From contig NC_045140.1 of the NCBI RefSeq assembly GCF_008831285.2, positions 3,327,528-3,391,527 of the forward strand: a DNA stretch of 64,000 bases, given 5' to 3'. Position numbers and translations under genes: made by a program. Every line of letters begins with the position of its first letter. Position 1 is the stretch's first letter. The notes under the pieces were generated by a model that searched no databases, was not told where the DNA came from, and worked only from the letters and a program-made list of their open reading frames with translations. This DNA comes from Nymphaea colorata. Lineage: Eukaryota > Streptophyta > Magnoliopsida > Nymphaeales > Nymphaeaceae. This document shows, in pieces, positions 1-64,000 of this stretch.

Positions 1-357
1 AGCGTTTCAGGAAAAAATGTCCTATTTTTCTTTGCTTTTTTTTTTCCTATGCTTGCTTGTGAAAGTGTGATGCTTTAAATTTGATCGATAATAATGTTTT
101 GAGCTACGAAAGTGTTTCTTCTATTCTTGTTAATTAAGTCGTATGGCACAGCCTCGTATGCATAAATTATTCCCTTACGTGTCCACATGCAAGTCAATGT
201 TGCCGGATGCCAAATAGTTGCCGGATGACTGGAACTTCATCAATTCAGTAAAATTCAGTAAGACATGATTGACTATTTCCATATTGTAGCAAGGGAAGAA
301 GGACTATCTGCTCTGTTGAAGGTTTCTCACTTCTCAGCCTACCATGCATGTCCGTTA

Positions 358-358
<1 letters not shown>

Positions 359-383
<25 letters not shown>
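359..383. repeat. (CT)n microsatellite
   Basis: About 12 uninterrupted CT units, followed by a T-rich stretch. Confidence 0.95.
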
Positions 384-388
<5 letters not shown>

Positions 389-984
389 GCTTCTTTTTTG
401 TATCTTTTTTGGTGTTGTTCCAATATTTCCTTGTCTACTCTATGCAATGCTATTTTTGTACTGCAACAAAATATTGAAATATTCACCACAGCAACAAATT
501 TATGTTTCGTGCTGCTACGAAAGGATCTTGCCTAAATAAAAGCCAAATGCAATCCCCACGAGCATCAAATCCAATTATGTATGCTACTGTGGAGGAGGTT
601 CTTTCATGTAGTTATATTGATTCAGGCTTTCGCTTGTTTGAAAGCATTGGCAGTGTTACAGTTCCTTGGGGAGGAGTTGATCCCATTTTTCACACATCCG
701 ATACTTATGGTTCTGATCTCTAGAGCTGTTTGGTTCATTTTCTTCAGTTTCCATCAGGAAATTTCTCACACGTGAATCTATGAGCACCTTGTTCTTCATT
801 TAAAGGGGAGATCAAACAGTGATGGAGCAAGATATGCAAGATTGAGTGGCTGAAAACTTGTTGGATTCAAAATTTTTATGTGGTTAATTAATTGGAGAAT
901 TTAGTTTTTGAGGAACAAAATGTTTCATGAAGTAATCTATAGGACTATGGGGTTTGACAAATGGAACACTCATATAAATGTTAT

Positions 985-1081
985 ATAAATCTGTCTTAAA
1001 GATTGTGGTAGATTCATGGGCAACTAGTTCTAGTGCATTATAAATTTGCTTCAATCTTTAAGGTACATTCATGAAACACTT
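985..1081. repeat. Short foldback repeat, family A copy 1
   Basis: CTTAAAGATTG at 995-1005 is matched exactly by its reverse complement CAATCTTTAAG at 1052-1062, with a spacer of about 46 bp. The right arm is followed by a segment ending ATGAAACACT. A second copy with the same arms, spacing and right flank lies at about 28160-28260, so this is a dispersed foldback of about 100 bp. No target duplication was identified. Confidence 0.5.
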
Positions 1082-2629
1082 ACATAATATTTCAACAACC
1101 AAACTACCCTAGAAGGCAGACAATTAATCTGATTGTATGGAACTAGTGCTCTGAGACTTACTAAAAGCTTGACTTCTTTGTTTAGGATTCTCCTTTTCGC
1201 TTTTGTTTGCTTTTCCAATCCAAATCTCGTCAGCTTTGGAAACATTTGCAGCCACCATTCACTTACTACTAGCTTTACCAATTTTCAAATTGTGGTAGCT
1301 ATTGATTTTATCAAGGATCGATGGTTAAGCGAATTTGATTCTTTACCGTGGACTTGCGTTGGCTTAGTTTTGGGAATTGTACCGCTTTTGTCCTCTCCCA
1401 AACATGAAGACTGCACTTCCATCGGAATATCTTGACAATTAATCCTTTCTCCACTCACTTCTTTTCCTTTATTTTTTTAGTTTAATAGAGCAAGAATGAG
1501 TCGATGAAAAACTATGACATTCAAGAATAATTATGTCTATTTTGTTACGTATAGTTTTTCAAGAAAATTTAATCCTAGCTACTTCTCCCCATTGGTTTCT
1601 ATTTCGATATCAAGATTCAACGGCACAAAAGTTTTCAGAAACAAAATAAAAGAGCCATGAGGGCCATAACTCAAACCGGTGGACTTGGGGTGCGTTGAAG
1701 GCATGTCTTCAGTCAAAAGTTGTGCATGGGAGGCTATGCTCAAAGGAGGTGGGTCATACGTGAAAGTTAAAACAGGTAGAGACTTCTCCACCTGCTATCA
1801 ACGTAGTTCTGGACCCTAAGGAAAACGAGAAGGAACGTGTAGCTCTCACTCCCATCACTTATCAGGCAGAACAAACCAGATGAAACCATCCTTTGTCCGA
1901 GAGCAGTAGTGGCAAAACATTAAGCACCACACAGAACAGTTGGAAGCATGACATACTAATCTTGGGACCCAAAATGACTTACTAAAGTAATTTTACATGA
2001 TAGCCGCTCAATGCATTCCATAAAATAAATGGCCTAACGGCAACCAAAATGACTCTCATGGCTATTTCCTTTTACTATTGGTGGTGGTTGTTTAGAGTCA
2101 CGGATTCCGTACCATGAACTATATAATGCTCTATGGGTCGAACCCCATGAAGGAGCAAATATGTCTCGACAAAACTTGGAGACTACATTCCAAACCCCAG
2201 TCGACGCCTTCCAAACGTATGCTCAATTTCATGAAAAGTTTGATGTATATTGGCTAAATTGAGTAGTACATTTAAGTAGCCTTCGTTTGAGAGTATGAAA
2301 TCAACTTTCCGCCTGATTATATAACAATAAATTTGAACGATGCGCTAATTTTTATGAAAACACAGAACAGCTCAGTTGTAAACTCGTGGTAAAAGTATTA
2401 TGTACATATAGTATCCTGATAGTATCCTTGGATTTATCTGTTCAGGTTTGGATGGAAAAATCCTCTAACCTCCCTCAACAGACCGTTCCATGCAATGCAT
2501 TGGGTGTACGTTTAATCACATTCGACGGAGTGCTGGACGGATATATACATATTGGGCTTCTCCATCTTCTTTTGAGACTTAGAGAAAACTCCGATTTAGT
2601 CTGAGGCTGGTTGAACACCATGAGCTTAA

Positions 2630-2850
2630 TGCTAAATAGGCCTGAACATGATTCGAATCGACCTTAGCTCAAGCTCAGCACGATAATATATCGAGCAGCC
2701 CGACTCTGCTCACATAAAACTCGCTCACATGGCCATTAAAACCAAAATTTCAATGCTCTCCTAAGTAACAACCTTTTTTTTTATAAAAACTTCCATGCTC
2801 GTCACTAAATGCTGGTCAAAGTAATCCATCACATGATGATAGGATCGAAT
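2630..2850. repeat. Dispersed repeat, family B copy 1
   Basis: Begins around AGGCCTGAACATGATTCGA and runs through GCTCACATGGCCATTAAAACC to a segment containing CCATCACATGATGATA. The same order of blocks recurs at about 5927-6190 (AGGCCTAAACACGAGTCGAG, then GCTAACACGCCTCTAAACCC, then CCCATCAAAAGATGATA). Rich in CTCGAG-like words, as are the hAT-like elements in this window. It is probably a non-autonomous element; the exact ends are not resolved. Confidence 0.5.
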
Positions 2851-2859
2851 GCGATTTGT

Positions 2860-3055
2860 ACTAGTGGTAAGAGAATAACCATCTCTTTCGAATATTTTTT
2901 TGGTAAAAGTTCATTACAGAATGAGTGGAGAAAAGACATATTTTAAAAAGTCGTGCTTTTACAATAAAGAAAGGTACAGTTGGCTCGAGTGGCAGGAGAA
3001 TAGCATCCTCTTTAAAATATTATCATTTGTAAAAGTTAATTATCCTTCTTAAAAC
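2860..3055 (+). repeat. Two diverged copies of a short SINE-like segment
   Basis: About 2860-2920 and 2980-3050 align with each other (AGTGGTAAGAGAATAACCAT versus AGTGGCAGGAGAATAGCAT, both followed by a T-rich run and GTAAAAGTT plus A/T). The GAGTGGCAGGAGAATA word recalls a tRNA-type box A, but no convincing box B or intact tRNA fold is visible. A SINE origin is therefore only a guess. Confidence 0.3.
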
Positions 3056-3185
3056 ACGAGTTTTTAAGAGAGAAAGAGAGATTGCACGCCAACGATGCGG
3101 AGAAGAAAAAAAAAAAGCAAGCAACTCCTCTCAGAATGCTGGTTTCCTTTCTGCTACTCCAATTCGATGTTCTGCTAGTTGGCTC

Positions 3186-3192
3186 TATAAAT
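3186..3192 (+). promoter_or_regulatory. TATA box of the xylanase-type gene
   Basis: TATAAAT lies in a GC-flanked context 121 bases upstream of ATG 3307. It falls inside a longer open frame that continues upstream. If this TATA is used, transcription would begin near 3215, which excludes ATG 3136 and makes 3307 the first ATG of the transcript. Confidence 0.5.
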
Positions 3193-3306
3193 ACCACCGT
3201 GAACAGAGAAGTGGCAGGTTCAACTAACAACAATCCTCTTGTACCAAGTATCGTTTCTTCGTCCAAAGCAAATCTGCCACCGATCTATCTCAGTTTCAAT
3301 TCAAAC

Positions 3307-4984
3307 ATGGGTTTGATTCACTCGACTAAAACACAGAGAGGAGCTCCTGTATCCTTAGGATTTTATTTGTATCGAATGACAAATAACAATATCATCCTCA
3401 ACCATGACTTCTCCGGAGGCTTGCAATTCTGGCGCCCAAATTGCTGCCATGGGTATGTGATATCAAAAGCACCTGGTTGCGCTGAAGGAGTGGTTTCTGA
3501 ATCAGGGACAAGCTATGCCGTTGCCTCGAATAGAACCCAGCCTTGGCAAGGTCTAGAGCAGGACATCACTTCGAGGATTTCCCCGCATTCTAGCTACACC
3601 TTCTTTGCTTCAGTTCGAGTACGTGGGTGCCATGAGTCTCGCGTCCAAGCTACGCTCAGGTTGGAGCAGGTGGGCTCCTCGCCCACTTTTGCTTACATTG
3701 GAAGGTAACCCTGAATATCTTAATTGTTTTTTGTTTTGCGTTTTCATGAAAGATCGCGGTGAGTTTACTTTAATCCCTTGTTGCAGCACCATAGCGTCAA
3801 ACAAGAGGTGGGTTAATCTGGAAGGGAAGTTTTCTTTGACGAGTGTTCCAACGCGTGTGATTGTTTATCTGGAAGGTCCTGATCCCGGCGTTGATTTGCT
3901 TGTCGATCAGGTTTACGTTTGTCATTCTTCTGGCCCTACCCGCGGCGAATTTGAGGTTCTCTTCTGAAATTGCTTATATATCTGCAGCTTTGTCTTTTAT
4001 TATGATACGCATAAATTTCATCCCATTTTGTTAGAAAAGTTATTCATAAAACGGAGAAAATGCATTATCTCTTGTCAATAACAATAATTTGTGATGCCCG
4101 CAAACAACATCTATGGACGTCGTTTCAATCGATAATCGGTATAAACTTGCCATGCTTCCCTGGTTGAAGATTTCTGAGGCTAAACCAGTGCACCCAGTAC
4201 CACTACCTCAGGATTGGTTCCTCCACTACTGAAAAAGATTCATTAGAAGTTGTAGCTCACATGCTTTGTCATTATTTGAACGGATGTACTGCTAAAACTG
4301 TAGCCTTATGCCTCTTCTTTTCTTGTCTTAAAGGAAGAGGTTAAAGCTGTCACAGATGATGAGGCTGAGAACATCATACTAAATCCTCGGTTTGAAGATG
4401 GTCTTAATACTTGGAGTGGAAAAGGTTGCAAGATTGTTTTACATCGTTCCATGGGAGATGGTAAAGTTCTCCCAATGACTGGAAAGGTTTTTGCTTCGGC
4501 AACTGACCGCAAACAAAACTGGAACGGGATTCAACAGGACATAACTGGTCGGGTGCAGAGCAAGCTTGCCTATGAGGTCACTGCAATTGTTCGAATATTC
4601 GGAAATTCTCCCAGTGCAGACGTACGGGCAACATTATGGGTTCAAAACACAAACCAGCAAGAGCAATACATTGGCATTGCCAAGTATAGTTTCAACTGGT
4701 TTCCTCTGAACTTAATTTCTAATGAGTTTATAGATTGACCTCATATTTCATTTGAATTTGGTAGAATGATACATTGAACTTATGGAGAAGAGTGCTGCTT
4801 ATACAGTGTACAAGCAACAGATAAGGACTGGACTCAGTTGCGAGGAAAGTTTCTTTTGAATGAAGCTGCTTCTAGAGTAATTGTATATTTGGAGGGACCA
4901 TCAGAAGGCACTGATATACTTGTGAACAGTTTAGTTGTGAAGCGTGCAATGAAGCCATCACCTTCACTTCCACCTGTAATTGAG
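3307..4984 (+). pseudogene. GH10 xylanase-type gene reduced to two CBM22 modules
   Basis: Four exons are deduced: 3307-3704, 3787-3955, 4334-4683 and 4807-4984. All introns are GT-AG, and the spliced frame stays open for 365 codons. The product has two copies of a CBM22-type carbohydrate-binding module. The first starts at about residue 26 (NNIILNHDFSGGL, then WQGLEQDITSRISPHSSYTF and RWVNLEGKFSL). The second starts at about residue 201 (NIILNPRFEDGLNTW, then WNGIQQDITGRVQSKLAYEV and DWTQLRGKFLLNEAASRVIV). Both halves share the exon pattern and end at a phase-0 donor after GAG. In the family (for example Arabidopsis XYN1-type cell-wall endo-1,4-beta-xylanases), CBM22 modules precede a GH10 catalytic domain of about 330 residues. 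No such domain, and no third CBM22, was recognised downstream. Without it there is no hydrolase activity; at most the product could bind xylan. No clear signal peptide follows ATG 3307. It could be a truncated relic, or a gene whose remaining exons were separated by insertions; I favour truncation. The reading frames of the remaining exons are intact. Confidence 0.72.
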
Positions 4985-5001
4985 GTTAGTCAATTATGAG
5001 G

Positions 5002-5028
5002 CTCTCTCTCTCTCTCTCTCTCTCTCTC
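5002..5028. repeat. (CT)n microsatellite
   Basis: Thirteen CT units lie 18 bases after the last recognisable xylanase exon, within what would be the next intron. Confidence 0.95.
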
Positions 5029-5029
5029 A

Positions 5030-5925
5030 AGGTTGTCTAGGATAACATTACCTTGCACATATATGGATGTTCAATTGTTCATGTTTATCATTTGATTGCA
5101 AATTGAGAATTATCTTTGGCTACATACTTACCAATTTATGGTTTAGCTGTTTGGTAAGTCTACCTTAAATGACATCGGCCACTGAAATGAGCACTAAGTC
5201 TTACTCTTTCATGATCATAGGATATCCATATTGCTTTGATTGTACTGTAGGTTGTTCTGTTGGTTTCTGCATGCATTTGTTATTTTTACTTTCTTGAATC
5301 TTTTATTTTGTCATCACATTGTAATATGTTCTATGAGTTAGTCATGTGTGATGAGGGGCTATTTCATCATATAAGCAGATACAGGGCGAGGCCTGTTTTA
5401 GATGCAATCTGATTTCTGGAGGACAACCTGGCTGCTTTTGATGTTATGTGACTGGTAAGGAGTACCGCTGGAGCCATTACCTTTTGGTTGATTTGCAGCA
5501 TTTGCTTCTTGGTAGGATCAATTTCTTCCAAAACTTTCGTGTGACCTAACAAAGCAAAAGAACATACTTTAGTTTGTGTGCCCAATGCATCTTCTATAGA
5601 ACTTTTGAATGTAATGCAGACAGGCCAGAATCATCAGCTTGTTCTTCTTTAAGCACATGTAAGGTGAAGTGGTCTTATTCGGCAGTAAACAATAAGCAAA
5701 ATATTTGCTGTGACTTCATATTCTCTTACAGAATTCTGCTAATAAAGTAAACATTATTGTCCAATTATGTTTTTATTGATGCTCTCAAATGCGCTTCAAA
5801 ATGAGGACTACCATAAACAACTCGCTCCAGCCGCACTTGCTCCCCCAGCAAAACATTCTTTCCCATGGGTAATCTAGGAAGAACCACTTGATCTTTTGCA
5901 AGGGAGAACTCCCATTAAGTATTCA
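5030..5925. other. Non-coding sequence downstream of the xylanase relic
   Basis: I looked here for a third CBM22 exon and for GH10 motifs and found none. The sequence is AT-rich with stops in all frames and no clear repeat. Confidence 0.5.
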
Positions 5926-5926
5926 C

Positions 5927-6190
5927 CATGCTAGGCCTAAACACGAGTCGAGTCGAGCTGAGCCAGCTTGAGCTCTGCTCGAGACCTAAAATACTCAACT
6001 CAAGCTTGAGCCAAGCTTGAGTCGAGCTCAATAAATTGTGCTCAAGGAGAACAACTCGGCTCTTAAGACTCGCTAACACGCCTCTAAACCCAAATAATGC
6101 CATCCCAGGTACAAGTCTTTATTTATAGGAACTTGCTCATTAATAAATGTTGCTTAGAGTAACCCATCAAAAGATGATATGATGGGGTCC
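5927..6190. repeat. Dispersed repeat, family B copy 2
   Basis: Homologous in block order to 2630-2850, and rich in GAGTCGAGCTGAG-like words. It abuts the CTCGAG-rich repeat that follows. The two family B copies flank the xylanase relic in the same orientation. Confidence 0.5.
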
Positions 6191-6192
6191 AA

Positions 6193-6792
6193 TTAGGGCT
6201 GTTCAAAGAGTCGAGCTAACTCGAACTTGCTCGGTAAACTTGACTTGAACTCGGCTCGTTTATCAAATGAGTCGAGTTCAAGTTAAAAAATGGACTCGAC
6301 AACTTAAATGAGTCAAACTCCAGTTAAGTGGGCTCGGTTCGGTTAAGCTCGAGAAAGAAAATATATAAAATACATCCCCAAAAATTATCAAAAAGAGTAG
6401 ATTGCTTAAATGGATATACATGTGACTTGTACATGAAAGGTGAAAAACTTTTCCTATGAAAGGTGAAAAACTTTTCCTAAAAACTTTGGCTGATCGTTGT
6501 ATGCCAAGAGAATGACAGAGAGGTAGAGGCGGCTGAAAAGAGACCGCAGGCCTACAATAGGTGATTCGGGAAGCACGAAAATAAAAGTTAAATCAGGTTA
6601 AGGCCGTAAGAAGAGTTTTACAAATTGACTTGAGTTTTACGAGTTGAGTTGAGTAACCTCGAGTTTGACTCGGTTACATAAACGAAATAAACTAATCATT
6701 GCATAAACTAGAGCTTGACTCGTTTGTTGAGAAAGTTGAGTTGACTTGAACTGAGGCTCGAGTCTTACTAAGTCGAGTCTAGAGGAGCTTTA
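6193..6792. repeat. CTCGAG-rich repeat, probably hAT-like non-autonomous element
   Basis: Begins TAGGGCTGTTCAAAGAGTCG and ends GGAGCTTTACACCCATG. The ends are loosely inverted, and the interior is full of imperfect GAGTCGAGTT/AACTCGGCTCG words running in both directions. The same vocabulary occurs in the element at 20909-21373, which has a perfect 8-bp target duplication. No convincing duplication is visible here. A 23-bp tandem duplication lies inside (6433-6478). Confidence 0.45.
6433..6478. repeat. 23-bp perfect tandem duplication
   Basis: ATGAAAGGTGAAAAACTTTT followed by CCT occurs twice in tandem (6433-6455 and 6456-6478) with no mismatch, so it looks recent compared with the decayed element around it. 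Confidence 0.9.
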
Positions 6793-6799
6793 CACCCAT

Positions 6800-8880
6800 G
6801 GTGCTAAACCTCACCCTCTAGGAGAATAGTGTTGAACTGACAACCTGTAGTTTACAAACCTGCCAGCTTGACCAGTTATGTTATGATCTTTCAAACACAC
6901 AAACCGCTTTAGCTTAGCATGACCACAATTAACCATATACTTGTAAAATTAGGTCGTAGTTGATACCCAGCACCGGCAATCCTAGGCCACCAATTCAAAC
7001 ACGCCGAGCGACAACATCTCTCAGCCAATTGGTTCTTGAACCCAATTTTTAGTTTAAAGGTTCCTGCAACTAATCCATGCTGGAGGCCGTTCGACCACGT
7101 AGGAGAAAAGCTAAGAGGTGGACGCCATTCGGTGGCGGTGACATGGCAGTGTCCTATTGGCTGCCCGAAAAAAAAGTGGGTCCTACAAAAGAATTGCACA
7201 TGAATGATTGGCTGCAACCACAAATCACATCATGTTAGAAGCTGGCTCACTTGATCCATGTTGTAACCCTACAACCGAAAGCTACAGCATTGAATATAAC
7301 AACTGAACTTTTCTTTTCCCTTTCCTTTTGGGAGGAAGAGAAAGAGCCACAACCCTGATAATATCGGAGTCGCGCTCTAGGCTGAGAGCCACCGGCGCCC
7401 AAACATTTGTGATCTATCTTTCCAGCGGAAGGGACAAATGCAGGATGTGAAGGTTTGATTCCACCCTCTGCATATCGACGACCCATGCATTTAAGTCCTG
7501 CAATGGTCGTTATGTGCCTCTATGAATGCCAATTGGTTGGCATCCCACATTTCTCAGTCACCAACCTCTCCTTCACCATGTGGGATGCCCCATTGGAGGT
7601 GCTACTGTGGCATGGATTCGTGGTATAAGGGCCCATATCCCGAGGAAATGACACCGACACGCCGCGTCGTGACAAATGGCATGGTATGACATGCCAACTT
7701 CATATTATATTATAATTCTGATATTTTGACGATATTTTCAATTGTCATATATATTATAGCAAGTGTGTTTCTTATAATATAACAATCCAATCGCCAAAGT
7801 CTCTATATGGGAAGCAATAGCATTAAACAATTTGTAACTTGTTTGTTTGCGTATGCTTTAATTTGCACCAATCAAAGGTTAATGGTTTCGTGTTCATACA
7901 CGAAACTAGTCAAATTTTTCCTTTCATCAAATGTGCAGAAACATTTCAATTTGGGGCAGACTAAAACCAACATGAGATTTACTTTTTTACATGCAACTGT
8001 ATTTGTATCTGATATATATGGATTGGGTATCCACTGACGTTGGTGAGAAATCCAAATTAAGGTACTGATTAGATCTGGTATTCCATATCAAATTATAGTG
8101 GGGTCTGAATCTTGATCCAATATCGATCTTCATCGGCGCCATTATAGTCGCAATGGAAATTGGTTGCAAGTGTTATGGTGGCTTTTGTATGTATCATAAC
8201 CTACCTTCACCCGTTCCCCGGCAACTAACTAATGACAAATCACGAATTGTAAAATCCTCGCACCATTTTGAGCTCCGTCGTATCACGACCACCCAATACA
8301 ATGCAATCACGGCCACTCAATACAATGCGATGGCCATGGGTGAACGTATCGGATGCCGATGTGCAGAAGTTTTCCCGTCCAAACTGGGACAGAGATCCAC
8401 AATTCCCTGGTACAACTACTAGCTAGATGCTATCCACCATCAGTACCAACTTCCACGTGTTTGTTGGTAATTGCTTTAATTACTTATTTGTTCATCTTTT
8501 TCTTTGTCTGATGCAAATTAATGCCTGTGAGAGAGACTAACAATTTGTTTTCCTTTTTCACAAACTAATGGCCACTCAAATTGTCTAGAACGAATTGAAT
8601 GGTTCCTTCCAGTGAATTCCATTGGAAAACCAATCAGGAACTGAACTCTTTTAATGGCAGCAGGTGAGGATCTCTGTGGTATATGTCTACTCTTTAGGAT
8701 GTTCTGCACTCGACTGTTTATAAAGATCCAGTAATATATATGAGGCGATCGATGACTGTCCCTCTGATACCGGCGCATCACCTGCTTTACTTGTGAAAGC
8801 TTCACAAAAATTAAAAAGAAAAAAAATATTACAAGTGACAATAAAAAAAAAGAAAACTCCACATTAAAAAGGAGGATGTT
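6800..8880. other. Intergenic, no gene recognised
   Basis: Short open frames only, none resembling a known family. It contains one notable hairpin at 7529-7596, listed separately. Confidence 0.5.
7529..7596 (+). other. Imperfect hairpin
   Basis: The left arm 7529-7550 (CCAATTGGTTGGCATCCCACAT) pairs with the right arm 7578-7596 (ATGTGGGATGCCCCATTGG) across a 27-base loop. The pairing core is a perfect GGCATCCCACAT/ATGTGGGATGCC, with a small bulge and then CCAAT/ATTGG. Neither arm matches a conserved plant microRNA that I can recall. It may be a MITE remnant or a young microRNA-like foldback. Confidence 0.4.
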
Positions 8881-8883
8881 AGG

Positions 8884-10250
8884 GAGGTTGGTGACCTCCG
8901 GCCCATTGCCCTCTTGAATTTGATTTATAAGATAATATCTAAATTTCTGCTTGATTCATGAAGACTATTCTTCAGAGAGTAATTGATGAGAACCAAGTTG
9001 CTTTCCATGAACAGATCCTTGGTTCGCAATGTCATTATTGGTCACGAAACGGCGCAGTCTTTCTCTCTAGATCCTCCCAGGAATCCCTCTGCATCGTCTT
9101 GGACATGTCTGCCGAGCTATCAACAAGGTTGGAGTTGGTATTCTCAATGTTGAGGATAGGAACAAAACATTGATCGCCAAAATGTGATTCGAAATATATG
9201 GCCAAACCAACGGCGATTACTTCTTTTCTCAGAAAAAAAAAAAAACTGTCAGAATCACAACATTTGGACTTTATATTCTGTGGGAGGTAACTCATGGTTT
9301 CTCAAAGGTTTCATGTGGGCATGTTATATCGTAAAAGAAGTTGCAAGATGGAATATCGGTAAAGGCAATGTAAAATTCTAGCGTGATGTTTGGGGTTCAG
9401 TGTACATCTGTCAAGCTGCTCCGGGGAAGTCATTACTGTCTTTGACAGCAGCCTCAAAATGACTGTCAAAGAATTTATGGAATTAGACTTCACACTATTT
9501 CCAGAGCTATATGACTTTATACAATAGGTGGGAGTTGAAAAGCCCGTGTCAAGAAAAGAAGAAGATCAACAATGAATGTGTAACAAAGCCATTAAAGATC
9601 TATCGGTCACAAAGCTGTGGAGACAACATAAAAATATCTCCTCCAGAGCTGGCTGGCAATAATGGATTTGGAATGACGATGTGCATCCACATGCCAGATG
9701 GTTTATATATGTTGGTACTTGTGGTAGGTCGCTGACAATAGATAAATGGAAGAAAGGTATGGCTGTAGCAAATCGCTACTTTATATGCCAAGAGGAAGAG
9801 GAATCAACTACCAGACCTTGTTTGACAGCAGGAAGATTTGGAGATCGAGTATGGAAGATGATCTACTGCAGTTTTGAGAAACCCGTATTCTTGTTGGGAA
9901 ATGTGGAGAACAACTTCAAGAAGTGGTTGATCAGTTCTAAATTTAATCAAAAGTAGAAACCAAGATGTTGGAAAATCTGTTTTCACAAGCAGAAGAATAG
10001 GCGCTTGTGCTTCCTAACTTTTGAATTTCCACTAAGGGTTTTTTTTTTTTTGTCTGTCAATCTTCAGAAACAGGGATGGAGGGCTATCCTCCAGCAGATG
10101 TGTTTAAGGCATGTCGTTTTGGTCTCCAGCAATAAGAAATGGCTTGGATGGTTGAGAAGATTTCTAAAAGACAGGACTGATCATCATCTTTACTTGACTA
10201 ACGTTAAATCTGCTAGCAGTAGACTTTCCATTCTCCGAAATCAGTCCTAA
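8884..10250 (+). mobile_element. Decayed L1-type LINE fragment 1
   Basis: Broken reverse-transcriptase reading frames of a plant L1-like LINE. At 8884 the frame reads EVGDLRPIALLNLIYKIISK, the classic RT motif. Near 9000 it reads NQVAF, and near 9030, in another frame, RNVIIGHETAQSF. At about 9340-9395 comes RWNIGKGNVKFWRDVW (interrupted by a stop), the conserved segment between RT and the C-terminal zinc-binding domain. At about 9730-9860 come DKWKKGMAVANRYFIC and GDRVWKMI, typical of the zf-RVT domain. Stops and frameshifts separate these blocks and much of the RT domain is missing, so it is dead. No endonuclease domain, 5' end or poly(A) tail with a target duplication was identified. Confidence 0.7.
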
Positions 10251-10298
10251 TTTTGAGACTATTGCTATGCTCTGCAGCATTGTACACATCGGTTAGTT

Positions 10299-10665
10299 CA
10301 TATAATCACAAAAAACGTGTTCTTTCTTTTAAAAAATAATAAATTAAATTACCGTTTAAAACGTTTAATAACATTTTTTTTGAAAAAACGAAAAAAACAT
10401 GTTTTTAAACGTGTTTTTCCATTTTTTCATTTTTTAATGCCAAATAGTTATTTTTATTTTTTATTTTTTATTTGTTGCAAATCTACTTATCTTTTGATGT
10501 TTGTGTTATTAGTTACTTATTTCATTTTTTTCTTCTATATTTAGTTTTTTCAATTTTTAAACATTTACCATATTTTTTCAGCTTTTTCCCTTTTTTTCAA
10601 GCTCGTTGTATTATATCCGAGAAAAACCTCGTCATTTAAAACTCCAAAACATTATTTGTAACTAT
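10299..10665. mobile_element. T-rich miniature element, family C copy 1
   Basis: Shares with 30719-31041 a long core (ATTTGTTGCAAATCTACTTA then TCTTTTGATGTTT) and terminal blocks: ATAATCACAAAAAACG at the left and CATTATTTGTAACTAT at the right. The ends are inverted repeats of ATAGTCACAAAT type. The flanking GGTTAGTT and GGTTTGTA may be a degraded target duplication. There is no coding capacity. Confidence 0.55.
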
Positions 10666-11947
10666 GGTTTGTATTAATTGTGCTCACCTGCTTACTGTAT
10701 AGCAATATTTTGGTTTGATTAGTAAAATGGTGGAAGGCCTATCCTCCAGCAGGGTTTGATTCAGAAATAGATATCATATGCCTCAGGTTACTTCTTTCAT
10801 AATCTGGCAGATATTGAATCGAGCTTCTATTTCAGAATCTACACTTACAAGTGCAGCCTAGGGAATGTACATCAGACAACACCAGTATGGAGCCATCTAT
10901 CGCCAAAATATAAAGTGGGATTTTTTTTGAAGCAGACCGACTGATCTGTTCTTAGCCTCACACCAAGTCTAAGGAAAACGTTATCCGAACAAGCTCCAAC
11001 CATTTGGCTCAGTGAATCAGCTTACATCAGACACAATTCGGACATGTTCATAGGACCCATAAGGGATTGTTTAGCAATGAAAATAGTAACATATTGTTTC
11101 GTGTATCGGCCTCAAAAATTGAGATAGATTTATAGTACTTTTTGACACAGTATTCCATGAATCTGTCTTCATTGTTTTAGTTGATTGATGAAACAATTGC
11201 CAAGAGACTATTAAAGAACACCATGAAGCGGAAAACAAACTTGAAAACTTCATCCGATCAGGCTTCCATAAGATCTGACAAGCAATGGAAGAGACAAGCT
11301 TATTTCACTGGACATGAATGCTTCAAACACCACACTTGTGAAACTCCCTTTTGTAGCCGATCCTATTTTCAAACTACCTTTTGCCCAACATATTAAACGA
11401 TTGTGGCCTTAGAGAGGTGAACTGATATTGAATGTTTGAGTGTGCATGCAGTGAGGTGTTTTCGTGCATGTATATATATGTGCATATTGTACATGCATAT
11501 GCATATTGTATAGCCTTCATGCATGCAATTTGTGGTTGCTACTTTGCTTCATGAAACGTATCCAGTGTAGTCCGTTGGCCCTACAATCTCAACTTGGAAT
11601 GTGCTGTGGAACCCACAATCACGTGTAGTGCAGTCGAGAAAGGACATCACTGCTTTTTCTGTGAATATGCGGTGCATATCCCTAATACCATCATCTCGTC
11701 CTGCCAATAAAATAAGCAGATTCTTTGTCCCCTTTGATATCGTTATCACTATCCGCTAAAGTATTTTCTACAAGATAAACATTAAAGAACAGTACTCGCA
11801 GATGCAACGACGCAGTCAGAAATTTTCTTGTTGATGGGCACTAAGTTTATGTGGGCAATGGCCTACACCAGCTTCTCTGTACCTCGGCCTCTGAACCAGA
11901 TGTTAGATTTTCCTTTCCCTTTTGCTCTATGTGCAGCACTAAATGGC

Positions 11948-11971
11948 ATATATATATATATATATATATAT
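11948..11971. repeat. (TA)n microsatellite
   Basis: About 12 uninterrupted AT units. Confidence 0.95.
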
Positions 11972-12387
11972 TCCCATTGATTCACCATTTAAATGGATCT
12001 CCACATTAGTGATCGGATCTTGGTCGATGGATCAGAAATGAACAATGGATGTGCATGATGTGACACGCATGTGGTCATCATGCACCGTCAAGTCCGGTGT
12101 TCATGGAATAAAGTGGCTCGGAAGATGACACCCACAAACTCAATGATGCAGCTAGCACTTTGAAGTCTAATGTCATTGCCCATTAAGCTTTTGACCTCTT
12201 CTGAATGTAATGGATATTCAGATTGGTATTTCTTGCACCAACTGTACTATGCTCCTTAAAACATTTCAAATAAAAGAGAGACGTTGTCAGAATTGTTTCT
12301 ACATGAGCCAGATTTAGGTTTGATACTTGAGTTGTATATGACATCAAGATCTTAAGAGCAATTTGAGATAAGAAGATATTCCAAATG

Positions 12388-12413
12388 ATATATATATATA
12401 TATATATATATAT
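12388..12413. repeat. (TA)n microsatellite
   Basis: About 13 uninterrupted AT units. Confidence 0.95.
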
Positions 12414-12439
12414 GTTACTGTCACAAAGTCAAACTGGAG

Positions 12440-12585
12440 ACACTTGCCCCCCCTTCAAAAAAAACATAAATAAGAATTTCCATTAAAATTTTTAAAAAAT
12501 TCATATTTAGGCCTTTGTCGAAATTTGAAAACTATAATTCCCCCTCTCATAAAAAAAATTCCTGTGTCCACCCTGCATCTGACCA
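12440..12585. repeat. Dispersed AT-rich repeat, family E
   Basis: Order of blocks: CCCCCCTTC, then TAAAATTTTTAAAAAATTC, then GGCCTTTGTCGAAATTTGAAAA, then CCCTCTCATAAAA and a C-rich end. The same order is seen at 17350-17545 and 21765-21905, with partial copies near 15600-15720 and 16700-16860. No coding capacity; type unknown. Confidence 0.45.
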
Positions 12586-13024
12586 GGTATACTTGTCATT
12601 GTTAACTAGTGAAAAGGTTATGAGTTATGACAAGGGAAAGCGCCACAGATGGATTTATCAGTCCCGAACAAAACGCTGATTAATCAATTTTCTCGAAAAA
12701 GATAGCGATATAAAAATATCTTCGAATTAAGAACATATGAAACGGTGAAATATCTACGGCATAAGAACCTGAAATATCTGCAGCATAAGAACATGAAACG
12801 GAGAAATACAAAAGCATGAAAGAAACTTGCTGATATTGGCATGTCGAAGCACTTGCCAAAAAGAATTTTTCCTTAATTAATTAAGTACTGAAATATCAAC
12901 AAGGATTCGTTGCTCATGGCACATCTCTTACTATAAACTCTGGGGCCTGCCAACCCCCATTTTGCCTGTCGAGACAGATATGAAACCATGTTCAAATTTT
13001 TAAGAAAAAAAATCTGCATTATAT

Positions 13025-13063
<39 letters not shown>

Positions 13064-13064
13064 A
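13025..13064. repeat. (TA)n microsatellite, compound
   Basis: A TA run of about 25 bases followed by TATTTATA interruptions. Confidence 0.95.
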
Positions 13065-13609
13065 GGTTATTGAAATCCTCCGGACATTCATTCATCCAGA
13101 CGTCCACCAAATCTTATAAGATCAATGTTGTAAGACAGATCAGACAAACGAATTATGTAGCCAAGACTTGATTTAGGGTCTTAAATTTGAAATTTTCTAG
13201 TTTTTGGGCAGATTCATGTACACTGGAATTTGGGATAGATTCATGAAACACAGTTACAATGTTCCACCATTTTGTCTCTCATTGGGACAAAATCATTGAA
13301 CACTAATGTGGTATTCCGGTTACGAAACGCCCTTAGATTGATGCATATACTACATTAGTGGGTAGAAGCAGCACATAAGAAACCATATTTATTAGTGTTC
13401 ATATTCCACATATTTTATTATATGTAGATGTTCCTCTTGTATGTAGAGTCGCCCAGCCATGTAATCAAGGCCGTAACCACTATTAGATGACAAAAAATTC
13501 TATATCATTTTTCTTTTTGTTTTTTTTTTAATTGTTCATCATGTTAGGTCAAACAATACAAATTAAATGGATGGGTGAATCTAACAAGCTAGAACCATCA
13601 TCCAATTCT

Positions 13610-13611
<2 letters not shown>

Positions 13612-13659
<48 letters not shown>
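13612..13659. repeat. (TA)n microsatellite
   Basis: Twenty-four uninterrupted AT units. Confidence 0.95.
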
Positions 13660-13661
<2 letters not shown>

Positions 13662-13950
13662 GGTACCATACCAATTAGGTGAGACAAAATCCAGACCTAC
13701 TAAAAATAATTATTAAGGAATATGCATTAATATAATTATTTTTTGAGTTAAATGTTATTTTTAAATAATAAAAAATGAATGACTCTTATGACATCAATAT
13801 TTTGATAATAGAAATTAAGTTTAATTTTTTTTACAGAAAATAACTTCGATTGAAACATTATTTATATTGAATTACTGTTTATGAACACCTTGAGATGCCC
13901 ACATTTTTTTTGTAATATTTCTGAATACAAAAAGACTAGCATTTTCCAAT

Positions 13951-14007
13951 TATATATATATATATATTGTGTGTGTGTCTGTGTGTGTGTGTAAGAGAGA
14001 GAGAGAG
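13951..14007. repeat. Compound (TA)n(TG)n(GA)n microsatellite
   Basis: Three dinucleotide tracts in succession: TA, then GT/TG, then GA. It ends about 10 bases before the left end of the foldback element at 14018. Confidence 0.95.
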
Positions 14008-14017
14008 GGAAAGAAGG

Positions 14018-14433
14018 AGGAATGGAACTATGATTATATGATTTATTTGTCAAATGGACAACTGACTAGGTTTCCTCATGTTGTCCATTTGTTTTCTTTT
14101 TTTTTTTCTTTTTTTTCCATACTCTCTCTCACCGATCTTCCCTCACCATAGGGGGCCAATGCCATCGGCGGATGCTGCTGGTGGCTATCCCTGTGGTGGT
14201 GGCGGTGAGGTGATCAGAGGGAGTAAATGGGTGTAACAATCCACCCATGCTATGAACGACGACTGAGAGAAAAAGGGAGTTGAGGAACAAATGGAGGTGG
14301 CCGCCGGTGCTTTTCCCCCATGCTGGTGAGACCGCCGGTATAGATGATGAGGGCCATTCGATCTTGAGATAAGACAGCCCTTCATTAATTGTCCATTCGG
14401 CAAATATAAGATAAGTGTCATGGTTCACTTCCT
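14018..14433. mobile_element. Foldback element with inverted ends of about 50-60 bp
   Basis: The left end (14018-14070: AGGAATGGAACTATGATTAT, then TTTATTTGTCAAATGGACAAC) is an imperfect inverted copy of the right end (14365-14433, ending GTCATGGTTCACTTCCT and containing AATTGTCCATTCGGCAAATA). An extra GTTGTCCATTTG at 14080-14091 forms a perfect 12-bp hairpin with 14051-14062. The interior is GC-richer than the flanks. Both ends abut microsatellites, so a target duplication could not be read. No transposase was seen. Confidence 0.5.
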
Positions 14434-14436
14434 ATA

Positions 14437-14454
14437 AATATATATATATATATA
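14437..14454. repeat. (TA)n microsatellite
   Basis: A short TA run directly beside the right end of the foldback element. Confidence 0.9.
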
Positions 14455-15825
14455 GTACTTAGAGGTTAGAGAGAGAAAAACAATTTCAACCCTTAATCTT
14501 ATTTAGATTACCCATTAAGAAAAAAATGAAAGAGAAAAAATATATGAAACAAAAATGTTTCATTATAGATCAAAAGTTATATGCGTGGAAGAGAGAGAGA
14601 GAGAAAGATGGCGCCACATATTACTGAGCAGACAATGTCACGTTGTGTTGAATAGTGACCAAATGTTGAGTCTCATTCCTTCACAGTTTCTTGTTTCACA
14701 CGGACAGTCTTTTGGGTGTGGTGGTCCGGAGGAGTTGGTTGCCGCTAATAATTGCAATATTCCAGCATATTCTCAACTCCGGATCCAACGCCGTTGACCC
14801 GTGCCCGGAAGGTCGTTCGGATCCAATTCTGTTAATTTTCGATATCGCAGAAACATACGGCTGGTTTTAAAAAATTTATATAATGAATTATTTAAGACAA
14901 TTTTGACGTTTTATGTTTAGATTATTTGGATCCAACGAAAATGAGGACCATTTCTTCTTTGCCGGCATTATGATAGTAAGCAGCTGACATTTCCTCTCAT
15001 GAAATTCAAAATGGTCCGTCGGAAGACCTCACCGGAAGCGGACCCGGCATTGGTAGGAATTGGCAAACCTTTCAGAACCAGTTGTTAGATAGATATTCTT
15101 GCAATTTGAACACAGAAAGTATCTGCATGGCATTAAATGTCGGTCGGAATTTTCATGGGATGTGTACAAAAGCATATGCCCTCAGGGGCTCCAGCTGACC
15201 ACACATTTTCTTACATGTGTTTGGTTGTTTCGAGCTGCTAAACTTGATATGGAATCCAAAGCAAGTTCTTTGGGATTTCGAGTTGAATACGATTTAGTAA
15301 TCCAGATCAACATTATGAGACAATGTGATTCTAAGTAATATACTTGACAGTTAGTTATGTCGGGATATCTCTTAATTGTTGCAGTTTGTATTTGTTTTCA
15401 ATTGTTGAGTTAGGGCTCATCCTTTTGTAGCTTCTCTTTTCCAGCTGAGCGAAGCGGGCATCCTTAAGGTGAACGTAAATGTATAATTCCTCATTTCGAT
15501 GGTGCTTAAATCATGCAAGTTCTAGGACGCATTTGGTAATAAGTAATGCCGCATTTTTTAGAACACATTGTTGTTTTATATGAATGTAGCTTGGATCAAG
15601 GCCAAAATATCATTTTTCAAAATTTTTATATAAAACCAGTAAAATTTTCTAAAATTTACATGTAAATTTTTTAAAAAAATATTTTTGAGATAGGGCCAAG
15701 GCCCATGCGGGCCTTACCTTGGCTTTGCCATTGGCTTGTACACATTCAAAGAACCTAACACTGTACTGTGTTACCAACTGCCCTCTAATAATCATACTAG
15801 AAACAAACTGGTGTTTGGGGGTGAA
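14455..15825. other. Intergenic, no gene recognised
   Basis: Includes purine-rich and AT-rich stretches and, near 15600-15720, a partial family E repeat. No coding region is supported. Confidence 0.5.
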
Positions 15826-15828
15826 AGC

Positions 15829-15957
15829 AAGTGTAGGCATACTGTGGGCAATTGCCCACACAGGCCCCAACAAAATTGTTCAATTTTATATTGAAACTTC
15901 ATGGCAGTTTTTCTAGGTGTCTCTTAAGAATTTTAAATAACTAGCTCCGCTCCTGCT
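15829..15957. mobile_element. GGGCAATTGCCC miniature repeat, family D copy
   Basis: Contains the 18-bp perfect palindrome TGTGGGCAATTGCCCACA at 15843-15860 and ends in CTAGCTCCGCTCCTGCTGG, the inverted counterpart of the GTGGCGGAGCC end seen in other copies. The left end is degraded. Related copies lie at 16980-17151, 26974-27134, 38751-38888 and 61563-61690. Confidence 0.55.
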
Positions 15958-16228
15958 GGTGTTATTTAAAGAACGTATTATTTCCAAATGAGATGCTTGC
16001 TAGTCTAAATTAAAGCATTTCCAGCAGCTGGATCCTATATTGGGCCCATGAGTATGAAGCCACTAGATTCGAATTCCAAGGCATGTACCAATTATATATC
16101 GGTCCCATTACAACACCTTTGTTTTGTTCGTCATATTTCAGGAATTTGATTCGCCGTCAGTAGGATTTTGAACCTGGACCTTTCCCTAGATGAGCATTAT
16201 GCAAGGCTGAATAAGAAGCCATATGGGC

Positions 16229-16272
<44 letters not shown>

Positions 16273-16979
16273 CACCCATTGGTGTTGTAATGAAAAGTTT
16301 ATATATTGAGCAACGTAACATCAGTAATATGTTTAAGAGACGTGAACGTAAGAAACTTGCACTTGATGGTCGATCAGGCACATGGTGTTGTCCAAGAGGG
16401 ATAGAATAAGTTGTACTCAAACGATACATGATTTAGTCGGCCATATTTAGATCGTGTTTGTTTGCCGATTGGATTTACAGTCGGATCTGCAATCAAAATT
16501 GGATTGGATAGTGCCACTTCCTTTTTGTTTTTCGATCTGATCCGGTTGCACATGTGGCCCCTTTAGTACAGGATCAGAATTGTCTTCGAAGTCCAGATTT
16601 GGATATGAGGCACAAAGCAGAGATTTAGATCTTTATTTGGTTTTCTATTGGAGGGCCTTTAAGGGTTTTTGGGACACCCTATCCTAAACTTAAAAAGTAT
16701 GGTGGAGTCAGGATTTTTTTTTTTTTGGAGGGGCAAACTATGTTTTTGGAATTTAACATGGGCCTGATTAAAAATTTTGAAAATGAAAAATAGTAGACCA
16801 GGGCCCCTGCTAGCCCCCTCGGCTCGACCCCTGCCCGAAAGTTATTGTCTGGTCCCGCTGCTATCGCAATCCTCGTGTTCTTTTTAGAATCGAATTTTCA
16901 TACTACTCCGCAGAATTTTCAACCCAGCGCTAACAATCGGAGGAAGAATTGTCTCCCTAATTTGTCAACCCTCCCAAGA
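15958..16979. other. Intergenic, repeats only
   Basis: Contains a (TA)n tract, and a C-rich block near 16700-16860 (GGGGCAAACTATG through CCCCTGCTAGCCCCCTCGG) that resembles a partial family E repeat. No gene. Confidence 0.45.
16232..16266. repeat. (TA)n microsatellite
   Basis: About 17 uninterrupted TA units. Confidence 0.95.
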
Positions 16980-17151
16980 TAGTGGCGGAGCCATATATTG
17001 GTAGGTGCAGGTAGTTGCCCACACCAGTCTCACAAAAAAGTCTTTATTTTTGTAAGGGTGATTTAAAATTTTGCTCTTATATTGTGCACCTTAAGGTCAA
17101 AAGGTTTTTGAATTAGTGCCCCTCAGCCAATAGTTCCGAGCTCCACCATTG
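16980..17151. mobile_element. Family D miniature element (GTGGCGGAGCC ends)
   Basis: Begins TAGTGGCGGAGCC, carries GTAGTTGCCCACACCAG near the left end, and ends GAGCTCCACCATTG, the inverted counterpart of the start. The flanks TCCCAAGA and CCGAAAGA could be a degraded 8-bp target duplication (5 of 8 positions equal). About 170 bp, non-coding. Confidence 0.55.
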
Positions 17152-17349
17152 CCGAAAGAAAGCCCTTCTTACACCGTCCACTAAGTCGCTTTTTCCATGA
17201 CTCTATCTTCATAATATTAGTAGAAATTTTCTCACAATAATGTTCATCTTAGTTATTTTCTAGTTGTGTTTTTTTGTTTTTCATTAATTCATCCTCTTGT
17301 TTGTATTCACTTGAGTGACATGTTCATCCTTCATCCCACTTCCATTAAC

Positions 17350-17545
17350 ATAGCTTACATGCAGGGGCCAAGACAAGATAGGGCCTACATGAGTCCTGAC
17401 GGCACCTAAAAAAAAAAAAAATTAATTTATTTGTTGTATATAAAAATTTTGAAAAATGATTATTTTGGCCTTAGTCAAAATTTAGAAACTTTAATTCGGC
17501 TCCCTTCATGAAAAAATTTTGGCTCTACCCCCTGTCTACATGAGT
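17350..17545. repeat. Dispersed AT-rich repeat, family E
   Basis: Contains TATAAAAATTTTGAAAAATG, then TTTTGGCCTTAGTCAAAATT, then CTCCCTTCATGAAAAAATTTT and a CTCTACCCCC end, in the same order as 12440-12585. Confidence 0.45.
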
Positions 17546-17549
17546 TTGA

Positions 17550-18266
17550 CCTAAGCTTGTAAGAGGGCCGAAGGAATATAAACGGATAGGATACTTCATC
17601 AGTTGAGTGTTATGCATCTACATCTTAAGTAGTGGGATGTTACTTGAATGATGTATCGTTGTCATCACCAGCCTAAAACCCTGGAGACGAGAAGAGCTTT
17701 CCCTCCTTTTTTTGGTGGTGGGTTGTTAACCTCTGGTTTAAGTAAGTAAAAGGAAAAAGGCATAAATGCACTACTTGTGCTCTCTTTTGACAAGGGCAAG
17801 AGACAAATTGGCAGATGCGCTCGTACAAGGAGCGTTCTTTACAGCAGTGGAATATTATTGCGCTCTTTTCAGATCACTCATGTGCTATGTTAGTGTGTGG
17901 TAAGAGATTCAACAATACATTGACAAAAAGATCGATCTACCCCCGCTAAGAAGATGGTGCCAAGAAGCAAAAGCGCTTTAACAAGGAGAAATACTTTTGA
18001 CGCCGAGCATTTTGTGGATGCTTGGAATTCACTGCGTCTTCTGTGTGACAAGATCAATCAATTAAAAAGTAACTTTTCATAGACCGAAATCTTGTAAAAT
18101 ATTGTAGGCAGGGCATCGGATTCATATTGCTATCTTTCGTGTGTTGGGGGCCCCAAGACAACCTTTCAAACTAAATAAGAAGTCTATCACGTGTATCAGA
18201 CTTGTTCCTTTGCAGTAGCATTGGTGCAGTGCACTATTTTATCATTACTTCGTTTTTTATTTTCAT

Positions 18267-18297
<31 letters not shown>

Positions 18298-18640
18298 GCT
18301 TAGGGGAGGACTCTGTTATGATTATATCGTCGACGACATAAATGAGAACATAAGTGACTCTGTGATTGCCTTTTCATATTTGAAAACAAAGAACGAGTAT
18401 CAGATTTTGATTCCTTGAGACCTTCCTGCAACATACCAAGTTTCAGCTTTTCGAATTAGGCTTACAGGGCTCGCTTGAACCTGTAGATTGTCTTTTGAAG
18501 CTTGCAAACATGCTATATTTGAAAGATTTTATTTTCAAACACTAGTGACTGCATCATGAAAACCTGTTCTTGGATAATTACATAAAAAAAAAAAAAAGCA
18601 TTGTTGGCATCAACTTTCCGTATGATTCATCCGTGAGAAC
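17550..18640. other. Intergenic, no gene recognised
   Basis: Unremarkable AT-rich sequence apart from the (TA)n tract at 18270-18298. Confidence 0.5.
18270..18298. repeat. (TA)n microsatellite
   Basis: About 14 uninterrupted TA units. Confidence 0.95.
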
Positions 18641-18659
18641 TGCCAAAGAGAACCGTGCA

Positions 18660-19230
18660 TTTGGCAGTAGGTTTTACCACAGGTTTGTCGATCTTTGGAA
18701 CAAGGTTAGAATGAAATACCCTGCTGAAAAGTGGCGTGAATAGGTTTGTCACAGGGAGTGTCTCCCTCGATCATGTTGGTTTGGGTATATTGCGTCTGTT
18801 GGCAGATTCCCTACTTTAGATAGATTGAAGCACAGAGGCTTTTCATGTTCTAACAGGTGCTTCATCTGTAAAGTGCCAAGAGGAAGGCGTCGAGAACATT
18901 TTGTTTAATGCTCTCTGGTATTAAGTTGCGGACAATGGTAGTTAAGAGGTTCAAGAAGAGAAGAATTCCTCAGAGACTTCATTACCGAATCAAAGGTCTA
19001 GTTTTCCAATAGTTTAAGCAAGGCTGGGTTGACAAGTGCCAGAGTTACTTTCCACACTGTTATTTGGTTCCGATGGTGTTCGAGGAATAGGTTCATGTTT
19101 GATAAAACACAAAACAGTATCTCTGCTGAAGCTGAGATGATTTGGAGAAAATGCTTGTTGAGGAATAAAAGAAGCATTTCTTTTGTCTATGTAAGATGTG
19201 GTTGAAACTGCGGGAGATTGGGTAGTGATT
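18660..19230 (+). mobile_element. Decayed L1-type LINE fragment 2, C-terminal zf-RVT region
   Basis: In broken frames the plus strand encodes FYHRFVDLWNKVRMKYPAEK, then CHRECLPRSCWFGYIASVGR, FPTLDRLKHRGFSCSNRCFI and C-x2-C-type residues with a following H. This is the reverse-transcriptase zinc-binding domain at the C-terminus of plant LINE-type elements. Further on, KCQSYFPHCYLVP and FMFDKTQNSISAEAEMIW resemble the tail of these proteins. The RT core is absent and stops interrupt the frame, so this is a 5'-truncated relic. It lies in the same orientation as the fragment at 8884-10250 but covers mainly the last domain. Confidence 0.6.
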
Positions 19231-19319
19231 AATGACAGGGAGATGACAGTACAAACTGTATGTGACAAGGTTGCTGATAAGGTCATATCCACCTATGGGA
19301 CCCTATAGGCCAGAGGTGA

Positions 19320-20520
19320 ACAATTCATTTAGAGTCCCGTACGCCTCTTTTATTTTTTCTTTCCCTTCCTTTTGTCTGGGTGAGTGGCCATTTCACCGCC
19401 CTGAAGAGAGGCTGCTACCTCCCTTTTGTGCCCATCACCTCCAAGATTCACAGAGCTTGTTATTACAATCCAAATGACGAGCACACTGAATCGTGACAGT
19501 AAGCAGGAGATTTAAGCTTCAGACATCTTTTGAGGTGGATCGCCTTGCCACTCAGTATACTCTAACCCCTCGGGTTTGTCCGTATGCCTATTAGAGCCGA
19601 TTGACCACAATGAAGATTGGCTGCTCAATTGTGTTTTACAAGATTCAGGCTTGACCAGGTTAGCAGAATTAGGCCATGCTCTAATTCAAATTCCAGGTTG
19701 GGTAAAATGAAAGCCTGTTTAAAGGGAAGAGCTGTGTGGAATAATAATCTACTCATGGTCCTTGATATCTTTTGGACGTGGAGGTGGCTGCTAAAGGAGT
19801 CTCTGTGTTGATGTAAATAGCTCTCTTTCTATGATTGCTCATTTTCTTGTGTTTTTTTTTTTTTTATTGGCTGACTTGATTTTTTGTTCTATCCACCTGC
19901 AGGTTGTTTTTCGGAATCCTTGGGGCCACAGTGGCTATAAACAATGTGCAGACTAATTATCACTCGATCAACTCGATTCTTTGACAGTTCATAGTATGCT
20001 CGAATGTGTTTTGCGTACAATTACTTTAAAAAAAAAAATGATTGCCAACTTATACTTTAATTTCAAAAAATTCAATTTTACATGTAACATGTTATGAACC
20101 GTGAATAAATTTGATTAGATGTCATGTAATTAATTTTCATATGATTTTTACAGCCTTTTATATTCTAATATACATTCATAAATGTTTTTTTTTTTTAAAT
20201 GAAACTCTTCCAGCTTGTGAAGGGAGACATGTGGGGAGGAGGGTGATCCCCTTTGGATGGGGATAAGGCGATAGAGGTGGGCATTGGACAACTTCCCCCA
20301 ACTTACATAATAATAATAATAATAAAAAAGAGCAGAAAAACCACAAATGCAAGGAGATATATATGGAGGAGGACGATGATGGATATGCTCGTGTGCTAAG
20401 ATGGGCCCATTGGGTCCCGCATCATATCATCACACCAGTTGCTGCCACGTCGGCGAACCGGTCCCACCACCCTACTCATCATATCTTTTCCTCTCCTTAC
20501 ATTCTCAATCTGGCAAATTG
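19320..20520. other. Intergenic, no gene recognised
   Basis: Contains an (AAT)n tract at 20308-20326 and T-rich stretches. No coding region is supported. Confidence 0.5.
20308..20326. repeat. (AAT)n microsatellite
   Basis: About six AAT/TAA units. Confidence 0.9.
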
Positions 20521-20523
20521 GGT

Positions 20524-20684
20524 TTAAAACTTCGATTGGTTGAGGGGCATGGGATAACAACTCACCATTCAGAAAAGAGATCCGAAGGCTCCCTCCATTC
20601 CCTCTTAAAACCTTGGTTGATCGAGGGTGCATGAGGATAACAACTCACCAATTGAAGAAGAGATCTGAATGCTCCTGCATCGGC
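20524..20684. repeat. Diverged tandem duplication, unit about 82 bp
   Basis: Copy 1 starts TTAAAACTTCGATTGGTTGAG at 20524 and copy 2 starts TTAAAACCTTGGTTGATCGAG at about 20606. Both contain GGATAACAACTCACCA followed by AAGAGATC and GCTCC. Several substitutions separate the copies. Confidence 0.75.
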
Positions 20685-20908
20685 GCTAGTGATGGCAATA
20701 ATGTATCCTTCGGCTTAGGTATTTGCCCACCATTTAAAAATGCAAAGATATGACATCCATGAGAATCAAACTAGAAACATGTCTTTTGACAGGTCCCTAC
20801 TCCGACCAAATATGCTATGCCTCTTCAGGCATATACATTAATGTCTCTTTTAAGATACTTTCTTCATCACTCCTCTACCAATTACGGCGAGGTGTGTGTG
20901 CTAGTGCC

Positions 20909-21373
20909 CATGGCTGCACACGAGCAGAGTTGAGTCTGAGCTTGGTCAGCTCGAGCTTGAATCAACTCAAAAAACTCGAGCTCAGCTCAAACTCGAGTCG
21001 AGCTCCTTGTAGCAAGCTCGAGTTTGACTCGACTACACAAAATCGAGCTCAAACTCGACTAGTTTAACCCATTTAACTCGTTTATGCCTTAACTCATGTA
21101 AGCGTTTAAGCATTAAGTAATGTAACTTGTGAAATTTTGTTTTTGCCCTAAAAGTTAAAACCAGTGATTTAGCAAACTGGTTTTGGCAATATTATATAGA
21201 GTGTCAGTTTGTGAGTTGAGTCGAGTTCCTTAAGCTCGAACTCGACTCGTTTATTGTTTCGAGTATCTTTGTAAGTTTGAACTTGGCTTGTTTATAAAAG
21301 AGGCGAGCATGAGGAGTTTTTTCAAGCGAGTTTGAGTCGAACCCGAGTTGGCTCGGCTCGTTGTGCATCTCTA
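20909..21373. mobile_element. hAT-like MITE with perfect 8-bp target duplication
   Basis: A 465-bp element lies between identical 8-bp direct repeats CTAGTGCC (20901-20908 and 21374-21381). The left end CATGGCTGCACACGAGCAGAG and the inverted right end TAGAGATGCACAACGAGCCGAG are imperfect terminal inverted repeats. The interior is dominated by GAGCTCGAGTCGAG-like words, more so toward both ends. An 8-bp duplication plus short inverted ends is characteristic of hAT elements. There is no transposase, so it would be non-autonomous. Confidence 0.75.
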
Positions 21374-21764
21374 CTAGTGCCACGTCTAAATTGTTAAAAG
21401 TGAATGAAAAGTCGTATGAATTAATCAGTGTTCTTAAAATACAGTGAATTCTAGATTCTTCACAACTTTACTTCGTTTTCTAAGTTGAATACATAAAGAT
21501 CCAAAAAGAAGCGGAGGTTGTTGAATGTACAATATTTAGAACGTAAAAACCACTTGAAAGAGTGATTATGCTCACATTTCATAAAGACATTTCACTTTTT
21601 AAGTCAATGCAACCAAACCAAACAACATGATTCCAATTAAAAATAATTAAACGTGCTTATTAATATTATGGGTCTGCGATTAAAAGGACCAGTCATGAAT
21701 CACTTCAAACTTTGTTATGGTTCATTATCAATTAGAACCATGGCCGCTGTCTCGAGATAACACT

Positions 21765-21905
21765 ACCCAAATTATTGGGCTCCCTGAGTTTAAAAATAAA
21801 ATTTTCTATATAAAATTTTTAAAAAATTTAATTACTCTGGCTTTTGTAACCATTATCAAAATTATACATGTGCCACTCTCATAAAACATCATCCTCCTCC
21901 AGTGT
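21765..21905. repeat. Dispersed AT-rich repeat, family E
   Basis: Contains CTATATAAAATTTTTAAAAA, then CTCTGGCTTTTGTAACC, then CACTCTCATAAAACATC and CCTCCTCCAG, in the same order as 12440-12585. Confidence 0.4.
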
Positions 21906-21987
21906 GTGTGTATATATATATAAATAGAATTAATTGACAACTTTTTTTTTGTTTATCATTTTGGAAAGATTAAAGGCAATGTACCTA

Positions 21988-21990
<3 letters not shown>

Positions 21991-22054
<64 letters not shown>
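21991..22054. repeat. (TA)n microsatellite, 64 bp
   Basis: Thirty-two uninterrupted AT units, the longest pure tract in the window. Confidence 0.97.
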
Positions 22055-22057
<3 letters not shown>

Positions 22058-22059
22058 GG

Positions 22060-23440
22060 TGGGTGAGGTGGATCTGACACATTTAGTAATTGATGCAATG
22101 TATTGGAAGGAGGCATTGTGGTGAATGTGACAGATGCTGTAGTACAGTTTCTTCAAATAATTTTGGGGTTCAGTTTGTCCCGGCTCTTGAAGCTTCCGGA
22201 AACCAACTTCAACTTGTGCCCTCTCTGCAACAGCATTAAGTTCACGGTGTCCCATAGCTGCATCAAACTCACATGTTCTCGATTTATTCTTTGTATTTTT
22301 GAATGTAATCTTACTCCACTCCCCCCGTTTCTTTGCTACCACAATCTCCAAAACAGGATCTTCAAGAAAAAAAATCTCCAAGATAGCTCCTACATTTTCT
22401 TGGGTTTTCTAAACTTTCCTTTTATGATTGGCTTCATATTTTTTCTTTTTTTTTAGTTTTTCAAAATATGTTTGTATTCCTTTGGGCGCTAATGGGCAGG
22501 TATTAGTGCAACACTGATGATAAACTTGCGTTGAAGAACACTAACGTATTTGGTATAAGATAAGATCGATTTCCTTTCAACTTATGATATAAGAAAAATG
22601 AGCGACTAAAAAGCCTTTCAATTTCTTTATCATGGCTTTCTTTAATTTTTTTTTTTAATATTTACTTACATGAAACGACTAAAAGCTTTCATACTTATGT
22701 TTTCAAGTAACATTTTTCAAACTCAAGTGTCATGCTTACCACTACTTGGTAGTTGAAATAGAATAACATAATGAAGTATAAATTTAAACCAAAAACTCTT
22801 TGCGGGTAAGCTACCTCGCCACCGGTGTCACGGACTGACACGGTCCGACTATACAAACTCTAAACACAAGAAAACAACCGGGTTGTCATTTTAGTTTGAA
22901 GCACAAATCCAACAAAACTACAAGCATGACCACAAGGCTAGGCGGGGCCCATCCTACGCCCATCTCAAGTCGCGCATCTCTCTAGACCAACGCGTGTCCC
23001 TTCCTTACAAATGACCTTTTTACCCTTCCTCACAAAAAACACACACCCTTATCACAAATGGTTTGAGGGCATTCTCGTCATTTCAACAAAGACCAGTGCA
23101 GGGACAAAATGGTCATTTTGGAATGTCTAGAGAGAGAAAGAGAAGGGATATGCGTGTGCATAAGGTGTAGGACCGATCAGGGTATGCGTGTTGATAAGGA
23201 TTCGGTTATTCTTTTTCAGTCTCTTCTTCTCTATTGCTATGCAAAAGTCCAAAACCTAATCCCCCCAACTCTTCCAATCGCAAACAACTTTCTCTCTTCA
23301 CATGCGACCACTCCTTTTCCTTTCTAATTTTCTTCCAATATTTTTCTCTTTATCTTATGAAAACAGTTTATTTATTTAATTTTTATTAGTAATCTCGTTA
23401 TTTAAATTGCTTAAAGAACACAATTAAGAGGGAATAAAAA
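22060..23440. other. Intergenic, upstream of the PB1 gene
   Basis: No coding region was recognised. The stretch 22820-23110 (GGTGTCACGGACTGACAC, then a run ending in AAAATGGTCATTTTGG) looks like repetitive intergenic sequence, but I could not assign it. Confidence 0.4.
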
Positions 23441-23527
23441 TGAGAGGCCGTGGCCGCCTGGCCGGCCGACCCTGGCTCGAACCCAGTCGGAGGCGAGCTG
23501 CCTGACGTCATCGAAGCCCCGAGAGTC

Positions 23528-23534
23528 TATAAAT
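23528..23534 (+). promoter_or_regulatory. TATA box of the PB1 gene
   Basis: TATAAAT in the context GAGAGTCTATAAATAAAGCC, 167 bases upstream of the start codon. It follows a GC-rich segment (23440-23520) and precedes a CT-rich leader (about 23580-23660), a common plant core-promoter layout. Transcription would start near 23560. Confidence 0.7.
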
Positions 23535-23694
23535 AAAGCCTCCAGGGGCCGTCAATAAGCTTGAGGGAGCGAGCGAAGCCTGCCTTCTCCTCTCTCGACT
23601 CTTCTAGTCTTCTTCTCCTTCCCCTTCTTCCCTCTTCCTCGCGCTTTCTTCTCCGGACTGCACCGTTTTCTGTTTCAACTTGACCTGACCACAG

Positions 23695-24509
23695 ATGGCT
23701 GGAAGCCCATCAGGCTCCATCGATCTCGCCGCAAACGGCAACGGCGCGGTGAAGTTTCTCTGCAGCTACGGCGGCAAGATCCTTCCCCGTCATCCTGACG
23801 GCAAGCTCCGTTACGTCGGCGGCGAGACCAGGGTCCTTTCCGTCGATCGATCCGTCTGCTTTGCTGGTTCGTGTTTCTTCTTCTTTTTTGTCTTGTTAGC
23901 TTCTTTTTGTTTGGATTGTTTTCGGGTTTTGTTTCTTGTGTTTCGTCGCCGACGGTGTAGAGCTCATGCCGTGCGTCTGGCCCTCTATTTGTTACAGAGC
24001 TCGCGGTTAAGCTCGGGGAGTTGTGCGGCGAGCCTGGCTCTGTGTGTGTGAGGTGCCAGTTGCCGACGGAGGATCTCGATGCTCTGGTCTCCGTCACCTC
24101 CGACGAGGACCTCTTGAATCTGATCGAAGAGTACGATCGGTTCAATCGGGGAAAGCCGTCTCCTTTGAAGATAAGGGCCTTCCTCTCTCCTCGTAGGCGT
24201 AGCACCAAGAAACCCTCTTCCCCCCCTTCTCCGTCTATTTCCACTCTGAAGCTGTTGGATTCCGGGAAGCTCCCCAAGCCGGCCGGAAAGATACTAGTCC
24301 CGTCAACAGGCCGTTGCATCCACCAGATCTTAGCGCCGGAGAGGTCTCACGTGCCCAATCATCACCACCACCGCCACCTGATCATCCCTGTCGACGGATG
24401 CTCGGACTCCGCGTTCAAGACGGTCGAACTACCCCTACGGTATTATTACATCCAGGGAAACCCTAATACGAATCTTCCTCTGGTTCATAACGGCAATCAA
24501 TGGCAGTAG
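23695..24509 (+). CDS. PB1-domain protein, two exons
   Basis: Exon 1 is 23695-23866, the intron (GT-AG, 131 bases) is 23867-23997, and exon 2 is 23998-24509 including the stop. The product has 227 residues. The start is the first ATG after the TATA box and CT-rich leader. A PB1 (Phox/Bem1p) domain spans about residues 18-118. It opens with a basic strand ([20 protein letters not shown]), continues with [14 protein letters not shown], and ends with an acidic OPCA-type motif ([18 protein letters not shown]). Both the basic and the acidic faces are present, so head-to-tail association is possible. The rest is low complexity: a basic Ser/Pro stretch ([17 protein letters not shown]) and a His run, with no kinase or other catalytic domain. 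Plants have many such short PB1 proteins of unclear role; they usually act as protein-interaction adaptors. No frame damage is seen. Confidence 0.88.
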
Positions 24510-26970
24510 AACTATACTTTTGTATATAAAACTATATAAGCACTACACAGATCCGAGAGGAAGGGAGCTCTCGGTGGAACTGTTACCTGAGGAAGAACAA
24601 AAAGAGAAAAAATTGAACAAGAAGGGGAAAGAAAAAAGAGTACAGCGAGAAACCATGAACCTAGATTTTTTTTTATGCCTTTTCTTTTTGCCTTTTCTTT
24701 TTTCTTCTTCTTTTGTTCTTTGTTGTGTATCGCTGCCTCCATGGAAAGAGACGATGGAAATGGTTATAAAAGCATCGCAGCCTGTGGTTTTTGGCGTGTG
24801 CTGCATCTATTGTTGGTTAATCAAATTCCTGGCCTTCTGTATTTGCCTTGAAGCTGCTCGTCTCCTTGTTTCCCTCTGAATTTGAGACGCCGAATCGCCT
24901 TTTTCCGTTGTTGGCATCGATCCCTTCCTTTCATCAAAGCATCTGCAACGTTCTTCGTCACGTTTTCCGCCATTATTCCTGTTCTCCGTTCAACTATTTC
25001 CAATATCACCCTCATGTTTTTCCTTTTCTTTTTACCATTGTCAGTCTCATCCTCGTTCCTTTCTTTTGCATTGTCCGTTGTCATTCGTGATTTGTTCTTG
25101 TTTTCTTTCGATTCTCTGTGTCTTGGCTTTTTCTATATCATCTCTCTTTAACAGTAACACCTATTTTTCCTTTTTTCCTTTTGTTTATTACTTTTCATTT
25201 GTTCGGATTTCCTCCTTGTTAAACTGAACTGTTGCTGATGCGTTTTCTCTGGTTCTTTTGATTGCAGGATTTGGTGAAGGGCGGAGGGGGCCATGGCTGC
25301 TCTGATCTACAAAAAAATTTCTTACAAATATGTGATTTGATTACTTTCTATGGTGCCATCCTTCACAGTTCACACTTTTGCTTTTTCAAATCGTCCACAT
25401 AACGCGCTGGATGTGCGCGTGGGGCCTAGATGTTGATTAACACTTATACAGAAGATTTTATGCTTTGCTTGGAGGGAGGGCCAAAGGGAAGAAAAGCAAT
25501 GGAAGCAGAAGTGAAGAATCTGGGATCTTTCAGTTTGAGTCGGTCAATTGGGGCCTTGGATTTCAGAAAAATATTGAGCTGGACAAAGAGAGAAAACAGG
25601 AAAGAATTGAGGCCATACATATATATGGCGGACCACCTGCATGGACTGGAACAAGAATTACCTTCCTGGAGAAGATGAAAATAAAAGAAAAGGAAAGGTC
25701 TTGAAGGCAGAAGAAAGAAACAAAAACATAAAAGGCTATAAAACGAAGCTTTAAAAAGATAAAAGAAAAAAATGGTTCCACTGTGATCTCTGTACAATCA
25801 TGGTCCGGTCGGCGGTCAGTTGATCGATCAGGCTCAGCTGAACTGCCCTTGATTGGTGAATGCAATGAGAGATTGGAAACAGGTGAACTTGTCTTCCTTG
25901 ACCATCAACTCTTAAACATGTCGATTTAACAAAATACCTTTTGAAATAAGTATATCTTGGCAATGTTTTGGTAAAAAGAAAAAAATTGAAGCTCCCATCT
26001 TTTGGCAACCTTGAAGAGATGACTCCCATTTTGAAAGGCACATTTCAACTGCTGAATATCCTTTTAAGCTCTACTTTCTTTCTTTGATTTTGAATAAAAC
26101 AATACTGGTCCTTTGACAGAGAAACGTATTCTATTATTTGTGATTGCAGGCATAGATGAGGGAGGCTACTGCAATTAACTGGTCAGAGATGAGATGTGAT
26201 GCTTCTAAGAATAAAAATGGTAATTCTAAAATTCGGTGAACAACAATAACAGCAACAATTATAATAATAAGCCTCTGGATCTAAGGCCGTGGATCAAGTC
26301 TTAGCTCTGGAATCTGCTTTGGAATCTTGATAGCATAGTTGTCATTGAAGGGTTTAGTGGTCGATGAAAGGGAAGTTTGGGGACGAAAGTTGCATTAGAT
26401 CCATGGTGGAGATGAGGTCATTAGTATCAGTGTCATGAATGTCATCTCGGATTTCTGGGCGTTGAATGGATACCAGCAGCTTGGTGGGGCTTATGACAAC
26501 CCACTCAAAACTGGCCTGTTCCTCAAGAAAAGAGGCAACCTTAAACGAAATATCTTAAAGAAAAAAGAACCGAGTCTTTAAAGAAAAATGAACCGAGTTT
26601 TCAACTGACTAGTTTGAGAGAGACACGAGGAAAAAAAAAGAAAGAGAGAGAGGGGAAGAGCTGATAAAATGGGAATATATATCACAATTTGAAAACAAGA
26701 AGCCCTTAGATACACAAAAATTGTGGACAAAAAGTCTTCTAGTTACAGTAACAAACCGCAAAAGAGAAAATATACAATACAACTCACAAAAAAAACGAAA
26801 TAAGAGGGATGAGAAGAAAGTGAAAGGACAGAACGGCACTATCACCCAACCACCGTAGAAAGAGGACACAAAAACCCCCTGCCACATTAGCCACCGGCCG
26901 ATGACCCTGAACCTAAGTCAATACTCCTCAATGTCTTTCACTAGTCGAGGTGAAAAATGACCAACTGTCT
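24510..26970. other. PB1 gene 3' region and gene-poor sequence
   Basis: The first few hundred bases are probably 3' UTR. The segments at about 24600-24760 and 24990-25250 are strongly pyrimidine- or purine-biased. A possible splice acceptor followed by GATTTGGTGAAGGGCGGAGG near 25268 could be a UTR exon, but no coding frame follows. The rest, including a purine-rich tract near 26625-26660, shows no gene. Confidence 0.4.
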
Positions 26971-26973
26971 TGC

Positions 26974-27134
26974 AGAGACTGAGCCACATGTAAGCTGAAT
27001 TGCCCACGTCAAACCAAGAAAGTACCTTATTTATACATTCATACCTTATTAATTTTTACAATGCCCATTTAAGATTAAATTTTAAAACACTGTTAGTACC
27101 CATTAACATAAAAATTTCTAGTTCCGCGACTGCT
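26974..27134. mobile_element. Family D miniature element copy
   Basis: Contains GAGCCACATGTAAGCTGAAT, then TTGCCCACGTC and, at the right end, CTAGTTCCGCGACTGCT, matching the right end of the copy at 15829-15957. It is clearly the same family, but both the palindrome and the ends are eroded. Confidence 0.45.
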
Positions 27135-27139
27135 ATCTA

Positions 27140-30100
27140 AAAATCATGTGAGGGAGAAACGAACAGCAGAATTTTAAAATTTATGGCATTGAATTATAAT
27201 AACACAAGTGAAGGAAGGGATTTGGTACTTGTTGGGTGAAAGATGACCTCAATGAGTGTACACCGTTTCAAGTCGGTTACCAAATTTAGCTACAAAAACG
27301 AATGAACATCAGAAATATTGCTGGAATTTGGCACATATGTACCACTTGTCAAGTTGGACAAAAAAAAAAGGTCACAGAGATGTCAAATGTGTTTTACATT
27401 GAAAAGTAGTATTATAAAGTCACCTATGTAAATCATATACAGTTGTTCATATTTAGTTTAAAGAACATAAAATAGCGAGACTCGAAAGCCACTATTGGTG
27501 CGCCGACCTGGCAATTATTGCCAAGAAAGAGAAAAATGTACGTACTATACAAATCCCACCAAAAGGCAACATATAACTAAGAAAGATATCAGTCAAAATT
27601 TATGAATCATGAAAGCAAGAAGTTAACAATCCACTCCACTGCTCAAAAAAGAAGCCCAATTCTTCCCTCATTCCCTCTATCTTTAGAGTTCTGGGCTGTG
27701 TTGGGAACTTGCTTCATTGAGTGCGGTGATCTTACTGTTTGTTGTCTTAAGGGAGTAGCATCCATAAGAATTGAACCGATTGCGTGCCCATTCTACTGAA
27801 TAAGATGGTCGAATAGAGAAAAATTATCGCCCGTTTTCAAATATAATTCACCTTCATCAAATTTACACAAACAAAGCACCGGATTCGACAAACCGTGTTG
27901 GTGGAACAGATTGGCAACACTAAATATAGGGGTTACCAACAATCCTTGTCCTCGTCCTCCTGATGGCAATAATTCAAGATGGTGATAATATTGCTCTCAT
28001 GCAAGATATACACAACCTAAGGAAAGAGGATAAACATTGTGATAAGAACGGAATGACAACCGTCATAGAAACATCATTATCTATAACGGATGGCATGGTG
28101 ATAAATGCAACTTCCCATCACTACGATGGAGTCGTTTGACGGCAGAGACACTTTCTGAGCATCCCATGAATCTACCCTAAAGATTGGGCAGATTTATAAA
28201 ACGCTTGAACTATTATTCTTTGAATATGCTTCAATCTTTAAGGCAAACTCATGTAACACTTCCGAAGTCTCCTCCCTTCTGCTGAATGCTTCATATATTG
28301 AACATCCCTGAACAAGTATAGCTGTTTCTTTCTTGTGGACATAGGCAAGGTTGCTGGTGTTTGTCGAATTTTTTGTTTTTGTATTTGTGGTATTAGATGC
28401 AAGCCTGCGCTTCTTGTCGCAGTTTCATCGACGTCATCAAAGTTTACTAGTCTTGTAACTTTAAATGGTGCAAGCTATGTCCAACTCCACATGCAATCCA
28501 GAGGATGTTCTTAGATCTGTTGTGGGCACATCTCCTAAAGTATGAGCTACCTCGAAGAGGCCCCCTTTGCCCTGGCTTTGCAATGAAGAGTACTGTGCAT
28601 ATGTGTTTCTTATTGTGAAAGGTTCAGCTGATAAAGAGATATCAAACGTTGGCTGAATACATGCTATGTTTAAAGGCACTTTGACATAAAAGCCCATCAG
28701 TGATTAATCCATGGTTTGCCCTTTGTGGAAGGGGCCTTATAGTGTTCATGAGGCATTTTCACTGCCATGAAAAAGCCATGGGGCCCCTCCTTACCAACAA
28801 CTTTTGGTTGTCCTTTCGGTCCCAATGAGAGCCGAGCCCCTTGCCCCTAGAGTCCGGACCTGCGTTCATAGCAAGTGGTGAGATTTTCTCGTGCTTCAAC
28901 TTGCATATAGGACCCAGGCGTGAGATCCCCACAACTAGAGACGTGCACATACACCTCAAGTTCACCTGTTTGAGCTATGCCCCTCGACGCAAGATGTGAT
29001 TATTTTTCAAAATGACGAAACATTTAATAAATTTTTTAGGTGCTCTTTCCAATGAAATCGTAGCTTTTCCTATGCGTCATCACTAGGCAAAGAAGTATAA
29101 TAGACGAGGAGGCCATAAATGAATGCTCTCAACATCACACAGTATATGAGATGTTATTGGAAAGCAACTGCACAAGTTTATGAAGATTGCCATCAGTAAA
29201 TGAGTTTTTAAAATCACTTGGGGCCAATGAAACCTAATATTCATTGAAGACGTGACTTGTCAATTGACGTTCCACCCAAATTATGTAAGATAGAGACGTG
29301 CATAGTTCTTAATATATATTTTGCATGATCTTAATTGGTGCTAATATGAAGCATTCCCCAACTTTATTTTGTGACAAAACCACAGCCCTGCACATGACAA
29401 TAAATCATGATTTTGGTAATTGATCAAATACATTGACATCAAATTACTACTAGATACGTTCTTTCTCATCTTCAATTCACCGATACTTGCATCAAGACCT
29501 CTTAAAACCTGCATTCAAGGACCTTCAACTCAAACGCGGCTTATGCCCTTCACGTAACCATAGTTTTAGGAGTCATATTACTCATGCATCCGTATCTTGA
29601 TCATGTCAGTAATTCATATGCTAATGGTGGCCATCATTATACTCCAATGTTAAAGATTGTGATCATGAAATTAGATTCAAATAGACAACTAAAAATGGCA
29701 TGCAAATAATATCAATTCCCACAGCTTAACTTTATCATTGGAAAAGAAATGTCATGTAATTAATACCATACCATGTAATATATATCATACGTCCGGGAAC
29801 ACGTAACAGTTGCTTTCCTCATGGATGTATTAATTTCCTTCGTCCCTGTTGTCATTTTTCCAGTGGGGTGAGTCGATGGTTCAGATATCTGGTGCGAGTT
29901 CAAGTGATTGGAACTGGTAGCAAATTCGCATTTGATTAATAGCTATGGATTGCAGATAGGTATCGGTTTTCCTTGCTCAATTCAATCGGCAGTGTTTTTT
30001 AAGTATATGTAGGTCTGATTACAAATAGAGTTTCGTATAAACAATTTGAAGCAAAGTATAAACAAATTAAGCAACGTTCAACAAGTCTAATATGCTATAA

Positions 30101-30705
30101 TTTCCCATGGGTTTGGAAAGCACGGCACAAGGTTTCTTGGTACTCTTCATGACTAAAAGTTAGAAGGATGGATTAAGAAATATCAACTTTCGACATCAGC
30201 AACAACCGGGTAGATTTATCCTAAAAGAGAAAAAGCCTGAAAATTTGATTCGGATACCAATTGGGAATATTCGGTCACATGGCACTTCAATTTTGCTCTT
30301 GATTCAATGCATTCATATATGGCTTATGGCTTCAGGGGAATAATAACAAAGTACCGCGGTTATTCTTTCAGGCATATTCATATGGCATCCCATATGCTAC
30401 CTTCCAACTAAACTTACATAGAAAATGAAAATGGCAACAAGAACTTCAGTTACTTGCCTACGGAGTTGGCTGGCAGAGCTTCAAGTTGAGAAGGATCACC
30501 GGGACACGTCTCTGTTGCCATAATCTAGCTTAAATTTGGGTTTTCCCTAATTTCACCACCACTAGCTGTAAATAATTTTTGGTATGCAGTTGGGTGTTGG
30601 AGCCTCCCTCGCCCCCTCTTTTCCTATTCATGAGATCAACGCTGTTTTAAGACCTAAGTGGACTTGCAGTTACTCCTTTGAACTCGAGAGTATTGTTTGC
30701 TACCA
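27140..30705. other. Intergenic, no gene recognised
   Basis: Long AT-rich stretch with only short open frames. It contains a foldback repeat at 28160-28260. No other structure that I can support. Confidence 0.5.
28160..28260. repeat. Short foldback repeat, family A copy 2
   Basis: CTAAAGATTG at 28177-28186 faces CAATCTTTAAG at 28232-28242. The spacer length and the following CTCATGTAACACT resemble the copy at 985-1081. Confidence 0.5.
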
Positions 30706-30718
30706 TTTGTAGTCCAAA

Positions 30719-31041
30719 ACATAGTCACAGAAAACATGTTTTCTTTTCAAAAAAAAAAAAAACATGATAAATTGCATGGCCGTTTAAAACTTTAAAAACA
30801 CATTTTTTTCATTTTTTCAAGTTTTTTTAATGTCAAACCATTTTTTTCATTTTTTATTTTTTATTTGTTGCAAATCTACTTATCTTTTGATGTTTTTGTT
30901 ATTAGTTTTTCACTTATTTTATTTTTCTCTCATTTTTAGTTTTTAAATTTTTTAAAAATTTACTGTATTTTTTTCAAGTTCGCCGTATTATACCCGAAAA
31001 AAACCTCGTTGTTTTAAACTTTGAGACATTATTTGTGACTA
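30719..31041. mobile_element. T-rich miniature element, family C copy 2, with 9-bp direct repeats
   Basis: The left end ACATAGTCACAGAA and the right end TTATTTGTGACTA form short inverted repeats. The element sits between identical 9-bp direct repeats TAGTCCAAA (30710-30718 and 31042-31050), although 7-8 bp readings are also possible because the ends overlap the inverted repeat. The T-rich interior shares a long core with 10299-10665. A 9-bp duplication would fit Mutator-type elements and an 8-bp one hAT. Confidence 0.6.
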
Positions 31042-31120
31042 TAGTCCAAATGAATAGTATTTATATAAATTTGAGACATTATTTGTGACTATGGTCCAAA
31101 TGAATAAATAGTATTTATAC
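31021..31120. repeat. 50-bp tandem duplication at the right end of the family C element
   Basis: 31021-31070 and 31071-31120 both begin TTGAGACATTATTTGTGACT and continue through TCCAAATGAATA to GTATTTATA. The unit spans the element's right terminus plus flanking DNA, so it arose after insertion. Confidence 0.85.
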
Positions 31121-31124
31121 AAAT

Positions 31125-32793
31125 TAAACTGATGACCGGACTTTCACTGGCCCACCAACCTGAACAGCTAGGCAAGCATGCAGTTGGATGTTAGAAAATG
31201 CCAATTAAAGTTTTGGAAAGAAAATATTCGCTTATAAGTTTTGCTGGTGGGGATGGATGGAACTACAGATATTGCTTAGGCAATTACGGCAATAGCAAAG
31301 CGAACATAAATTTTGGCACGCAATTCAAGTGCTGGCATCAGCAGGAGACCCAACTAGTAGGCATATATAACCTCACTGAATCTATTCCAAAAAGAAAACT
31401 GGCCTGATTTTGCACTGGTTCAGTATGGCATTGGAAATTCCATCTAGCCGGCATGATCCTGTTGTTCCTTGGCATTCTGAATTTTTCTTTTGACTCTGCA
31501 ACCTGAAAAGAGGGGCCATGACTATAGCAATCAGACTCAGATGGGCCCGGGTGCTGGTCCAAGTTGGTCGGTGAAAGTTGGCCAATTGCGGCCAGGCCAG
31601 GAAAGTTGACACTGAATGTCAATATCAAATAAACTTTTACAAGTTGGGAAACTTCTTTATTCCTCATTTCCTTCTTTGGTGGAGCCAAAAAGTCTGGCTG
31701 CCTAAGCACTAATTGTTTAAGTTCTAAACTTTACAAGGCTCCTGTATATAAATAAATAAAAACTAGAAAGTACCAATGTAGAAATAGGAGAACTTCTATA
31801 GGCTGGTGTGTGGCCTATGGCTCAGCCTATACTTGCCTCCACTACTAATTTCCTGATGCCTAGCCATTTCATTGTTGTTTGAGATCCTTACAAGTAGTAG
31901 CAGCAGAGCTAGAAAATTTTCTTGGGAGAAACTAGTATATAATTTCCAAAATTTTCCGCAGGCTGAATTGAAATCATTATGAATTTTATATGGTAATTTT
32001 GAATTTTTTCAAAATTAAGTACCACTGCCCCTGTTGCAAGCAAGGATGTGCCACTGATTGCCCTTTTCATCATTACCGTTTTCATCATTGGCGAACCATC
32101 TATGCCACTGATTCTAAGATTTTTTTTTTTTCTATTTCCATTGAAAATGAATAGATTTCATCTATTTACACATTTGCTATACTATACACCCAAAAGGACA
32201 AGGACAAGAAGTAATAAAATGAAATAAATGTTTATAAAGCACATATTGCTACGTTGATTCCCCCAATGCTAGGGTTATTAGAAGAATAGAAATGAGTTTG
32301 ACCTTTATCTCAAGGAGAACCATAGCTCCAAAACATATCTTCAAATGAATTGACCTTTTACTATGAATGTCTAAATGATATAAAAAAGTCTTTCAAATGA
32401 AAATTGCAGGTTGTATGAGTCAAGATGTATTTTCGACATGCACTTCTTGATCTCCTTGTTGTTACCAGATGTATTTTGACTGCAAAAGCCATGTACATAA
32501 ACTGCTCAACGATTCAGAGTCATCAACCTGTTTTTAATCTTCTGCCACTCTTTATCATTCAAGAAATCATTAGTCAAAAGTACTTTTATTGCTGATGCTA
32601 TTTCTACAAACGGTTTCAGAATTCATCTTCTCTTATTTCTAAGGCAGTTTAGCTCCTTATTGTCCTGAGGAAATAAAATCATGAGAGGAATCTATTTGAG
32701 AAAATGTGCTTCTCCTATAAGTTTAATATTGGTAGTTTTAGTTTTCCTTAGCAAACAGGTGTCTTAAAGAAGGAGAAATTTTTCAGTAAGAGT
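31125..32793. other. Intergenic, no gene recognised
   Basis: Short open frames only. The segment near 31910-32060 (AGCAGAGCTAGAAAATTTTC through CACTGCCCCTG) is a weak match to the family E type of repeat. Confidence 0.45.
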
Positions 32794-33480
32794 TGTTAAG
32801 GTAGGTTCGGATGTCGAGTAAAAAACACTAGATAAGTCAGTTAAAAGATAAATAAGAAAATGCTATAAATTTGTTGTAATGGCTCGGTGTACACTCTCAT
32901 TGATTATGTAAATAAATTTTGATTTTACTGTCCTTCGTAAATCATTTCCTTACGCATCAATTGTAACCTCCTCAATGTTAATAACATTCTCTGTCTCCTA
33001 CTTGTAGAGATGATAAAAGTTTTGCACATCCTGCCTCACTTCTTCTTTATGGCATTAAAGTTATTTGCTATCCCTATTACCATTCCCTTGTGTCTGTGTT
33101 TGTATAGTCTTTCTTTTGTTTACAAGGCTCATTTGCACTTGTAAGGGAGCCTCCCACTGGCCCAAGTGTCATGTTTAGGATTCTTTGCATTGAGCGTTCG
33201 ACATGAGGATCCTTGTATGAGTCTTCCAACACCCTTGTAAGTAAAGTCGAGTCAATTTCCTTGTTTAGTTTCTCTTGTATTGTACTACCTTTTTAAGTGA
33301 ATGAAACAGCTCGTCACAAGTTCTTCTCCTCCCTGTGTCGCTTTATGCACTCTTTGTTTGCTAGTTATATGTGCACTCGTTTACCCCTTTAGGCTTGCTT
33401 GCTTTTGAAGGACACGCCGCATGGGCCATCACCCCGTGACAACTACAATGGCGTCTTCTTCTTTAGCCCAGTAGATTGTG
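32794..33480 (+). repeat. 5' LTR of copia element 1
   Basis: Starts TGTTAAGGTAGGTTCGGATG. The first 260 or so bases align with 37871-38130, sharing CTTGTAGAGATGATA, TTTGCACA and CTTCTTTA blocks with substitutions and indels. The end is placed just before TGGTATC at 33491, which resembles the start of a tRNA-Met primer-binding site. The exact end is uncertain by some tens of bases. Confidence 0.65.
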
Positions 33481-33490
33481 AGTGCGAGTT

Positions 33491-33506
33491 TGGTATCCAT
33501 AAAGCT
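33491..33506 (+). other. Degenerate primer-binding site of copia element 1
   Basis: TGGTATCCATAAAGC matches the first seven bases of the usual plant initiator-Met site (TGGTATC) and then drifts. Confidence 0.4.
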
Positions 33507-33539
33507 AACTAGAGATAACTATCTGTTGTAGAGAAGTCA

Positions 33540-34330
33540 GCTTGAGTCGGTGATTATTTCTCAAGATCTTTATGTGATTCGTTGATGAAACTTCATTGCA
33601 ACCTGACCAATATGTCAAAATGGATGAAAAGGATGAACTCAACTTTGAGTTCACTGCGTAGCATAAATCGTACTGGCTAGCGTTAAGCTGGATCAAGGGG
33701 ACGACATCTGAGGCTCTTCTCGGACAAATAATTTGGAGTCGATTATCTCGTGAAGCTGGGGCATTGATGGAAAAGCATATGGATCTTAGTGTCATTTATG
33801 CATAACGATGGTGAAAAAGGAACTCATATTTATTAAGAAGGAGAATCTTGATATGATGGCATATTTGGAGAAAATAAAATTTCTTGTAGATGCAATAGAA
33901 GCTGTGGCCTGTGGGATCACATACTACTGAAGATGATCTTGTACAAATTACCCTAAACGGGTTCTCAGCTGGTTACGAGAGATTTGCCACTTTTGTAGTT
34001 ACCTCCTCAAGATCATCATTATCATTTGCAGAATTATATGATTTCCCCCTAAACTAGTAAAACATCTACAGATTTTAAAACCAGTTGCATCAACCAAGAG
34101 ACAAGACAAATGTTACGACAGCCTTTAATGTATTCAGAGCCCGTGGACGAGGACGATGATGATACTGAGGCTGTTCTTGATGAAAAAGATGCCAGTAACC
34201 TCAAACCAATAATCAGTCGTTTAAGAATGAGAACTCAGGGACCAATCAACAACATCCCATTATTTGTCAATACTGTGGCCAAAGATTGACATTCCTCGTG
34301 TTTTCTCTACTATGATTTTGCAAGAATTGG
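33540..34330 (+). pseudogene. gag remnant of copia element 1
   Basis: Broken frames give MMAYLEKIKFLVDAIEA, EDDLVQITLNGFSAGYERFA and SSRSSLSFAELYD. This is the order of the gag domain of Ty1/copia elements (capsid-like, UBN2-type). Near 34255 the start of a CCHC zinc knuckle (CQYCGQ) is visible but its C-terminal half is lost. Stops and frameshifts show it is non-functional. Confidence 0.65.
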
Positions 34331-34384
34331 AAGATGAATATTGGTACCTCGACACCAAAGCAACCTAACAACATAGTCGGTACT

Positions 34385-34660
34385 GATGAACGTCTTGGAA
34401 ACAAAAGAGTATATTGGGTCGGAATAATGGTAAGTCACTATATATTGCTTACATTGAAGATTTACCTATTCAGGTTCAAGGAAAGAATTTTCTTTTGAAA
34501 AATGACGTGCACATGCCTAAGAAGATAGCAAAATCGATCTTAGTTGGACGATTTACGATGGATAATAATTGTCATTTTGAATTTTATGCATCTGAATTTT
34601 TTATTATTGATGGACAACTTGAAAAAGTGGTTTTGAGGGGACAGAACATGTGATGAACTA
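34385..34660 (+). pseudogene. pol remnant between protease and integrase of copia element 1
   Basis: GKSLYIAYIEDLPIQVQGKN, then FLLKNDVHMPKKIAKSILV, FTMDNNCHFEFYASEFFI and KVVLRG. This is the conserved stretch after the copia protease and before the integrase. The catalytic protease motif upstream is not recognisable. The frame is cut at about 34660 by the TRIM-like insertion and resumes at about 35110. Confidence 0.7.
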
Positions 34661-34664
34661 TGTC

Positions 34665-35109
34665 TCTAACACCTAAAAATTTTAGTTTCGTAGTGAAGAC
34701 TGTGAGGGAACTTCAAAGGCATATAAAGGGGGTTATTAAATATATGGTTCTTTTGGTTTCTAACCTTTTTGGGTTGGAGCCGAAACTACTATGGGGCGGG
34801 TTCATCAAACCAGGGGCCCGAGCCCAGGAGTGGATCGGGTTGTTACAGTGGTGTCAAAACGGGTTCAACACTCGGACTTAGGGTCCACACACGCGGACGC
34901 ATATATCTTAATGGGGTGGACTGTAACAACTTAAAAATTTAGTCTTGTATTGAAGATTGTGAATGATCTTCAGAGGCTTATAAAGAGAGTTATTGAATAG
35001 ATGGTTGTCCAAGTTCTTAGCATTTTTATGGTTGGAGCCGAAATTGTTAGGGACAGGTTAGGATCCATCAATCTAGGGGCCTAAGCCTAAAAGTGGGTTG
35101 GGTTGTTAC
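34665..35109 (+). mobile_element. TRIM-like miniature LTR element, copy 1, nested in copia 1
   Basis: Two direct repeats of about 182-188 bp (34665-34847 and 34922-35109) share CTAAAAATTTTAG or CTTAAAAATTTAG, CTTCAAAGGC/CTTCAGAGGC, TATAAAG, GGTTGGAGCCGAAA and GGTTGTTAC. They bracket an interior of about 75 bp. The downstream repeat starts TGTAACA and the upstream one ends TGTTACA, which are inverted as expected for LTR ends. Right after the first repeat, TGGTGTCAAAAC at 34849 resembles the tRNA-Met primer-binding site, and ATGGGGTGGA just before the second is polypurine-like. It encodes no protein and must use enzymes from elsewhere. GTCT occurs at both outer edges (34662-34665 and 35110-35113), a possible remnant of the target duplication. 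The copia frame is interrupted precisely here, showing nesting. Confidence 0.75.
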
Positions 35110-36085
35110 GTCTACTGAACGTCAAAATGGCAGAATTTGAGGATCATATGAACCATGGAAGACTTGAGCATGCAAATATAAAAGTTATGTGGTTATTGAA
35201 CTCTCTTAATCTCATTTCAATAAGTTCTCCACCACCTACAGCTGAGTGTGAACATTGTTTGAATAGGCATGCACATAAATTGTCTTTTTCTGTATCTAAT
35301 TTTCATTCTTCTAAAGTTTTATATAGTTAATTCACATGGATGTATGGGGCTCGGCTCATGAAAAAAATATTTTCCTTTCATTGTTGACAATTCCTTTCAT
35401 TGTTGACAATGAAAAAAATATAAATATTTTCCTTTCATTGTTGACAATTCCTCAAGATTCTCATGGATATTCCTATTGAAAAATAGATTTGACATGTATG
35501 ACTGCTTCACCAAGTTCCAAATTCATGTTGAAAGAGAGTTGGCAACCAAAATTAAAATGATTCAGTCAGACAATGGGGAGTTTTGTAGTCAAGAATTTGA
35601 AATGGACTTGGAAATGCAAGAATCACAAGATATGTTGACCAATTTTCGTCTCAATACATGCCAAAACGAAATGGTATTGTTGAACGTAAAACCAGACATG
35701 TGGTAGAAACTAGTTTAAGTATGCTTCATGATGCTCGGTTAGATAATAAGCATTGGGTGTTAGATCATAAGTATTGGGCTGAAGCATTCTGGATAACCAT
35801 GTATATTATTAATAGGCTTCATGCCCTCAAGCTTAATAAAAAGTCTCCATTTCAGCTCATGTTCAATAAAAATCATGACTACTCAATGTTGCAAGTTTTC
35901 GGATCTACATGTTATCCTCTCATTTCTTTTACTAATACTTCCATATTTCAACCAAAATTAGCAAAGCACATTTTTCTTGGCTATGAAAATAGGCACGAAG
36001 GGTATTTGTGCTTTGAACCCACGACAAAGACATTAATTATTTCCCACCATGTAATATTTAAGGAGCCAGTGAGGGGGCTAGATTC
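35110..36085 (+). pseudogene. Integrase remnant of copia element 1
   Basis: CEHCLNRHAHKLSFSVSNFH corresponds to the region just before the integrase core (H-C type zinc residues). VDNSSRFSWIFLLKNRFDMY (35445 on) carries the first catalytic Asp, QSDNGEF the second, and RNGIVERK the Glu, so the D-D-E residues survive across frameshifts. GSTCYPLISF, LGYENRHEGYLCF and VIFKEP are the usual C-terminal copia integrase blocks. A local duplication of CCTTTCATTGTTGACAAT at about 35375-35450 breaks the frame ahead of the core. Clearly a pseudogene. Confidence 0.8.
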
Positions 36086-36124
36086 AACGTCTTCTTCAAT
36101 TGTTGACCCAGATTTATAGTTTAA

Positions 36125-36685
36125 ATCCTTTCATCTGAACACATGTCAACATATTGAAGACCACATGTGCAAGGTGGAAGTAAAGGTGCTAGTTCATCTT
36201 TGTTGGCATCTAACAATATTGTATTGTTTTTCTCGCTTTATGATCACACTTGTCCACAGGTCCTAGGCTACCCATCTTCATCTGTCGATCCAACCCAAAT
36301 GCATGACACATTACATGGCCATCTTGGCTCACCAAATTTTTCATTCCAATCAAGCCTTATACTAGCAAATTTACCCCAACCAAACTGCAGTTTGTCACCT
36401 TCTACACATCATTTTTACTCTTACAAGCAGTGGTCCTCAAGTCCCACTATGATCAGACTCTCATCCTGTGGTAACCCGTTCAATGACAGGTTTACTTCAA
36501 CTCAAATCATTCTTCACCGATCTTTCTAAACATGTCAACCAAATACCAACAACCACAATCCTATAATGAAGAATGTGGAACACTGCAATGGTATCTAGTG
36601 ATGCAACAAGAGATTAATGCTCCCCACAACAATCAAACATAGAGGCTAATATCGAGGAAACCTAAATATAACGTTATTGGCAGTA
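36125..36685. other. Spacer between integrase and RT of copia element 1
   Basis: Low-complexity Ser/Pro/Thr-rich frames with stops. This matches the poorly conserved linker that copia elements have between integrase and reverse transcriptase. Confidence 0.5.
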
Positions 36686-36689
36686 AATG

Positions 36690-37815
36690 ATTGTACAAGT
36701 GAAAAAGCTTGTTGATGGATTTGCTGCTAAATACAAAACACGATTAGTGGCCCGTTGGTCTTTGCAAGAAGTTTGAGTGGATTATACAGAAATATTCAGT
36801 CCCACCACTAGACCAACCACTACTCGAGTAAGACTAACTATTGCAGTCCAACATCATTGGCCACTTCGGCAATTGGACTTTGACAACCAAAAGTATTCAT
36901 TAATGACTCTAAGTACATGCATTATGTATGTTGACTACAAAAGGCACTCTATGGTCTCAAGCAGGCTCCACGTCCTTGGTATTAAGTCAATTTCTCTCAT
37001 CTTTTGGATTTCGGGTCTCATAGTCGGATGCCCGACTTTTTACTCTCACTCACCAAGGAGACTGACTTTACTTACTTGTTCATGCTGACGATGTAATTAT
37101 CACATACTCCTCCGCCTCTCTTATAAATCAGATACTTCCTCAACTTCAGGCCTCTTTCTTAGTCAAGGATCTTAGAAATCCTAATTATATCTATTGAAGT
37201 AGAGCAGCAACCTCCTGAATTTACTCTTTGTCAAACTACATAAATTCGCTCTATTCTTCAAGAGGCCTGCTTGGCCGAAGTAAAAGCTATCAACACGCCC
37301 ATGAGCACATGCAAATCAGTTTCATCTACCGCTCTGTTTTCAGAATGTGGTGGGAGCATTACAATAACATTACCCTCACTCGTCTAGGTGTGGCATTTGT
37401 TGTAAATATGGAATGTCAATTCATGCACATACCTTAGATTGTCATTTGGCTCTTGTACATGCATTTCTTCGATACATGAAAGGTACTAGTCGCTATGGAT
37501 TATGTATTTAGTCCTCCAATAGTCTTCACTTAAGTGTTTTTGCAGACATTGATTTGCGGAATTGTTACGGTTAAAGTCTCTCCTTTTTGAATTAGGTTTT
37601 CACAAGATTGGAATTCCTACTTTATGGTGTGACAACATTGGGGCACTATATCTTGCTGCTAATCCAGTTTTTCACGCGTGGACAGAACATATTAAAGTTG
37701 ATTTCCATTTTGTTAGAGATCATGACGAATGGGAGGTACCTCAATCAGGTTTATTTAGTCTTCGGAACAACTTGCAGATATAATGATGAAGCTTTTTGGA
37801 TCAATAAAGATTGAT
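36690..37815 (+). pseudogene. Reverse transcriptase and RNase H remnant of copia element 1
   Basis: DYTEIFSPTTRPTTTRVRLT and HHWPLRQLDFDN begin the copia RT. A deletion then joins to the segment that in another frame reads ALYGLKQAPRPW. The catalytic-box region reads VHADDVIIT, so the Asp pair is kept but the usual Tyr-Val before it is not. RNase H survives as [32 protein letters not shown] and [13 protein letters not shown]. Stops and frameshifts occur throughout. Confidence 0.75.
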
Positions 37816-37870
37816 AAAACGAGAGACAAGCTAAGCAAATGCTGCCTAGCATGCTCAGCTCATGGGAGCA

Positions 37871-38130
37871 TGTTAAGGCTGGACTGGATGTCAAGCAGGA
37901 AAAACTATATATGTTAGTTAAAAGACCAATAAAGAAACACTATCAATTTATTGTAACAGCTCATTGTATATTCTTCCTGATTGTGTGAATCAATTTTGAT
38001 TTTGTTGTCCTTTGTAAATTATTTCCTTAGGCATCAGTTCTAACCTCCCCAACGTTAAAATTACATTCTCTGTGTCTCATACTTGTAGAGATGATAGAAG
38101 CTTTGCACAACCTGTCTCGTTTCTTCTTTA
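37871..38130 (+). repeat. Truncated 3' LTR of copia element 1
   Basis: Starts TGTTAAGGCTGGACTGGATG directly after a purine-rich stretch (CATGGGAGCA), and aligns with the first 260 or so bases of the 5' LTR. Similarity stops after TTCTTCTTTA, so about 60 percent of the LTR is missing and no target duplication can be read. Confidence 0.75.
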
Positions 38131-38131
38131 A

Positions 38132-38750
38132 GAGCCTCACCTACCTAGTTGAGCACTGGACTCTGTATCTTGAAGTTGAAAAAAGTGAGAGATCAACATC
38201 CAAGAAGTGTATCTCTGCCTAAAAGAAAGAACGGCTAGGTCGACTTAGCTACTATGGTACATAATACATATATGATAACCAAGTTGCTAGAGGGAATATT
38301 TTCTAGACGAGGTTAAAGATGCTAGAGGTCGGGTGTGGAAATGGAAGGTTGTACCATTTAATAGACCTTTAAGCCAAGTGCCTCCGACTTAGAACCCTAG
38401 CTTGATCAAGTGGAAGCGATGAAAATTGTTTGATCAAGTGGAAGCAATGAAAATTGTTTGGCGTCGACAGCCAGGTATGGCTAAGTCAGTCTCCATTGAA
38501 GCTATCGATGAACCTGGATTTGTTGATGCATCAGCCATGTGTTAGTGATTCCATGAGTCCATGGAATCTCACTGGTGTCGATCTATTTCAAGCATGATAA
38601 TCACTAGTGTGGGTACTTCATTAAGAATGTGTACAGGGAGATCGATTCAAGATTTTCATTCTAGATTTTGTTTACAAACTTCAACAATGCATACATATTT
38701 TGTGTGTTAATTTCCTTGCTGCTTTTGATTAGTTTTATCTAGCTTTGACA
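38132..38750. other. Intergenic, no gene recognised
   Basis: Holds a 28-bp tandem duplication (listed) and nothing else recognisable. Confidence 0.5.
38403..38458. repeat. 28-bp tandem duplication
   Basis: TGATCAAGTGGAAGCGATGA followed by AAATTGTT occurs twice, 38403-38430 and 38431-38458, with one G/A difference. Confidence 0.9.
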
Positions 38751-38888
38751 CAGTGGCGGAGCCGCATGTGGTCTGGTGTGGGCACGCCAGCCCTGCCTTC
38801 AAATATTTGACTAGCTAGTATATATTAGTGCCCCTCCATGAAAGTTTTGTCTTATTGCCCCTCTCGCCAAAATGTCAGGCGGCCACTG
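38751..38888. mobile_element. Family D miniature element, hAT-like ends
   Basis: 138 bp, starting CAGTGGCGGAGCC and ending GGCGGCCACTG, so the outermost six bases are perfectly inverted (CAGTGG/CCACTG). The flanking octamers CTTTGACA (38743-38750) and GTTCGACA (38889-38896) agree at six of eight positions, as expected of an aged 8-bp hAT duplication. The interior carries TGTGGGCACGCCAG, a diverged form of the family palindrome. Confidence 0.6.
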
Positions 38889-39346
38889 GTTCGACACATC
38901 CTTATGTCCACATTTGGTATCTCCAGATTTGGATAGACTGCCAGATTTGGATGCCCCATGAGCAATACTCGAGCTGACTTTCTTTACCAAATGAGAACCA
39001 CCATCTTCCTCCTTACCAAGCTAGCAACTTTAATTCCTTGGCATGGTGACCGTGAGTGATCATGAAGACATTTGAATGTCTGGTGTGATGAGTACATAAC
39101 AGCAAAGAGTTTGAGAGTCCTTTTGAACTGTTTATTGCAGTATAATTGTGGTTCAGACCTTTTTCTATTTGAATTGTTTATTTGCAATAACAAATGGAAA
39201 CTGCTACAAAATTAGGATCTTGATGATGATCATTTGCTTTGAGGTGTTTAAGATCCCAATCAATAGAGATTTCTTTTATACAAATTTGTCTACTTTCTGC
39301 ATGTTCAATTGGTAAGCATTTTCATTTTGATAGACTGCCCCTGCAG

Positions 39347-39564
39347 TTTGTATGCTTGTTTATGAACCTGTGACGTACATACAAGCTGGCTACGTTGGTC
39401 TTTCATCAATTGTAATGCTTGATGAACCTTGGGATCCTTTTGTGGTGTCAGCATTTGCTTTTGCAATTCACAATGGAAGAAATTTGGTTGAAGCAATAAA
39501 CCTGGTGAAGTTGGTTGAGCAGGGAAGTGGATCCATCTACTACGGTGAATTGTTGGAACCTTAG
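39347..39564 (+). CDS. Coding-looking terminal exon, unidentified
   Basis: A pyrimidine-rich tract and acceptor (CCCCTGCAG ending at 39346) precede an open frame that runs to TAG at 39564. From the internal Met at 39352 it has 70 residues, including VTYIQAGYVGLSSIVMLDEP and DPFVVSAFAFAIHNGRNLVE. Composition is protein-like (balanced Val, Ala, Gly, Glu, aromatic residues) and unlike the frames around it. I do not recognise the family. No partner exon was found upstream, where copia and MITE remnants lie. It may be the last exon of a gene, or a stranded fragment of one. Confidence 0.35.
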
Positions 39565-39569
39565 CCATC

Positions 39570-41270
39570 ACTACAACAATAACAAGTACTTATAATGGCC
39601 GCAGCCTTGTTTTGATCAGCGTGCTTCGCATAGGACTCCTATGTGGTGTGGTAAAGTCATCTAGCATAAGGCTATTGCCATTTCGTTGCTTACTATTGTT
39701 AGACACACGTAGATTAGCGTGTACATTTTCATGTAGATTAGCATGTAGAGCCTTTTTTTAGCCCTCGCAAATTCGTTACTTTAACTTCATACATCATTAA
39801 TATGTAAATCAGTGTGATATGTGTTGTTTTCTTATCATGAATTAGTTACCTACACTCAGCCCCACATATACGAAGGTGATCTTAAGCTACTCCTATTAAG
39901 TGTGTTTTATTAGTAGTGAGTTCAGAGATTTTTATGTTGCTTAGAACTACCAGAGCAGTATCAATATCTCGATAAGTCATCTGCTAATTTGCAATATATT
40001 TTTCACTTGCACTGGTTTAGGAGCCTCTTTTTCTCTTTCTTTACAGTAGGAGATACTGTATGGATCATGTAATTGCTTTTGATCATGTCACTGCTTTAGA
40101 TCCCCGTTTCTCCTCTTTTTCTCCGTTGGATAATATTTTCTGTGTATTTGAAACTGCAACATGATCATATCATCTTTGCACTACTTGCCATTCTTGCCTG
40201 CATTTCTGCCTTATTCTTATAGACATTATAGAACTTTCCTTGGATTTTCTTTGCTATAACAATAACATCAATTGTCAATTGGAGCTTAATCACAACAGAG
40301 CCAAGATGCTACTAAGAAAAGGCTGCTGTAGCCTCGAAATTTTCTGCCATATGCATGGTTGCTACTAGTCTTGTCCAACATTCATGTTGCATTTGGCAAT
40401 ATTCAGATCCACCATCCAAAGTTATCAAAATTTGGATCGTTGTCAAGGTCAGATATTAATCTATAGAATAAAAACATAAAAGGCAAAATACAACTGCAAC
40501 TGGATTGTCTCTTGAAGAAGTTTGACATCTGTCTAGATTATGTTTGTAGCAAGTTTGATAAGCATGGTATATCCATTTCTGTGATACAGACAATCCTTAT
40601 TATGGATAATCTGCTTAACGTCGCTAGCCTCTGACTCATCCCATCGTATTATGCGTACGCTGCTACGTGTAACAGAAGTATTAGCAACGGCCTAGAACCA
40701 TTGGTAAAAACCCTTAGCCACGGTTTTAATTTAATGTCTTCACTAGCAGTTTCGGCCGTCGTTAACATATGTGCTTCCCATTGTTTTTGAACCACTATTG
40801 ATAAAGAAAGGCCTTAAGCCAATCTGATTAGAATCGCCATAAAATAATTGGATTCACTGAAGAAATATAGCTGTGCTATGCGCCAAGCACAAATTTAAAT
40901 TTTTTTGAGTTACTTTAGTGAAATTATTTCAGTTAATTTTTTAAATTTAATATAATAGCTTTTTTGCCAATTGGGAGACGATGTAGCTAAATAACTGAAT
41001 CAGCCAATTCGCTCCATCATTAGTTTCAACTTTATATTTTTATAACATTAGCTAGTTAAATAGTGATTATCATGTTCTTGCCAACCAAAGGAAAACTTAT
41101 GGTAATTAAATTAATGAATATTTTTTTTCTAATAAAACATGGAAATATATGTATAAGAACATAAGAAACAAAATATTTTGAAAAATAGCTTCATGAGCTA
41201 TTAAAGAAAAATACATCAACAGAATCAGGTTTCCAGCAATATATATAAACAAAGAGACAATAAATTATTA
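39570..41270. other. Intergenic, no gene recognised
   Basis: AT-rich with stops in all frames; no repeat structure that I can support. Confidence 0.5.
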
Positions 41271-41271
41271 T

Positions 41272-41299
<28 letters not shown>
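41272..41299. repeat. (TA)n microsatellite
   Basis: About 13 TA units after a TTATTA run. Confidence 0.95.
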
Positions 41300-41303
<4 letters not shown>

Positions 41304-41529
41304 AGAAAAAAATTGGTAGACCATTAGCTCTGGGACACTGACCAGATTGCTTAAATCCGATGATTATAGCGCTTTTTTTGCAATATAACCTCTTTACAAA
41401 TATGATCTTAAGAATATATTGATGGAGAAAATATATTAAATTCGTCACTTTTTGGAGTTTAAGTGTTTTTATAGTATGCAAAATGAACATCTGATATGAC
41501 ATCAACATTTTGTCGAAATTGTTTTGTAA

Positions 41530-41554
41530 ATATATATATATATATATATATATA
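41530..41554. repeat. (TA)n microsatellite
   Basis: About 12 TA units. Confidence 0.95.
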
Positions 41555-41559
41555 GGTTT

Positions 41560-43815
41560 GAATGAAAAAATCATGCAGCCTCTTAAAGAGCCGTCCAATA
41601 CATTGATAATCACACCTACTCGATATTTTTTTAAAGAAAAAGTAGCTGTTATTTGCGACTTGTTGTTTGAAGTTTTGAACCAGTCATCCATTTCGGCTAA
41701 GCAGTATGAACGCATCTACCAAGGCCCTTCCCTGCTTATCCCTCTGCCCTTCACTTTTTCCCTTGTTATCATTCATTTTATTTCAGCAATTTGCCAGTTT
41801 CACCATCATCATCCTCGCTCTCTCCTCGACAGTCCCCATCGAATCCCCGCCGTCTATTTATGACCCCAACATATCAAGTGATCTCCCGGCTCCCCCCGAG
41901 CAAATATGGCCATCTTTTTCTCCTTTCCCTTGAAAGCTGACACTTGATAAGACTCCCCTCCCACCATTTATGACAAATTTTTCCCTCTGATATCTTTGAA
42001 GGAGATCTTCCGAACGGCAACCAAAGAAAATATAATCTCTCGAAATTAAAAGTCTGCCAACCAAACACCAGGTTTTCATCTTGCCGTTCATGGCCACCCC
42101 TTCTTTTCATCTTGCCGTTCATGGCCACCCCTTCTTTACATTCCAATGGTGCCAACCTTCTTCTTCGAGCCAACCATGATTGCTTTTGCACGAAATGAGG
42201 CCTTACCTACTCTTAGTTATAACGCTACCTCCTCGTCAACCACCTATACTGGTGATTACTTTTTTCTCTCTTCTTTCTTTTGACCCATTTGTATTTGATT
42301 CTTCCCTGCTGCCGCTAAAGTTGAAGTTTGTGTGTCACATAAGAATTACTGTTGCTAATACAGCGATAGCCACGTTGAACGTGAAGCAAACATAGAGCGA
42401 CCAACTCCTAAGCCCAAAATGGAAGAAACCGCCGAGCTCTGAATTTGGTATCTAGATGTTTGGCTGAGGTTGAGAGCACGTTGCTGAAAATGTTCTTTCA
42501 TGATAAATCGATAACTAGGTGGTAAGCCTAATCGTAGCTCGAGTTTCCCGAGTCTGGCTTTCTCCACGGGGTTATTCTTGACTGCCGACCAAATGGAACG
42601 AACATGTATATAGGTCTACTTGTAGCCCTATCGTGAACAGATTTACTTTCCTTTTTACTGTTGAAATGTGCTTGTGATTTGATTAAGAAACGAGAAAAGA
42701 TATTACTTGTCAAAGTGTGGTAATATATGACTAAATGGTAGCCATTCCAGTGAAATCTGTGTTCTGGATAAGGAGTTAGGTGGTAGACGTCCTTTCTCGA
42801 TGAGTCTTCTCTTTTGGCCCTTTTAAATACTTTTTTTAATTGAAAGGGGAGAGGTTAATCCTTTTGGCCATTTTAATTACTTTTTAATATGCTTCAACTC
42901 ACATATTAATGTCTAACTTTAAGGCACATATTAATGCCTTGCTTTTAACAGTTTAACAGCCAGAAGGATTTCCCGCTGCCTACCAGCGTCCATTTAAACT
43001 GCTGCATCAACCTCTCAAAGATTTTTTTAATCGGAGTTCAGTAAGGAAAATAAAACGAGAAGCATGTCACCGCTGACCTTGAAACAACAACATGGAGATA
43101 GATTGCTTCTACTACTTTTTGTCATTTCGATCTTATAGAATGCGTGTTTGTCCAGTGTAGCGCTACCATATCTCAACAAAAGATCCATTAACCGGAGGCA
43201 ATTTAGTCTCTAGGTATTTCATTCATTACTTCGGAAACTAACAGTTGAAAGTATTGCACTGAAAGTGGTTGACATGTAACTTCATTGTACCAATAAACAA
43301 GTTGCACCCGTTAGTGAATGAAAGTAAACAAGGCACACACCAACGACTTTGGACCAGAAATATTATCTACGGTTAAGTAATCTAGACTACGCACAAAACT
43401 GTTCAGTTGTCTATGATCGCGACAGAAAATTGTTTCGAACACACAGAGGCAAGCGAATCTCGCAGAGCCCACACAAATGAACAACAATTATGATCACTAA
43501 TAAGAAACACACACATACGTCGAGTGAAATCTGTTTCTCATCACTTCTCTTATTTTTGCAGATTAAGCCTCTAGACATGCGACACTAAATCGTAACATGA
43601 AACTGACGTTTTGCACCATCCAAATTTGTTTGTCAATAACCTGGTAGAACCACAAAACAGTTAAGCTTATGATCTTCTCCCTCTTTCTCGACGACTGGTG
43701 CTCAGCATGGTTGCTCTCGCTTAATTGCATTAAGCAATGTATCTCAGATTTGATTTCCAATAGCCCTAGCTTCTGAATCAAGCTGTCTATCCTGAAGTTT
43801 TCGGGTTTAGAGTTG
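41560..43815. other. Intergenic, no gene recognised
   Basis: C-rich stretches near 41730-41960 look superficially coding but have no family resemblance. A 31-bp tandem duplication is listed separately. Confidence 0.45.
42073..42134. repeat. 31-bp perfect tandem duplication
   Basis: TTTTCATCTTGCCGTTCATG followed by GCCACCCCTTC is present twice, 42073-42103 and 42104-42134, with no mismatch. Confidence 0.95.
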
Positions 43816-43820
43816 TTGGT

Positions 43821-43871
43821 TCTCTCTCTCTTTCTCTCTCTCTCTCTATCTATCTATATATATATATATAT
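43821..43871. repeat. Compound (TC)n(TATC)n(TA)n microsatellite
   Basis: TC tract with one TTTC interruption, then TATC units, then a TA run. Confidence 0.95.
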
Positions 43872-43874
43872 CCG

Positions 43875-45211
43875 ACCGGCATGCAGATCATCTTAAATGC
43901 TGAAGATGTCATTTAGCAGCAGTAAATGGGAAAGGAGCGAGAGAGACGACTATTTTCATGATCTTTTGCACGCGGGAGCATGATTAGAGAGATCGGCCCT
44001 CCAACCTTCCCGTTATTCCAAGTAATGAATGTCTACATGATGACAAATCTCTCTCTGTCTCTGTAAAGTAAGTTCCATTAAGTCAACTCCCCCTTTACGT
44101 TTACACACATGTAACAAGGCAATAGCACTTGATGCACGCATGCACAACTCAGACTCCATGCAGCCCACGCGTGTCACCTCACAGTAGGGAAAGTCAATAA
44201 AGACACGAAAAGCAGAGAAATCAGATGAAAAGAGAAGAAGGAAATGCCTGCAACACGATACACGTGGCCAACAGAGACAGCTCGATCGTATCGCATCGGA
44301 CGATCCACATGACAGCAACGTATAATAAAGTGGTGCAACGTTGCTTCAAGAGCCGGCGGCCGTATCAGGTGTCTCCTTATCCCTCATTTTTTATACTGTT
44401 TTCTATGGAAAAATCCGTTTGCTATTGGGGTTTTATATATTGAATAAATTTAATTAGTTTAGTAAATTCGACTCTGTTTGAAGGAATTAGATAGAAGATG
44501 GGTAGATGGGCGGTAGAGAAGGAGTTACCTACTTCAACTTTGAGCAGATTTTAGCAAGAAGAGATTTTAGCAAGAAGAAAGAGTGGAAGAGAGGATTGGT
44601 GGTACAGGAAAGGTGTAGTAGGGGCAGTAGCTTAGCTAGAGAGAGGTTGTTTGTTTTTGGGTTGTTTGTTTTTGGGTGTGGTTAATACGACCAGGCTTTT
44701 TGCTTTGCTGCTGCAGTAAACGCCAAGGGCCTTTAGAGCAGAGGTAATTTAGGGGACAAATTGGGCAGGCAAGCTCTGATGACACTGTTAGATAGCAGAG
44801 AGACAAATATGACAAAGGGGTGTGATTGCTTTCAAAGATTGGACTACTACTCATCAAAGCTCCCCTCAGAATTCCAGAACAATAAAAAATCATAAAAAGT
44901 CCTCCCCCTCCCTCTCTCAGTCGCTGCGAGGGGGTCTCCATCGTCGGAAAGCACGGGGAAGCTCAAAAAGAGCTCCATAAATAAACGACGCCTCTCTTTT
45001 ATCTTGATCTGCTAAAACACGCAGAAGTTGTTTCCTTCTTTACCTTTTCTTTTGACGCCTTGAGCCTTCCTACGCGCTGAGGGTCACCTCTTTAAAGAGT
45101 AATACCCGCGGTTTGAGGCCTTTTCTGCCGCAGACCTTTCTGTCGCTCTTGTCTCCCATGCCTCTCCCCCCCCCCCTCCATCCATCCACACGCATGTATG
45201 TGCGTTCTTCA

Positions 45212-45250
<39 letters not shown>

Positions 45251-46690
45251 CCTAAACGCTTTGATAGGATGGCATGCATGCATATGTTAAAAAATAATCT
45301 CTGCTTGATACGATACTGACGTTGCTGTGGACGAGCAGATATAGACACATCTTGAGCTTACAGCCAGACCATAATGCGAGGATCTCTTTCTACAGTCCTT
45401 AAGCTAACAGTCCTGTACTGGATTGCGATGGTTTCTCCATCTGCCGATGCTCGTTGATGGATTGGTCGAGCCAGCGTTCAAAGCAAACAAATGAAAAGAT
45501 CAGCAGGGAAAACGAGGACTCGATGTCTACGTGCTGGCAGCGTGATTCCAGCTTTCCTAAAACCCAGTTCCCCCATGGATTAGACGCCTTAAAACATCAT
45601 TGTTCATGGTAACATCTACATGTGCATGCCTCCATTCATTCCTCGCATCGACACGTTTCCTTCTATCATGAAACCCTCGATGGGCCATCGCCAACATCTG
45701 CCGTCCTCGTTTCACGCCACGAAATTCAGCACTCCATGAGAGACGGCGGCCTGAGACGTCTTCCCCGAGAACCACACAACTCAGATCTCTCGTGAATAAA
45801 GAATTATTTTGGAAAAAGAAGCCCGACAGAGAAGAGAATGCACGCAGGCAGGACTATTTATATTATACAAATATATATTTATATGGTGTATCCTGTCGAG
45901 GCCGGACACCGACAGCCCTCGATTCTTCTGTCTTAGGCGCAAGATCTTCCTTGGTTTAGATGGTACATATGTGATGTACCATTACACATCTCAATTGTTG
46001 ACATGCATCTATCCAAAGTTCTTTTCCTTCTTTTTTGAATTTCAGAGGAATGAATGTACTACGGGCAGAGCCCTTGACTTGGCCGGGGGCGTGCCGAGCC
46101 GGTGGCAGCTTGACTTGGGTTGCTATTGGCTACTCTGCAATGCTGGGTGCTGCCGTGTGGGGGTTAACTTTACATGTGGCCCAGCGTGGGGTGGCGTACT
46201 GGCTAGGGGAGATTGGTTTCTCTTTTACACGAACTTTTTTAAGCTAGATTGTTCCCCTCGACCTTCTTCCCCTTCTTTACCATTAATGCAAAGACCGGTG
46301 TGCCATGCAGAAGGATTTCTGTCCCAACTTTAGAGGGATCCTTCTTTAAGAAGGACAGTACTCTCATAAGAATGTAGGTTCCTCTGTTGTTACCCTTCAT
46401 GTGAGGGATGGATGATGGGAGGCGTGGTTAGCCTCCCGAAACTGATCCAAGAATCGAACTCGAGTGTAGAGATTCCAACTAGAATGTATAAAAAGAATGT
46501 GGCAGCTTCGTGGAGATAAAAACTCATAATCATCTGTTTTTACACTGGATTAGGGTTGCTTAAATTTGCTGAACTATTTCATCATCCAGAGATGATACCT
46601 TGACGTAGGAGTGGTACTTGGTAGTATGGTAAAGTGGTTAGCAGCTTCAATTAGTCAACAAAAAAATGCTTAAATTTTCAAAAGAAATCA
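43875..46690. other. Intergenic, no gene recognised
   Basis: Contains short direct repeats (GATTTTAGCAAGAAGA twice at about 44547, GGTTGTTTGTTTTTG twice at about 44644), a C/T-rich stretch near 45160, and a GC-richer block at 46050-46270 that shows no family resemblance in any frame. Confidence 0.4.
45216..45245. repeat. (TA)n microsatellite
   Basis: About 15 TA units. Confidence 0.95.
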
Positions 46691-46697
46691 CATTTAA

Positions 46698-46700
<3 letters not shown>

Positions 46701-46764
<64 letters not shown>

Positions 46765-46771
46765 GAGAGAG
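46701..46771. repeat. (TA)n microsatellite followed by (GA)n
   Basis: About 59 bases of pure TA, then AAAAGAGAGAGAG. Confidence 0.95.
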
Positions 46772-46979
46772 AAAAAGAGAGAAAGGAATGAAAGGACTGG
46801 TTGAGGAACAGGATCACATGATATGATCACGTTCTGCTCGTTGCATTAAATGGGGGTACTGTTTCTACTGAGGCAGGATGAGACTTGAAAGGCATTACCG
46901 ACATTCCCATTTATGCCTGCGGGAATAAGATATTAGGTTCTGCTTCTGAAAGGATGGGATGTTGTGATTCTGATTGCTG

Positions 46980-47225
46980 CTCTGACGAGAGAGAGGAAAG
47001 GCGGGGCCCCGGCGTTTCTGTTCTCGTCCGTCAAATCTAGTCGCGCTCCCTGGTTTGGCGTCTGCTTTTGTCGGGATCGGAAAATTTGATCTCACCGTGA
47101 ACGCACTTTCCGAGAAGATCCCGGGGGCAGGTCGGAAAGTGCATGCCTTTCCAGGACTGGCCTCCTCCAAAGCCATTTTCCGCGGAAAACTCGTCCTGTA
47201 CATTCCTTTACCCGGCAAATGCCTT
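46980..47225. other. GC-rich island with a perfect 11-bp hairpin
   Basis: This stretch is markedly richer in CG dinucleotides than its surroundings. GCACTTTCCGA at 47103-47113 is matched by its exact reverse complement TCGGAAAGTGC at 47132-47142 across an 18-base GC-rich loop. No protein family is recognised in any frame. Confidence 0.35.
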
Positions 47226-47239
47226 TTTAGATCTTCATA

Positions 47240-48795
47240 GACTGTCATTTGAACGATTATTCCGTAAACATTAATTTAATCCTAGATCAAAGCGGATCTG
47301 AATCCGATGTACGCTTAACCACACTAGCCTTTTTAAATATAAACTGGCATATCGAAATTTGATTCCCGATTCGAATATCGAAATCCCACTTAAGTCAAAT
47401 CTAAGCTTTGACTTCCAAAATGTGTGGATACTGGATATAAAATATTTCTTTAAGATACTTGTGTAAAAATAAACCTGATTTGAATGTGAATTTGATTAGA
47501 TAATTTTATTTGTTATTTGTTCAGTTTGACACATAGGGCTACAAATGCAGTGTTCATTTTGTATTTATTGATTTATTGATAATGGTGTTGGTGCCATTAA
47601 AGTTATATTTGACGTAAGTTAACGTTGAAATGGATCAGCATTTCTAATCATTTGCAGACACCATTTATGTGAAGTTTTATTGAATTTTAACCCCAAATTT
47701 TTGTGGTTGCTTCATCCATGTGTTGACTGTCTACAAACCTGATTTCAGCCAAAAGAATCATACTTTGTTCATGATTTTAAACATTTTCCAAAATCTGGTT
47801 TTTTTTTTTTTTTTACATGGCATCACTGTTCAAGTCCAAGGGCATTTCGCACAATAGGTCGAGTTTTTGGTGTCTTTCGTCTGTTATCTGCACGTCAAAA
47901 ATCAAAGAATTTGGACTCATTTGCGTAAGTTCCTAAAGTCCATTTCAGCACCATTTAGGATTATAGACATTTTGCTTAGGTCGTGTATTTTCTATCACTT
48001 TTGACTATTCCAGTAGTTTTAAGTTCTGTTCTTCAGAAGTTACTGTATTTGTTTTTATTCATGAACTAATTCGTTATTTTAATTATTCTGTGTTAATTTT
48101 TAAGATGTAATAGCATTGGATACAAAATATTTTTTTAAAAATGAATTCGTTCTGAATCCAATGGAATATCTATGTATATCCAAATATAAATCTGAAGAAT
48201 GTCATTTTTTAAATCTGAATTCGATCGAATTTTTTAACCTTAAATTTTTTTCATATCCTATTTTTTTTCAGTTCGGTTTATTCAGATATCCAATTCAAAT
48301 CAGATATATTAACATTGATAGGTGGGCAGTGCTTTGTAAATCGCCTATTGGTTGGGTGCAAATTTGTATTTTTTTTTCTTTTTTATTTGAATTGGATCTC
48401 CTTATCTAGATCGTGTTTCAGTACATTACCCAGTTAGCTTTTGATGTCTTAACGTGATACTCTGATATTCTTTATTTTTAAAACACAAGAAAGTTGACGC
48501 TCTAACCATTCGATTCGAAACTGTCCCCTCTAAGACCACCCCCTCCTAGATGTACAACGTATTTTGCTTCGATTGCGTCCAAAATAAATTATATAGTTTC
48601 CACCCTGTCAAGTACAGAATTGACTTCAGCTAATTTGTTTGAATCCTTCGTCTTGAGGACATGCACACAGGAACGTCCCTCGTGTTTGAGTTTTGGACAA
48701 TAATGGAGAGGTTGTACGTTTGATGTATGATTTAGACTCGGTACTTGGCTTTTCGATTGTTCCTCAAAAATATTTTCATCAAATAAAAATTATTT
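47240..48795. other. Intergenic, no gene recognised
   Basis: AT-rich. The segments at about 47330-47540 and 48100-48330 repeat words such as GAATTCGAT, GATATCCAATTC and GGATATAAA, the look of an eroded non-autonomous element. No boundaries could be fixed. Confidence 0.35.
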
Positions 48796-48796
48796 G

Positions 48797-48799
<3 letters not shown>

Positions 48800-48841
<42 letters not shown>
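48800..48841. repeat. (TA)n microsatellite
   Basis: About 20 TA units. Confidence 0.95.
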
Positions 48842-48844
<3 letters not shown>

Positions 48845-48845
<1 letters not shown>

Positions 48846-49274
48846 GCAACCTGTCTTTTGCAATTTGGCAATTATAAGAGTATCTCTGATGTTTCTCCTT
48901 GATGTTCAGTGTCTGATCAGATCCTATGAAACAAATGTAAACTCAAAGTGCAAATCAGATTTCACGGGAACAGGAACTGTAAAATCAATTGTATCTTAGT
49001 TTGTGGACTGATAAAACATTAGAACACTATCGTTCCTCATATTGCTGCATGATCTTCTCACCAGTCGCACTGTGCGTTTCGATTTCGGAAACGTAACCAG
49101 ATACATGTGTAAAATTAAAATGTATATTTTAGATGGCTCGATCAACATGCATTTCTTGAGTTCGTGCATCGTCACTTATTGTCTTGTATCTTAGGTGGTG
49201 CGAGAGTTGTTGAAGTCAGAAGACAGAGAACCAGCATGCAGTCCAGCGGGAAACTCCTGGTAGGATTGAAGGGG
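48845..49274. other. Intergenic, no gene recognised
   Basis: AT-rich with no coding frame or repeat that I can support. Confidence 0.5.
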
Positions 49275-49282
49275 TTGTAGCC

Positions 49283-49495
49283 ATGGCTGGGCATCCAGTC
49301 CGGCCCGATAATTTGTCTAACTCGAAACCGGCCTTCGCTCTTGACCACTGCCTGACTGCCCACAACTTGGACTTGAAGACTGGCTTGGTTCCAATATAAT
49401 TATATTTATATTTAAAAAAGTATATATTAAAAAATAAGTTATCGGATGGAACCAGCCTAATAACTTAATGAAGTCAAGTACCAGGATCCCCCTAA
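49283..49495. mobile_element. hAT-like MITE, 213 bp
   Basis: Flanked by TTGTAGCC (49275-49282) and TTGTAGCT (49496-49503), a direct repeat of 8 bp with one mismatch. The left end ATGGCTGGGCATCCAG and the inverted right end TTAGGGGGATCCTGG are imperfect inverted repeats. The interior has GTCCGGCCCG and CGAAACCGG near the left and is AT-rich in the middle. Non-coding. Confidence 0.55.
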
Positions 49496-49503
49496 TTGTA
49501 GCT

Positions 49504-50050
49504 AGTCAGACTGGTTTTGATTTCATGAAAGAAAAGCATGGTTGGATTTGAGGATAACTGTTTTTAAGCTAGACATTTATCTCGTTTAGTTAATGAATAA
49601 TGGAGGAAGTGTTCAAAACAGGGTGCCAACAAAATGTTCTAACACAATGTTCTATGAATATGCTAGAAAACTAGAGTAAGTTCATGTCCCAATTTTTTTT
49701 GTTTATGAAGCGCTTGCATCACCAACTAGCTAATCAGCTGCGAGCCCCTCCTCGAGCGTATTAATCGTTTTTCTCCTCAGCCTACGAGATATTAGCAGCC
49801 GTTGTTCCCTTCCCATGGACAGGTTTTGATGTGTTACTCACCCGTCCACTCAAAACACCACTTCCCATTCGATTTGCATGTGTTAAGCATTCCGCCAGCA
49901 TTCATGCTGAGTAGCCAAAGGCCACACCAAAGTGGGTGTGGGTGCTACTCCCACTAACTTTGAAGACTAGATTCTTCCTTTTGTGAGCAAAAACAAACAT
50001 CTTTCAGCTAGCTGACTCAATGTCGTCCAAGATCATCACAGACCCACTCG
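49504..50050. other. Intergenic, no gene recognised
   Basis: No structure that I can support. Confidence 0.5.
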
Positions 50051-50054
50051 ATTT

Positions 50055-50540
50055 TTAGTACAAAAGCCCAAATTTTGAAACCATGCGATCCCAATGATGG
50101 GAAGAAGAAGATTGTTCTTCATTTAAATCACTCGAGACCAGGTCGTCCTTCATGCAATTTTGATCACAATTTGAAGTGCTTGGATTTCTAAGCAAGACAC
50201 AAATTATAGTAAAAGGAACATCCAGACGAATAAAAGCAGAAAACCTTCCACCAACAAAGGCAAAGCCTGTTGAAGAAGTGCGCTCACACCATGCACCAAA
50301 GTCGTTGCCTATGAACCCTAGCGCCTTCCCTCTCACATAAACCCTACGTAAACCCTAGGATCAGACAACTCCACGTGAACAAAACCTTGGTTTCCAGGCC
50401 CCAACACAGACATCAGAAAAGAAAAACAGAGCCCCCAGACCAACAAAAGATAGAGATAGAGAAAGAAAGGAAGAAAAAAACCCTGCTCTCCTCTATCTTC
50501 TCCCAAGAAAGAAAGAACATCTTATAAAATATATACCCAA
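50055..50540 (-). other. Possible minus-strand transcript with telobox motifs and a 93-codon frame
   Basis: Reading the minus strand, a TATA-like TATATATTTTATAAG (about 50535-50521) is followed by a CT-rich leader, then two CTAGGGTTT/TAGGGTTT teloboxes (50339-50360), then ATG 50336 opening 93 codons to a stop at 50055. The peptide (MRGKALGFIGNDFGAW and so on) matches no family that I know. The layout (TATA, pyrimidine leader, telobox, ATG) is that of a plant gene 5' end. The short frame could be a first exon, an upstream ORF, or a non-coding RNA. Teloboxes are typical of promoters and leaders of translation-related genes. No further exon was recognised downstream. Confidence 0.3.
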
Positions 50541-50699
50541 AAACCTAAACAACAACTTCTGAGCGCCGCCAGAGTAATCATTCTGATTGATAATCATGCA
50601 TACTTCTCTGTAATTCCTGTTATTTTGCCCCTCGAAAATTTCTAGCCTTCTTTTTGGGGAGGTCGCCTTTTCCCCTTCCCTTTCCACCACACATTTATC

Positions 50700-52096
50700 A
50701 AGATAGTCATCAAATGCCCCTTCCCATCAATATTACTCCCCCTATCGTGATCCGATCGAAAAGAAGAGGGAGCATATTGGTTTATCTTTCTTCTTGGAAA
50801 TTGCTCATGCAATAACTCGGCCTATAGTTATTATTCTACATCTGGCGAACCTTCATCTGAGACATTCCAATTAATCATGCATAAATGAGTTGGCTCTGGA
50901 AACTCGTGCATGCATGAGCCATTCGATGATCTTTTCGCTTTTGGGATACAAGATCTTATCTTAGCAACAACGTTTCAAGATTTGCTCAAGCACATGAGTT
51001 TCAAAAAGAAGCCTGGGTAATAATATTTTCGTGTAGATGAGCTCCTATAACACACCCATAAGCGAATACATGGAGAAGGAATTTTGGGTAAGTAAGAGAT
51101 TAATAACTTATTATTCAGAAAAGAGAAGAGGTTTGAAGGTACTTCTGTTTCTCCTGCTTGTAGAGTTATTAGTTGGGTCGAAACTTAGTTACACTCATTT
51201 GGTTATCATCCTACTGTTTATAATTCGTGGAAAGTATACATAAGAATGGAACCGATGATACCTTATATGACTACCTACTCGACCAACTATACTATAACTT
51301 TGTAAGACAATACAACCTGGTACATGTTGAAACTATTTAACTAAGTTTGAGGTTCTTTTTTGGGATGATTACCAAGTAAGATAGGTTTTTGACGTCTAAA
51401 TTGATCACATGCACTTAAATAAAAGATAGAAAGGTTTAAGTTAGTAGATTAATTTGGGCACTAAGGGGCAATTGGATGAGAAAGTTTCAAGCTTGACAGA
51501 GCTTCTTCTACTTTCTCCAAATGTTAAAAACTTTTCATGGGCAAGTTTGTTTAAGCAAAAGTTTACGCCATTGTTTAAATTCCCTTCACCCGATTGGATA
51601 AAGGCGTTTTAATTTAAAAACAGAAGACAGCCTTAACCAGCATAATAAAGAACAAATAAGATGGACAAGAAAGAGCCGTCTACTGATTGTTACATATGAA
51701 AAGCTAACGACCTTTTCCTGCTTACATCCAAAAAAGAGAAGAGCAGAATCTATATATCCGTGGAATAATGGTTCCAAAATGTTCTATCCTTAGTTCTCGT
51801 CGGATGGATTTTCCAAAGGAAAAACTTTCCTTCCAAACAGAAAAGTTACAAAATTCAGCCTTCACTACTCAACTGCAATCACAAATACGCAAGGAGAGGA
51901 ACAAGCGTACGAGTGATGGGTAATAGCACGCAAGAATGTTGCACGAACATGGAAAAAGCTTTGGAAAGGGAGTTACCAAAAGCAAATGAAAGCAAAAAAG
52001 CAAAGGCAAAAAATTGATTAAAAACCTGAATGCACCAAAAGCACTTGAGAGGACAGTTAGCCACCTCGCCCTACTCGTTACAATTGGAATTACAAC
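50700..52096. other. Upstream region of the ERF gene, no other gene
   Basis: AT-rich with short open frames only. It is likely to contain promoter elements of the ERF gene, but none could be singled out. Confidence 0.45.
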
Positions 52097-52119
52097 CTCT
52101 CTCTCTCTCTCTCTCTCTC
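52097..52119 (+). repeat. (CT)n tract in the ERF promoter
   Basis: Eleven CT units, 25 bases upstream of the TATA box. CT/GA tracts near plant transcription starts are common, so it may be part of the core promoter. Confidence 0.85.
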
Positions 52120-52143
52120 GTCACTGTTCTTGTTCCTCAAATC

Positions 52144-52150
52144 TATAAAT
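52144..52150 (+). promoter_or_regulatory. TATA box of the ERF gene
   Basis: TATAAAT in the context AATCTATAAATACCACCTGC, 159 bases upstream of the start codon. It is followed by a strongly pyrimidine-rich leader (52185-52285). Confidence 0.75.
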
Positions 52151-52302
52151 ACCACCTGCCTGTGTGCGCTTTCTAGGTCTCTACCTGTCTCCTTCCTCTC
52201 CCCCTCACATTCTCTTTTCCTCTTAGTCCTGCTGTTCCTGTTCCTCATCATATAAACTCTCTCTCTTTCTCTCTCTCCATTTCCTCACTGCAAGGGAAGG
52301 TG

Positions 52303-53505
52303 ATGGAAGAGGTGATGGAAATCAAAGACGGTGCTGCAAATTCATGCAGCCTCAAGAAGTACAAGAAAGCGTCGAGCAAGGAAAAGGAGGGGGGTGGTGC
52401 CAAGTACCGGGGAGTCCGGCGACGGCCATGGGGACGGTACGCGGCGGAGATAAGAGACCCTCAGTCCAAAGAGAGGCGGTGGCTCGGCACCTTCGACACC
52501 GCTGAGGAGGCCGCCTGCGCCTACGATTGCGCCGCTCGCGCCATGCGCGGCATCAAAGCCCGCACCAACTTCGTGTACCCCAACGCCTCTCCGGACTTCC
52601 ACTCCTCCTTCACAGCTTTCCCCACCACCACCGCCTTCCCTAAGGTTGGCGGCCTCCCTGAGTTGCACCACCCTTCTCAGATAGACCCCTCTGATCTCTT
52701 CCCTTGTGGCAATTTCTCTCCTTGCCATGCTCTTGCTGGTGTTATTGGTGGTGGTGGTGGTGGTGGTCCTTTTCTTGGTGGTGGAGGCGTCGGCGGTCTC
52801 CATTCTTCCACCACAACCGCTCATGGCCGGAATGCTTTGAACATGCTTCTCATTCACGACTTCCTCAACTCCACGGCCACTGGTTCGCTTCCTAACTCAG
52901 CTACTTCGGCTAATTTGCGGTCTCCGTCGACTCCCTGTCCGCCGGATTTCAATTGTTCATCATCCCTGCCCTTAAAGAACACTAAAGCAACAACTAGTTG
53001 TTCTACCGCCTTCGACCCGTTCGCTTTCTTCTGCTCCAACGACCTACCTTTGCTCGAAGACCCCAACTGGACCACCCTTGCTCCTCCGGACTCTCTGAAT
53101 TCAGCGACGGAAGCGATCGATTTCTCGGCACACGAGTCGTCTGGCTCCGGCTTGTTGCAGGAGATTGTTCATGGGTTCTGTCAAAAATCGAGCTCGAGCC
53201 CGAACTTGGGGTCCGGCGGGTCCTCAGCCAGCACCGGCGTCTTGGGTCATGTGATCGATGAGGAGCTGAGAAGGAAGATCGACGATGATAATTTGCGCTT
53301 GTACTTGGAGTATCAGATGTCTCAGGGGTCTCGCAGCGGCTCTTTGTCTTCCCCCTTGCAGCAACACCAGGTTTGTACCAACGTCGCCGCCGGAGATGGC
53401 TACGACGGCGTCGATATTTCGGCTATGTCCGACTCCGTATGGGAAGATATTATCCACTATCCTGAACTAGTGGATATATTTGCTGCCAGGTTGCAGAAGG
53501 CTTGA
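52303..53505 (+). CDS. AP2/ERF transcription factor, group VIIIb (ESR/LEP-like)
   Basis: Intronless gene for a 400-residue protein. The start is ATG 52303 ([10 protein letters not shown]), the first ATG after the TATA box and leader; a GTG directly before it is not a eukaryotic start. A single AP2/ERF DNA-binding domain spans residues 34-93. It has the ERF-type residues A14 and D19 ([20 protein letters not shown]), then [20 protein letters not shown] and [12 protein letters not shown]. This domain is nearly the consensus of ERF group VIIIb (ESR1/DORNRÖSCHEN, ESR2, LEAFY PETIOLE, PUCHI, grass FZP/BD1), which regulates shoot, floret and organ initiation by binding GCC-box-like DNA. After it come a Gly-rich stretch (about 145-166), Ser/Thr/Pro-rich linkers and an acidic-hydrophobic C-terminus ([17 protein letters not shown]), which resembles the ESR-type terminal motif. 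Codon use is GC-rich in the AP2 part. No damage is seen. Which member of VIIIb it is cannot be decided without a tree. Confidence 0.93.
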
Positions 53506-53690
53506 ATTCTCTTTCATTTATGTCTGTACACACGAGGTGTTGCACAAGCAAATTTTGGGCTTCTCTCTTCCTCTCTTCTCCTTCTCTGCTTTTAGGGTTT
53601 GGTTGTTTGTGGAATGGGTGGTCGATCACGTTTCGTCTTCTTCTTCGAAATTTATACATGTAATGAATCTTGCTTTTGTTACTTGAATAC
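53506..53690 (+). other. Probable 3' UTR of the ERF gene
   Basis: T-rich sequence after the stop. AATGAATCTTG at about 53661 could serve as a polyadenylation signal region, but the site is not certain. Confidence 0.4.
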
Positions 53691-54382
53691 TCTTGATGGA
53701 AAATGTCGAAATGGCTATGGGTTTTATCAGAATATGGTCTATCTTCTTCTCAACTCCTGATCGATTGTATGATACACACTGTAAAACTGATTCCCAATGT
53801 TCCATGTTCCGTGTTTGTTTGGTCTCTGTTATTAGAAGTACGGGATTGGTGTTTCAGTAAAAGAAAACTGAAACAAGTAAGGAGCATCTCAGCATTCTCG
53901 GGGGTAGATGGTCGTCATTGGAACTTGAGCTGCCGAGCTCGTTGAGCTCTGAGAGTTGCCAAAAAGTTTTCTCCATCAGCACCACCATAATCATAATCAT
54001 CATTTTCAGGTTCTTGATCATTAGCGTGTAGTTCTTTGCTCACTTCTTCATCATATTGTTTTTCATGGTTCAGGTACACTCATGATCCATATTTTTCTCC
54101 TGGTTCGGTTTCTTTTTCCTTTTGAGGCTTCTGCGCGGCAGTAAAACCGCATGCAACAACGGCAGAGCTATTCCAAAAATAGATCTGTGGTTTATAAAAG
54201 CTATGTAGATACAATAATTGTTGCTTATTAAAAGTATGGCGGCAAGTGGATGTTATGTTCAAGATCAGATCTTCGTACTCTCTTTTTCTCTGTGTGGACG
54301 AAGAGCCCATTAGCCCATTAGTCTTCTCAACAATCTCCAATGACGAGCGGCATGGCATGCTTGTAGTTTTCTTCACACTTTA

Positions 54383-54400
54383 CTCTCTCTCTCTCTCTCT
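54383..54400. repeat. (CT)n microsatellite
   Basis: Nine CT units. Confidence 0.9.
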
Positions 54401-57400
54401 GCGTTAAGGATCATTTACTCGTGCTCTTATGGAGGAATCAGATGGGCATTTAAATAGACGATGATGAACATGTAGGCGAGGCCGTAGGAGATAAAAAAGA
54501 GCTTCAAAGCATCGTTTCCAGGGTTGTACGTCCTCCTCCCCAGCCCTCCGCAGAGAGAGACGTTCTTATTGCTGGTTGCAATTTTTGTGTCGAAGATGCT
54601 GTTAAAGGTTCAATCATGAAGCCTTCATTGATTGTGGAGACCTTCTGGTCGGAATTGAGCGTCTGTTAGCCTTCTAGCGTTTGAAACTCATCTCATTGGC
54701 ATATCAACCTGGAGTAAAATGGTGGATTCTCTCTCTCTCCGTAGCAACCGCCAGCATATTCTTCGCTATGCAGCGGAGGTTAAGCTGGTGCATTTAAGGT
54801 TCAAATGGCGCCTTCATGTTTTGTTAATAGTCTCAAGGCTGAAGCCCCTCTTCACTTCTCTCTACTGCAGAGTTTTCTCCTTACTCCAAAGTTTAGTATT
54901 GCTTTAGACAAAGTTTAAGATTTCTTTGAAACCTGGATAGGGAATGCGACGTCCGTCAACGAAAATGTTGGCTGAAATCTCATAAATAAAAAATTGAACA
55001 AAGAAATTGAACAAAAAATTGAACTGAAAACCAAAAACCAGACTTTCATCAGCCTGTCATTAAACCAACCAGCTAAGGCTAGCATAATTAGATCGATTGA
55101 CACGGTAATTTTGAAAATTTACTGTTCATAAGAATAATTAGATGATCGCCAAAAAAAAATGATAAAATAAAAAAACATTAAATTAATAGTTTATTTTTTG
55201 GCGTGTCGTACCTAAATCCGTGTCGGCTTATCAATTAGCCCACCTATTAAGGGATGGCATGGAGAGGGCTGACCTAAATATTGAAATTTTAAACTACATC
55301 GGCTTTTCTCTCCAACATGGTTTCATTTGCTTCAAAAAAGATTTTAGTTAAGGATATGACTGTGTTGGAGCGCTGGCCTCCGAGATTCTATTTTCTTAGT
55401 TGTGAAAGCAGATTTGGCCATCCAAGCAATATTTCGTTTATTAAATTTTTCCGTGAGTTGGTTGAACTTGAACCCAGTAACAAGACAATCCTCAGAAACA
55501 TGAAGAAAAATGGATGCTTCTTGGGAAATAACCCAATAACATGACAATCCGTATGATTCTTGGGGATACTTAAGCGGCTCTCCCTTTTCTCGGTTGCTTT
55601 TAGGATTTAGGTGGTAAATATGACATCTATCAATTAGGCCTTGTTTGACGACAGGGTAAATTTTTGAGCGGTAAACTTATCTGAAAAAATATAAGAAAAG
55701 AAAAAATTTGATTTTTCCAACTCCAAACCATGTTTGATGGCCTAGATGGTCTGATGGCCTACAAGTTTTTTCCGTTCAAAAATTAACCAAGAAAAAAAAA
55801 AAGCACAGATAAATGATTTTACTGTTGTGTTTTCAACAGTGTAATGTTTCCACTTCAAAATGAACAGGATAGTGAGTATTACAAGGCTAATTGCAACGTT
55901 CTACAGTCAAGTGCTTGGCAAGATACATGAACAAATCTCACTACAAAGCTAGCATATTTTTTGAGCTAAATTTGAAGATAAATAAAGGAATGAAGAGGAC
56001 CACTCCTGCATAGAGCTTATTGGTGGTCATGACAAGGGTGTTAAAAGAATGTCCATACCATGCAAGAAAAACATTGTAACTACTAATACAAAAATTCTTG
56101 ACATGGTGAACAATCATCCACTAAATAGACAAGCATGATCAACAGAGCAGAAAAACCTAATAGCATCAAACAGGGCCAGACTTACTCAAAGTTTTTACGA
56201 GTTGATTGCCACACATTTAGTGATCGACTTGTTGCAGAACATACTGAATTGTACTGTTGAGATAGCAATGAAACAGGTTGAACTTTCAGAATATGTGATC
56301 GGTCTATATACAAGCCAGTTACACATATCTCAACCAGAGGTAGATCTTCACATCCCTTTTTTTATTCAGCTATTCTCATATAGCAAGATATGAAAAGAAT
56401 TCGTTTGCAGCTAGACTTAATTTTAGTTTTCTGCTTTTGCTTGTGACTAGTTATATGATGTCATGAAGGATATATCATGGTCACTTTTTTCACTGATATT
56501 ACCAAAAAGAATGAAAGTGAAGCATTTTCAGATAGTGGCATTTGAAAAATGTTTTGGAAAATTGGGTATAGAGTTAACGAATCATTTTTATGTGTTCTTA
56601 ATGCTTAAAAGTGCCTTACTAAGTAATATGAATACTTTTACACAGAAAGACATTACATAGAATACTTGTCATATTTGAGTAATTTCTTTATACAGGTGGG
56701 TGTAATCACCATCCCAAGGAGATATATAATGGAAAAGGTTGGCCAAAGAGCTATTGATACACTAGGGGTTTTAATTTCTGCATCGATTTGCATTCTTGCC
56801 GTTGGATATGCATTTTGATATTGACAAGTGGTTTCTCAAAGGAGATTAAATTAAGTTGATAAGTCATCTTGAAGCAAGAAGGCGGGCAGAGGAATCAAAC
56901 AACTATAAAATCCAGACTATAGAAATTTCATATGCTTACCAGTGGAAAAAAGATTCACCATGTTTGTTGATCAATGAAGAGGTAATACTCCACATATGGA
57001 TTCATGCAGTTGATGCCCAACACTGAATAATGTCAACAAGCACATGATAAATCCACAAAATTGAATAATATATCAAACACTAACAAGTGCATGCATATTA
57101 ACAAAATGCATACAAATTAACATTACTCCAACTCATTTGCGTCCATAATCACTAGAGACTGAATTTTTTTTTGCATACATAAAACAAACATTACTAACAA
57201 TTCATCCCCTATCATATTTCATAGGTCAATAGAAGTGTTGGTACAAGAAGGCAAAAAAACATAATGGTAAATTGAAAAGTACATTAATGATTAAGCAACT
57301 CATTTGTCGTCTAAGTAAATAAAACTACTCTTTCATGTATGTTCTTGTTAGCATAAGGAAAGAATTGCTCTCGAGTTTCACAAATGCAACTGTAAAAGAA

Positions 57401-58295
57401 AAAAAGTATTTTACCCACAACTTTCCATGAGTACTTGAGGACACAGACAAAAACAACATCAATAGAAGCAAATGATATCAACATTGACAACAAACAACAG
57501 ATAGTTAGTTAGCACTTTACCTTTGATGTAGCAGCATCGATAGAAGCAAACAACATCAAGAACATTTCATGCAATGACAAACATAAAAGGACCCATGAAG
57601 AAAGGTCGATCACAGATGGTTTAAGTTTTAGCTTGCACCGAACAATATTGGGATCCTCTGGTTTAAAGGTAGCCTTTTAATATGTATCCATAGACAACAA
57701 AAAATGGATGGTGATGAGAGGAGAAGTTACAAAGGTAGCACGAAAAATGGACAAAATAGATGATGGCTGCTCCATGGCGTGCGACTGACATACAAAGGGA
57801 AAGGGAGAGATGGCGTGTGAGGCCGACATACAAAGGGAGAGGGAGAGAGGTAGAATATAGATGACATGAAAGAGGGATGGTGAAGGAGACGATTGGCGTC
57901 TTACCTGTGAGGAAGCACAATCGCCCCGCCTGCGCTGTTTCATGATAAAGAGAGACGAAAGGAGGACAAAAAGAGAAAGCCCTAACCAAAAAAAAAAAAA
58001 AATCAATGGTAAAAAGTTGGACCCCTCAAGTTTTGACTTTTTTCCAGGGTAAATTTACCCTGGTCCATTGGATTCAGCAGGGAAACTTTTCCTATGTTTG
58101 ATTTCAAAGTGAAAACCTATACCAAAACTAAAGGGTGCACCGTTGCTATCGCTGACACCGACGCAGTTCAGGACCCCGGAGGCAGAGGGAATGGGGGTTC
58201 CTTCGGACCTTTTTCGGGCGGTGTACCTCTCGCTCACCCAAAAAACCCATACCAAAACAGCAACTTCTCAGAGTAAAATCATTGTGCATCAAACG

Positions 58296-58335
58296 AGGCC
58301 TTATAGTGTTGTGCTAGGCCTTATAGTGTTGTGCA
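58296..58335. repeat. 20-bp tandem duplication
   Basis: AGGCCTTATAGTGTTGTGCT occurs twice in tandem, the second copy ending CAT instead of CTA. Confidence 0.85.
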
Positions 58336-58493
58336 TTACCATTTGAAAGTGAAAAGAACAGACCAAACTTGATGACCAGACTTTTATATGCCCCTCGGAA
58401 AGATAGATTTTGAAACTACATATATGTACCATGTGATTACAAATTTGTCCTCCGACAAATTTTGCAGATAAAAGAATCAGCATCTCATTAAAT

Positions 58494-58520
58494 CTCTCTC
58501 CCTCTCTCTCTCTCTCTCTC
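58494..58520. repeat. (CT)n microsatellite
   Basis: About 13 CT units with one interruption. Confidence 0.95.
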
Positions 58521-58524
58521 GGGA

Positions 58525-59265
58525 GACTGAATTTTGTATTTAAGAACAATAAACGTTGTTATGATGCAGGGCTGGAGACAAATGCAGACTCGATTATGAG
58601 TTGGATGCACGTATATCTGGATTTCGTTTCCTCGTTATTTGTTGCTACTTTTATTAGGTAGTTTTCCAATTAAATTCAGATGATAAATCAATATTTTAAG
58701 GGCCTTGAGATCTACATCTGTTACGTGCTCCTCTAGGGAAAAGAAAAACTAGTTTGCGAGTCCTCAAATGGGGTGCCAGCAGGTCCGATACAGTCTGGAC
58801 CCTCTTAATTGCTTCCAAATATCCGTCTCAAAAGGTTTGCTCCTATCTCAATTCAAATCTTCATCCAGCTAACAAAATCCGATAATGCATGGTTGAATTT
58901 GAATACAAAAATGCTTCAGTATTGGGTCCGATTAAAATGACCCCAAAAAAAAACGCAGATTATTTTACAGGTGGAAGGTGCTCTAGTCTTAGTTCACATC
59001 AAATTTATTTTTAGACAAATATCCTACATCTAATGCTCTTATATTTTGAAAATGAGCAAAATTCAGTTCAAAATTTGAATTCAGATCAGATTAGGACTGT
59101 AAATCTAGATTTTGGATTCAAATTCGATATGACTTTTCTTTATTTGTATTTGAATCAGAATATGTGAATATCTGAAAAAGGAATATGGTTAAGGGTATAT
59201 GTGATCTGAATATGATCCATTGACATCCCTACATAGAAGCATGAAGTATAGTGGGCAATCTTGTT
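58525..59265. other. Intergenic, probable eroded repeat
   Basis: Rich in words such as GAATTCAGATCAG and GGATTCAAATTCGATATG. It ends GATCCATTGACATCCCTA (59217-59234), which resembles the terminus of a hAT-like element, but no matching left end with a target duplication was found. Confidence 0.35.
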
Positions 59266-59269
59266 TCAA

Positions 59270-59805
59270 TGATATATCTATGCTTTCATTCTACCATACC
59301 GTTCTGTTCAGGGGTATGGGGATACAAAATCTATCTCGTGATCCCATTGATATTAAGAAAGAAACTCCGTAAATAGATCATTTATAAATTCACCACCAGC
59401 CGTCACTATGGAAAATATTTATCATATATCAATTTGATTTTCTACAATGTTTTTGAACAAGTAAAAATAAGTAAGAGCTTCACTTTTCTGTTTCAAAGGA
59501 AATAATAATCTCCTAATCCCATTGGAATTATGAAACTCAATAGAAGCATCGTTTATAAATTCACCACTTATCTGTTTTAAAGGAAATATCCAACTAAAAC
59601 GAGAACGACCATCAACGAGAAGACAAAAAAAGTCTGATTTTTTTTTTTTCTCTAGAAATAGTTGCAACCTGACCAATAAATCAGCATGGAAAAGTTCAAG
59701 AGGCATAGTGTTATTCGACAACTCAAATGGGAGGCAATGGACTTGGCAAGCGCACAACTTCAACAAACTTCTTTGTTTTGACTTTTTTTTCCCAAAAGCA
59801 AACAT
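59270..59805 (-). pseudogene. Integrase remnant of copia element 2
   Basis: The minus strand reads VHCLPFELSNNTMPLELFHA, then LLVDGRSRFSWIFPLKQ, LTYFYLFKNIVENQ, and, in broken frames below 59420, GGEFINDLFTEFL, NGITR and PHTPEQNGM-like blocks. This is the copia integrase start and core. A segment of the core (GEFINDASIEFHNSNGIRR) also appears earlier, between two PLKQ blocks, so about 110 bases have been duplicated within the gene. The element ends abruptly near 59270; RT, RNase H and LTRs are absent. Confidence 0.7.
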
Positions 59806-59809
59806 TTAT

Positions 59810-60270
59810 TTCTTAAAACTTTCAACACATTGGCATGCCAAATATTAATACTATCAAATAAAGACTTGAAACTAGTTGACATCACCGATTGATCGGATTT
59901 TATTCCATCTTCAGGCCAGACAGACACTCCATCCTTACTCAGCCTCTTCATAATGTCTTGTTCTTCAGATCCATTACACAAAAACCAGAACTGCTAAACT
60001 CAAAGGCTAGTTATAATCCTGGCAACATTTTGATATTGAAAGGAGATTCTGCCTTGTTTCTGGAACATGTAAAACATTGGATAACTTAACCACCTGAATG
60101 TTAAACTTCAATTCCATATTACCTTTGTTCACAATGGGGACGTGAAACCCGTTATCTACCATGACACCATCGACTCCATTAGATTCATGTTTTCCAATCA
60201 TATCTTCATCGAATGCAACCTTGAGGTGAGTCACTGGGTGCCATTGGCCTTGCATTAACTTCATAGTCAT
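59810..60270 (-). pseudogene. pol remnant (protease to pre-integrase) of copia element 2
   Basis: The minus strand reads GQWHPVTHL, then GVDGVMVDNGFHVPIV, KLSNVLHVPETRQNLLSISK and, after a break, INIWHANVLKVLRNKCLLLG. Copia proteases usually have WHPDSGATHH at the first position; here the Asp-Ser-Gly-Ala is reduced to a single Val without a frameshift, so the catalytic Asp is gone. Further frameshifts separate the blocks. Confidence 0.65.
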
Positions 60271-60273
60271 TGC

Positions 60274-60711
60274 AGTAATACCTCAAAAATTTAGTATTGT
60301 ATATAAGATTATGAAAAATTTTAGGGGACTTATAAATGAAAAATTATTAGTTGTCTGGGCTTTTATCTTTTTTTTTGAAGGGGAACTGAAACTACTAGAG
60401 GACAGGTTGAGATCCGTTCAGGCTTGTGTGAGAGTGAATCAGGTTGTTACTCTGGTACCAGAGATAGATTCAACACCAAGACCTAGAGTCCTATATGGGT
60501 GGATGTGTGTGCCTTAAGTTAGTAGATTGTTACACCCCAAAAAGTTCAGTGATGCATCTCAGTTGATCAAAAATTTAGGGGACTTATAAATAAAGTTGTT
60601 AAGTGATTAGTTGTATCTTTTTTTGGAGTAGAAGTGTCATTGCTAGGACATGGGTTGGAATTTATCAGATCAAATGCCTGAACCCAGTGTGAGAGTGGGT
60701 TGGGTCGTTTT
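60274..60711 (+). mobile_element. TRIM-like miniature LTR element, copy 2, nested in copia 2
   Basis: Two direct repeats, 60274-60451 (about 178 bp) and 60528-60711 (about 184 bp), share AAAAATTTAG, GGGGACTTATAAAT, TTTTTTT-GAAG/GGAG, GGACA-GGTTG and GTGAGAGTG blocks. They surround 76 bp. Directly after the first repeat, TGGTACCAGAG at 60453 differs by one base from the plant tRNA-Met primer-binding consensus TGGTATCAGAG. The interior matches copy 1 (34848-34921) at TTCAACAC, the following GAC.TAG.GTCC, and GG-rich end. The second repeat begins TGTTACACCCC. Non-coding. It lies in the opposite orientation to its copia host and separates the host's zinc knuckle from its protease region. Confidence 0.75.
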
Positions 60712-60779
60712 CTGGTCCCCATTTGCATTTCAGTGGGTTGGTCTGGTATGAGAAGTTATGGGAATGAGTATATTACAGC

Positions 60780-61430
60780 ATCTCTAATTCGTGAATTTCT
60801 AATGATCGCCGTGTTCCGCATGCTGGATCCTCTACTATTTCAATTGCTATGAAGACCTTAGGATGATCATAGCAATTCTTGCCAATGTGATTCTTCCTGC
60901 CACATATTTGACATATTATGTAACACATTCTTATTGTCATACAGACCTTTAGTTCCTCTGCCAATGTCTTGGAACCCATACTTTGATCGGCCATCACCTT
61001 TGCTATGGCCACGGTCTCTTCCATGGCCTCGTCCATGCTGAGAAAAGAGGGCAACAGTAGTAGACTCAGACGTACCTTGGAGCCTGTTATTCATCACTTC
61101 GAGCTGTTTTTCGTAGTTGATAAGGAGTAGCTTGAGAGTTGTCACGGTATGAACAAAGCTCTCATAGCCACTACCTAGACCACTAAAGATGAATATAACT
61201 AGATCAGACTCTTTAATTTCTTCTCCGATAGACCTGAGAGAATTGGCCAGATACTTAACGTGATTAAGATAATCTGCCATAGATTTTTTCAGCCTTAGAT
61301 ATGTTCTGAAGTTCATGCTTCAGCTGGAGAATTTTAAGGCTGGCCTGAGATGCGAAGGCCTTTTCCAGAAGCGATGGCCTTTTGCTGAGATGGGTTAAGA
61401 GCTGTTTCTATGGTACCCTTTCCGTTTCAA
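60780..61430 (-). pseudogene. gag remnant of copia element 2
   Basis: The minus strand reads ASLKILQLKHELQNISK (61380-61330), then MADYLNHVKYLANSLRSIGE, EIKESDLVIFIFSGLGSGYE and a Gly/Arg-rich linker (HGRGHGRDRGHSKGDGRSKY). In a shifted frame it ends with an intact CCHC zinc knuckle CQICGRKNHIGKNC (C-x2-C-x4-H-x4-C). This is the complete gag order of a plant copia element. At least two frameshifts are needed to read it through. Upstream of 61430 the similarity stops, and no LTR or primer-binding site was found. Confidence 0.75.
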
Positions 61431-61562
61431 TTTGCAGAGTTTGAAGGGGGCACAAAGCTACACGTCAAAAATGGTATAACAGCGAAGGAGAGGAAAGGAA
61501 GGCTTGGAGGAAAATTTTGAAGACTTAAAAGAGCTGCAAAACCGAAAGCTATGGAGCAGGGT

Positions 61563-61690
61563 TCGAGGCAGGTGTGGGCAATTGCCCACATGAGCCACAG
61601 AAAAATACTTATTTTTATATTGACACCTTAGAGTAATTTTGTTCATTTATATGTTGATACCCCTTAAAAAATTAAAATTTATTGACGATT
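61563..61690. mobile_element. Family D miniature element copy with intact palindrome
   Basis: Contains the perfect 18-bp palindrome TGTGGGCAATTGCCCACA at 61573-61590, identical to that at 15843-15860, followed by the shared T-rich TTTATATTGACACCTTAGAG-type segment. The right end (CTCCGCC-like) is missing, so this copy is truncated. It lies about 130 bp beyond the copia 2 fragment. Confidence 0.55.
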
Positions 61691-61699
61691 AAAGTGAAT

Positions 61700-62510
61700 T
61701 CATGAGTAAAGTGGACTAATGTTTCCACTTTAGAGAGATTTTCCGCATGGTCTGGTGGGCTGCTTGGTGTTCGTGATTTAGGAAGACGGTATTTTGTTTC
61801 CATCTTCCTTTTTGGTTTTCAACAGTGACAAGGATCCCCCGCAGCAAAAACTCTTGGAAAAATCGAGTCAATTGACCTCGCCCGGTATTGAACTAGCAAG
61901 CTTTCTCACAGATAGCCGGACTACTGTCTTAATAAATCAGAAACGAAATGAAGTCCAGTACATGGAGATGAATTAAAGCGCACAAGAATTTATTATGGGG
62001 ACTCGAGAGTTTATCCATATTCGAACAAGAGCAATAGGTGCCTGCTGCTGTGTTCGATGGTTGTGTCGGATTATTCTTATTAGGTAGCCAAGAGTATTAA
62101 CCAGACAGAATCTGAGATAAAGCATAAATAGATTCCCAAACTCATAAGAACAGGAAGGCAAAAACCCAAAGCAAATACATAGACTGGGCCTTTGACAAGC
62201 AGGCCTTTTTCCTGCTTTTCTAAAGATCACCAGCTTCCGTCGATGATATTTTTAAGGTTGCATATCAGCTGAATTCAAGCCAATCTCCATCTTTCAACTC
62301 TGGTTTGTTCAGCGTCTGAAGTTGAGCTCAAGTTTGGTTTAGCCTGCGGAGACTGACTTCGGTTGAACGGCATGCCTATTAGGCATAAGAGCTTTATCTA
62401 TTTTCTGAGAAGGTAAATAGGTAGTTTAAGTTCGTGGACGCATCACCTAAGAGCATGACCCTATAGGACCAACAGAATGTCAAATTGCTGCTTTTCTGTC
62501 ACAAAAGAAG
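61700..62510. other. Intergenic, no gene recognised
   Basis: 61840-61950 read on the minus strand has a GTTCAATACC box B-like word, but no tRNA fold. Otherwise nothing. Confidence 0.4.
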
Positions 62511-62514
62511 CCAC

Positions 62515-62586
62515 CTGCAGAGCACAAGCAATGCCAATCTCTGATGATCCCTTCATGATTGCAGAACCTCCAAATTCCACCCCTTC
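62515..62586 (-). CDS. Coding-looking internal exon, unidentified gene
   Basis: On the minus strand, a CCCGGCATGCAG acceptor precedes exactly 72 bases (24 codons) and is followed by a GT donor. The frame reads EGVEFGGSAIMKGSSEIGIA then CALQ. Exon length divisible by three, sound splice borders and protein-like composition suggest a real internal exon of a multi-exon gene. A second candidate on the same strand (62962-63124, GGESNSFTFGLSPSLSLALS and onward, acceptor TTACAG, donor GTTTCT) is weaker. I do not recognise the protein family. The rest of such a gene would extend to the right past 64000 or be scattered in this AT-rich region. Confidence 0.3.
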
Positions 62587-62589
62587 CTG

Positions 62590-64000
62590 CATGCCGGGGA
62601 AAGCTTACATGTTTTGGCATTGCATTACGTAACCAATTACATGTCTATCATAATTCCTTATGGCCATCAACTTGGACATCTCCAGATGACCAGACTTAGC
62701 CAGTCTATAAAGCACATACGGGCAAGGGAGTCATCACTGATTACTATGTCAACTAGTTGAATGAGTGATCACTATTAACCAGTCCAAGTATCAGCGTTTG
62801 AGTGAAAATAAGTGACAGCTGCCTTAGATTGATCCAGAGTCCAGACAACTTTCAGAATTGGAAACTAAAATAACTGAATAGGAAAGCATGGTCCAATGCA
62901 AAGGCAAAAGGGACTTTGAGATAATTACACTTAAAAGGTAGCAATGGAAGTTGAAAGAAACATTTAGTGCCTTGTCATCAATACAAGAGGCAGTGATGAG
63001 GAACTCACTCGGTGTTGCATCTTGTAATGCAATTGGAGTTACAACAGAGAAATACCAAAAGGACAAAGCAAGGCTGAGAGAGGGACTTAGCCCGAACGTA
63101 AAACTGTTGCTTTCACCACCTTCTCTGTAATTCAAAACAAAACATTATTTGGTGACCAAATGGCATGAAGACGAAAGGACAATGCACAAACTGATGAATG
63201 ATGATGGAAATTATGGCTTCTTTCAAGTACCTAAAAAGGAACAAGTTGTAACCTTGCATTCATACAATAGAACAGGAACAAAAAAAAATTGGAAAGTGAG
63301 AGAACTCCAAGTACTTAAATAAAGGACAAGTTACACCAACTAGGAAGCTTGTTATTGTAGACGTTTTGTCATGGTTTAGGTTGCCATGGATTAGACAGCA
63401 TACCAGCTAAGTACATCGAATCAGTTTCAGTCACAGCTGAAATGGAAAAGATCCCAATTTTACCCTAGTTTATATAACTGAAATTCACAGCAACCTGATA
63501 TTGATATTTTCCATTTTCATACACATAACATATCAGGTGTCTCTTTTCTTGTAGGTTATCCAATTTTGCACTTCTAGCAAGTTTAGTTTTAAGATTTAAA
63601 TTGGTTAACATAGAAGACTAACTAAAGTAAACCACGTCAACCTCATCTATTTAGAAACTGACTGTCCATACCGACATTTTTTTCTTGTGAAAAGTGCAAT
63701 TCAGACAAACTAGTACATATCGGAATTTCAGGTGTAACCTGGAGTGTATACCATTACCAGAAAACATATAGTTCATCAACATTATATTTCGTCAGGTAGT
63801 CATACAGAACAACAGATATATGTTAGGCCAGGCCATAGACTCAGTTTACCTGGGAATGAATAGCTATAAATCTGCCTATTCATAACACGTGGAGAGGTTA
63901 GATACCGTGTTGTGACTCCCAGTAAACAAGTACATGAAAGCTAAGTAATAAAACTTAAATGAACATGTGACAAGATGTTTGTACATGTGAATTACATTTT
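62590..64000. other. Right edge: introns of an unidentified gene, or intergenic
   Basis: Apart from the weak exon candidate at 62962-63124 on the minus strand, no coding or repeat structure is recognised. Confidence 0.35.

Follow-up and report, generated by a model that had tools for sequence, protein, structure and literature searches.

Introduction

A decayed copia element in Nymphaea colorata harbours, within its gag-pol region, a 445-bp stretch (positions 34665-35109 of the window, that is, the whole 64-kb stretch of DNA analysed here), which an earlier reading of the letters alone had taken for a TRIM-like element nested in a copia gene. The question raised by this locus is whether the stretch (copy A) is an element in its own right or a by-product of larger LTR elements. 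We conclude, with a probability of roughly 0.97, that it is an old member of a plant TRIM family present in many copies, as indicated by its two LTRs, its 74-bp interior, and relatives across the genome that carry target-site duplications (TSDs). Elements of this kind, interiors this small, and tandem arrays like those described below are all already known, and the family or subfamily is an ordinary kind of TRIM, left without a name here. A badly decayed, non-coding element of 445 bp was thus read correctly from raw sequence, and the TRIM family described has copies ranging from old to very young in one genome.

Structure of copy A and its copia host

The coordinates of the features in the window are collected in Table 1. 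Both the pair of LTR-like repeats and their divergence had been predicted, and both are borne out: the repeats align with a local score of 133, where none of 500 dinucleotide shuffles exceeded 28, and the alignment of 34665-34847 with 34922-35109 has 137 identical sites among 182 ungapped aligned sites, with 29 transitions and 16 transversions (K2P 0.309 +/- 0.051). The interior is within a base or so of the predicted length of about 75 bp. The ends of the LTRs read TCTAACACC (decayed TGTAACACC) and TGTTACA / TGTTAC, and the TATAAA motif occupies the same LTR position in all four LTRs of the window (copy A and a second copy, B).

Table 1. Positions of the two TRIM copies and of their copia hosts in the window.
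Feature	Position	Strand	Remarks
Host copia 5' LTR	32794..33049	+	flank AGAGT left
Short target repeat GTC, left (ATGTC if 5 bp)	34662..34664	+	incomplete TSD
TRIM copy A 5' LTR, 183 bp	34665..34847	+	TATAAA at LTR position 58
Copy A interior, 74 bp	34848..34921	+	
Copy A Met-type primer-binding site	34849..34860	+	9/12 to TGGTATCAGAGC
Copy A polypurine tract, decayed, before 3' LTR	34908..34921	+	weak here, clear in many relatives
TRIM copy A 3' LTR, 188 bp	34922..35109	+	TATAAA at LTR position 58
Short target repeat GTC, right	35110..35112	+	
Host copia GAG-pre-integrase + SH3-like region	35091..36119	+	E 0.0018 (below Pfam cut-off); PF25597, 1.8e-18
Host copia 3' LTR	37871..38130	+	flank AGAGC at right end of element
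TRIM copy B 5' LTR	60274..60451	+	nhmmer
Copy B interior, ~76 bp	60452..60527	+	PBS 10/12
TRIM copy B 3' LTR	60528..60712	+	nhmmer; genome relatives
Second host copia, gag side	60713..62500	-	Retrotran_gag_2, 4.6e-7

The predicted primer-binding site (PBS) begins one base past the 5' LTR and was scored against the Met-type consensus; a score at least equal to that of copy A occurs at 18 of 63,989 window positions. The letters TGGTATCAGAGCC of this consensus are present in a published TRIM survey (PMC4717578). The predicted polypurine tract (PPT) fared less well in copy A itself, where 9 purines in 12 bases are equalled at 6,830 of 63,988 window positions, which is background level; it is clear in many relatives, whose tract at this position reads like TAAGGGGGGTGGAT. 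The target duplication is likewise partial: GTC stands exactly at both edges, counting the last bases of the 3' LTR gives ATGTC/ACGTC (4/5), and with the ends fixed to +/-1 base the match is 2/5. The longest stop-free stretch is 71 codons, and, judged by this and by the length of the interior, no protein is encoded.

Neither the 5S rRNA-like sequence found in the LTR of Cassandra, also of the TRIM class, nor the hammerhead ribozyme that defines retrozymes by its presence in their LTRs was matched in copies A and B, both of them decayed; the Rfam searches gave no 5S rRNA match at the gathering score within the 64-kb window, and no hammerhead match. At E values up to 5, the region 32500-38700 gave a single chance-level match (mir-653, E 2.6), outside the element.

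The 5' LTR of the host copia is followed by a degenerate PBS-like sequence, and its outer flanks, read by eye, nearly match. Its LTRs are identical at 202 of 256 sites (K 0.255 +/- 0.038), its RVT_2 match on the + strand is weak and below the cut-off, and three of six host fragments are without any Pfam match. The original prediction had the copia frame stop at the left edge of the element. The listed upstream frame stops at 34653, 11 bases before copy A, and the host frame was already broken there for a reason other than the element. When the empty site is rejoined around a single GTC, the 153-bp join can be read through in a different frame. The insertion itself therefore looks precise, with the stop close by appearing as a separate lesion.

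A second copy in the window

Copy B lies in a second copia, whose domains are on the other strand, with Pol_BBD (5.9e-9) on the side of copy B opposite to the gag domain. The LTRs of copy A alone match it at 60276-60450 (E 6.5e-12) and 60532-60709 (E 5.8e-6), the best E in the reversed-window control being 2.6, while the copy A interior alone reaches that of copy B only at E 0.53. Copy B is the older of the two, with an LTR divergence of K 0.438; no TSD was recognised around it. Its relatives occupy at least 51 places in the genome, with 66-85% identity apart from itself (40 of 144 candidates scored), and some of these loci also match copy A. A profile built from the four LTRs found no solo LTR in the window.

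Among 21 informative sites in the LTRs of A and B, 16 group the LTRs by copy, with 4 and 1 for the alternatives, and the grouping by copy recurs in 996 of 1000 bootstraps. Because the two LTRs of a fresh copy come out alike from reverse transcription, this grouping is a mark of reverse transcription and speaks against the duplication of a finished unit. It also bears on the divergence of copy A, which is nominally higher than that of its host (K 0.309 versus 0.255) and might be explained if its LTRs had already been unlike at insertion, as in a recombinant cDNA. The excess is not significant (z 0.85), however, and the two LTRs of copy A group together; we regard such an origin as very unlikely.

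The family across the genome

The assembly to which the window belongs (407.8 Mb, 783 contigs) was searched with copy A, giving at least 44 places (986 candidates, 40 scored), of which 42 start no later than query position 5 and reach at least position 441; with the match of copy A to itself set aside, identity is 73-80%. Thirty loci were taken by their likeness to copy A, and, as two of them (L023 and L024) form one array, 29 are distinct, copy A included. Full-length copies with 5-bp duplications are indeed present: with the ends fixed to +/-1 base, an exact 5-bp TSD flanks 22 of the 29 loci, four more match at 4/5, and three, copy A among them, at 2/5, whereas mismatched flanks gave an exact TSD in 4 of 812 pairs. 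The TSD sequences vary between loci, and the two-LTR copies sit at different sites. The family therefore has multiple complete copies with different TSDs, copy A having a partial one.

Three-LTR arrays make up 4 of the 29 loci (L006, L011, L017, and L023). In the 29-locus alignment, LTR divergence ranges from 0.011 to 0.169 among the two-LTR copies other than A and reaches 0.25 in three-LTR copies, copy A being the highest of the set at 0.316. The PBS is perfect (12/12) in 16 of 33 interiors, that of copy A counted, and its best match lies at offset +1 in 32 of 33; one locus (L030) has lost it. Interior length is 65-77 bp in 32 of the 33 cases and 34 bp in the other. The PBS by the 5' LTR and the PPT by the 3' LTR, weak in copy A, are thus features of the family, and a perfect Met-type PBS together with a clear purine tract is often found in the young copies, whose LTR divergence starts at 0.011. 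A query made from a young interior matched at least 40 places at 97-100% identity (40 of 563 candidates scored). Twenty stretches were drawn from these matches, some overlapping loci already counted among the 29; of the 19 tested for TSDs with the ends free to +/-3 bases, nine have an exact TSD and canonical ends, and one further TSD, in a T run, is doubtful.

A sample chosen independently of likeness to copy A was obtained from the LTR-PBS junction GTTGTTAYARTGGTATCAGAGC, which occurs exactly 180 times (88 + 92) in the genome and not once in the reversed control. From 100 listed junctions, 20 stretches on contig C1 covering 23 of the 180 were taken, and in all 20 a TRIM interior follows the LTR. 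Eleven are plain LTR-interior-LTR copies, the other nine being tandem, truncated, or broken. Exact TSDs were found in 4 of the 20, all among the plain copies (4/11), with a further 4 of 11 plain copies at 4/5. In three of the 20 (L081, L088, and L097) only the first ~9 bases of the 3' LTR are present before unrelated sequence begins. A lone LTR (L047) has no matching flanks.

These relatives bear on whether copy A might instead be an internally deleted copy of its host copia or of another element here, with no TRIM family of its own. An origin of TRIMs from LTR retrotransposons through internal deletion has been proposed (PMC4717578), and the family as a whole may have arisen by deletion from an unseen parent. 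For copy A itself we consider such a local origin improbable to a high degree, since its LTRs have no match to those of the host copia (window self-BLAST, E 1e-6) and the unit recurs across the genome at about one size. That copy A is nothing more than the LTR and leader of a larger element duplicated in tandem, as three-LTR and multi-interior arrays and an array repeating the TRIM five times in 958-bp units might suggest, is scarcely credible against two-LTR copies with ~76-bp interiors and exact TSDs at different sites (22 of 29 loci) and a junction sample in which none of the junctions was observed to open into a large LTR element (the three without a 3' LTR having been followed for 647-711 bases only).

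Relation to known TRIMs and a possible mechanism

A TRIM, as delimited by Gao et al. (2016; PMC4717578), is shorter than 1,500 bp, is bounded by two direct terminal repeats, exists in two or more complete copies with different TSDs, and encodes no retrotransposon protein, and in size, lack of protein, and copy number the present family fits that description; copy A is well within the size limit, and copy B has no recognised TSD that would add to the count. A close likeness by description is maize Wukong, as reported in PMC4528315: it too has two LTRs similar in size, a small interior with PBS and PPT, and a 5-bp TSD, and it also occurs as tandem arrays in which three LTRs or more are counted. 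The comparison is one of description, not of sequence, and the Wukong LTR is 230 bp against 183-190 bp here. As Wukong (532 bp) has a 72-bp interior (PMC4528315), the original prediction went too far in placing the interior of copy A at the very small end for TRIMs, and whole elements smaller than copy A are described at 292 bp (PMC3281118) and 233 bp (PMC4717578). SMART / FRetro129 is similarly non-coding, with TGT...ACA ends, a 5-bp TSD, and copia proposed as partner, but differs in its proportions (292 bp in total, 85-bp LTRs, 122-bp interior) and its occurrence in grasses (PMC3281118). Gao et al. (2016; PMC4717578), whose survey has 156 families, report that tandem arrays are common among TRIMs. 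A literature search with the LTR and PBS letters found nothing related, and a viral-contig collection, in which plants are not expected, gave 0 matches to the family patterns.

On the features described above, transcription from the promoter in the LTR, with its TATAAA at position 58, would yield an RNA on which initiator-Met tRNA could prime reverse transcription one base past the 5' LTR. Because the element is without coding sequence, it would be mobilised in trans, with reverse transcriptase and integrase supplied most likely by copia-type elements, as suggested by the Met-type PBS, the 5-bp TSD, and the published partners; integration of the cDNA would then duplicate 5 bp of the target. 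Copy A probably entered its copia not long after the copia's own insertion, both having decayed since. No autonomous partner was seen in the small samples examined, and a coding partner was not found for 278 of the 289 TRIM subfamilies in the account of PMC4717578.

A composite copia and other observations

A composite copia at C6:23690213-23693359 (matched as L044, L061, and L062) has, in order, a copia LTR, a shared PBS, a TRIM interior and 3' LTR, the remainder of copia pol, and a copia LTR, and is without the stretch between the copia PBS and the TRIM PBS. Its copia LTRs are identical (283/283), its flanks are GGAAT/GGAAT, and the sequence to the right of the TRIM maps into the middle piece of the copia at 99.5% over 838 columns; this copia is young and abundant, with at least 40 places, all at 98-100% (40 of 1142 candidates scored). 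Tentatively, and with some doubt, a nested TRIM may give a copia a second identical PBS, at which a plus-strand jump during reverse transcription would yield a shortened copia carrying TRIM sequence. This is a reading of one locus, and the locus is explained just as well by a simple loss of the DNA between the two 12-bp sites once the element had inserted. For Triticeae, LTR elements packaged together have been proposed to undergo template switching (PMC1950507). A possible role of nested TRIMs as decoy primer-binding sites for copias could become a testable question.

Among the 20 stretches drawn from the interior matches, three (L039, L044, and L049) are without a TRIM 5' LTR directly at the PBS, which would suit template-switch chimeras. 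Seven places have a base other than A two bases before the PBS; two of these are L044 and L049, and the other five are TRIM copies in which a TRIM LTR or interior precedes the PBS. For L049 the chimera reading fails: a long-LTR element stands there between a partial TRIM 5' LTR with decayed PBS-like sequence and the PBS, and a nested insertion would be the simpler reading; only L044 remains as a candidate for a switched junction. In L039 (G000 C724), a sequence ending in GTGTGACAGTAA precedes the TRIM interior in place of the 5' LTR.

At L031:1243-6032 (G000 C3:26775242-26780031) there are five head-to-tail 958-bp units with one TRIM each, all identical to the first (958/958), an array that is either very recent or an assembly artefact. 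In L052 and L081 a lone 5' LTR precedes four and three tandem interiors, respectively; the family thus has repeats of the interior alone in addition to the usual LTR-interior arrays. The LTR remnant in L081, L088, and L097 reads TGTAACACC or TGTAATACC, with three different following sequences and breakpoints at about the same place. Elsewhere in the window, a dispersed repeat at 10414-10668 and 30804-31045 is 77.5% identical over 262 columns, and an 83-bp unit at 20524-20675 is present in about two diverged tandem copies.
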